From positions 1-33,731 of IMG/VR virus record IMGVR_UViG_3300033571_008538: DNA of 33,731 nt; one strand, written 5' to 3'. This DNA comes from a virus. The translations under genes and the position numbers were made by a program. The notes under the pieces are model-generated. The model was not told the DNA's origin. It did no database searches and saw nothing but the letters and a program-made list of their open reading frames with translations. This document shows positions 1 to 33,731 of the stretch, piece after piece; positions within the stretch are counted from its first letter, which is position 1; every line of letters starts with the position of its first letter.

Positions 1-416
1 ACTTTAGTGACGCAGCACTCCCGCCATTCCTTTAGGCCCGCATAGTGCTCCTCGTAGCCTTTGACCAGTTCACCCGGCTCTTGCTGATTGATTATCATTT
101 CAGCCAGGGAATGAATGTGAGTTCCGCGCAGTGCTGCCGCTTCCACTTCCTTTCTGCTGTCTAGTACCACCCGCTTGGCAAAACTACTGTCGGCCTCGCC
201 ATCGTTCCGTGGTAGCGACAGGGCGGATAGAATCGCCTGCTCCTCTTTCCAATTCATAAGCCCCTGCTTGCTGGGGCCAGCCGCTCCGAGGATGGTGGTC
301 ACGGACGGAAACGCCCCCACCTTTCGGGCAGATCGCAAGTCACCGTGGCAGGACTCACCTGACGCTAGGTAATAGTGCGACGACTCCGTCTTTGCCGTAG
401 CAATTAACGCAGCCAT
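1..416 (-). CDS. RecB/Cas4-like PD-(D/E)XK exonuclease, N-terminal part (runs off window start)
   Basis: The minus-strand frame starts with ATG at 416 and stays open to base 1, giving 138 residues. It contains FPSVTTIL near residue 35, a Trp-containing helix (GLMNWKEEQA) and RGTHIHSLAEMI near residue 98. This is the usual N-terminal pattern of phage PD-(D/E)XK exonucleases, in which the RGTxIH histidine is conserved. The catalytic Asp and ExK motifs lie further downstream in this family and are not in this part. The ATG overlaps the stop of the 31-residue gene upstream (TAATG), so translation is coupled. An ssDNA-binding-like protein just upstream fits a recombination module. The frame continues into 33593-33731 if the ends are joined. 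The family call is from motif pattern only. Confidence 0.6.
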   Translation of the reverse strand, partial: MAALIATAKTESSHYYLASGESCHGDLRSARKVGAFPSVTTILGAAGPSKQGLMNWKEEQAILSALSLPRNDGEADSSFAKRVVLDSRKEVEAAALRGTHIHSLAEMIINQQEPGELVKGYEEHYAGLKEWRECCVTK

Positions 417-511
417 TACTGCCAGTCCTTCAGCAGTCGCATGGTCATAAGGGCCAGCACGACTGCGGTGGTTGGGAACACGATTTGAATTACTAAAGTT
501 AGGATTTCCAT
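416..511 (-). CDS. 31-residue single-pass membrane peptide
   Basis: ATG at 511 opens a 31-codon frame ending TAA at 416-418. Nearly the whole product is a hydrophobic helix (MEILTLVIQIVFPTTAVVL followed by a short basic end), so it should be an inner-membrane peptide. Its stop overlaps the nuclease start (TAATG), and it lies between two recombination genes in the same direction. I do not recognise a family. Its tight fit between coding regions supports reality, but a peptide this short could also serve mainly to couple translation. Confidence 0.5.
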   Translation of the reverse strand: MEILTLVIQIVFPTTAVVLALMTMRLLKDWQ

Positions 512-563
512 GGGGGGTATTCTTTCTGGCCGAGGTGGGAATTGCCCACCCCGGCCAATGTGG

Positions 564-1046
564 TTAGAACGGTACTGGTGTTCCGTCGGCATCCAGCTCG
601 ACTACTGCTGGTTTAGGAGCGCCAGGACGATTGCACTTCCTGACAAAATCCTTATCGACTTTGATTTTCGTTGCACCCGCCGGCAGGACGGCCTGCACAT
701 TTGCGTAGGTTGAGCCATCACGCTCCGCATGAGTCACGAGGATCTGGCACGGCTTACCGATCAGCGTTTCCAGATCCAGATTCTGCGGTGGCGCCTTTTT
801 GGCATAGGATTTCAGATCTTTAAACAGAGCCGCTTTCTCATGCAGGCTCAGTCCGTAACGCCGACCGATGGTGAACGGCCGCCCGTCCTCCATCTTCTCA
901 GCGATCTGCCAGACCAACCTGATCTGATGTTTCTTTCCGTACTGCGTTTCCACTACGCCCAGATCCTCAACGTCGCAGAACACTGCGTCGTGATTCCCTT
1001 CCGGGGCTGGCGTATATGTGCCCCCTCTTGATGCTACGATTGGCAT
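564..1046 (-). CDS. Phage ssDNA-binding-like recombination/replication protein
   Basis: 160 residues. The core pattern is an N-terminal CDVEDLGVVETQYGKKHQIR beta region, VWQI, then a GRRYGLSLHEKAALFKDLKS segment and LIGKPCQILV. I recognise this as a conserved phage protein that commonly sits beside PD-(D/E)XK exonucleases and replication genes, with an OB-fold-like, ssDNA-binding role proposed. Here the exonuclease-like gene lies directly downstream, which supports a recombination role. The C-terminal end is acidic (VVELDADGTPVPF), as in many SSB-like proteins. The leader (1047-1103) is A-rich on the coding strand and unstructured, with AAAGGG as a weak ribosome site. The family is recognised from pattern; the biochemical role is inferred. 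Confidence 0.6.
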   Translation of the reverse strand: MPIVASRGGTYTPAPEGNHDAVFCDVEDLGVVETQYGKKHQIRLVWQIAEKMEDGRPFTIGRRYGLSLHEKAALFKDLKSYAKKAPPQNLDLETLIGKPCQILVTHAERDGSTYANVQAVLPAGATKIKVDKDFVRKCNRPGAPKPAVVELDADGTPVPF

Positions 1047-1103
1047 ACTAGGATTTCCCTTTCTTGTTTATTGTTTCTTTGTTTTTGTTTCTTGGTTTTG
1101 CGA

Positions 1104-1319
1104 CTACTCATCGTCACAAAAATCGTTATTTCGGTGCGGTTGGTTTAAGTCTTGGAACTCGCGGTCGGCCAAGTGCCAGGCGATCTCATGCTTGCGGGCC
1201 AAGTCCTTGGCTTGCGCTAGGTCGCCACGATTGACTGCTTTCACAACTCGCTCGGCTGAGTTGCGGCAGGCCATCACTTCAATGTTTTCGATCAGGCGGA
1301 ATTTAGTCAGGTCAGTCAT
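1104..1319 (-). CDS. Small hypothetical phage protein (71 aa)
   Basis: ATG at 1319 lies two bases after the stop of the upstream 46-residue gene. The product is charged and mostly helical (AERVVKAVNRGDLAQAKDLARKH), ending in an acidic tail (NDFCDDE). It has no membrane segment or recognisable motif. Position in the early operon between a nuclease and an ssDNA-binding-like gene suggests an accessory role. The function is unknown. Confidence 0.55.
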   Translation of the reverse strand: MTDLTKFRLIENIEVMACRNSAERVVKAVNRGDLAQAKDLARKHEIAWHLADREFQDLNQPHRNNDFCDDE

Positions 1320-1321
1320 AA

Positions 1322-1462
1322 TCAGCCCCGGCGGTTGTTGCCGTAGTAATCTGCGAAACGCTGTTCTTCGTAATCCGAGTCACGTTCCTCTCGCTCGTAA
1401 GCCTCGGTTTCGTAATCGGGCTTTTCGTTGTTAAATTTAGTTGGTTCTTTTGGTTCGCTCAT
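1322..1462 (-). CDS. Small acidic, tyrosine-rich protein (46 aa)
   Basis: ATG at 1462 overlaps the end of the nuclease gene by four bases (ATGA), and the frame ends TGA at 1322-1324. The product is very acidic and rich in Glu, Asp, Tyr and Arg (DYETEAYEREERDSDYEEQR). This composition is seen in small phage early proteins, some of which mimic DNA. DNA mimicry here is only a possibility, with no motif to prove it. The four-base overlaps on this stretch support a real, translationally coupled gene. Confidence 0.55.
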   Translation of the reverse strand: MSEPKEPTKFNNEKPDYETEAYEREERDSDYEEQRFADYYGNNRRG

Positions 1463-1794
1463 TTTGTTTTCTCCTTCATCGAAAGGCGGAATGATTTGGC
1501 AGTCATCGCTACTGCTTCAGCCGTCAGGCACTTGGTTGTAAAACGCCAGATCCGCCAGCCCAGGTCGGCTGCTGCTCGATATTTTTCGCAATCTTTCACC
1601 ATCCCCATCCCTCGCCCGTGACGGCCGCCAAACGGCAGGAACGCACCGCCGTCCAGCTCGATCGCACAGCGGGCGGATTTGCAGGCAAAGTCGAAACGCC
1701 ATTTGCGGGTCGGGTGAAACGTGTGCTCGGCGACCAGATCCGGCCCGCCAGCCACCTTCCAAAGAACGAGGAACTTGCTGGCCAGTGCGCTCAC
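1459..1794 (-). CDS. Vsr/VRR-NUC-like PD-(D/E)XK nuclease, possible Holliday-junction resolvase
   Basis: 111 residues starting at GTG 1794, which overlaps the upstream TGA (GTGA). The sequence shows the small-nuclease pattern: F-H-P-x-R-KWRFDFA (catalytic Asp), then CAIELDGGAF (Glu in the second strand), then KYRAAADLGWRIWRFT. Phage proteins of this type nick or resolve branched DNA, and this one lies in the recombination/early operon. The VRR-NUC/DUF559/Vsr groups are hard to separate by eye, so the exact family is left open. No zinc motif is evident. Confidence 0.65.
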   Translation of the reverse strand: MSALASKFLVLWKVAGGPDLVAEHTFHPTRKWRFDFACKSARCAIELDGGAFLPFGGRHGRGMGMVKDCEKYRAAADLGWRIWRFTTKCLTAEAVAMTAKSFRLSMKEKTK

Positions 1795-1979
1795 GATTGC
1801 ACCCCGCTTTTCTTTAGGAGACTTTCTAAAATCTCCTCTATGCGGTCTAGGCGGTTGCGGAGATCACGATGCTTAGTCTGTAGATCAATCAGAGCAGTTG
1901 TCTGCGAGAGCTGGGCCGATCCATAGGATTGTGCTGCACTGATGGGCAATACGCCTTCTTGTTCTAGGTCGCGTATCAT
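1791..1979 (-). CDS. Small coiled-coil protein (62 aa)
   Basis: ATG at 1979 overlaps the stop of the upstream membrane protein gene (ATGA type). The C-terminal half is a heptad-like helix (TKHRDLRNRLDRIEEILESL) predicted to form a coiled coil. No catalytic motif is visible. It overlaps the nuclease start by four bases, so the three genes here are probably translated in sequence. Function unknown. Confidence 0.55.
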   Translation of the reverse strand: MIRDLEQEGVLPISAAQSYGSAQLSQTTALIDLQTKHRDLRNRLDRIEEILESLLKKSGVQS

Positions 1980-2134
1980 AGATCCCTAAAAGTTCTGCGG
2001 ATCTGATCGATGACCCACCCAAACACGAGTACGGCTACTGTTAGCCCGGCGATTCCAGAGCCAACAAATAAGGCCCAGCCAGTAATCAGCATAGATACCT
2101 GGGCAAGATCCCGCATAAGTTCCCACGAAATCAT
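1976..2134 (-). CDS. Small membrane protein (52 aa)
   Basis: The start is taken at ATG 2134, which overlaps the stop of the preceding gene (ATGA); a longer frame upstream would run through that gene. The product has a short amphipathic N-terminus and one long hydrophobic segment (LITGWALFVGSGIAGLTVAV...), followed by a basic end (IDQIRRTFRDL), giving a single-pass, N-out or tail-anchored topology. An early phage membrane protein could act in exclusion or replication anchoring. Neither can be shown. Confidence 0.6.
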   Translation of the reverse strand: MISWELMRDLAQVSMLITGWALFVGSGIAGLTVAVLVFGWVIDQIRRTFRDL

Positions 2135-2346
2135 TTGCTGGCCTCGTGCTGGGCGTGCCACATACGGCACACGGCGGGGTTTGGGTGATATACGAACGCT
2201 TCGGGGGTCAAATCGTACCCGCCGCGCGAATTTAAATTTAGTTGTTGGTAGTGAGCCTTTTTAGGCTCAGTTATTACTGCCGTGTTACTGTTTCGGCGTA
2301 AGTCGTTATAGTGACAAGCATCGGACGGGGTGGGATTTGAACCCAC
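2131..2346 (-). CDS. First early gene, start codon inside the tRNA-derived att core (71 aa)
   Basis: The frame is open from 2388, but the best start is GTG at 2344-2346. It lies eight bases after a strong AAGGAG at about 2355-2360, while the upstream ATG at 2388 has no ribosome site. The first residues (VGSNPTP) are simply the translated tRNA T-arm. The C-terminal half (LTPEAFVYHPNPAVCRMWHA) looks like ordinary protein, and the stop overlaps the next gene (ATGA). The ribosome site lies on the integrase side of the core, so integration would separate it from the start codon. The protein function is unknown. Confidence 0.5.
   Translation of the reverse strand: MGSNPTPSDACHYNDLRRNSNTAVITEPKKAHYQQLNLNSRGGYDLTPEAFVYHPNPAVCRMWHAQHEASK
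2252..2269. repeat. Short inverted repeat downstream of the att core
   Basis: TGAGCC and GGCTCA flank a six-base A/T loop. No T-run follows on either strand, so it is not a standard intrinsic terminator. It lies inside the coding region of the first early gene. It may be a protein site or an RNA hairpin in a transcript coming from the tRNA side after integration. Confidence 0.4.
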
Positions 2347-2350
2347 GGTT
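2322..2350 (-). other. attP: attP core: 3' end of a tRNA gene (T-arm plus acceptor strand)
   Basis: Read on the minus strand, the segment contains a five-base stem GTGGG, the seven-base loop TTCAAAT, the complementary CCCAC and a seven-base acceptor strand CCCGTCC with discriminator G. No anticodon or D arm precedes it: the upstream bases are A-rich and carry a ribosome site. It is therefore a 3' tRNA fragment, as carried by phages that integrate into tRNA genes and restore the gene on integration. The T-arm and acceptor resemble a tRNA-Ser type, but the identity is not certain. The integrase starts 90 bases away. Phage genes lie on both sides, which points to attP rather than attL or attR. 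Confidence 0.75.
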
Positions 2351-2407
2351 CTATCTCCTTCTTTGTTTTGATTAATTATGCTTTGCATGGTTGCTGTGTG
2401 TTATTGC

Positions 2408-2436
2408 TTTAAACTGAGCAAATGTTACCCTTGTAA
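2408..2436 (-). promoter_or_regulatory. Predicted early promoter on the integrase side of attP
   Basis: On the minus strand TTACAA and TTTAAA are separated by 17 bases, which matches a sigma70-type promoter. The predicted start is near 2401, about 50 bases before the att core. It would drive the early operon from 2346 leftwards. An inverted repeat (2424-2437) covers the -35 hexamer. The call is by consensus only. Confidence 0.45.
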
Positions 2437-2437
2437 C
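2424..2437. promoter_or_regulatory. Operator-like inverted repeat GTTAC-N4-GTAAC
   Basis: A perfect five-base inverted repeat overlaps the -35 of the predicted early promoter and ends one base before the integrase GTG start. Bound protein here could block early transcription and also affect integrase initiation. It could instead be an integrase arm site. The sequence differs from the TACGC sites of the ribbon-helix-helix switch. Confidence 0.4.
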
Positions 2438-2438
2438 T

Positions 2439-3536
2439 GTGGCATACTCTTACGTTAAAAAGGGAAATCCGTGGTTCTACATTCGTTTTAAAGATCCCAC
2501 CGGCAAATGGCGCACTAAAAGCACCCGCTACCGAATCGACAATACGCTGCATCGCGCAAAGGCAACGGCCGAGGCCGCTCGACTTGGCGTTAATGAAAAG
2601 CGAAAAGATTGTGGCAGCGATTGGGTTGACGATTTGATCGAAAATCATCCCGTTTCCCCTCTGACAAAAGTGTATTACAGGAATTGCTGGCGTCATCTTG
2701 CTCGTTTTATTAGTGAGAAAAAAATAACTCTGCAAGCGTTTTCTGCAAATGATTGTGAAATTTATTTGCGATGGCGCCAAAGCCTTCCCCGCACCTCTGG
2801 CGGAAAGGCGGGCAGGAACCAAGCCTGCCAAGATTTGAAGATTCTTAAATGGATTCATCGCCAAGGCCGACTGCTTGGAAAGATGGATTCTGTCGCTCTT
2901 CTGGATTACCGAATTAAGAGGGGGCCGATCTCCCGCGTTAAACCTGTCTTTTCGGACAATGAAATTAAAATCATCCGGAAAGCCTTGGCCGTCGACGGTG
3001 TTCCCGAATGGATGCGAGTCAGCTTTGAGATTGCTCTGGCTACGGGCTGCAGATTGCGCGAGACGCAGATTCCCCTGGATTGCGTGGATCTGAAAAACCG
3101 CGTGCTGACTTTCCCGACCCCTAAGGGTGGAGCTGGCAAATCGTTCTCTATCCCCATCCCGGCCGCAATCGAACCAATGCTCGCCAAGATGAAGGCCGAT
3201 GGCCGCGAGATCACTTGCGAAGTTCCCCGGACTCGAGCTTCGCTTTGCTGGCGTAGACTCTTGGATATATGCGGCCTTAAGCGTCATTGTTTTCATTCGC
3301 TTCGGGTAACCCGAGTGACTCGACTGCGGCTTTCAGGCTGTTCTCAATCTGTCGCCATGCGACTCGTGAATCACTCTTCGACTTTAGTGCATGAGCTTTA
3401 CCAGCGGCACTGCGTAGACGATCTCCGCGATGCAGTGAACTTAGGCCAGTCTGCATTAGCCTCCACCGATCAAAATCACTCGGAATTACCTTACCCGCGA
3501 TCTGCGGGAATCCCGGCAGTGCCTGCATTTGCTTAA
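2439..3536 (+). CDS. int: Tyrosine integrase
   Basis: 365 residues, phage integrase size, starting at GTG 2439. An N-terminal arm-binding-like region (FYIRFKDPTGKWR) is followed by a SAM-like core-binding domain (about 65-150) and the catalytic domain. Catalytic residues are visible: the first Arg in ATGCRLRETQ (about 205-207), HSLR (His286, Arg289), NHSS (His312) and the nucleophile Tyr321 in HELYQRH. It catalyses site-specific recombination between attP, 90 bases upstream, and a host tRNA gene. It is one of only two plus-strand genes. Its last 260 bases, which include His286 to Tyr321, overlap an opposite-strand gene in antisense. The C-terminal tail after about residue 330 is not conserved core and may exist only because the first stop is at 3536. 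Confidence 0.92.
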   Translation: MAYSYVKKGNPWFYIRFKDPTGKWRTKSTRYRIDNTLHRAKATAEAARLGVNEKRKDCGSDWVDDLIENHPVSPLTKVYYRNCWRHLARFISEKKITLQAFSANDCEIYLRWRQSLPRTSGGKAGRNQACQDLKILKWIHRQGRLLGKMDSVALLDYRIKRGPISRVKPVFSDNEIKIIRKALAVDGVPEWMRVSFEIALATGCRLRETQIPLDCVDLKNRVLTFPTPKGGAGKSFSIPIPAAIEPMLAKMKADGREITCEVPRTRASLCWRRLLDICGLKRHCFHSLRVTRVTRLRLSGCSQSVAMRLVNHSSTLVHELYQRHCVDDLRDAVNLGQSALASTDQNHSELPYPRSAGIPAVPAFA

Positions 3537-3642
3537 TCCGCACGTAGCCCAACCCGTAAGCGGCGCCTAGTTGGCGAAGGGAAAGAGCTCGATCCTGCTT
3601 GCGCAGATTCATGGCAGTATCGTTGAGACGCCCCGAGCTCAT
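3277..3642 (-). CDS. Winged-helix/excisionase-like DNA-binding protein, antisense to integrase
   Basis: The start is taken at ATG 3642, eight bases after the stop of the upstream ribbon-helix-helix gene; a TTG at 3678 would overlap that gene. Residues 20-61 form an HTH plus wing-like pattern (ALSLRQLGAAYGLGYVRIKQ, then GKVIPSDFDRWR), as in excisionase or AlpA-type regulators. The C-terminal half is basic. The stop at 3277 means the gene must overlap the last 260 bases of int on the other strand. Its position between int and an RHH regulator suits a recombination directionality factor, but this is inference. The C-terminal half could be non-conserved read-through. Confidence 0.6.
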   Translation of the reverse strand: MSSGRLNDTAMNLRKQDRALSLRQLGAAYGLGYVRIKQMQALPGFPQIAGKVIPSDFDRWRLMQTGLSSLHRGDRLRSAAGKAHALKSKSDSRVAWRQIENSLKAAVESLGLPEANENNDA

Positions 3643-3649
3643 GGCGTAT

Positions 3650-3811
3650 CTAGCTTTGCTCTCCCGATGCTTTGGCAAGCAGTTGAGTGATGAGCTGGGA
3701 AAGTGAAATACGACGGGCAGCGGCCAGTTTTTGTGATGCTTTTTTTACAGCAACGGGCAGAACAATGTTTGTCTTTTCAGACTTAAACCCGCTGAGTGGA
3801 CGACGAGGCAT
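3650..3811 (-). CDS. Ribbon-helix-helix (CopG/Arc-type) regulator, leftward
   Basis: 53 residues from ATG 3811, preceded by a good ribosome site (AGGAAAGG). The product has a basic N-terminus, a beta strand (KTNIVLPVAVKK) and helices (ASQKLAAARRISLSQLITQL), the ribbon-helix-helix layout in which the strand inserts in the DNA major groove as a dimer. It is transcribed away from the second RHH gene at 3917 and towards int. Its own start codon overlaps a TACGC half-site at 3811-3815, so autoregulation is likely. It is probably one side of the lysogeny switch, comparable in logic to the Arc/Mnt pair of P22, though direct homology is not claimed. Confidence 0.75.
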   Translation of the reverse strand: MPRRPLSGFKSEKTNIVLPVAVKKASQKLAAARRISLSQLITQLLAKASGEQS

Positions 3812-3839
3812 ACGCCTTTCCTACGCACACACGGCGTAT
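3810..3839. promoter_or_regulatory. Leftward operator: inverted repeat ATACGCC-N16-GGCGTAT
   Basis: Perfect seven-base arms flank a third TACGC at 3822-3826. The repeat covers the ribosome site and the start codon region of the leftward RHH gene. Its half-site TACGC recurs in the second operator at 3886-3904, which suggests one regulator reads both. Confidence 0.5.
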
Positions 3840-3881
3840 TAGCAACACTTTTCTTTTGGGCATTAACTTTTCTTTTTAAAC

Positions 3882-3909
3882 TTGAATGCGTATTTATTAC
3901 GCATACAAT
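3882..3909 (+). promoter_or_regulatory. Promoter with embedded operator for the rightward RHH gene
   Basis: TTGAAT and TACAAT are separated by 16 bases. The perfect inverted repeat ATGCGTA-TTTAT-TACGCAT (3886-3904) fills the spacer and touches both hexamers, a classic arrangement for repression by blocking polymerase. The expected transcription start is at or next to the ATG at 3917, and no purine-rich ribosome site lies before the ATG, so the mRNA should be leaderless. Confidence 0.6.
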
Positions 3910-3916
3910 CCTCCCC

Positions 3917-4060
3917 ATGAAAAAGGCAAAAACGAACCTTACAATCGACCCAAAAGTAAAACGCAACGGTGAGCGTCTTGCCAAAAAAAGCGGATTATCC
4001 CTTTCGGCATATATCACCACGCTGCTCGTCAAAGAGCTGGCTAAACAAAATAAACGCTAA
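3917..4060 (+). CDS. Ribbon-helix-helix regulator, rightward, leaderless
   Basis: 47 residues from ATG 3917. The pattern is basic N-terminus, strand TNLTIDPKVKR, then helices RLAKKSGLSLSAYITTLLVK, a CopG-like fold. The bases before the ATG are pyrimidine-rich (CCTCCCC) and offer no ribosome site, and the predicted -10 ends only seven bases earlier. The gene diverges from the other RHH gene. Its stop overlaps the stop of the convergent winged-helix gene at 4057, so rightward transcription would run into the end of the late operon. Which of the two RHH proteins is the repressor cannot be told from sequence. Confidence 0.72.
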   Translation: MKKAKTNLTIDPKVKRNGERLAKKSGLSLSAYITTLLVKELAKQNKR

Positions 4061-4356
4061 GATTTAGGCGATTTGCCTGAAATAAGGCGGTAGTGCGGTA
4101 CCTTGCGGCAGTGGCCTAGAAACTTCTTTCCCTTTGAATCAACGTGAGGCAATCGGATCACATAGCTTTTCTTTTCGGCTCTGCCGTCTTTAATTAATAC
4201 CGCTAAGAGTTTGTTAACATAATTTGCCGACTTGCCCCACAGCTCGGCTATCTGGTTTTTAGTTAGCCAGCCAACTGGCACTACCTCCTGACGATACCCA
4301 GCGACATACTCAGTCAGGACAGTCGCCCAATCTGACTTCACACTGGGTAACGCCAT
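4057..4356 (-). CDS. Winged-helix DNA-binding protein
   Basis: 99 residues. ATG 4356 is chosen because AGGAGG lies four bases upstream. It overlaps the end of the metallophosphoesterase gene by 19 bases. The centre has an HTH pattern (WLTKNQIAELWGKSANYVNK followed by a basic hairpin, GRAEKKSYVIR). The C-terminus is Lys-rich. It is the last gene of the long leftward operon and ends in the stop of the convergent RHH gene. A late regulator or a nucleoid-type protein are both possible. Confidence 0.6.
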   Translation of the reverse strand: MALPSVKSDWATVLTEYVAGYRQEVVPVGWLTKNQIAELWGKSANYVNKLLAVLIKDGRAEKKSYVIRLPHVDSKGKKFLGHCRKVPHYRLISGKSPKS

Positions 4357-5084
4357 ACGCCTCCTATGGGTGAAAGCACGTTGACCGTGCATCCTTGGCC
4401 GCCTTCTACGTACTCGCCCCAGGCTACTCCGTGCTGCCATCTGGTAACGGATCGCTGGCGCCGGGCGTAGTGCATGCTGGGAATATCGGCTAGGCAACCG
4501 ATCGACCAACCCACGGGTGCGCCAATGCTGCGGCCAGCCGTGCGATCTATCCGATGCAAGTGCCCCATGACTACGGGTTTGCCAAGCATCTCAACGTGAT
4601 CTCTGACGGCGCTGGATTCTGAGAACATAAAGCCATGACCGAACGCCGTCCCTCCTAGAATGCGCCAACCTTTCTCTATATCGTAAGGCACAAACTGCGC
4701 CTTTAGATCCTTGCACATGTTATATATCTCCGACTTAGCCGACGTGCAGCAGTGCGCCACGATTGCGCTAGGCGAGTATTGTAAGGCCGTTAGGCGGTGC
4801 TCATGGTTTCCCTCAAAGATGTAGCGTGGCGCCAGTTCTCGAACGAAATTTAGGCCAGCATCAAAGTCCTCACGGATAGATGCAGTGCGTTCGGGCGAGT
4901 CTGGATCTTTCCTTGCGCTACCCATCAGCCCAGACAGATCTACAAAATCCCCTAAGTGCAGGGTCATATCTGGCTGCCACCTCCGCCTCATCTCTAGCGC
5001 GGCACGGCAAGCAGCTGCGTTTGCTAAGTGCCCGTGGCTACAACTAACGGCCAGCCAACGCTTCCACTTGCGGATAACTTTCAT
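4338..5084 (-). CDS. Calcineurin-like metallophosphoesterase
   Basis: 248 residues, a normal size for phage members. Ordered metal-site motifs are visible: GDFVD (about 45-49), GNHEHR (about 96-101), a GHG motif and GHLHRID near residue 175. The first motif, normally DxH, reads CSH (SCSHG near residue 14), so one metal-binding Asp is replaced by Cys. Family members hydrolyse phosphodiesters or phosphomonoesters with two metal ions. The substrate is unknown. Lambda carries an analogous phosphatase with unclear lytic role. It overlaps the MazG-like gene start (ATGA) and the winged-helix gene. Confidence 0.8.
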   Translation of the reverse strand: MKVIRKWKRWLAVSCSHGHLANAAACRAALEMRRRWQPDMTLHLGDFVDLSGLMGSARKDPDSPERTASIREDFDAGLNFVRELAPRYIFEGNHEHRLTALQYSPSAIVAHCCTSAKSEIYNMCKDLKAQFVPYDIEKGWRILGGTAFGHGFMFSESSAVRDHVEMLGKPVVMGHLHRIDRTAGRSIGAPVGWSIGCLADIPSMHYARRQRSVTRWQHGVAWGEYVEGGQGCTVNVLSPIGGVWRYPV

Positions 5085-5395
5085 TTTTTATCGGCCGCCG
5101 ACGGGAATCCTTCGAGTACAGCGAGAATTTGACGGCAACTTTCCCGCGATTGAGCTGCCACCACGCTCTCGTCGCTCGCCCCGATCAGTGCGATCTCGGC
5201 TATGACGGATAGCTGCATCTTTAGGGTGTGTACGTAAGTGCATAGATCGAGCACTTCTTCCCAAGCATCTTTCCACACGGGCCTACGCCACAACGCACCA
5301 CCGTGCTCCTCTTGCCCTTTGCGGTACTTGGCCTCTAAATCCCTGCTCAAATCACGCACAATACCCGCCAGATGCTTCTCGTGCTCGGGCGTCAT
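5081..5395 (-). CDS. MazG-like nucleotide pyrophosphohydrolase-type protein
   Basis: 104 residues from ATG 5395, six bases after a GGAG; a GTG at 5407 is possible. The helical pattern KYRKGQEEHGG, then a Trp/Arg segment and EEVLDLCTYVHTL matches the all-alpha MazG/dUTPase-like group, where the EExxD acidic residues bind Mg2+. Such phage enzymes remove abnormal or signalling nucleotides. Here only part of the usual acidic set is clear, so activity is inferred. Start and stop overlap the endolysin and metallophosphoesterase genes by four bases. Confidence 0.6.
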   Translation of the reverse strand: MTPEHEKHLAGIVRDLSRDLEAKYRKGQEEHGGALWRRPVWKDAWEEVLDLCTYVHTLKMQLSVIAEIALIGASDESVVAAQSRESCRQILAVLEGFPSAADKK

Positions 5396-5910
5396 CGTGA
5401 ACTCCACGGGCGGTTACTGACTAGGCTTGTGGCCTTGCTCTTTTTGCGGATGTCCTTGGCCATTACTTGTTCCACGGAGTTGCGTGGAATGTCACGCCAG
5501 CTCTTATAGTCACTGCTTTGCAAGTGGCCTGTTTCCCAGCTAATGCCAGCCAAACGGAATGAAATTCCCACGTGCTCGCCAAGGCGAAAAGCGGTTTCGT
5601 TGTCCCAATCCGCAAACCATAGATCCGCGTTTTTGCCTGACTGCTTAAGCGGCACCCAATCGAACGCGAGGCCGTAGTTGTGATAGCTTTCCCCTGGCTT
5701 GGCCTTAGTCACGATCCGGCCGCTAGCCGTTCTGCCTTTTGCATAAAGCGCGGCCTGCTCCTCCATGGTACGGCGGCCGCAGTAGATAAGCGGCTCGATC
5801 CGGCTTGTTACCATTTCGTTCACCCATCCCCTGACCTGCTTTTGGAAGCTGGCGTCTAGGGAATCAATGGCTCGCAAGGTGCGGGAGCTAGCTTCCGCAA
5901 GACTGGTCAC
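5392..5910 (-). CDS. Endolysin, M15 family L-Ala-D-Glu-type peptidase
   Basis: 172 residues. The zinc-site pattern is complete: SYHNYGLAFDWV gives His77 and Asp84, and ETGHLQ gives Glu126 and His129, as in VanY/M15 endolysins such as that of T5. An N-terminal helix region with CGRRTMEEQAALYAKGR is typical of the family. It should cleave the peptide cross-bridge of host peptidoglycan. No signal peptide is visible, so a holin is needed. It follows the spanin genes in the lysis module. The C-terminal 30 residues after WRDIP are basic and not part of the domain. Confidence 0.85.
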   Translation of the reverse strand: MTSLAEASSRTLRAIDSLDASFQKQVRGWVNEMVTSRIEPLIYCGRRTMEEQAALYAKGRTASGRIVTKAKPGESYHNYGLAFDWVPLKQSGKNADLWFADWDNETAFRLGEHVGISFRLAGISWETGHLQSSDYKSWRDIPRNSVEQVMAKDIRKKSKATSLVSNRPWSSR

Positions 5911-6158
5911 TGATTCCTCGCTCGCTCTCTCGCAGTTTCTGCCAAGCTATCAGATAACGCCTTGAGCGATTGCGCAAACAGATCTCGGTAAGCTTGTGGG
6001 CAGGGCTTGTTTGCTCGTTCGGCTTTGTCCCAGGCGTAGATAAAGTACGAGATTGTGTCCGGGCTTGGCGGCGGGCCGTCCTGCGTTTGCGAGGTTGTCG
6101 CACAGGAACAAAGCGCCAGAGCGCTAATCAGTAGGAGGGCGTTTAGTCCACCACGCAT
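5907..6158 (-). CDS. Outer-membrane spanin-like lipoprotein (Rz1-like)
   Basis: 83 residues with a signal sequence (LNALLLISALALCSCATT) that carries lipobox-type cysteines. The mature part is Pro-rich then charged and helical, the layout of o-spanins. The start lies inside the end of the TM-anchored partner at 6124-6291 (35-base overlap), the usual Rz/Rz1 arrangement. The pair would bridge inner and outer membranes and fuse them in the last step of Gram-negative lysis. It is followed with a four-base overlap by the endolysin. Confidence 0.65.
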   Translation of the reverse strand: MRGGLNALLLISALALCSCATTSQTQDGPPPSPDTISYFIYAWDKAERANKPCPQAYRDLFAQSLKALSDSLAETARERARNQ

Positions 6159-6291
6159 CTATGTCTCTCAGTCTTTTGCGGCGTTCTAGCTCGATGGATT
6201 CAAAGTTACGCTGAAGCGGCGATTTGCGTTTTAAGAACCACAGCAAGATACCCAGCAAACTGCCCACGACGCCGACGATCGTGGCGATCAT
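6124..6291 (-). CDS. Inner-membrane spanin-like protein (Rz-like)
   Basis: The start is set at ATG 6291, because the frame upstream of it overlaps the holin-like gene. 55 residues: one N-terminal membrane helix (MIATIVGVVGSLLGILLWFL) followed by a basic, charged helix (ESIELERRKRLRDIDAWW). This is N-in, periplasmic-tail topology as for i-spanins, although shorter than lambda Rz. The overlap with the lipoprotein gene is the main support. Alternatively it could be another small lysis membrane protein. Confidence 0.6.
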   Translation of the reverse strand: MIATIVGVVGSLLGILLWFLKRKSPLQRNFESIELERRKRLRDIDAWWTKRPPTD

Positions 6292-6295
6292 TATT

Positions 6296-6466
6296 TTACT
6301 TTCGGCTGAATTTAGAAAGCACGTCCACGACGGCCTGCAGGGCTTTCTCAGGCTGGTCGCCGGGGATAAAGGATGCGATTGCAATAACCGCTGTCAGCAG
6401 TGCAGTGATCGCGCCGAGAACTCCAAGCCAATCGACGCTAAGCAAGGTGGGGATGAGTTGTTCCAT
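6296..6466 (-). CDS. Holin-like small membrane protein (56 aa)
   Basis: ATG at 6466, stop TAA at 6296-6298. A single long hydrophobic region (WLGVLGAITALLTAVIAIA) is followed by FIPGDQPEKALQAVVDVLS and a basic end. I recall small proteins with this GDQPEK pattern in phage lysis regions. It lies between a coiled-coil membrane protein and the spanin pair, the usual position for a holin. The ribosome site is in a small hairpin (6468-6479), which may tie its translation to the upstream gene. The hole-forming role is inferred. Confidence 0.55.
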   Translation of the reverse strand: MEQLIPTLLSVDWLGVLGAITALLTAVIAIASFIPGDQPEKALQAVVDVLSKFSRK

Positions 6467-6467
6467 G

Positions 6468-6479
6468 CCCCTAGCGGGG
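6468..6479 (-). promoter_or_regulatory. Hairpin covering the ribosome site of the holin-like gene
   Basis: CCCC-GCTA-GGGG on the mRNA strand pairs the AGGGG ribosome site, one base before the ATG at 6466. The stop codon of the upstream gene lies at 6482-6484, so a terminating ribosome would open the hairpin. This is a possible translational coupling device that sets holin level. Confidence 0.4.
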
Positions 6480-6481
6480 TG

Positions 6482-6742
6482 TCAAAGGCTGAACCGACGC
6501 TTAATCAACTCCCATACGGTGCTTACCACTGCCCCCGACACTAACGCCACTAGCCACAGCTTCGTTTTAATGGTGTGGGCGTCGCGCTCCATGTTAGTAA
6601 GACGGCCGTGGTACTCGCCGAGGCTGGCTTGGGAGCGTTCTAGTAAATCTAAAATTACCGACTGGCGGGTCTCGATCCGGGCTATAGATTCTCGGACTAG
6701 GCTTAACCGCTCAGAAAGTTCAGCGACTTGGTCGGTGCTCAT
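6482..6742 (-). CDS. Coiled-coil protein with C-terminal membrane anchor (lysis-region)
   Basis: 86 residues. The first 60 form heptad-like helices (ELSERLSLVRESIARIETR, then ERSQASLGEYHGRL). A membrane segment follows (LWLVALVSGAVVSTVW) with a short basic tail. Similar tail-anchored coiled-coil proteins sit in phage lysis cassettes as holin or antiholin candidates. The start overlaps the stop of the 51-residue gene (ATGA). The exact role is unknown. Confidence 0.6.
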   Translation of the reverse strand: MSTDQVAELSERLSLVRESIARIETRQSVILDLLERSQASLGEYHGRLTNMERDAHTIKTKLWLVALVSGAVVSTVWELIKRRFSL

Positions 6743-6894
6743 AGCGTGGCCGTTTCTGCGCCTTCGGCAATACGCACCATTTCCTCACCCTTTTCGTTGT
6801 AAAACATCTCGATATATCCCTCTGCCTCAAGCCAGCGCAGGCTGGCAGTAAATTCACGCCAGCCGGGCGTATTGCGATCGTCGGGCGCAGTCAT
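6739..6894 (-). CDS. Small hypothetical protein (51 aa)
   Basis: ATG at 6894 directly follows the stop of the lipoprotein gene, and its TGA overlaps the next ATG. The product has a helix with REFTASLRWLEAEGYIEMFY and a strand EEMVRIAEG, reminiscent of a small winged-helix or antirepressor fragment. It is too short for a firm family call. Tight packing supports that it is translated. Confidence 0.5.
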   Translation of the reverse strand: MTAPDDRNTPGWREFTASLRWLEAEGYIEMFYNEKGEEMVRIAEGAETATL

Positions 6895-7017
6895 TCATTT
6901 CACCTGGCCCGCATCGGCGGCGGCCCCCATATCCGAATAGCGCGGGAGCTGTGTGTCGGTTTCGGTGCGCCGTGGCGAGCAGGAGCAGAGCAATAGGGTG
7001 ATGAGAAGGAGGGGCAT
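6895..7017 (-). CDS. Small lipoprotein (40 aa)
   Basis: ATG at 7017 overlaps the stop of the lectin-like tail gene (TAATG). The N-terminus is a short signal with cysteines (MPLLLITLLLCSCSP), followed by about 25 polar residues. It is the second lipobox-type peptide of the lysis region, after the one at 5907. Small phage lipoproteins may act as spanin parts or block superinfection. The sequence does not decide between them. Confidence 0.5.
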   Translation of the reverse strand: MPLLLITLLLCSCSPRRTETDTQLPRYSDMGAAADAGQVK

Positions 7018-7847
7018 TAGGGTAGTCCTAGCCCTTGGCCGAGGGTGTTTTTGTAGAGATTGTATAAAAGTAGTTTATTGGCTTGAGATACATCGGTAGT
7101 TGGGAAGTAACTCGCAAAAGCCATCGTGCCAGTAAAGGTATCGGCTACATTCTGACCTCCGCCAATATGTAAAGCGTTTTTCCCATTCGCAGCTGAATTT
7201 CTCGAGAGTGTTCCAAATGTTGAATTCAACTGTGCATTAAAGTTGTTTGTAGTTGTCGCGTAATTTGCGGAAGCACCTAACCAATTAAATGTATTCAAGT
7301 TTGGCGATCCCGCGAATGATACTTGTGTGAATACAGATCCAGAAAAGGAGCTTATGCTAGAAAGCGTTGTTGTATTTGCTGAAACTCCCGCATTCAAGGG
7401 AGTTGCAGGTTGTGTAGCAGAACCAATATATCTTCTATTTCCAGAAGATGTTGCGGTTAATGAGCCAACCGCAAAACTAGAATTTGATGAATCATAAGCC
7501 ATTGTAAATCCTGTGTTAATAAACTTAAAAGTGCTGTCGTTTGGGTAAATTATCCCATCGGCTCCCCAAGATATTGTTCCGTTCATAGTGCCGTTATTGA
7601 TTCCGTATCCACCTAAGCTATACACAGTGGTTCCAGTTCCAGCGTTTTGTGTGGAACGTAGAGGCCAGCTAACCATACTACTCCAAAGGCCGAGGTCTTT
7701 TACGCCAAACACAAAAGCGTTAATTTGTCCTCTTGCCGCTTGATTGGTTACGCCAGCGGTTGCAAAAAATGCGCTTGCGTCTGGGTCGAATCCGCTGCGA
7801 AAAAACCCTTTACGATTAAGGATTCCGCTTGCAGCAAAGAACCCCAC
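7017..7847 (-). CDS. LamG/concanavalin-like tail or receptor-binding protein
   Basis: 276 residues from GTG 7847, directly after the TAA of the upstream fibre gene. The sequence is Ser/Thr/Asn-rich and beta-strand-like. The end has the pattern common in LamG-type phage proteins: FTGTMAFASYFPTTDVSQ followed by a helix LYNLYKNTLGQGL. Such domains bind carbohydrate. It is the last structural gene before lysis, the common position for a receptor-binding protein. No catalytic residues are evident. Confidence 0.6.
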   Translation of the reverse strand: MGFFAASGILNRKGFFRSGFDPDASAFFATAGVTNQAARGQINAFVFGVKDLGLWSSMVSWPLRSTQNAGTGTTVYSLGGYGINNGTMNGTISWGADGIIYPNDSTFKFINTGFTMAYDSSNSSFAVGSLTATSSGNRRYIGSATQPATPLNAGVSANTTTLSSISSFSGSVFTQVSFAGSPNLNTFNWLGASANYATTTNNFNAQLNSTFGTLSRNSAANGKNALHIGGGQNVADTFTGTMAFASYFPTTDVSQANKLLLYNLYKNTLGQGLGLP

Positions 7848-8969
7848 TTACGCCTCCAATATGGTGAAGCAAGAAGCTGTTACGCTGGACAATAAATTAA
7901 CTGCACCGGTAGGAATGTAGCTACCTTCAAAGGTTAGCCCAGCCCCCGAAAATAGCTGAATGCCTTGGGTGGTGGTTGGGGTAAATCCAATTCCGACTGT
8001 AATTACATTTGAGGCCGTTGTGACATTCTGAATTAAAAGATATTTTCTATTAGTGTTAGTTACAGCCGATGTCGCAAAAGCCGTGTTCGCCGTAGTGACA
8101 GAGCCGAATCTTGTTGTTAGAGAGCCGTTGGATGAGTTGGCCGTGACCGTCCCACTAATCGCCGGAAGCGAGCCAATAGTGACGCTATTGCCTACTGTTA
8201 CAGAGCCAATCTGTTGCGTCCCTGCTCCGATGGTGACTGTGCCAGAGATAACAAGAGGGGTAGAACCACCTCCACTTGAGCCGATGGGGTCTTGTGCAGT
8301 ATTATATAATACAACTGGCAAGGGTTTGCCGCCGCTAGCAAGACCGACCGCATTATATTCTTCGTCATCTGCATACCCAATTCTCAATGCTTTTGATGGA
8401 TACGTTCCTAGAGGCGTGCTTGCAAAATCCCCACCATTCGCCGTCACCGTACCAGAGATGGGGAGAGGGTTATAGGTTGTAACACTATCGCCAATCGAAT
8501 TTCCTAAAAGTATTTGTATTGGAAGAGGCTTGCCATACGCATCACATCCAGCAGAATTAAAATGTTCCTCGTCTCCCCACCCGATTCTAACTGCACTACT
8601 AGGCATTGTTGTGCTATAACTAAGAAATCCTATTGATTGAGCAACATTACTAAGGTTCGCCGTCACCGTTCCAGAAATGGCGGGTAGGGAGCTAACGGTC
8701 ACTGTCGTGCTGGCCAACTGATCGTCGTAATAAATTACTAGAGCAGCGGTAGTCGTTAGCCCAGCAGTCGCCGCAACCAGGGTAAGCGCGGTGTTTGCGC
8801 CTGACGTAAAAGCAGAGGCAGTAACTGAGCTATCCGCAAAGTTGTACATGATCCGCCCGCGATCCGCTGCCGTTACGAGCAAGAGCTGATCGCGATCAAT
8901 ATTTAGCCCGGTGAGAGTTAGGACATTTGTGGTGGGCGAGTAGGAATAATTAGGCCAGATCTGTTTCAT
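7848..8969 (-). CDS. Virion fibre protein with repeated ISGTVTA strands
   Basis: 373 residues. It has four copies of a strand motif of the type LPxISGTVTAN, and two copies of a longer module with (D/E)EEx(F/Y)N...GKPLPV. The C-terminus (about 310-373) is a beta-rich cap, RKYLLIQNVTTAS through SCFTILEA, of a kind I recognise from phage structural proteins. It is likely a trimeric fibre or tail-tip protein. ATG 8969 is preceded by AAGGAG at a longer than usual distance. The neighbours are both tail proteins. Confidence 0.6.
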   Translation of the reverse strand: MKQIWPNYSYSPTTNVLTLTGLNIDRDQLLLVTAADRGRIMYNFADSSVTASAFTSGANTALTLVAATAGLTTTAALVIYYDDQLASTTVTVSSLPAISGTVTANLSNVAQSIGFLSYSTTMPSSAVRIGWGDEEHFNSAGCDAYGKPLPIQILLGNSIGDSVTTYNPLPISGTVTANGGDFASTPLGTYPSKALRIGYADDEEYNAVGLASGGKPLPVVLYNTAQDPIGSSGGGSTPLVISGTVTIGAGTQQIGSVTVGNSVTIGSLPAISGTVTANSSNGSLTTRFGSVTTANTAFATSAVTNTNRKYLLIQNVTTASNVITVGIGFTPTTTQGIQLFSGAGLTFEGSYIPTGAVNLLSSVTASCFTILEA

Positions 8970-8986
8970 TTAGATTGTGCTCCTTG

Positions 8987-9127
8987 TCATCCAAGGGCGA
9001 TTGCCAGCGCCACGGCCGTGCCAGTAGTAACGCCAGCAGCTCCACCCCCACCGCCACCCGTTACGATGGGCGTGCCTACGGCGACCGTTATGCTGGCAGG
9101 CCCGCAGACTGTGGCCGTGATGGGCAT
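8987..9127 (-). CDS. Small Gly/Ala/Thr-rich protein (46 aa)
   Basis: ATG at 9127 overlaps the stop of the upstream gene (TAATG). The product contains a run of glycines (VTGGGGGGAAGVTTGTAVAL) flanked by hydrophobic residues. It could be a low-complexity virion peptide or linker protein. The gene is small but fills the space between two tail genes with an overlapping start, which supports it. No family is recognised. Confidence 0.5.
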   Translation of the reverse strand: MPITATVCGPASITVAVGTPIVTGGGGGGAAGVTTGTAVALAIALG

Positions 9128-9462
9128 TATTCAGTCACCTCGCCTGCGACCGTAACAGATCCTTGCAATAGGCGGATTTTAGTGGCGGCAGATGTCGTAA
9201 GTAATAAATCCCACTTGCCCCCGCTGATAGGTAGGGCGCTGGCGGTAGCGGCGTTTAACGCCAGGGTAAGGCTGCCGGTAGTGCCGGTAGCAGTGACAGT
9301 CGAAAACGTGGCCAGCAGGTTGCCATTATAGGTATCGCGGATCTGAGCGGCAGCGGTTGCGCCTGCAAGGGAATAAGTTGCGCCGGTGCCGTCCTTAACC
9401 GCTATTTCTAAGGCAAGATCCACGCCCTGTTCTACGGTTAGATTATATACGCCAGCGGCCAT
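9127..9462 (-). CDS. Tail/baseplate-type beta protein (111 aa)
   Basis: The pattern VYNLTVEQGVDLALEIAVKD, then AAAQIRDTYNGNLLATF, LTLALNAATASALP and WDLLLTT...RLLQGSVTVAGEV is that of a common phage tail-accessory protein that folds as a small beta sandwich. Members typically sit among fibre genes. It probably links fibre subunits or is part of the tail tip. The call rests on pattern and position. Confidence 0.6.
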   Translation of the reverse strand: MAAGVYNLTVEQGVDLALEIAVKDGTGATYSLAGATAAAQIRDTYNGNLLATFSTVTATGTTGSLTLALNAATASALPISGGKWDLLLTTSAATKIRLLQGSVTVAGEVTE

Positions 9463-9487
9463 ACTTCTGGATGGCGTGTGTCAAAGG

Positions 9488-10006
9488 CTAATCTGTATAA
9501 GTCCAGTAAGAGGCTGGTTCAATAGTTCCACTTGCGGGAGGTATATCATCCTCTTCGGTTACTCGATACAGAGGATAACTTTGCCCAAAGAAAGTAAATG
9601 ACCCCACTTCTTTTGTTTCACCTTGTTCAAAAGCAGAAGTATATCTAACAGAACCAGATTCTCCAATCACTCCTCTTAAGAAAAAGTATGGTTCAACGCC
9701 ATACAACGTGGGATTTGAATTAGAGTCAACGAAAGGGCCATTTAGAAGAAATGTATTATCTTCATCGTCCGGAGAAAAAGAACCCTCAACGCCGAAGGTA
9801 TTACAAACCAAATAAGTCTCATTTTGGGCGGTTTGTGTAAATGTCCTAGCAGAAACCGGCGCATCTCCGCTAATTGCAATCGTCCAGCTTTTTACTTTCC
9901 AATAAATTTCCATCGCATCTTCTAGGGATTGCGTGGCTAAGTCTGGAAGTTCGAGTAAACAAGACGGGAAATAACCGCTGTAGCTAGCGTGGAGAACTTT
10001 AGCCAT
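9488..10006 (-). CDS. Hypothetical tail-region protein (172 aa)
   Basis: Rich in aromatic and acidic residues, mostly beta-like, with no signal or membrane segment. It lies between the NHL propeller protein and the small beta protein, all in the same direction with short gaps. It is presumably a tail-tip or fibre-associated component. No family is recognised. Confidence 0.55.
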   Translation of the reverse strand: MAKVLHASYSGYFPSCLLELPDLATQSLEDAMEIYWKVKSWTIAISGDAPVSARTFTQTAQNETYLVCNTFGVEGSFSPDDEDNTFLLNGPFVDSNSNPTLYGVEPYFFLRGVIGESGSVRYTSAFEQGETKEVGSFTFFGQSYPLYRVTEEDDIPPASGTIEPASYWTYTD

Positions 10007-10036
10007 AAGGATTTTTTTAGGGTAACTGCCCTATGT

Positions 10037-11089
10037 TTAAGTAGAATTTCTAATTGTGCTGTTGCCCGTATCTGCCACAAAAAGTTTTCCCGCTGTATCT
10101 ACGGTAATGCCAGCGGGCTGGCTAAACCTAGCGGCTGAACCAACACCGTCGGTACTACCAGAAGAACCTACGAGGCCAGCTAGGGTAGTTACTACCCCCG
10201 CGCTTGTTACTTTTCGGATTGTATTACTGCCCCTATCCGTTACAAAAATATTTCCCAATGTGTCTACTGAAATTCCATAAGGACTACTAAATCTAGCGGA
10301 TGATCCAGTGCCGTTGGTACTGCCAGAAGAGCCTGCAAGGCCAGCCAAGGTAGTAACGACACCTGTGCTTGTTACTTTTCGGATTGTGTTATTGCCCGTA
10401 TCTGCCACAAAAAGATTTCCTGCTGTGTCTGCGGTAATGCCATAAGGATTATTAAATCTAGCGGCTGAACCAGTACCGTCGGTACTACCAGAAGAACCTG
10501 CAGTTCCAGCTAGGGTAGTAACAACCCCTGCACTTGTTACTTTTCGAATTGTGTTGTTGTATGTATCTACCACAAAAAGATTCCCTGATGTATCTACGGT
10601 AATCCCAAAGGGTAAATTAAAGCTAGCGACTGAGCCAGTGCCGTCGGCACTGCCAGTCAAATACGTAGTTCCAGCTAGAGTAGTTACAACTCCTGCGCTT
10701 GTTATTTTGCGAATTGTGGCGGTCTGTGTATCTGCAACAAACACGTTGCCTGCTGTATCAACGGCAACTCCGTTGGGCAAAGTAAACCTAGCGGCTGAGC
10801 CAGTACCGTCGGTACCGCCAGAAGAACCCGCAAGTCCCGCAAGTGTTGTTACAACCCCTGCGCTTGTTACTTTGCGGATTATGCTGTTATCTGTATCTGC
10901 CACAAAGATATTGCCTGTCGTATCTGCGGCAATTCCATAAGGACTACTAAATCTAGCGGCTGAACCAGTACCGTCGGTACTACCAGAAGAACCTGCGAGG
11001 CCAGCTAATGTGCCAAAATATAAGTCTATATCTGATATTGTAATTCCGATTGCAATTTGAGATAGTGAGACATTAGAAAATTTTATCAT
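10037..11089 (-). CDS. NHL-repeat six-bladed beta-propeller virion protein
   Basis: 350 residues. After a 25-residue lead (IKFSNVSLSQIAIGI) come six near-identical 55-residue repeats. Each has the order TLAG, DGTG, ARF, PxGIxVD, GNLFVAD, NxTIRKV, GVVT, the NHL signature seen in bacterial six-bladed propellers. The last blade is cut short (ends TIRNST), so ring closure may use the N-terminal strand. Propellers bind ligands or proteins on one face, and here one would form a fibre or receptor-binding part. The gene overlaps the preceding fibre gene (ATGA), so it is in the tail operon. High repeat identity suggests recent duplication or recombination between blades. Confidence 0.8.
   Translation of the reverse strand: MIKFSNVSLSQIAIGITISDIDLYFGTLAGLAGSSGSTDGTGSAARFSSPYGIAADTTGNIFVADTDNSIIRKVTSAGVVTTLAGLAGSSGGTDGTGSAARFTLPNGVAVDTAGNVFVADTQTATIRKITSAGVVTTLAGTTYLTGSADGTGSVASFNLPFGITVDTSGNLFVVDTYNNTIRKVTSAGVVTTLAGTAGSSGSTDGTGSAARFNNPYGITADTAGNLFVADTGNNTIRKVTSTGVVTTLAGLAGSSGSTNGTGSSARFSSPYGISVDTLGNIFVTDRGSNTIRKVTSAGVVTTLAGLVGSSGSTDGVGSAARFSQPAGITVDTAGKLFVADTGNSTIRNST
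10050..11010 (-). repeat. Six tandem coding repeats of about 165 bases (NHL blades)
   Basis: The DNA repeats in a 165-base period, with conserved stretches such as the complements of GTAACAAGCGC and CTAGCGGCTGAACC. The period equals one propeller blade. Because DNA and protein are both highly similar between units, copy number could vary between phage variants. It also produces spurious open frames on the opposite strand. Confidence 0.75.
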
Positions 11090-12909
11090 TGATAGTTCAG
11101 TACAGTAATTCGGAAAGTCTGGGCGGACTGGGTCTTTTGGCTACCAGTTGCATTGACCGCATCAATTTCAAGGCCATCTGCGGCTGTGACGTGTCCTTCA
11201 AATGATAAGCCCTCACAAACTGCCGAAGGCAATCCAAGCAAAACAATGTCATTCAGCTTGCATCCAGTAACAACAACACTAACAGAGTTTGTTGAGTTTG
11301 CGGAAATGCTCCCAAAGTTGATTGAAGCGGTTGTTGATAATGTTCTGAAAGCACCATTGCCAGTTCCCATCGCAATATAATAACTACCAGAAATTGCCAC
11401 ATTATTTGCACCTATGGTTACAACCGTTCCGCCAGAACCAAGAGTCCCGGTTTCCCAATTTACGGCAGTTACCCCAGCTGAGTTTTTAAGAACTCGATTG
11501 CCCCAATCCACTGAAGTTACCGCAGACGAGTCAGCTAAAAATCTTGTAGTTGCAGAGACATTTCCACTCCAATCTGTCACCGCATTTGCCGAACCACCAG
11601 CAACGCCAACAGTAACTGTGTTGTCTATTAAACCTAAATTTACCAAGGCACTTACAACATTTGTATTGGACGGCTTGGCGACAGGGCTTGCGGTAAAGAA
11701 TCCTAGCCCAACGGTGCTTGCTGTTAGTTTTGTCGCTCCGTCTGAACTAATTATTCTGCGGGCTGTGATTGTGCTATTAAAGCCAGTAGTAGAATTTTGT
11801 AAAAATGCTGCATAGCTCTCGGCGGCCGTAAGGTAGGAGGCTTGGGCGGCCGGTACGGCAGATCCCGTGTTAATTAAATCTCTGCGAACTGTGATATCAG
11901 ATTGGAGAACCGTCTTAGGTGTTCCGCTCTGGATAAGCTCAATCTCAATCTTGCTCGCAATAGTATCTGTGCCAGTTTCGGCAAAAAGCTCATCTAGCTC
12001 GGCTGTCGCCATAGTGACAGTGCTTTGCAAGAAGTTACCAAAGATTACGCCACTTGCGTCTAGGGTAAGAGCGGTCGTAATGTTAGTTAGGCCAAGGTTG
12101 CGAACAAACGTAATAGAGTAGTTTCCGGAATTGTTGCCAATGTCGACGTTAATATTGCCAGAACCGATTGCCGTGATTGAGGTAAGGGCTTCTTGGAAGC
12201 TGGCAGCAGTTGATCCAATAGGGATAGCTGTGGTTGAGTTTGAGCCATAGTTAAGCACCACAGAACCGCCTTCTGCATCAGATCCGATCGCCAAGCTATA
12301 AGTTTCATTCTGAGTAGAGGAGCCATCCTGAATTTTAGTCAACGAAACAATACCAGCCGTAGGTGATGTTGTAAAAGTATCTGAATACACGGCAGGGTTG
12401 CGAACCAAGCGAATAACTTGCTGGGCCGCTACTGATGCGGTTGGGAATCTGCGGGTGTTTACTATGACAGAGCTAGTCGGAAATAGCGTAAAGGGATCGC
12501 CGCCAAAGGACATAGCTGTGCCAAGAGTAGGGGAAGTGATGAGATAGGAAAATTCCTCTTTGCCATAGGATGTGACAGTAATGCCCGTGCCCGCGATTGC
12601 GGAAATGGCGTTATAAACTTGTAGCGCAGACGCATTATAAGATATGGCTGATGATGTAATACTATTTAGAACTAATTTAAATTGCCCGTCGGTTGGGTCG
12701 CCATCAATGCTGCCAATCCCAAGCTTTAGCGACGCACCACTTGTGTCCAGATCCCGCAAAAAACCATTTTGATCTCTCTCTTGCAAGCGTACACGAAGAT
12801 TATACGAGTCGTTTCGAGTTAGAGTGGGTAAAGCTCTATCCCTTACGGCTCCGCGAGATACTAGAATTCCGCTAGTTGTATCAATATAAATGTCTAGGGA
12901 TTGCGCCAT
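11086..12909 (-). CDS. Large tail fibre/tip protein
   Basis: 607 residues, Ser/Thr/Ala/Gly-rich and mostly beta. The N-terminal part (LTRNDSYNLRVRLQERD) resembles a tail-attachment domain. Near residue 390 there is a LTASTVGLGFFTASPVAKPS pattern found in many phage fibre proteins, where it precedes the C-terminal region. The last 70 residues (SVSVVVTGCKLNDIVLLGLP ... FRITVL) form a beta domain also common in phage virion proteins. It follows the small tail genes and overlaps the NHL gene. It is probably part of the host recognition device. Confidence 0.65.
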   Translation of the reverse strand: MAQSLDIYIDTTSGILVSRGAVRDRALPTLTRNDSYNLRVRLQERDQNGFLRDLDTSGASLKLGIGSIDGDPTDGQFKLVLNSITSSAISYNASALQVYNAISAIAGTGITVTSYGKEEFSYLITSPTLGTAMSFGGDPFTLFPTSSVIVNTRRFPTASVAAQQVIRLVRNPAVYSDTFTTSPTAGIVSLTKIQDGSSTQNETYSLAIGSDAEGGSVVLNYGSNSTTAIPIGSTAASFQEALTSITAIGSGNINVDIGNNSGNYSITFVRNLGLTNITTALTLDASGVIFGNFLQSTVTMATAELDELFAETGTDTIASKIEIELIQSGTPKTVLQSDITVRRDLINTGSAVPAAQASYLTAAESYAAFLQNSTTGFNSTITARRIISSDGATKLTASTVGLGFFTASPVAKPSNTNVVSALVNLGLIDNTVTVGVAGGSANAVTDWSGNVSATTRFLADSSAVTSVDWGNRVLKNSAGVTAVNWETGTLGSGGTVVTIGANNVAISGSYYIAMGTGNGAFRTLSTTASINFGSISANSTNSVSVVVTGCKLNDIVLLGLPSAVCEGLSFEGHVTAADGLEIDAVNATGSQKTQSAQTFRITVLNYQ

Positions 12910-12933
12910 TTGGTACTCCTATTGTGTCAATTC

Positions 12934-13197
12934 TCATTCTTCTTCTTCTTTTGGAGTAAGGACAAGAAGCGTGTCTGGGGTTCCATTGCTGCACACGTTT
13001 AACGTAACGACGTTGTATTCGCCACCAGTGCTAGCAGTAATGGAATTAGAGATTTTAAAGCCATTATCCTCCTGAGTAATTGTTATGCCTGTACCGGCCG
13101 TCGGCTTAGTGCATTCGATCCTGCGGATTAAACGATTAAAAAACTCACGAGCAAGCCGTGAGGCACCAGCAAGCTCTTTTAGTTCAGGCTCTCTCAT
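12934..13197 (-). CDS. Small tail-tip accessory protein (87 aa)
   Basis: An N-terminal helix (LKELAGASRLAREFFNRLIRR) is followed by a short beta segment with TGITITQEDNGFKIS and an acidic Glu-rich tail. It resembles short fibre-linked phage proteins with a GxGxxI type motif. It lies between a beta protein and the large fibre gene. The function is inferred from position. Confidence 0.5.
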   Translation of the reverse strand: MREPELKELAGASRLAREFFNRLIRRIECTKPTAGTGITITQEDNGFKISNSITASTGGEYNVVTLNVCSNGTPDTLLVLTPKEEEE

Positions 13198-13206
13198 TTA
13201 AATTTA

Positions 13207-13857
13207 TTAAACGGCAGAGCTTTTCGTCTCCTCAGCGTAATTAACTCTTGCAACCAAAAGGATGCCACGTCTTTCACACGACAAAGATGCCTGTGTATAC
13301 CCAAAGTAATTAAATCTTGTAAAGAGGCCAGATATTTGAAATGGCTCCCTAGGATTTGATGGCATATTTGTTCCATTGATTTCGCTTGGCATAAAACGAC
13401 CATAACGACCTAGATTTGACGGATCATCGCCTGGCTTCAAAAGACCTCCTGCCCCTGTCTGGATAAATTCATTTTCGCTTTTATCAGTTACAAACTCGGC
13501 CTCGATAATCATGTCCGGGCCGTATATGCCAGCACCAGGCGTGGGAATAAACCTGATATTTGCTGGCGGCAGGCCACTGCTAGAAGTTAGCCCAACATAG
13601 GTAATATTTATCTCCGTCAAGTCGCCGTCCAGCTCTCTAAATGAAAAGTTCTCCACGGCCATGCGATCAAACTTTGTGGAAGTGGTTGAGTAGGCTGAAT
13701 GCAAAGTTCCAAAGCTGGGCTGTAATTTTCTGCGATCCGCTGTTCGCACAGTGTAGATTTCGTTTAATGTTTCCAGCCCATTACGTTCGGTCGAAAATTC
13801 TGCCCTGCGGAGAACTTTACTGCCCGATATTGGAGATCCAACTATTACGGCACTCAT
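13207..13857 (-). CDS. Hypothetical tail protein downstream of the tape measure (216 aa)
   Basis: 216 residues, beta-rich, with no signal or membrane segment. The start abuts the tape measure stop. The position right after the tape measure gene is that of distal-tail or tail-tip proteins. I do not recognise the sequence as a known Dit or lambda M/L protein, so only a positional call is offered. Confidence 0.55.
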   Translation of the reverse strand: MSAVIVGSPISGSKVLRRAEFSTERNGLETLNEIYTVRTADRRKLQPSFGTLHSAYSTTSTKFDRMAVENFSFRELDGDLTEINITYVGLTSSSGLPPANIRFIPTPGAGIYGPDMIIEAEFVTDKSENEFIQTGAGGLLKPGDDPSNLGRYGRFMPSEINGTNMPSNPREPFQISGLFTRFNYFGYTQASLSCERRGILLVARVNYAEETKSSAV

Positions 13858-15332
13858 TAGTTTACCATTGGAGCGGCGACTATTTTAGATAAGGCATCGT
13901 TTAATACCGTATAGATATCAGACAATGTTTTGCCGCCCTTGGCCTCCTTGCCCGCTTCTTTTTGAATAAACTCCTGGCGTCGGCTAGCCATAGTTCGCTT
14001 CAGCCCTTCTTTTGTTGTCGCGCTGGTTTGTTCCATCACTTTAGCGTCAAACTCTTCCCTGTTAATTTTCTGTTGTTCTTTTGCGGCTTTGTCCCTTTCT
14101 GTCTGAACTGCTTGCGAAATGCCACGATCGCCAAGGCCAGCGGTAAAATTAAGCACTTCGCCTGCTGCGCCAGCTCTCGCTTGTTCAAATTGCCTGCTGG
14201 TACCGCCTGGGCCAGCAGCCATGCCCTTCTCTTTTTTTGCCTGCTCTTGCTGTAGCTTCATCTTTTCCTGCGCTGCCTTAACTTCCAGATTGGCGGCTTC
14301 CAGCATTCTCTCGCGCTCGGTATCCCTCTTGCGCTCGTATGAATCATTGGCCAGCTTCTTCTCGGCATCCTCTTGTTTAAGGAGGTAAAGGGCCAAGTCA
14401 GTCCGATCTTTGATCGCGTCTTTTTCGGCCTTTTCTAATTCCTTCTGATTTGCAATGGCCTCACGTAGATCTACACGACTAGGTTTACCTTTATCTTTTT
14501 CGGCCTTATCCCTTTCCGCCATTTTCTCGGTACCTAAATTGCTCGCTCTCTTGTAAATTTCCCTAGCGCCAGCAATATTGCCCGTAGCCGCTTCCTTTAC
14601 AGCCATGCCAAGCATCACGGCAAGCTCAAGCGCATCCTGTAGCCCTTTAATAAAAGGGTTTAAAAGTGCGGCAGCACTCCCAAACCCAATCGTCATATTA
14701 TTCTGCAATATTTTTATTTGATCGGATAGCTCCGACAGGCTTGAGATTGTTTCGTCAGAAAATACTCCGATCTCGTTTCCTTGCGCAATAATCGCTGCTG
14801 ACCCTTGATTTAGTACCTTAATTAAATCGGTTTGAGCCTTGCCAAGTAGTTCGTTAACAATTACGAACTGACGGCCATCATTTGCTCCGCTAGCAAAGCT
14901 GTCGGCAATTCTTAGGAATATATCTTCCGCACTCATAGAGCGCAATTCATCAAAGCCTATTCCAACCTCTTTAAATATTGCGACCAGCCCCTCAGCTCCC
15001 TGCTCTCCTGTAACTGCTTTTTGTTGGGCAAGAGAAAGTTTATTTAGGCCCGTGCTAACATTTTCAATTCCGCTTCCGAATACTGACGCAGCATTCCCCA
15101 GCATCTGTAGTTTACTGGCGGATAATCCGAACTTTTCCGCAATGTCTTGTAGTTGATCGCCCTTCTCGATGGCTGAACTAAAGCCTGAAATTAGTTTATC
15201 AAAGGCGAATGCCCCGGCTAGGACTGATCCTGTCTGTTTGGCGAATCGATCTAGGCTGGCAGTTGCTGATTGTAGCCCGCGATCCAGCCCTGAAGCGTCT
15301 AATGCGAGTTTGGCTGTGGCTGTAGCGTCCAT
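13857..15332 (-). CDS. Tail tape measure protein
   Basis: 491 residues. The N-terminal region (LALDASGLDRGLQSATASLD) is the usual tape measure start. It is followed by helical repeats, a hydrophobic segment around 225-250 and a long Lys/Glu-rich coiled region (about 290-400: AEKDAIKDRTDLALYLLKQ and similar). The protein spans the tail tube and sets its length. This one is short for a siphovirus, so a short tail is expected. It follows the tail assembly chaperone pair and one further tail gene, the standard order. Confidence 0.85.
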   Translation of the reverse strand: MDATATAKLALDASGLDRGLQSATASLDRFAKQTGSVLAGAFAFDKLISGFSSAIEKGDQLQDIAEKFGLSASKLQMLGNAASVFGSGIENVSTGLNKLSLAQQKAVTGEQGAEGLVAIFKEVGIGFDELRSMSAEDIFLRIADSFASGANDGRQFVIVNELLGKAQTDLIKVLNQGSAAIIAQGNEIGVFSDETISSLSELSDQIKILQNNMTIGFGSAAALLNPFIKGLQDALELAVMLGMAVKEAATGNIAGAREIYKRASNLGTEKMAERDKAEKDKGKPSRVDLREAIANQKELEKAEKDAIKDRTDLALYLLKQEDAEKKLANDSYERKRDTERERMLEAANLEVKAAQEKMKLQQEQAKKEKGMAAGPGGTSRQFEQARAGAAGEVLNFTAGLGDRGISQAVQTERDKAAKEQQKINREEFDAKVMEQTSATTKEGLKRTMASRRQEFIQKEAGKEAKGGKTLSDIYTVLNDALSKIVAAPMVN

Positions 15333-16177
15333 TATAGACCCGCCTTTTTGCTCTCGTAATTAGCGATAATGCTAAGCCTCTTGATCATTTTTAACACCTG
15401 TATGTCAATAGACTTCTGGATGGTTTCAAGGCTGATTACGTTGTTAATCCACGGGATAGTATTAGTCATTTGAACGTAGGGCTTAGAGAAAGTACCCAAC
15501 CCCACTTGGCTCTTATCGTTCACGCGGCCGCCGCCCGTGTGCCTGTATACCCATTTGGGAATTCCGCGAAATCCGCCTAATATACCGGCGCAAACCGCCC
15601 AGCCTGACTTTGCGATACCTACGTTTCCCCGCTTATCTTTAAAGTATCGGGCAAGAGGATTGTCCTTTGTAACAATTTGCCGAACAAATTGATTTTTAGG
15701 TACTCTCTTTGATTTGCCATACCGGGCTGATTCGTGATTCTTTCCGCCGTCAAACGGCCCGACTTGCGTGCCCACATAAGGTTGCTGACGTATTCTGTTT
15801 AAAAGCTGTTGGGCTGACTCAGTTCGCCTGCGCTTACTACCGCCTGTTTTGCCCAGCACAAGAGCTGCCAATGCCTTCGCCATCTGTTCAGCGTTTTGCG
15901 TCTTTGTCTTGCCGTTGGGTAGCGAAAGTTTGGCTATCTCTTTAGATGCGGAAGCGGCGGATTTGTAGACGCGGTCAATATCTCTAGTGACCGCCTTTTC
16001 ACCTACCTTCTTAACGTCATTGCCTAGGCCGAACGGCTGCGTGGAGTTTGCCAAGCTGACGCAAAGCATCCGCGCCTGTATCCGCATCTCCTTTGATGCC
16101 TCGGCTTTGGTATTGCCAATAAAAGCCTTCATGGCTTTTTGTAGTTTGCTGGCGTCGACTGTTAAACTGGCACTCAT
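15332..16177 (-). CDS. Tail-region protein upstream of the tape measure (281 aa)
   Basis: 281 residues with a basic, helical N-terminal region (ASKEMRIQARMLCVSLANST followed by QPFGLG). This pattern recurs in phage minor tail proteins of unknown role. A central part is Lys/Arg-rich. ATG 16177 overlaps the stop of the frameshifted chaperone extension (ATGA). It probably takes part in tail assembly or is a minor virion protein, but no enzymatic motif is seen. Confidence 0.55.
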   Translation of the reverse strand: MSASLTVDASKLQKAMKAFIGNTKAEASKEMRIQARMLCVSLANSTQPFGLGNDVKKVGEKAVTRDIDRVYKSAASASKEIAKLSLPNGKTKTQNAEQMAKALAALVLGKTGGSKRRRTESAQQLLNRIRQQPYVGTQVGPFDGGKNHESARYGKSKRVPKNQFVRQIVTKDNPLARYFKDKRGNVGIAKSGWAVCAGILGGFRGIPKWVYRHTGGGRVNDKSQVGLGTFSKPYVQMTNTIPWINNVISLETIQKSIDIQVLKMIKRLSIIANYESKKAGL

Positions 16178-16383
16178 AATCCTAATAGCCTTTCCATGTC
16201 ACGAATCTCTTTTCCTTCAATATGAGCCGCACGTCTTAGCTTTACGCCGTCCATAAACATAAAGACGTGATCGGCCTGATTGACTGCTACCAGTGGCAAT
16301 TCCCAGAGAATATAATCCATTGGCCAGCCCGTATGTTTTGCCAGGACAAACACGCATGCGGCGGTTCCTCCTGGCGCTAGTCG
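16174..16383 (-). CDS. Tail assembly chaperone -1 frame extension (T domain)
   Basis: A 69-residue frame without its own good start enters from the -1 frame at the slippery site. It reads RLAPGGTAACVFVLAKHTGW then PMDYILWELPLVAVNQADH, a pattern of C-terminal chaperone extensions, and ends TGA overlapping the next ATG. The fusion would be 195 residues (126 + 69). In lambda, gpGT bridges tape measure and tail tube subunits through this part. An internal ATG at 16352-16354 lies in another frame and ends early, so it does not explain the frame. Confidence 0.82.
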   Translation of the reverse strand, partial: RLAPGGTAACVFVLAKHTGWPMDYILWELPLVAVNQADHVFMFMDGVKLRRAAHIEGKEIRDMERLLGL

Positions 16384-16389
16384 TTTCCC
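16340..16389 (-). promoter_or_regulatory. Programmed -1 ribosomal frameshift signal
   Basis: The heptamer GGGAAAC (16383-16389) is in the correct X_XXY_YYZ phase with the upstream frame (GGA AAC). A seven-base spacer follows. A seven-base-pair stem, GCCAGGA (16369-16375) with TCCTGGC (16340-16346), closes a 22-base loop. The zero-frame stop TAG is two codons after the heptamer. All parts match the standard arrangement. Confidence 0.85.
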
Positions 16390-16760
16390 GGCGGTGCGGC
16401 TATGGCTGAAGGGATGACGCTTACCCTTGCCTTATTCGCCTCTGACAAGATCGAAGAGCACATGACTGAGGCAGTGTTGCGATCTTCCTCGCTCATCTCA
16501 GCAATCCAATCCATCAGCTTCTCTCTAAATGCGTCCTTATCCCAAGCTAAACGGATCGCCCTTTTACGATCTTCCGCCAGCAGGATATGCAGATAAATAA
16601 ACGACCAGACAAAATAGATGGCGGAATCGCTATCATCCCGCACCTGAAGCATCAACAGGCGGCTGCCCTCGGTATAGGGCGCAAGTTTCTGATTTTTAAA
16701 GTAGCGATCCGGCGAGATAAGGGAGTTGTCCAGCTCCTGTAATAATGCTTCTTCGCTCAT
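16377..16760 (-). CDS. Tail assembly chaperone, zero-frame product (G-like)
   Basis: 127 residues, mostly helical (FVWSFIYLHILLAEDRKRAI, then REKLMDWIAEMSEEDR). The sequence is not conserved between phages, but its place between tube and tape measure genes and the slippery heptamer at its end identify it. The product should coat the tape measure during tail assembly. A minority of ribosomes would shift at 16383-16389 to give the GT-like fusion. The start overlaps the stop of the upstream gene (ATGA). Confidence 0.78.
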   Translation of the reverse strand: MSEEALLQELDNSLISPDRYFKNQKLAPYTEGSRLLMLQVRDDSDSAIYFVWSFIYLHILLAEDRKRAIRLAWDKDAFREKLMDWIAEMSEEDRNTASVMCSSILSEANKARVSVIPSAIAAPPGND

Positions 16761-17131
16761 AGTTTTTTAATCATCGCCCGCTTTAGTTCGGGGCTTGCCC
16801 TTTCTGAGATAAGTAGCGTTTGGCTGCCACGCTTGATCGATAGAATAGGCTCGGCACGCTTCATCAGGCCCAGAAGTGTCTCTCTGTTCTCGAGAGCTGC
16901 CCTGACGTATCTAATCGCGGCCTCTGGCTCAGATTTCATATCCGCCCAGGTGCGCTCCATTTCGGCTTTAGTATCCTGATCGCCGCCCGTGTTGAACCAG
17001 AACGTGAATTTTCTGTGACCTCCCTCTTCGACGATACAAGTAACGGGATCGGATTGGCGTAGCTTGGCCCCAAAGGCTGCGACGGCTGCAGCTACTTTTA
17101 TATTTGTCGTTCCCCAGAAGCTATCAACCAT
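16757..17131 (-). CDS. Hypothetical tail gene between tube and chaperone (124 aa)
   Basis: 124 residues with a beta-like first half (CIVEEGGHRKFTFWFNTGG) and a helical second half (AEMERTWADMKSEPEAAIR) ending in a basic tail. It lies between the tail tube gene and the chaperone pair and overlaps the latter by four bases. It may be a further assembly factor. No family is recognised. Confidence 0.55.
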   Translation of the reverse strand: MVDSFWGTTNIKVAAAVAAFGAKLRQSDPVTCIVEEGGHRKFTFWFNTGGDQDTKAEMERTWADMKSEPEAAIRYVRAALENRETLLGLMKRAEPILSIKRGSQTLLISERASPELKRAMIKKL

Positions 17132-17145
17132 TTTAGGATCTCATA

Positions 17146-17163
17146 AACCCGCCGGGGCGGGTT
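17146..17163 (-). terminator. GC-rich hairpin at the end of the tail tube gene
   Basis: AACCCGC and GCGGGTT pair around a four-base loop, overlapping the stop codon of the tail tube gene. Only a short T-run follows, so it may stabilise the mRNA 3' end or terminate part of the transcripts. A similar hairpin follows the major capsid gene. Confidence 0.45.
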
Positions 17164-17509
17164 AGCTCATGTTGGGGAATCGAGTCGCCGATACGTCCAC
17201 CGTGACAAATCCTTCGCTAGTACGATTAACGGTTACGCTATCGACTACGATCTTACCGCCGGTGCTGGTGGCATTTGCCAAGGTTGTGAGAACTGCACCT
17301 GCGCTTGTCGCATAAGCGCCCGTGATGGTGGTGGAGAATGAGAACGAATCAGTGGGGTTATACATGGCCGCGCCAACTACCTCGCCGCTCGCGTTGCGAA
17401 TTTCTGCACGCTCGACGTTACGGGTTTCTGTGAAAGATTGTACGAGCCCACCAGCTTCAGCAGTAATGCCGAATTGTAGGCCGCTTGTTCCGATTGTTGT
17501 GGCTGCCAT
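17162..17509 (-). CDS. Major tail (tube) protein
   Basis: 115 residues, beta-rich, with GTSGLQFGITAEAGGLVQSF, a RAEIRNASGEVV segment and KIVVDSVTVNRTSEGFVTVD. Size, order after the tail terminator gene and before the chaperones, and low charge fit a small tail tube subunit. The hairpin at the gene end suggests high expression. The sequence resembles no single named family with certainty. Confidence 0.65.
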   Translation of the reverse strand: MAATTIGTSGLQFGITAEAGGLVQSFTETRNVERAEIRNASGEVVGAAMYNPTDSFSFSTTITGAYATSAGAVLTTLANATSTGGKIVVDSVTVNRTSEGFVTVDVSATRFPNMS

Positions 17510-17527
17510 ATTGCCTTAAATTTTGTG

Positions 17528-17974
17528 TCAACTTGCGATTGAATTCGGTTGTGCGATGACTGCCAGCTTGTAGGTGCGACGCATTGTACGCTCTTCATCG
17601 TCGGCCTCAGGCTCAATAGAATCCACCTTGGCATTGTAACAACGGGCAGATCCGATCGCCGTGGTGGCGTTTAACCTGGTCGCCAACGGGCTTGAATCAT
17701 AAAAAGCCTGCAACACCTTGGAGCATTTTTGAGTATGGGCGTCTAGGGTTGTGTCGTCATAAGAATCATCCACCACGATTTCAACGGGCACGCTGAATAC
17801 GCCAGATCCCTGCACTGGCTCTTCCGTTCCTAGCGTGGCTTTAATGACGATCGAGGGCGGCATATTCTCTGTCTTGTCGTGGGACAAGTGATAGGTCACC
17901 CCGGTAACGGTTGTAGATAGAAGCTCTTGAAACGCAGCTTCAATTAGACGATCGAGCATGGTGACGGCGGGCAT
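17528..17974 (-). CDS. Tail terminator-like protein (gpU position)
   Basis: 148 residues with an alpha/beta pattern (MLDRLIEAAFQELLSTTVTG, SIVIKATLG, VPVEIVVDDSYDDTTLDAHT then YKLAVIAQPN). This matches the fold type of tail completion proteins, where the N-terminal helix is followed by strands and a helix. It lies 17 bases after the sugar/TPP cassette and before the tube gene, the lambda gpU position. The family call is by pattern and order. Confidence 0.6.
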   Translation of the reverse strand: MPAVTMLDRLIEAAFQELLSTTVTGVTYHLSHDKTENMPPSIVIKATLGTEEPVQGSGVFSVPVEIVVDDSYDDTTLDAHTQKCSKVLQAFYDSSPLATRLNATTAIGSARCYNAKVDSIEPEADDEERTMRRTYKLAVIAQPNSIAS

Positions 17975-17991
17975 ATTCTAAACTCCTCTTG

Positions 17992-18606
17992 TCACCAGAT
18001 CGGGCGAATGGACGGATCAAATGTGACCATGGTTTTACATCCAGCGCCACCATGCGGAAATGTTGGGGTGTAGTGGTATCGCTTGACGCAATCGGGCCAA
18101 GTTATCGTGGCCTTTCCCCTGGCTGCCTTCGGCGTATCCACGGATCGATCGTTATCCTCAATAATAAAGGTGCAGGGTAGATCTGCCCCAGCCACGTAGT
18201 TCACGGCCTCATAAAAATGGCCCTCGTCCTCAGCTCCATCGCCCAAGAAGCACCACACTTTTGCCGAGCTTCCTTGCTCTTTTAATGTGTGCGCAACTCC
18301 GGCCGCTATCCCGCAAGTGCCGGCCAAAACGCTTGAAGTGTAGAAATTCAGTTTACGGTCAAATACAAACATGGAACGACCTTCTTTAATCATCTGTTCG
18401 AGCACGTCAGGATTTCCGCCAGCCAGCAGATAGTGGTAGTGGGATCTGTGGCTTGAGAAAATCCAATCGCCTAGCTTGATGTCTTTGTATATCTCGATTA
18501 GCTGATCCTCATTCCCCCCGCATAGGTGAATCAGATATGGCAGCTTGCCCTGTTCAAATAGCGCCTTAATGCGCAGTTCAAAATTAATCAGATCCTGCTT
18601 GTTCAT
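17992..18606 (-). CDS. TPP-dependent enzyme, E1-alpha-like (PP) subunit
   Basis: 204 residues, shorter than usual E1 alpha. The thiamine diphosphate/Mg2+ motif is present: FLGDGAEDEG (GDG at 122-124), 27 residues, then EDND (Asn152), closed by RSVDTP. The N-terminal part SSHRSHYHYLLAGGNP and GRSMF resemble the E1 alpha substrate-side loop. It should pair with the E1-beta-like protein at 19691-20209 to form one active site. The radical SAM gene lies between the two halves. The start overlaps that gene by four bases. The reaction, acyl or glycolaldehyde transfer or decarboxylation, cannot be told from sequence. Confidence 0.75.
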   Translation of the reverse strand: MNKQDLINFELRIKALFEQGKLPYLIHLCGGNEDQLIEIYKDIKLGDWIFSSHRSHYHYLLAGGNPDVLEQMIKEGRSMFVFDRKLNFYTSSVLAGTCGIAAGVAHTLKEQGSSAKVWCFLGDGAEDEGHFYEAVNYVAGADLPCTFIIEDNDRSVDTPKAARGKATITWPDCVKRYHYTPTFPHGGAGCKTMVTFDPSIRPIW

Positions 18607-19697
18607 ACAAAGGCGTCGTGACTATCGGTGGCCAGCTTTTCAAACAGTGCCACCTTGGCGTGATTAGCGCATTCGTGCAGACAACTAACGCCTGGGTTAA
18701 AGTTCTTGTGCCATGCTTTCGCCTCTTCTCCGAACCATGCTTGGCTAAATGACTGATCCTTTATGGAAGCGATCCGGCCGTGATTGCTGTATGCGGTATT
18801 GTGGCATGCGTAGATATTAAGATCCGCGCCTACCACGCAAACGGCTTGAGCGTAAAGACAGCGATGGAACGGCCTGACGGGCGACTTACTTGGACTATCC
18901 AGATCGTAGGTCGTGTTAATGGTAAAATCTGAATCGCAAAAAGATTGGCACTCGGCCAGTTGCTCCCTCACCCTTGTCGCAATCGTGTTGTGATATTCTT
19001 TAAAGTTCTGCACGTATACGGGCGAAAAGCGGACATTACTTACGCCTGAATCCTTGAGTTGTTTAGCGAACGGAACTAATCCCTCGTAATTGTAGCGGGT
19101 AATAATAAAGTTAATACCAAGATCGCAGCTCTCTGTTTTTGTGTTGGAAAAGTTTTTTATATTCTGCATCACGGAATCAAACGATCTGTCAGGCACGTTA
19201 CGGCTAGACGCCATCTGCTCTGCGCTTGTGTAGTCCATGGAAATCCTGACCCATTTTGCCTTGCCCAATACTTCCGCCCTTTCCCCCGCAAGCAGTTGGC
19301 CGTTGGTAATAATGGATAGATCCAACCCAGACGAAACTGTCTTAGTCATAATCTCGACAATGTCTTTATGTAGCAAAGGCTCTCCGCCACCACTGAAGGT
19401 GACGGCTTTTGTTCCCATGCTTGAAAGATCCTCTATTAGTTCTAGCGCCTTATCTCGTGGCATCACGTCCCGCTCGTTCATGCTGGTGTGCATGCCAGCC
19501 TGTAGGTGCAAGTCAGGCCGATCCTTGGGCCGGGTTGTGCCGTCTGAATAGACGCAGAAACGGCAGGCGTGATTACAAATATTGGTCGGCTTAATCCGCA
19601 CGTAGATGGGTGCGGTAATAATATCGTCGCGAAAGCTGGCGATTTTGTCCGGGAACGAAAAGATCTTAAGGTCGCTGTACTTGTTCTGCTTCACCAC
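18603..19697 (-). CDS. Radical SAM protein with SPASM-like C-terminus
   Basis: 364 residues. The Fe4S4 motif CxxxCxxC is at Cys41, Cys45 and Cys48 (NICNHACRFCVYSDG), followed by VTFSGGGEPLLH, the SAM-binding GGE motif. The C-terminus has further cysteines (CLYAQAVC, IYACHNT, VSCLHECANH) in a SPASM/twitch-like pattern that holds an auxiliary cluster. Such enzymes start radical chemistry on sugars, peptides or cofactors. It sits between the two TPP enzyme halves and overlaps both neighbours (7 and 4 bases), so it should act in the same pathway. Phage radical SAM genes are known, but the substrate here is unknown. Confidence 0.85.
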   Translation of the reverse strand: MVKQNKYSDLKIFSFPDKIASFRDDIITAPIYVRIKPTNICNHACRFCVYSDGTTRPKDRPDLHLQAGMHTSMNERDVMPRDKALELIEDLSSMGTKAVTFSGGGEPLLHKDIVEIMTKTVSSGLDLSIITNGQLLAGERAEVLGKAKWVRISMDYTSAEQMASSRNVPDRSFDSVMQNIKNFSNTKTESCDLGINFIITRYNYEGLVPFAKQLKDSGVSNVRFSPVYVQNFKEYHNTIATRVREQLAECQSFCDSDFTINTTYDLDSPSKSPVRPFHRCLYAQAVCVVGADLNIYACHNTAYSNHGRIASIKDQSFSQAWFGEEAKAWHKNFNPGVSCLHECANHAKVALFEKLATDSHDAFV

Positions 19698-20209
19698 TCA
19701 TCCTTTCGCTCGACCAGCATAGTGGATGTCCCGGCGCTCAGTCTTTGCAGTGCGCTTTGATACTCGCTGACTACGCTTTCCTTCTTTAGTTCGACGATTG
19801 GAAAATCAATCATTTTCCTAAGAGCTTCAGTGAAGTCCTGCGTATGGGTTGGCCCCGTGTAGAGCGGCTTGCTTTTGTTTCCTATAACTACCCGCAAGAT
19901 GGCGGCCGGCTTGAATTGATTGCAGCTAATGTGCTGAGCTGCGCCCAGGTGATTCACGATGGCATCCAGTGCGTTCAGAATAAAATCCATCCGCTCAATA
20001 AAGACGACGGGTTTTAGCCCGGCTAAACTCAGGCCCGTGGCTAGTCCTACCATCAAATTTTCAGCGACAGGCGTTTCAATCAGTTGTGAATTTGCAACAT
20101 TATTGAGCGTGCCTGCCGCCCGGCCGCCTATCTTTACCCCGTAACCTATAAACCTGACGGCCGGATCGGCCGCCAATAAGTCCATCGCCTGCGTCAGCTC
20201 CTTCTTCAC
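19691..20209 (-). CDS. TPP-dependent enzyme, E1-beta/transketolase Pyr-domain subunit
   Basis: 172 residues. It shows RFIGYGVKIGG, LIETPVAENLMVGLATGLSL with the catalytic Glu50 that activates thiamine diphosphate, VVFIERMDFILNALDAIVNH, and GPTHTQD. These are hallmarks of the pyrimidine-binding domain of E1 beta and transketolase. The usual C-terminal (ligand-binding) domain is absent, as the gene stops after about one domain. With the PP subunit it makes a minimal split TPP enzyme. It overlaps the GT-B-like gene start and the radical SAM gene. Confidence 0.82.
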   Translation of the reverse strand: MKKELTQAMDLLAADPAVRFIGYGVKIGGRAAGTLNNVANSQLIETPVAENLMVGLATGLSLAGLKPVVFIERMDFILNALDAIVNHLGAAQHISCNQFKPAAILRVVIGNKSKPLYTGPTHTQDFTEALRKMIDFPIVELKKESVVSEYQSALQRLSAGTSTMLVERKDEW

Positions 20210-20970
20210 AGCAAACCTTCCTCTTCAAGAATATGCAGGGCGTGAAATGCGCTCCTAGCCATTTGACCGCGTTCGGTAAAAATAACTGTTTCTGTATCTG
20301 CACACAGCAAATGAAAGGCGTCTTTGTTGTGAACGTTTAGACACGGCCAGCTCGGCCCAGTGGATGTTCCGATTACGGCTTTTGCCTTGGCTGCAGTGGC
20401 TCCAATCCAAGTCACGTTCTTGTTATCAAATGCCGGGCATAATCCAGTATCGACTGTGCTGATTACCCGATGGCCCTTGCTAACTAGTTTAGATACTAGG
20501 TTGCGAAAGTCGTCGGGGTTAAAGTTTGTGAATTGACCAGACCGCCCTGGCGAATTTATCACGACGACGTCACAGTCTGGCGCCATCGGAATAAAAGAAT
20601 CTAGGGCTGGATAGTCAAACAGAAGATCGTCGACTTTCTGGATCGGATTCTTTACGCACATCCTGCTGGCCAGTTCCTCAAACCAACATAGATGAAATTT
20701 GGCGAAGTTTAATTTGTCGGGGTGACGCTCCCAATATCCGCCTGCATTACGCCAAGAATCAATACTATCGGCTGGCGCTTCGCTAATTGGTCGAATGCGT
20801 AGCCGTAAGGACATGTCGCTACGCAAGGCATCAATCTCCTCAAACTTGCACAGCTCCGGATTGTGATAGTGCGTGATCTCAATATCTGGATTTTGCAGGC
20901 ATAGCCTACGCAGAAAGTTTAACTGCACCAGGTTGTCTCCCAAACGCAGTGCGTTGTGGGTGTGAATCAC
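20206..20970 (-). CDS. GT-B/GT9-like glycosyltransferase
   Basis: 254 residues. RLGDNLVQLNFLRRL at the N-terminus and VIGTSTGPSWPCLN near residue 205 resemble the acceptor loop and nucleotide-sugar loop of heptosyltransferase-type GT-B enzymes. The middle includes VVVINSPGRSG, the usual start of the second Rossmann domain. It is short for the family, so it may be a minimal or divergent member. Its place next to a GT-A enzyme and TPP/radical SAM proteins supports a carbohydrate role. Start and stop overlap neighbours by four bases. Confidence 0.6.
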   Translation of the reverse strand: MIHTHNALRLGDNLVQLNFLRRLCLQNPDIEITHYHNPELCKFEEIDALRSDMSLRLRIRPISEAPADSIDSWRNAGGYWERHPDKLNFAKFHLCWFEELASRMCVKNPIQKVDDLLFDYPALDSFIPMAPDCDVVVINSPGRSGQFTNFNPDDFRNLVSKLVSKGHRVISTVDTGLCPAFDNKNVTWIGATAAKAKAVIGTSTGPSWPCLNVHNKDAFHLLCADTETVIFTERGQMARSAFHALHILEEEGLL

Positions 20971-22652
20971 GGGTTCCTCTCCTTAAATATCTTTTCGCCC
21001 AGCTCGTAGTTCTCCTTGGCGTTGTGGCGTTTAAATTCCGCGTCCTGCGTTGCGCCCGTAAAGAGCGGATTATTGTGGGTAAAGACGATATCCTTGGCGG
21101 AAATGATGACGCCATCTTTTGCCCCGCGTAAGCTGAACTCGTTATCGCTGAAAATGCCTGAGCATGCGTCGTACTCTGGGGCAAAAAGTGTGCCCTGCTG
21201 TTTGAGCCTAGCTTTTGTTAAAATTGCAATGCAAAGCAGATCGTCTTTGCGGTGGCCGTCAGATACAGCAAGGATTGATGGCTTACTTGAATCGCCAAGC
21301 CGTTGCGTGATGATCGTATCCCAATGCAGTGGAGGATCCCAATCGTCGGAGCCTTGAATGATGATCTCCCCACGGGCCACTTCTGCCGCTCTGTTCCATG
21401 CGGCAATGCACCCGCCCTTCCCCTTGACAATTCCCCAATTTTTTAGCATGTCGGCTTTTGGATCGTCATCGTCGACTGAGTAGATCCACTCAACTGACGC
21501 TGGATCTGCCGCCTTTTTCATCCACAAGATGCGGGCATTGATGGCTTCTTGGGGGCGGCCTCGCGTGGCGTGGCAGACGGTAATCTTCACGGGCTTCTGC
21601 GCCCGCCACATGTTCTCAATCTTTTCTGCCTCGGCCGTATCGCCCACGGCTTTACAGGCCGCAAGGTACAGATCGATGCACTCAAAGTCATAGACGGTGC
21701 GCTGGGCGTTCCAGATCTTCACGCCCGGATCGGGCTGAACCATCGCCGATTTTAGCAAGTGATAAGCCTGTAACCACGCACCCACGCTGGCCTCTTCCCT
21801 GGCTAGATAGTAAATCGCCTCCCTTCGCCCAGGGTTCATCTGATGTGCCTTTTGGTATAAGCCGATCCTGACCGTGCGATCTTGCGTGGCTGTAGCCTGA
21901 TTGCAGGCGGCCTCGTAAGCCAGCGTTGCCTCTTGCCCTGGCCAGACGGCCGCAACGTGTGACCACGGCTCAGATTCCGTCCTCCGATTCCCTAAGAAAA
22001 GTTCCTGCTGATAGTAGTACGCATACTTGCCTGCTTCGCTTAATTGGCCCTGCAAGATGCGTAGATTCCGATCGGCGCTACCCGCCTTGTAACCACCGGG
22101 GTGATGCTCCACCCATACTGCCTGCTCACCTACAGATTCTAGCCCAGCATTAGGCAACAGCGCCTCATGCACTGCATAGTTCCACCTGCCAGACCATACG
22201 CCGTCTATACGCCGCACCATGCGCTCACGTACTGGCCTTAATTTGGCGTTTATAACGTCATAGACGCCTGCATAGATTCCGAGCTTAGGATTGTGCTCAA
22301 ATGCTTCTACGCCCCTTTTAAGAGCGTTTTTGAGGTCTTTATGTGGCAAGTCATCGCAATCCACCCATACTGCATAGTCGCCAGTGCAGGCATCCAGTGC
22401 CGTGTTGCGGGCGGCGGCAAAGTTGTCGACGTGAGGCCAGCTTGCCCCTGCGGATGCGTTTTTATATTCAACTATCTTAGCCCCTGACTTCTCGGCAATC
22501 GCCCGCGTGCCGTCGTCAGGCCGAGCGCCTTGGGCTATGCAGACCACTAGCTCATCGCAGAATGGTTTAAAGGCAGTAAGGCAGCGGTCGATAAATTGGG
22601 CTTCGTGCCCAGCGATCATGTAGATGGAGATTTTAGGATTTCGAGTGGCCAC
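20967..22652 (-). CDS. Two-domain glycosyltransferase (GT2-type GT-A domains)
   Basis: 561 residues. The first GT-A domain has ISIYMIAGHEAQFIDRCL, then AARNTALDACTGDYAVWVDCDD with the metal-binding D-x-DD near 98-101, as in GT2 (WaaE/SunS-like) enzymes. A helical, TPR-like middle (about 240-350) follows. A second GT-A-like domain starts near 355 (KITVCHATRGRP), with SVDDDDPKAD and IIIQGSDDWDPP. It may act on two linkages or bind acceptor with one domain. The gene begins two bases after the connector gene stop, so it is translated with the late operon. Virion or host-surface glycosylation is the likely role. Confidence 0.75.
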   Translation of the reverse strand: MATRNPKISIYMIAGHEAQFIDRCLTAFKPFCDELVVCIAQGARPDDGTRAIAEKSGAKIVEYKNASAGASWPHVDNFAAARNTALDACTGDYAVWVDCDDLPHKDLKNALKRGVEAFEHNPKLGIYAGVYDVINAKLRPVRERMVRRIDGVWSGRWNYAVHEALLPNAGLESVGEQAVWVEHHPGGYKAGSADRNLRILQGQLSEAGKYAYYYQQELFLGNRRTESEPWSHVAAVWPGQEATLAYEAACNQATATQDRTVRIGLYQKAHQMNPGRREAIYYLAREEASVGAWLQAYHLLKSAMVQPDPGVKIWNAQRTVYDFECIDLYLAACKAVGDTAEAEKIENMWRAQKPVKITVCHATRGRPQEAINARILWMKKAADPASVEWIYSVDDDDPKADMLKNWGIVKGKGGCIAAWNRAAEVARGEIIIQGSDDWDPPLHWDTIITQRLGDSSKPSILAVSDGHRKDDLLCIAILTKARLKQQGTLFAPEYDACSGIFSDNEFSLRGAKDGVIISAKDIVFTHNNPLFTGATQDAEFKRHNAKENYELGEKIFKERNP

Positions 22653-22654
22653 GG

Positions 22655-22954
22655 TTAAATCTCTCGCAACCCGAGCACGTAACTACCGACAGAAGTATCA
22701 ATCGATGCCACCCGATAGCTGACTGAATTGGCCAGCAGAATAGATCCAATCGTGGGAGCTGTGGCTAAGTTCGCCACGTCGACGGTGAAGGTGGAGTTAA
22801 GATCCAGATCAAACCCGCCCAGCTCTACGCTTTCTTTGCGGGTGATTGTCGAAAGGATGCCAGTGACTGAAGTGGAACCGATTGTGGCGGCCGTGCCAGT
22901 TTGATCGTATAAAGCGGCCAGACTTTCTTTTAACGCTTCTGTGAATTCAGACAT
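22655..22954 (-). CDS. Head-tail connector-type protein (99 aa)
   Basis: 99 residues, helical start (EFTEALKESLAALYD) then beta strands (ELGGFDLDLNSTFTVDV ... SYRVASIDTSVGSYVLGL). This is the size, fold type and position of FII-like head-tail joining proteins that follow the major capsid gene. It precedes the sugar/TPP cassette with a two-base gap. The family is inferred from pattern and order. Confidence 0.6.
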   Translation of the reverse strand: MSEFTEALKESLAALYDQTGTAATIGSTSVTGILSTITRKESVELGGFDLDLNSTFTVDVANLATAPTIGSILLANSVSYRVASIDTSVGSYVLGLREI

Positions 22955-22974
22955 GAGGATTTCTTAAAGTGGAA

Positions 22975-23004
22975 AGGGCGGTGAGCCTTTCAGCCCACCG
23001 CCCT
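22975..23004 (-). terminator. Strong hairpin after the major capsid gene
   Basis: AGGGCGGTG (22975-22983) pairs with CACCGCCCT (22996-23004), a nine-base stem, 12 bases after the capsid stop codon. A short TTT follows on the mRNA strand. It may terminate part of the transcripts or protect the abundant capsid mRNA 3' end. Downstream genes must still be expressed. Confidence 0.6.
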
Positions 23005-23015
23005 CCCCGAGTGAA

Positions 23016-23906
23016 TTAGCTACCGTTAATACGAACCAAGCTCGCAGGCTCTCCGGCTTTCACGCCGTAGATCAGAGCGTAGGTGCGTTGCAGCATACCC
23101 TTAACCACGTCGTAGTTCTCACGAACTTGAACGGATAGGCCAGTGCGGGGTTCGGTCACAACCGAGATGTCCCCAGGGATGGGAACGCCGGTCGGAACTT
23201 CAGGAACGCGAGCCGCGATCAACAAGGCTTCCTGCTGGGCGAAGAATCCGCCGAGCGTGATGCTGTTGGAAGGCACTGCGCTGTATTGGTTGATGTTGAA
23301 TCCAGCCACGTTGCCGATCCCAGCCGTGCGAACGAGGTCGCCAGTGATCTGAGGATTGGCCACGACGGTCGTATCATTCAAGAGTGCGCCGTAGAAGCTG
23401 GGGTTAAGAACAGCGTACCGGCCGTTGACTGGCACGTTGCTGTTGTTGAGGGTGATTCCGGCCGACACTACCGAGCGGTAGGAGAAGGCGCTGGAAGCAA
23501 CCGTCAATGCGCTGGTGAAGGTGGAGGAAGTCACGAGAGCGAGCAAATCCCCAACCATTTGCAACCCGAGGGCGTGCGCGGCCGCGCCGGCGAAACGCTC
23601 GATGAGGTTGATGTTGGAGCTGGTGCGCTCTTGATCGTCCACAGAATACGAAACGTGCTTGAACTTGTTGAGAGTGATCTGCACGTCCGTCTGGGTTGTC
23701 GCAGTCGCCACGTAACCGTTTGCCTGCGAGTAGTCCTGAGCGGTCGTCGCAGAGATACGGTGGGTAAAGACTGACGCGTTGTATTTAGCCGCTTCGCTGC
23801 TGAAATCCGTGACGGAGTTTCTGAGGAAGCTGTAATCCGCCACGAGGATCTCGAGAGCCCTCTGAGCGATTACATTGGCATTCGTTGTTCCGATTGTGTT
23901 GGCCAT
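23016..23906 (-). CDS. Major capsid protein
   Basis: 296 residues. The second half carries typical coat-protein features: NPSFYGALLND, NINQYSAVP, VVTEPRTGLSVQVRENYDVV and YGVKAGEP. It lies after a protease-scaffold gene and before a connector gene. An HK97-type fold is likely, of the P22-coat-like group. A ribosome site (GGAGAACAC) precedes the ATG at 23906, and a strong hairpin follows the stop. No separate decoration protein gene is visible next to it. Confidence 0.82.
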   Translation of the reverse strand: MANTIGTTNANVIAQRALEILVADYSFLRNSVTDFSSEAAKYNASVFTHRISATTAQDYSQANGYVATATTQTDVQITLNKFKHVSYSVDDQERTSSNINLIERFAGAAAHALGLQMVGDLLALVTSSTFTSALTVASSAFSYRSVVSAGITLNNSNVPVNGRYAVLNPSFYGALLNDTTVVANPQITGDLVRTAGIGNVAGFNINQYSAVPSNSITLGGFFAQQEALLIAARVPEVPTGVPIPGDISVVTEPRTGLSVQVRENYDVVKGMLQRTYALIYGVKAGEPASLVRINGS

Positions 23907-23931
23907 TGTAGTGTTCTCCTAGTGGACTGGA

Positions 23932-24846
23932 TTACAGTCCGAGTTTGCGGAGCAGTTCCGACCGACGGGTCGGATTCTTTTCCGCGTTGAATTGATTGAG
24001 GATTTCTGCCCGGCCGAGCGGTTGGCTCGATTCAGCGGGAACCGCCACTGCGCCAGCAGCGTCGGCCTTGGCTTTTTCCAAAGTGGTCACGGCCTTGTCG
24101 TCGGCCTTTTCGTCAGTCTTTGCGCTGAGTTCGGCAGCCATCTCAGGCGCTTCGACAACGTCAGAAGCTGCGTCGGCTTTCATTAGTGCGAGAACTTCTG
24201 TGAGCATTGCAGCGATGTCGATCAAAGTAGGTTCGGCCATTTTTTCCTCAGGCTTGTCGGCAGGCATCTCAGCCAGTTCGGCTTTAGGTGCTTCGACAAC
24301 TGCGGGAGTTTCAACGGCAGGAGCTTCGGGTGCGGGAGCTGCCACAACGGCAGGCTCGCTCAGCTCTTTTTTGACTTCGACAGGTGCTTCGTTCATTTGA
24401 AGTTTTTTCATGTCAACTGCTGAGAAGGCAGAAAACATGCCTGCTGGATTGGCGGCTGGCTCAGAAACGATTGAGCAGTCATAGATCTCAGTCACTCGGG
24501 CAAAGCGTTCCGACCCCATGACTTCAGGCACGCCGCTAAAGGTAAGGGATATGCCAAAGCCTTCGGGCAATACCTGGGCCAGCTGCTCGACAAACTGCGC
24601 CTCGTTAGTGTTAAAGAGGTTTAGATCGCCCAACAGGCGGTCGCCTTTGATTGAAAAATTATCGATGTAACCAAGGATGCCAGTGACGGGTGCGCCGTGG
24701 CCCATGGTCACTTTGATGCGCTTCATAGTCAGCGCCACAGCCAGCGCTTGCTCTAGCGATGTTTGGTCGATCAGTAGGTTGTGCCCCTTGGCCTCGCCTA
24801 CTGTTAAAATGGATACGTTAGAAAGTTTGTTGGCCATGCTGGCCAA
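23932..24846 (-). CDS. Prohead protease fused to scaffold region
   Basis: 304 residues. The first 140 form a protease-like domain: TMGHGAPVTGILGYIDN (His50), LPEGFGISLTFSG (Ser100), then RVTEIYDCSIVSEPAANP, as in prohead maturation proteases. Residues about 155-290 are Ala/Glu/Pro/Lys-rich and helical, like a scaffold. The end is basic (RRSELLRKLGL), possibly a coat-binding tail. The protease would process the scaffold and other head proteins during maturation. The position before the major capsid gene fits. Which Ser and His are catalytic is inferred. Confidence 0.72.
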   Translation of the reverse strand: MASMANKLSNVSILTVGEAKGHNLLIDQTSLEQALAVALTMKRIKVTMGHGAPVTGILGYIDNFSIKGDRLLGDLNLFNTNEAQFVEQLAQVLPEGFGISLTFSGVPEVMGSERFARVTEIYDCSIVSEPAANPAGMFSAFSAVDMKKLQMNEAPVEVKKELSEPAVVAAPAPEAPAVETPAVVEAPKAELAEMPADKPEEKMAEPTLIDIAAMLTEVLALMKADAASDVVEAPEMAAELSAKTDEKADDKAVTTLEKAKADAAGAVAVPAESSQPLGRAEILNQFNAEKNPTRRSELLRKLGL

Positions 24847-24857
24847 CAGGTGTCAAA

Positions 24858-25361
24858 TCAGTTTCGGCTAAAGATAGGATTACGAGAAACGGGATCTGCT
24901 GGATCTGGAAAGATGGGGTTATAAACAGGCTGACCAGGTTCGGGTGGCGTATGCATGTCTTGGATCGCCATGTTGATCGCATCGGCCAGTTGCGCAGCGT
25001 GCGACAACTTCTTCATGTATAGCAACTGATTATTTAACCCGCCAAACTTTAACTCAACATAAGGGCGGGAAGATCCTTGAATAATTTTCCATAAAATAGC
25101 AGCCGACATGCAGGCGATTGTCGCTCCCATAACGGGTGCATTTCTCATGCTTACAACTCCAAGCAAAATACCAAAGCCGCTAAGGAATCCCCACATAATC
25201 TTTCCAAGTCCTGCGCTTTCACTGCCATAAGCGGTGCCGACGATGGATGCCAAGTTGTAGGTTTGATTGTAAGGATGGCCTACGTTAATCACTCGGCCAA
25301 CTACACTGATCGATCCGTCGTCGTAATAGAGTGTGGCCGTATCTGGTGAATTGCCATCCAT
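24858..25361 (-). CDS. DUF6232-like membrane protein within the head module
   Basis: 167 residues. It opens with ATLYYDDGSISVVGRVINVG and a TYNLASIVG strand, followed by two hydrophobic segments (FLSGFGILLGVVSM; VMGATIACMSAAILW) and a C-terminal LKFGG...LADAINMAIQDM. This order resembles the DUF6232-type bacterial membrane proteins. The C-terminus is Pro-rich. Genes between portal and protease are usually virion parts, so a bacterial-type membrane protein here is odd. It may be a moron that acts in exclusion or a host-membrane function. The family is by pattern only. Confidence 0.5.
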   Translation of the reverse strand: MDGNSPDTATLYYDDGSISVVGRVINVGHPYNQTYNLASIVGTAYGSESAGLGKIMWGFLSGFGILLGVVSMRNAPVMGATIACMSAAILWKIIQGSSRPYVELKFGGLNNQLLYMKKLSHAAQLADAINMAIQDMHTPPEPGQPVYNPIFPDPADPVSRNPIFSRN

Positions 25362-25395
25362 GCCCTAATCGTAAGGGCGGATGGGGTGCGTACAA

Positions 25396-27162
25396 CTATT
25401 TTCTTTTGGTAGTTCTTGGTTTCTTATCTTTTAACCCGACAGCTTTAGCCACCATATCCAACTCTTTTGCCGATAGGTTAAAATCTGGATCGTCCCGCAT
25501 GGTGAAAGATTCTGTTTGTGGCTTGGCAGATAGTTTCATCTGCCTAGCACAAACGGCTGCCCTTTGATCGTTTTCTGGAAACTCGGATACCATTGTTGGA
25601 TTACCCATGCAGCGATCCATGAACTTGTCGTCAGTCTCGCCTGCGTTTTGTGTTGGCAAATCTAGCTCAACCTTTGCGCTTAGTTCAGCATCTGGCCCAG
25701 CGTTCGGATCTTTCTCGGGATTAACTGGCTTGGGTTCGTTGATTGCGGGTGTTTCTTTGACTACTTCCACCGGGGCCGCCACGTCGGTCTGCGGTGCAAC
25801 TGTTCCAATCGATGCAACAAACTCACGCTCTTTTGCGATCTGCCTGACCTGCTCTTCCCAATCTTGGCCAAGTTCGCCAAAGTAATCCTGTAGCGAAGAT
25901 AGGCCAGCCTTGTAGTCCTCGCGGGCCTGCATTGCCTCACGCCCTGCGTCCACGGTCAGCGACTTCGGAGTCTGCCACGTTACCTTTGCATAGTCCTCGA
26001 CGGCCGGTAGGTCTCCGTTGGCGATTGCACCGCCAATGAAATAGCGCCATGCGCGGTTGCAGAATCTGTCGATGAGTAGGCGTTGCCGTTGCTCAAATCT
26101 ACGCTGCGCCTTGGCTACAATAAACCGCATCCCTGCCCCGCCGACGCTTGCTGGGTCATAAACGAATTCAACAGGCAATCCGAGTCCCATGGCCACGTCA
26201 CGGATTAAGAACTTTGCGAAAGGTTCAAAGCCAGCGTGCGGTCGGTTCGGCCCGATCATCTCAATTTTTTCGCCAGGTGAAAGGCGCGGGATGGTTGCCG
26301 AGCTGGTGATTTCCTCGCGGGCGATCGTTGGTTCGCCAGTGTCTTGAGCCTGCACGGTTCCAAAGAATCCACCCTGACCAGCCAGCTCGTCGCCTTGGTC
26401 GGTGGTAATTACTGCCGCAATCGATCCCTGCAATTTCAATGCGTCCTTCTCAAACTCGCCGAGCATTTTTAAATCACGGACATGGTTCAATGCGCGGGCT
26501 AGTGAAGATCCGCCACGAATCTGATCCGGCCGTTCCAGCTCCATTAGATGAATGACGGTATCTGCGCCCAGCTTGCGGTACAGTTCGCCCGTCTGAATTA
26601 GGTATCCAGTAGGCTCGCCGAGCTTGCCGAGGAACACGCCGTCAGAAGTTCCGTAGTCATCGCCTTCGCAAACGCGGTGGCCTTCCACAATTTGCAGCTT
26701 TCCCTTTTCCGTCATAATGACGAATACGTCACCGTCCACGTCGATCGATCGCGATAGCGCCAGCAGCATGTCTGTCCAAGTCATCCGGCCCGTAACTTCA
26801 GGCGATGGCACAACCACGTCCCGCCAATATTCCTCGCACAGTCTGCCAAAGTCTTGGTTTGCTCCGCGATACTGCGGCCGGAGTCCTGGCCCGATCGAAT
26901 AGGTGGCAATCGAATCCACTGCCCCTTTAATCAGCCCCACGTTGCGGTACATGTGCCGGGCGAGCTTTAGCAGCTCAACCCGTGTCGCTTCGTTTAGATC
27001 TAGTCGTGAATCGCGGGCATGGGCGCCATAGATAACGGGACGCTTACGAGAAAAACCTGCGCCTTCGTAGGGTTGGAACGTGCTGATGCCTGCACCGAAT
27101 CCAGCGCCGAACGCTTTGATCCCTGCGCCCATCCGAGCCACGAGTGAAAGTTTCTGTGCCAT
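25396..27162 (-). CDS. Portal protein (lambda gpB-type)
   Basis: 588 residues. The start (TFQPYEGAGFSRKRPVIYG) and RLDLNEATRVELLKLARHMYRN, then GLRPQYRG, with PVEFVYDP near residue 330, identify a lambda-type portal. It forms the dodecameric ring for DNA entry and tail joining. The C-terminal 120 residues are disordered-looking and include FMDRCM...FPENDQRAAVC, a small Cys-containing motif found in several phage head proteins. It also has three LSAK copies. Order terminase, gpW-like, portal is as in lambda. Confidence 0.88.
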   Translation of the reverse strand: MAQKLSLVARMGAGIKAFGAGFGAGISTFQPYEGAGFSRKRPVIYGAHARDSRLDLNEATRVELLKLARHMYRNVGLIKGAVDSIATYSIGPGLRPQYRGANQDFGRLCEEYWRDVVVPSPEVTGRMTWTDMLLALSRSIDVDGDVFVIMTEKGKLQIVEGHRVCEGDDYGTSDGVFLGKLGEPTGYLIQTGELYRKLGADTVIHLMELERPDQIRGGSSLARALNHVRDLKMLGEFEKDALKLQGSIAAVITTDQGDELAGQGGFFGTVQAQDTGEPTIAREEITSSATIPRLSPGEKIEMIGPNRPHAGFEPFAKFLIRDVAMGLGLPVEFVYDPASVGGAGMRFIVAKAQRRFEQRQRLLIDRFCNRAWRYFIGGAIANGDLPAVEDYAKVTWQTPKSLTVDAGREAMQAREDYKAGLSSLQDYFGELGQDWEEQVRQIAKEREFVASIGTVAPQTDVAAPVEVVKETPAINEPKPVNPEKDPNAGPDAELSAKVELDLPTQNAGETDDKFMDRCMGNPTMVSEFPENDQRAAVCARQMKLSAKPQTESFTMRDDPDFNLSAKELDMVAKAVGLKDKKPRTTKRK

Positions 27163-27164
27163 AA

Positions 27165-27461
27165 TCAGCTATCCAGAATGTAAGAAAATGAGGCGCTGGT
27201 GCGTGTGACCTGTACGCCATTTAGGTAATCGATTGCGGCCTGAAATAGCTCAACCCGTTCGGTGGGTTTAAGGTCGATCTGGAAGCTGGCCGATTGCCCG
27301 CCTGCTGAAGATCCAACCAGTGCACGGCCTGATGCTGCGCCCGTCATCGCCGCGTTGCGGTCAGTGGCAAGGTTGGTCAGGGCGCTTGCGGTAACCCCAG
27401 AGGCTTGAGCCAGGTAGTTCGTCGCAACTGCCCGCGTAAGTCTGCGGGAAATAGCCATCAC
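27165..27461 (-). CDS. gpW-position head-tail joining protein (98 aa)
   Basis: 98 residues, helical N-terminal part (SRRLTRAVATNYLAQASGV) and a C-terminal PTERVELFQAAIDYLNGVQ helix followed by a short strand. In lambda-type genomes, gpW, a small head-completion protein, lies between terminase and portal, as here. The sequence is longer than lambda gpW (68), so the call is based on position. It overlaps the terminase end by four bases. Confidence 0.5.
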   Translation of the reverse strand: MMAISRRLTRAVATNYLAQASGVTASALTNLATDRNAAMTGAASGRALVGSSAGGQSASFQIDLKPTERVELFQAAIDYLNGVQVTRTSASFSYILDS

Positions 27462-29206
27462 GTCGCCACAGGTGTCAACGATTCCTCGTCGAGTGAAGCG
27501 GTCGGCCTAATGACTTTCCCGTACACGGCAAAGCCAGCCAGATATGTTTCGCAATCGTACAAGTGATCCTGCCTGCTTTTGATGCGTATCCATTCATAAT
27601 GATCGCGCCCTGTCTTACGGTTAATCCTGTGCACCTTTTTGTGGCTGCTCATGTGCTCGCGGTAGTCTGGGCTTACGTCATGAGCAATTTCCCAGCGTGG
27701 CCCCTGACCTCGTCGCAACCATGCCAGCAGATCCTGACAGGCTGGCGAGCTGAGTAGCAGAAGCATGCAGCCCGCGTCAGTGGGTTGTTCGGCTGAGTGC
27801 ACTGACTTCATCCGCCCGCGTGGCGTTTCGATCCAGTAGGCAGGACGCTCTTCGCCCTTTAATGCAGTCCACTTGTAGCGGGCGCAGATTCGGTAGGAGT
27901 CTTGCGTCTCATATCCGCTATCCATTGCCGTGTGCTTGGGTTGAACGCCTAGCGTGTGTAAGTGTTGCGCTACGTCCTCAATCGTCCTTGCTCGGCCCTC
28001 ATCAATTAGCCTGCTAGTTCCATCCCTAGCAAACGCCCTCACCACAAACCAATACTCGTCGATCTGTCTGTCTATGGCCGCCAGCTTGATATGTTCGGTT
28101 TCCCAATCCTGCTTTTTCGCAAATGCGCCGGCGGGAATGTCGATTGTTTTATCGTCATCAAACTGATCCTCCCACGGCATCGCACTCCACCCGTTCACGA
28201 ATCCTTGCAAGCCGTGCAGATAATGCTTTTGAGTCAGGAACTGTTTGGCGCAATCGGCAAAGGTGACGGTCGGCGAGTACCAGCTAGGCAGTCGCATGCT
28301 TCGCCTACCACGTTCTGCGTTTGGATTTGCTGCCACCCACTTGCCTTGCTCAACGGCTGATCGCCTGTGGCCCTCAGTCCATGGCTCGTTGCACTTCGTG
28401 CAATGGTAGGCGGCCGTCTCACCCACTTTCTGTAAGTCCCATTTTCCGTCAGGATTGCGTGCATTATCCGCCCAACGCACTTGCCCGAATTCCATCGCCT
28501 GCATTTCTCCGCAAGCATGGCAAGGGACGTGGAAAGTTTCCTGCGTTCCTGCCTGATAGTTCTGCCATATATCGCCCGTGCTTAACGTCGGGGTGCTAGT
28601 CAGCACGTGCTTGCGGTTGGGAAAAGCCTTTGTCCGTTCCAGCGCCAGATTGTAAGCGGCCGCTTCTCGTTCGGTCGGTGGCGCAAACTTGTCCAGCTCG
28701 TCTAGTACCGCAATGCAGATCGGGCGCGAGCTTATGTTAGCCGGGCTATTCGATCCAACCAAGCTGAGAGTCATGCTGGTAAACTGCATCTCTAGGATTT
28801 TAAAATCGTCGCTGTCGTATGGGAACAGCGCCCGCACTGGCTTGCACTTCTCAAAGATCGGAGTCAGTCGCGTTTCGCTGTAGCTCCTAGCCAGATCCGC
28901 GTTAGGCATTACGAGCAGTGCTGGCGCAGGATCGTTGGCAATTCTGTACGCCAGCCAGATGGCCAGCGTCAGTGTCTTGCCTGTCTGCGATCCCCAGCAA
29001 AGGCTGACGGTATGAACGCCCGGATCGGCCAGAGCTTCCAGTACGCCCGCCACGTAAGGCGTATACTTGGTTGAATAAAGACCTGGGCGAGCGGTGATCC
29101 TGCTATCTAGCTGGATGTTCTTTTCTGCCCACTCGATAACGGACGGCGGTGGCTCAAAGTTCCAGCGGTCGCGTTCGCGTTTAAGCAGCTGTTCGGCCGC
29201 CTTCAC
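27458..29206 (-). CDS. Terminase large subunit (lambda gpA-type)
   Basis: 582 residues. Walker A-like GSQTGKT at 72-78 and the Walker B region VLDELDKF are present, followed by SSTPT-like coupling (LTSTPTLST). A zinc-finger-like CHACGEM...CTKCNEPW, a trait of the gpA group, follows at about 225-275. The nuclease domain begins near 370 with LAAIDRQIDEYWFVV, giving the first acidic residue. It packages DNA into the prohead and cuts at cos-type ends in this group. The start overlaps the small subunit stop (ATGA). Confidence 0.9.
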   Translation of the reverse strand: MKAAEQLLKRERDRWNFEPPPSVIEWAEKNIQLDSRITARPGLYSTKYTPYVAGVLEALADPGVHTVSLCWGSQTGKTLTLAIWLAYRIANDPAPALLVMPNADLARSYSETRLTPIFEKCKPVRALFPYDSDDFKILEMQFTSMTLSLVGSNSPANISSRPICIAVLDELDKFAPPTEREAAAYNLALERTKAFPNRKHVLTSTPTLSTGDIWQNYQAGTQETFHVPCHACGEMQAMEFGQVRWADNARNPDGKWDLQKVGETAAYHCTKCNEPWTEGHRRSAVEQGKWVAANPNAERGRRSMRLPSWYSPTVTFADCAKQFLTQKHYLHGLQGFVNGWSAMPWEDQFDDDKTIDIPAGAFAKKQDWETEHIKLAAIDRQIDEYWFVVRAFARDGTSRLIDEGRARTIEDVAQHLHTLGVQPKHTAMDSGYETQDSYRICARYKWTALKGEERPAYWIETPRGRMKSVHSAEQPTDAGCMLLLLSSPACQDLLAWLRRGQGPRWEIAHDVSPDYREHMSSHKKVHRINRKTGRDHYEWIRIKSRQDHLYDCETYLAGFAVYGKVIRPTASLDEESLTPVAT

Positions 29207-29706
29207 AGCGCTGCCTGCACTTGTCGCATCACCTGCCCTACCTCGTTCTCCACCTCTTTCTGGATCTCGGCTGCTGGCCGATGAGCGCAGATCGGGGCTA
29301 GGCGTTTGGGCATGCCAAGCAGTAGCGGGATTAGTGCGTTAGTCCGGCGTGCCAGTATCTTGTCTGCCTCGTCGATCGGCACCATTTTGCCCTCCGCCTC
29401 GTTGATGTCCGGCCGGTCGCCCTTCATTTTTCGCAGTGCCTCCACGACGCGGGTGTAATCGCCTATCAGTGACGACCGCTCCGGCCCGCTCGCCTCCTTG
29501 GCTGCCTCGCCCAAAGTAGCGGCTAGCGATTCCAGCCGATCAATCTCGCCGTCTAATCCTATCCCGGCTATCGGCTTCATAGGCTTTGCGGTCGCAACCG
29601 CCTGCCCCTTCTCAAGCTGGCGCCGAGCTTGGCGCAAACCGACGCCGGTAGCGGCGGCTTGAGCTAGGATTGCGGTGTTTGGTCGGCGTCCCATAACGTC
29701 ATTCAA
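29203..29706 (-). CDS. Terminase small subunit
   Basis: 167 residues. RPNTAILAQAAATGVGLRQA is an HTH-like N-terminus, followed by GEIDRLESLAATLGEAAKE and a C-terminal part typical of Nu1-like proteins (RRTNALIPLLLGMPKRLAP ... EIQKEVENEVGQV). It should bind DNA near cos and recruit the large subunit. ATG 29706 and 29694 are both possible starts, and neither has a good ribosome site. A promoter lies at 29769-29797. Confidence 0.75.
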   Translation of the reverse strand: MNDVMGRRPNTAILAQAAATGVGLRQARRQLEKGQAVATAKPMKPIAGIGLDGEIDRLESLAATLGEAAKEASGPERSSLIGDYTRVVEALRKMKGDRPDINEAEGKMVPIDEADKILARRTNALIPLLLGMPKRLAPICAHRPAAEIQKEVENEVGQVMRQVQAAL

Positions 29707-29768
29707 TGTTTTTGCGTAAAACTCAAGAAATTACCGAATGTCTTTGCCATCGCGACAGATTGCAAAAA

Positions 29769-29797
29769 ATTAAAAGATTCCTTAGGCACTTACGCAA
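29769..29797 (-). promoter_or_regulatory. Predicted late promoter
   Basis: TTGCGT and TTTAAT are separated by 17 bases on the minus strand, ahead of the terminase genes. The -35 lies in TTACGCAA (29790-29797), which forms a pair with TTGCGTAA at 29712-29719. The region 29707-29807 holds no gene and is AT-rich. The motif TACGC is shared with the RHH operators at 3810-3904. Confidence 0.5.
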
Positions 29798-29800
29798 GCT

Positions 29801-29814
29801 GGCCTACCTAGGCC
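29801..29814. repeat. Inverted repeat GGCCTA-CC-TAGGCC at the end of the upstream gene
   Basis: A perfect six-base inverted repeat overlaps the stop codon of the 154-residue gene, just upstream of the late promoter. It could separate early from late transcription, but no T-run follows, so an intrinsic terminator is not clear. Confidence 0.4.
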
Positions 29815-30272
29815 GCCCCCCTCAGGTCGTTGTACGCCTTCACGATCGGCTCGGCCTCCGCTAGGAATTGCTCCTTCAGCGCCTTATCCTGGGCGATAAA
29901 TTTTGCACCTCTGGACGCAAGCCACTGCCTTGCTTTCATAATGGGCAACAGGAAATGCTTAGGTTCGCTTGGCTCGCTCATCGTGATGGGGTCGGGCAAT
30001 ATGCCGATGCGCAGATAAGTCTGACGCATAAGGCTTGGATCTGCATCGCCACTGCTCAGTCGCTTCTGAGTGGCTGCGACTTTCTCATACCGCTTGCCAA
30101 CCTCCTCAGTAATCCCTGCCTCCTCACATATAGCCTGCACGTCCTTACCCTCAGTCCTTGCCACGGCAATAATCTCGCCAGCATCCGATGCCAGTGAGAT
30201 TGTCCTTCCTACCAGCTCAATCGCTTTGTCCCGCGTTTCGTTTAGCTTGTTTATTACGGATAGTAATTTCAT
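29808..30272 (-). CDS. Hypothetical helical protein (154 aa), weakly DUF3102-like
   Basis: 154 residues, mainly helices. ELVGRTISLASDAGEIIAVA resembles the start of DUF3102-type phage proteins, but the match is weak. The remainder has DVQAICEEAGITEEVGKRYE, an HTH-like segment, and a C-terminal helix. The gene overlaps the upstream HTH gene by four bases. It may be a late regulator, since it immediately precedes the late promoter. Confidence 0.5.
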   Translation of the reverse strand: MKLLSVINKLNETRDKAIELVGRTISLASDAGEIIAVARTEGKDVQAICEEAGITEEVGKRYEKVAATQKRLSSGDADPSLMRQTYLRIGILPDPITMSEPSEPKHFLLPIMKARQWLASRGAKFIAQDKALKEQFLAEAEPIVKAYNDLRGAA

Positions 30273-30742
30273 TTCTTAATACCTTTCTTTAGTGCGGCCA
30301 TGTTGAATTTAGGTGCTTCACGCCGCCGCTTTGCGTGAACACGGTATGCCCGTTTGCGGTAGGATTCGCGGGCCTTCTCGCTCTTCTGCGATCGTGATCG
30401 GATACCCAACCGATCATAGACTTCTGTGACTTTCTTACTGATCGCCTGCTTAGTGATTCCGTACCGCTTGGCCACGGCTGTCATAGATTCAGGCGAACGG
30501 TTAAGAGATATGTTCAAGACCGCATGCCCCAGCGTGTCTGTTCTGTTAGCCATAGCCGGGTGGTCAGCAGACTTATCCATTAGGTGCTCTATCACTTTTG
30601 TGATAGTCGCAACCGTTGAGGTGGTAACCGTAATCTTTAGGTCGTCGCATGACTCAAAAACCAAGTCTTGCAAGCTATCGATCATGCTTGCTGGATGCGG
30701 AATAACCGCTGGGATTCGTTCAATTGCTTCTTGGTCAATCAT
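30269..30742 (-). CDS. HTH DNA-binding protein (157 aa)
   Basis: 157 residues. SMTAVAKRYGITKQAISKKV at about 82-101 is a clear helix-turn-helix, followed by a basic C-terminus (KARESYRKRAYRVHAKRRRE) that could hold DNA. Its start lies just downstream of the palindrome array 30751-30867, so it may bind those sites to control its own expression or replication. The next gene overlaps its stop (ATGA). Confidence 0.65.
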   Translation of the reverse strand: MIDQEAIERIPAVIPHPASMIDSLQDLVFESCDDLKITVTTSTVATITKVIEHLMDKSADHPAMANRTDTLGHAVLNISLNRSPESMTAVAKRYGITKQAISKKVTEVYDRLGIRSRSQKSEKARESYRKRAYRVHAKRRREAPKFNMAALKKGIKK

Positions 30743-30879
30743 AGGAGTCTACCTTCAAGATGTTTCATGCCTTCAGACTTCACCTTCAAGTTCCCCCTTA
30801 AAGGGGGGAACTTGATGGTGGTACCGTCAACCGAACTTGAAGGTACCTTCAAGTTAATTTGAAGGTTAAAAAGGCTCAT
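30739..30879 (-). CDS. Possible 46-residue ORF built from the palindrome array
   Basis: ATG at 30879 overlaps the helicase end by 14 bases, and the stop overlaps the next ATG. The product repeats NLKV segments (INLKVP, GNLKVK) because the DNA is made of repeats. It may be a real small protein, or only an open frame over the array. No motif is recognised. Confidence 0.3.
   Translation of the reverse strand: MSLFNLQINLKVPSSSVDGTTIKFPPLRGNLKVKSEGMKHLEGRLL
30751..30867. repeat. Palindromic repeat array after the helicase: candidate origin or operator
   Basis: Six copies of a core like ACCTTCAAGTT or its complement occur. Two form a perfect 22-base palindrome (30834-30855). Two form a long imperfect palindrome (30781-30820) with one mismatch within its first 17 base pairs. 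Two single copies flank them (30751-30759 and 30856-30867). The first copy touches the helicase stop codon. Iteron-like arrays next to replication genes often act as origins; HTH-protein binding is also likely. Confidence 0.6.
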
Positions 30880-32824
30880 CGACTTTGACCTCCAAAACGT
30901 AGGTACCATTTGCTTGTTTTTTGATAGCTTCAGATTCGAGCGCCTTGTCCACAATTCGGTAGGCTGTTGACTTAGAATTGCCGTCACCTTGCTTCATTAC
31001 CCATGCTTCAAGCGCCCCACGGGTGCAGGGATAATCTTTATACTTAGAAAAATCTACCGTCTCAGCCTGCGGCCCCGGCTTCTTTTTGACTACTTCACCC
31101 GCTTGAATCCACGCCAGCCCTAGGTCGCTGTGACTTAGATTTACAAAAGGCTGCACAGCGTTTTGAGCTATAATGCCCGTAGAATTGAGATTAGACCGCT
31201 TACCACGCTTTGTTACCTCAAGCCTGTAAATCCGCTTCCCATCGGCATCGTCGCCACAAGGCGCAAGGGTTAATACGCTCCTAGCCCAATTCGTCAGCTC
31301 GCTTGAGCCAAAACCGCTATACGCCTTGTCTGCGCCTTGGTACCCATTGCCTTCCCTAACTGGCTTCGGGGTGTGATGGATCAACATCCAAGCAAACCCA
31401 GCCGACAAAGACAGCGGGTTAAGCATATTACGCAGGAATGCGCTTGCCGTCTCTTGGCTAGATAGGTCGCCACCGATGAACGCCAGCAAGGGATCGATCC
31501 AGACTAGGTCAGGCTTATGCTTTTCGACTAAACGGCGAACGCGATCGACAAACTTCTCCCCGGTGGAGGTGCAGTCCCGCACTATCGTCACGTTAGCCAT
31601 CACTAACGCCTTCTGCTTTTCTGTAAGGCTCATCGCCTTAAACACGCCTTGGATCGATTCAGCCACGTCTCCCTCGTCGTTCTCGGCCTGAATGATTAGC
31701 GACTTAAGCCCGTTGCCGTGCGGGTTGATCCCAAAGAACGATTCAGCAATCGCCCAGGTGATTGCGGCCTGCATACAAAGTACGCTCTTGCCAAGGCCGC
31801 TACTGCCTACCCACAACGCCGAGCCGCCACGGCAGATCCAGCGTTTACCAAGTAGCTGGGTCGGATCTTCAGTTTCCTTAAAGTTTAGCAAATCGTCCCA
31901 CTTGTAGGGATCGGGTATATCGCCAAACAAAATGCGCTCTTTCCACTGCAAAAATGAGATCGAGGGGGTGCCGCATTCGACCAGCTCCTGCTGATTGCCT
32001 GTGGCCGTCCTCATGGCGCCCGGCAACCTCGACAACCTACCAGCGTCCTTTGTCGAGGAATCAACTTTACTGTGCTCTAAGTGCTTAAATATAAAATCAA
32101 CACGTTCAGTAAATTCAGCTTCGTTATCAGCGTCGATTTTCACCCAAGCGTGCAGACTTCGTGATCCGCTCTTTATGATGCAAGTTGTAGGCAATCCGCT
32201 TTTCTTAATAATTTTCCACTGCTCATCCAGCGTGCTTTCATCAAATTCAATTAAGACGTGACGCCATTTGGTAACATGCTCTTTCTTGCGGCCCTTTCCA
32301 TTATTAGGGTTAATTGATACGTACACTCCAACTGCTGATCCTTGCCACTCTTTTAGTCCGTCACCTTTATATAGTTCTAACCACTCCTCACGTTTTCTTG
32401 TTTCACCAGTGCCGTCAGGCCGCTCACGATCGCCGTCCTTAATCGAACGACAGATATTGATGCTTTCGCCTAGCTCAAAAGCCTCGGCTAAAAACTTTTC
32501 TACTGGCTGAGTTTCTACGCTTTTAGGCATTTGTGGCACAGGCAGATCCTCCCGCACGATCGCCCCGTTCTGATAGGCATACTTTGCCTTGGGTTTCCAC
32601 GCCTCGCGCTGGGGCTTGCTATAAGCAGATTTTACAACTGCCACTACCTCCTTTTGCGTTAGTCCAAACTTATGGCCCCATATCTCGGCCTCCGTCTCTG
32701 CATCAAACTGCGACAATCCCTGATCACGGAATTGCAGTGCCATTTTAAACAGCTCATTGTTGCGATGGCCCTCTGGCGCTCCGTTATGATAAATGGCTTC
32801 TGTGGCTGGCGGCAGTGCGATCAT
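30866..32824 (-). CDS. Bifunctional primase-helicase (PriCT, primase-like, RepA-type ATPase)
   Basis: 652 residues. Order: PriCT-like helices (NELFKMALQFRDQGLSQFD, about 20-65); a primase-like domain with HVLIEFDEST (about 185-200), TCIIKSGSRSLHAWVKID and AGRLSRLPGAMR, as in RepB-type archaeo-eukaryotic primases; then the ATPase with Walker A VGSSGLGKSV (about 340) and Walker B LVWIDPLLAFIGGD; and a winged-helix-like C-terminus (TAYRIVDKALESEAI). It should unwind and prime the phage DNA. PriCT normally follows the primase, so its N-terminal place is unusual. Palindromes directly after it may be its target. It overlaps its upstream neighbour by four bases. Confidence 0.8.
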   Translation of the reverse strand: MIALPPATEAIYHNGAPEGHRNNELFKMALQFRDQGLSQFDAETEAEIWGHKFGLTQKEVVAVVKSAYSKPQREAWKPKAKYAYQNGAIVREDLPVPQMPKSVETQPVEKFLAEAFELGESINICRSIKDGDRERPDGTGETRKREEWLELYKGDGLKEWQGSAVGVYVSINPNNGKGRKKEHVTKWRHVLIEFDESTLDEQWKIIKKSGLPTTCIIKSGSRSLHAWVKIDADNEAEFTERVDFIFKHLEHSKVDSSTKDAGRLSRLPGAMRTATGNQQELVECGTPSISFLQWKERILFGDIPDPYKWDDLLNFKETEDPTQLLGKRWICRGGSALWVGSSGLGKSVLCMQAAITWAIAESFFGINPHGNGLKSLIIQAENDEGDVAESIQGVFKAMSLTEKQKALVMANVTIVRDCTSTGEKFVDRVRRLVEKHKPDLVWIDPLLAFIGGDLSSQETASAFLRNMLNPLSLSAGFAWMLIHHTPKPVREGNGYQGADKAYSGFGSSELTNWARSVLTLAPCGDDADGKRIYRLEVTKRGKRSNLNSTGIIAQNAVQPFVNLSHSDLGLAWIQAGEVVKKKPGPQAETVDFSKYKDYPCTRGALEAWVMKQGDGNSKSTAYRIVDKALESEAIKKQANGTYVLEVKVDEPF

Positions 32825-33012
32825 TTTTTAACCAACCCTTCCAACGCTTTAGTGATTACGTACTCAATCACTGCCTCCTGATCTTTCTTTAACTGCTTCA
32901 GCCCAAATGCGTGCAACGCCTTTGCCGTCTTGGCGTCATAGGTTACGTCGACTAAAACCTGCTTCGGCGCAGGCCGTGCTTTGCCAAAAGTAATTTTGCC
33001 TAGATCCTTCAT
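32821..33012 (-). CDS. Small basic protein (63 aa)
   Basis: 63 residues, Lys-rich. VLVDVTYDAKTAKALHAFGL then VIEYVITKALEGLVKK resembles a strand-helix-helix layout, possibly a ribbon-helix-helix-like or other DNA-binding protein, but the strand is not typical. It overlaps the primase-helicase start (ATGA). The function is unknown. Confidence 0.5.
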   Translation of the reverse strand: MKDLGKITFGKARPAPKQVLVDVTYDAKTAKALHAFGLKQLKKDQEAVIEYVITKALEGLVKK

Positions 33013-33200
33013 TTGCTCTCCTTCGTGTTCTTCGCCTCAATGGCTTTCGCCTTAAATCCCTCGGCCTGCTTAAGCATTTCCGTGGCCATTAGAACGGCCA
33101 GATCCAGACGGGTGCGTACTGCATCGTACTGCTTTTTCAGTAAATTCTTCTTCGCACGCTCGAGCACGGCGAGATGCCAGGTGAGACGTTTTACGGACAT
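33009..33200 (-). CDS. Small helical protein (63 aa)
   Basis: The start is set at ATG 33200, which overlaps the preceding stop (TAATG). The product is all-helical and basic (LAVLERAKKNLLKKQYDAVR ... AEGFKAKAIEAKNTKESK), perhaps a coiled coil. No motif is recognised. Four-base overlaps on both sides support translation. Confidence 0.5.
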   Translation of the reverse strand: MSVKRLTWHLAVLERAKKNLLKKQYDAVRTRLDLAVLMATEMLKQAEGFKAKAIEAKNTKESK

Positions 33201-33574
33201 TAGGGATAAATATCCACAGGCCGCTTTGTTTCGTTTTCGCAAAACTTTTTTATTTTAAGAAACTGTTGATACGTATCACGAAAAAGAAATCCTTTTGAGA
33301 TTAAAAACACAAAGAGCTGGTAAATGTTACCTAACTCGTTTTTCTTCCAGCCTGCATAACAACATCCGGATGAATGAATGTCGTATATTTTCCTTTTGCC
33401 AAGCACATAAGAAAACAAATTGCTAGATGGTTTATCAACCCATACTTTCCTTGCCTCATAAGACCACTCAATATTGTAATTTATTAGCCTTATGTTCGGA
33501 TGTTCTGTTTTCCATTTCATACATATTTTCTCCTTATTTTCTTTCAGTTGATCATGGTTATTTTCGTATTTCAT
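33200..33574 (-). CDS. AT-rich hypothetical protein (124 aa)
   Basis: 124 residues from ATG 33574, preceded by AAAGGAGT. A second start at Met19 has its own AAGGAG. The protein is rich in Lys, Asn, Ile, Tyr and Phe, with IYDIHSSGCCYAG and LFVFLISKGFLFRDTY. Its codons are AT-rich, unlike neighbouring genes. This points to recent acquisition, a moron-type gene. No family is recognised, and a role in exclusion or defence is only a guess. Confidence 0.55.
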   Translation of the reverse strand: MKYENNHDQLKENKEKICMKWKTEHPNIRLINYNIEWSYEARKVWVDKPSSNLFSYVLGKRKIYDIHSSGCCYAGWKKNELGNIYQLFVFLISKGFLFRDTYQQFLKIKKFCENETKRPVDIYP

Positions 33575-33592
33575 ATTTACTCCTTTGTTTAA

Positions 33593-33731
33593 CTACCACT
33601 GCCCCATTCCCCACCTGTGGCGATTGGCGCGGGCCTCTCGCACGCAGTCGGCGTACTGCTCCGGCGTGTAGGTACCGATGACGCGGGCGGAGAACATGGT
33701 TAGAAGATCGGATAAGCTCACAGCACCGCCT
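33593..33731 (-). CDS. C-terminal part of a gene open to the window end
   Basis: The minus frame ending TAG at 33593-33595 is open to base 33731. Residues include LSDLLTMFSARVIGTYTPEQ and YADCVREARANRHRWGMGQW. It is in frame with 1-416 if the ends are joined, giving a 184-residue product. A GTG at 33719-33721 could instead start a separate 42-residue protein, but has a poor ribosome site. The sequence has no PD-(D/E)XK catalytic motif. Confidence 0.45.
   Translation of the reverse strand, partial: GGAVSLSDLLTMFSARVIGTYTPEQYADCVREARANRHRWGMGQW

Follow-up and report, generated by a model that had tools for sequence, protein, structure and literature searches.

Does integration of this phage part its lytic genes from the sequences that start their expression, and where does the attachment site (attP) lie relative to the first of these genes? 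A sequence-only reading of the locus had placed attP in the leader of an early operon, between a promoter and the first gene. We examined this arrangement in the window, the whole stretch of DNA analyzed, which is a virus record of 33,731 bp. Its plus strand carries a gene for a tyrosine integrase of 365 aa (Int; positions 2439 to 3536) that matches PF00589 and phrog_1. The catalytic R-H-R-H-Y set is present, with R205, H286, R289, H312, and Y321 invariant in 10 diverse relatives. The int gene is divergent from gene 1 (2131 to 2388, minus strand; ATG at 2388-2386), which encodes 85 aa, and the two start codons enclose a control region of 50 bp (2389 to 2438). The ATG of gene 2 (1976 to 2135, minus strand), encoding a small predicted membrane protein, overlaps the gene 1 stop. 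The recognizable lytic genes (primase-helicase, terminase, portal, capsid, tape measure, and endolysin) are on the minus strand, like gene 1, and the integrase gene is on the plus strand. Since gene 1 heads this minus-strand set, "early operon" is a fair name for the gene 1 end of it. Beyond int, two small divergent genes (3650-3811, minus strand, and 3917-4060, plus strand) give weak RHH_5/Arc-like repressor matches (the ribbon-helix-helix, or RHH, pair).

We found that the att common core (2322 to 2349, minus strand) is the 3' end of a host tRNA-Ser(CGA), present exactly in host tRNA genes. Phage and host are identical over 28 bp (2349-2322), with zero to two extra chance bases on the right side and, in one genome, one extra base on the left. 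The core consists of 3 nt, the T arm, the acceptor strand, and G73, and it is translated within gene 1 from codon 14; the host gene that carries it was identified as tRNA-Ser(CGA) by ARAGORN. The core is real, and the att identity proposed by the sequence-only reading is upheld, as are the integrase adjoining it and, on its other side, the first gene of a long minus-strand set. Its tRNA origin likewise stands, with the bounds shifted slightly, from 2322-2350 to the 2349-2322 covered by the host match.

A 25-nt part of the core (2346-2322, minus strand; GTGGGTTCAAATCCCACCCCGTCCG) also occurs in genomes of one Verrucomicrobiota order, the order of the MAG Verrucomicrobia bacterium UBA3063, in which a relative of this phage (L078) sits. 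Nearly all occurrences of the Ser core fall in a subset of small genomes (G423 to G442), with a single one outside the subset (G399), and it is because of this near restriction to one clade that the exact core was found in 0 of the 388 genomes of a phylum-wide Verrucomicrobiota sample. Relatives of the phage carry other cores at the same place. In five close relatives (L031, L038, L042, L045, and L069), the core is GGGGGTTCAAATCCCTCCACTGCCA, the exact end of a tRNA-Met(CAT), and in L048 and the distant L083 it is GTGGGTTCAAATCCCACCGCTCCGA, the exact end of a tRNA-Pro(TGG); the matching tRNA-Met(CAT) and tRNA-Pro(TGG) genes are both found in the G423-G442 subset and in G001. A fourth core type, tRNA-like, is present in L084. 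Among the relatives compared, no integrase residue that tracks the core type was fixed. The phages probably infect Verrucomicrobiota, and the tRNA core matches together with L078 point to the small-genome clade as the likely host.

The core is flanked by short repeats on both sides. The P arm (2423 to 2437, minus strand) contains GTTACA (2437-2432) and GTAACA (2428-2423), 9 bp apart, between the start codons of int and gene 1, and the P' arm (2272 to 2288, minus strand) contains GTAACA (2288-2283) and GTAATA (2277-2272), 11 bp apart, inside the gene 1 coding sequence. Diverse relatives have the P-arm repeats at -90 and -81 from the core, with at least one exact repeat in each, and the P'-arm repeats are found in relatives at +32/33 and +43/44. 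Close relatives show paired repeats at the same places, one member often being degenerate. The background frequency of GTARCA is ∼0.5 to 0.9 per kb. From their position and repetition, we take the GTARCA-type repeats as putative Int arm sites. So delimited, attP comprises the P arm, the tRNA core, and the P' arm, measures ∼165 bp, and encodes about the first 39 residues of gene 1.

The first early gene had been read as starting at a GTG within the core (2346-2344), behind the ribosome site AAGGAG (2360-2355). Gene 1 has an ATG at 2388, 14 codons upstream of this GTG, from which the frame continues across the core as far as 2131. Counting the window, each of the 72 close loci has an in-frame start ahead of the core codon (67 ATG and 5 GTG), at a distance of either 16 codons (ATG in 48 loci, GTG in 5) or 14 codons (ATG in 19). 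The core codon is GGG, not GTG, in 5 of the 72, and an SD-like motif precedes it in 41. These counts argue against the GTG as the start; the AAGGAG is indeed there in the window, and conservation does not support it as a ribosome site. Since gene 1 would start at ATG 2388, upstream of the core, the att core is inside the 5' coding part of gene 1 by the evidence of the aligned loci, and the placement of attP in a leader has to be abandoned.

Reading frame conservation is consistent with this start. Over the 13 codons before the core, 46 distinct sequences contain 0 stops, versus 59 and 55 in the other frames, counts that come from related sequences and do not represent a probability. Amino acid constraint on these N-terminal codons is weak (pN/pS, 0.77), and that on the gene 1 body is strong (pN/pS, 0.20). 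The conserved body begins at codon 39 (2131 to 2274, minus strand), and the gene 1 stop and the gene 2 start overlap in an ATGA in 57 and in a GTGA in 11 of 71 loci. Distant relatives (53 to 56% Int identity) use the remaining two frames across the core, with a start located 13 to 17 codons before it, and the shuffle probability of such an open frame through the core is 2 to 6% per distant locus. Frame or core differs among some four lineages; if these are independent, chance is an unlikely explanation. Gene 1 itself has no Pfam or PHROG match, and single-sequence fold prediction gave no confident structure (mean pLDDT, 38.5). Upstream of int in L079 and L080/L081, this attP-encoded N-terminal stretch is followed by different gene bodies, a pattern suggestive of a lysogeny module that travels whole, reading frame included.

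The minus-strand promoter proposed for gene 1 (TTACAA-17-TTTAAA, 2436-2408) did not survive closer inspection. It matches the consensus at 8 of 12 positions, with a -10 element that lacks A2 and T6; with shuffled upstream sequence, roughly one trial in three gives a score of at least 8, even when A2 and T6 are required. Its TTACAA overlaps an Int-type P-arm repeat, and conservation does not support it. A weak but better-placed candidate, GTAACA-17-AATAAC (2428-2400), also scores 8/12 in the window, and a version of it with GTAACA, 17 to 18 nt, and AATAAT reaches 9/12 in some relatives, a score of 9 or more being obtained in ∼11% of shuffles. No sigma-70 promoter match on the int side rose above shuffles in the window. 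Another 9/12 match (2404-2375) is so placed that transcription from it would begin immediately ahead of the core GTG. An int-side promoter of gene 1 would lie in 2389 to 2438 or within int. On the other side of the core, no minus-strand promoter match reached the threshold from 2322 down to 1, a stretch that includes the interval (2131-2322) named for checking in the sequence-only reading. Two minus-strand matches lie further on, at 33279 and 28825, where matches are fewer than in shuffles of that region.

A junction of the window with host tRNA-Ser, made at the core, gives a predicted attR with an in-frame TGA 10 codons before the core, inside the tRNA, and with no start codon between this TGA and the core. 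The one start left would be the core GTG, which has no evident ribosome site in the tRNA sequence preceding it. In 48 of the 72 loci, the gene 1 body offers no in-frame start from which more than 20 aa could be made; in the other 24, only TTG is present. The predicted int end (attL) encodes a truncated gene 1 product of 28 residues in 7 of 8 genomes. The proposal that integration would part the int side from the lytic head and that excision would rejoin them is supported in outline, since the geometry follows from the attB/attP identity and the tRNA orientation. The predicted promoter and ribosome site have no support from conservation, and the lytic head would lose the start codon and ∼14 codons besides any promoter on the int side.

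We looked for integrated copies and found no attL or attR of this phage type in related viral loci, which are mostly fragments, or in the sampled Verrucomicrobiota genomes. An integrase profile search of a partial sample (388 genomes of the phylum, 62 of the order, and 384 of the class) returned, at the similarity of the window Int, the UBA3063 contig alone, and this contig is of the attP type. None of these collections yielded a prophage copy, and we infer both that integration occurs in nature and that it silences the lytic set. L247 seemed to start with a tRNA-Ser, a reading that we dismissed, as the search for a tRNA there was negative and the sequence reads as that of a phage. Too few contigs had an end close to the core for this to be taken as a sign of mixed att states.

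Natural relatives without the integrase retain the gene 1 body. Three of them (L138, L142, and L178) have neither attP nor most of int nor the RHH block. In L138 and L142 (class B), the equivalents of window positions 2274-2621 and 2795-4055 are missing, and a 173-bp antisense remnant of int forms a new N-terminus, joined at gene 1 codon 39, a junction that falls inside the distal P' repeat and is shared by L178. By eye, the class B N-terminus had resembled that of gene 1, a resemblance that we rejected, as it is actually antisense int sequence. L138 and L142 are identical over the int remnant (4801-5000 in both) and 87% identical overall, which suggests that the cassette with the deletion of int and attP has spread recently or was exchanged. 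In L249, L253, and L254, an unrelated N-terminus lies behind a TTGACG-17-TATTAG sequence. In the sequences compared, the gene 1 body is thus kept, open from another start, where attP is absent (classes B and C). A tyrosine integrase (PF00589) was found in 0 of five longer int-less records (25 to 34 kb), two control records being positive. The RHH genes, part of a module missing from int-less relatives, are deleted in class B and did not turn up next to gene 1 in class C; their products are candidate repressors.

We propose that, in the circular phage, gene 1 would be read from its int-side start, through the core, and into the conserved body, to a stop overlapping gene 2. Int would carry out recombination between the core and the host tRNA 3' end. 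After integration, attL, at the int end, would keep the start codon, the first 13 to 14 codons, and the int-side control region, and attR would have the gene body and the lytic genes behind the tRNA, devoid of that start codon. Because the gene 1 body would have no start codon at attR, expression from the lytic head would need the circular (excised) genome. In addition, since the arm repeats cover the int-side control region, Int bound at attP may compete with gene 1 transcription. This explanation as a whole, with attP embedded in the start of the lytic set and gene 1 split by integration and restored by excision, is the one that we favor and regard as reasonably probable from sequence comparison. 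Several points speak against it: no attL or attR turned up in the loci and genomes searched, consensus matching does not single out a gene 1 promoter, the RHH pair, which belongs to this module, may act as conventional repressors, the core GTG might work as a weak start in the prophage, and read-through from the tRNA promoter into the lytic genes may occur. A bolder version, in which the state of the genome is the lytic switch, integration alone silencing, excision alone starting lysis, and Int binding at attP competing with transcription, we put forward as tentative and rather doubtful.

The split might also be real and incidental, lysogeny being kept by the RHH proteins or another repressor and the attP-encoded N-terminus being a neutral passenger. 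Such a situation, which we consider unlikely, agrees with the presence of RHH/Arc-like genes in the same module, lost with int in class B and not seen beside gene 1 in class C, and with the weak constraint on the N-terminal codons; however, a frame open across the core is maintained whichever of several tRNAs the core comes from and in all three frames, which a pure passenger would not need. Far less probable is a gene 1 that begins at the core GTG 2346 behind AAGGAG and a minus-strand promoter. The AAGGAG ∼8 nt before the GTG in the window and the 9/12 match at 2404-2375 would suit it, but the GGG core codons, the SD-like motif limited to 41 loci, and the upstream frame kept open do not, and the distant relatives read the core in frames in which the GTG is out of frame.

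Lastly, the prophage lytic genes, co-oriented behind tRNA-Ser, could be expressed at a low level by read-through from the tRNA. The co-orientation follows from the att geometry, and no terminator-like site was found on the minus strand just after the core. Such promoter capture would nevertheless make replication and structural genes constitutive and would deliver a gene 1 without a start at attR, and a tRNA-Ser read-through transcript would be cut by tRNA 3' processing; we rate it the least probable of these alternatives.

The split-gene arrangement that we favor has counterparts in known systems. In mycobacteriophages of the BPs type, the repressor gene contains attP and loses its 3' end, a degradation tag, upon integration, so that in BPs and its relatives the active form of the repressor is made in the prophage (PMC4557955, PMC9934374); different relatives of BPs read the common core in different frames (PMC9934374). 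As in these phages, the attP core here lies inside a phage coding sequence, with the integrase adjoining, is read in different frames among phages, and would alter the product of the interrupted gene upon integration. In contrast, the gene interrupted in BPs is a repressor, whereas gene 1 heads the lytic set; it would lose its start codon and 5' end upon integration and so be off in the prophage, instead of losing a 3' degradation tag to give a stable product. Circularization-dependent transcription has been described for Tn916 (Celli and Trieu-Cuot 1998, via PMC6540685), and circularization joins a promoter to genes in ICEHptfs4 (PMC6586827). The phage would resemble them in having the promoter at one end of the element and the genes at the other, joined only in the circle. 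Those, however, are conjugative elements with a transcript or promoter crossing the junction, whereas here, in a phage, the start codon and N-terminus would cross as well. The tRNA 3'-end core, the adjoining int, the paired arm repeats, and the tRNA that integration would reconstitute are those of ordinary temperate phages that target tRNA genes with tyrosine integrases. In such phages, attP usually lies outside the lytic coding sequence, unlike here, where it is within it. The arrangement merges the BPs and Tn916 ideas with the opposite sign, as here the first lytic gene holds attP in its 5' part. Keyword searches confined to the open literature did not return the same arrangement. If the explanation holds, lysogeny in this group need not depend wholly on a repressor, and the locus would mirror the integration-dependent immunity of mycobacteriophages and offer a simple case in which to test views of the evolution of genetic switches. 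The analysis also points to a probable host clade of this uncultured phage group, gives its attB sites exactly, and supplies natural relatives that lack int.

Amid the structural genes, the window encodes a radical SAM protein and a two-part glycosyltransferase (18603-19697 and 20967-22652), which are possible auxiliary or modification genes. In the probable host clade, other elements seem to occupy the same tRNA-Ser(CGA) end on four contigs (G423:C87, G440:C2, G442:C44, and G434:C192), where CGTGACA repeats lie just behind the tRNA gene. As candidates for this phage they were rejected, since none has the window int; G423:C87 has another integrase-like ORF behind the tRNA-Ser. In one Verrucomicrobiota genome (G423:C40), the remnant of a tRNA-Gly 3' end adjoins a related integrase (38.5%). 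The segment 116177-147268 of this contig was considered as a prophage and reassigned as an island, as no window structural gene matched and its long ORFs look metabolic by eye. Four copies of the tRNA-Gly 3'-end core, the last in a seemingly intact tRNA, are found over 110067-162955 of the same contig (L168, L169, L173, and L174) and look like islands stacked at one tRNA gene.
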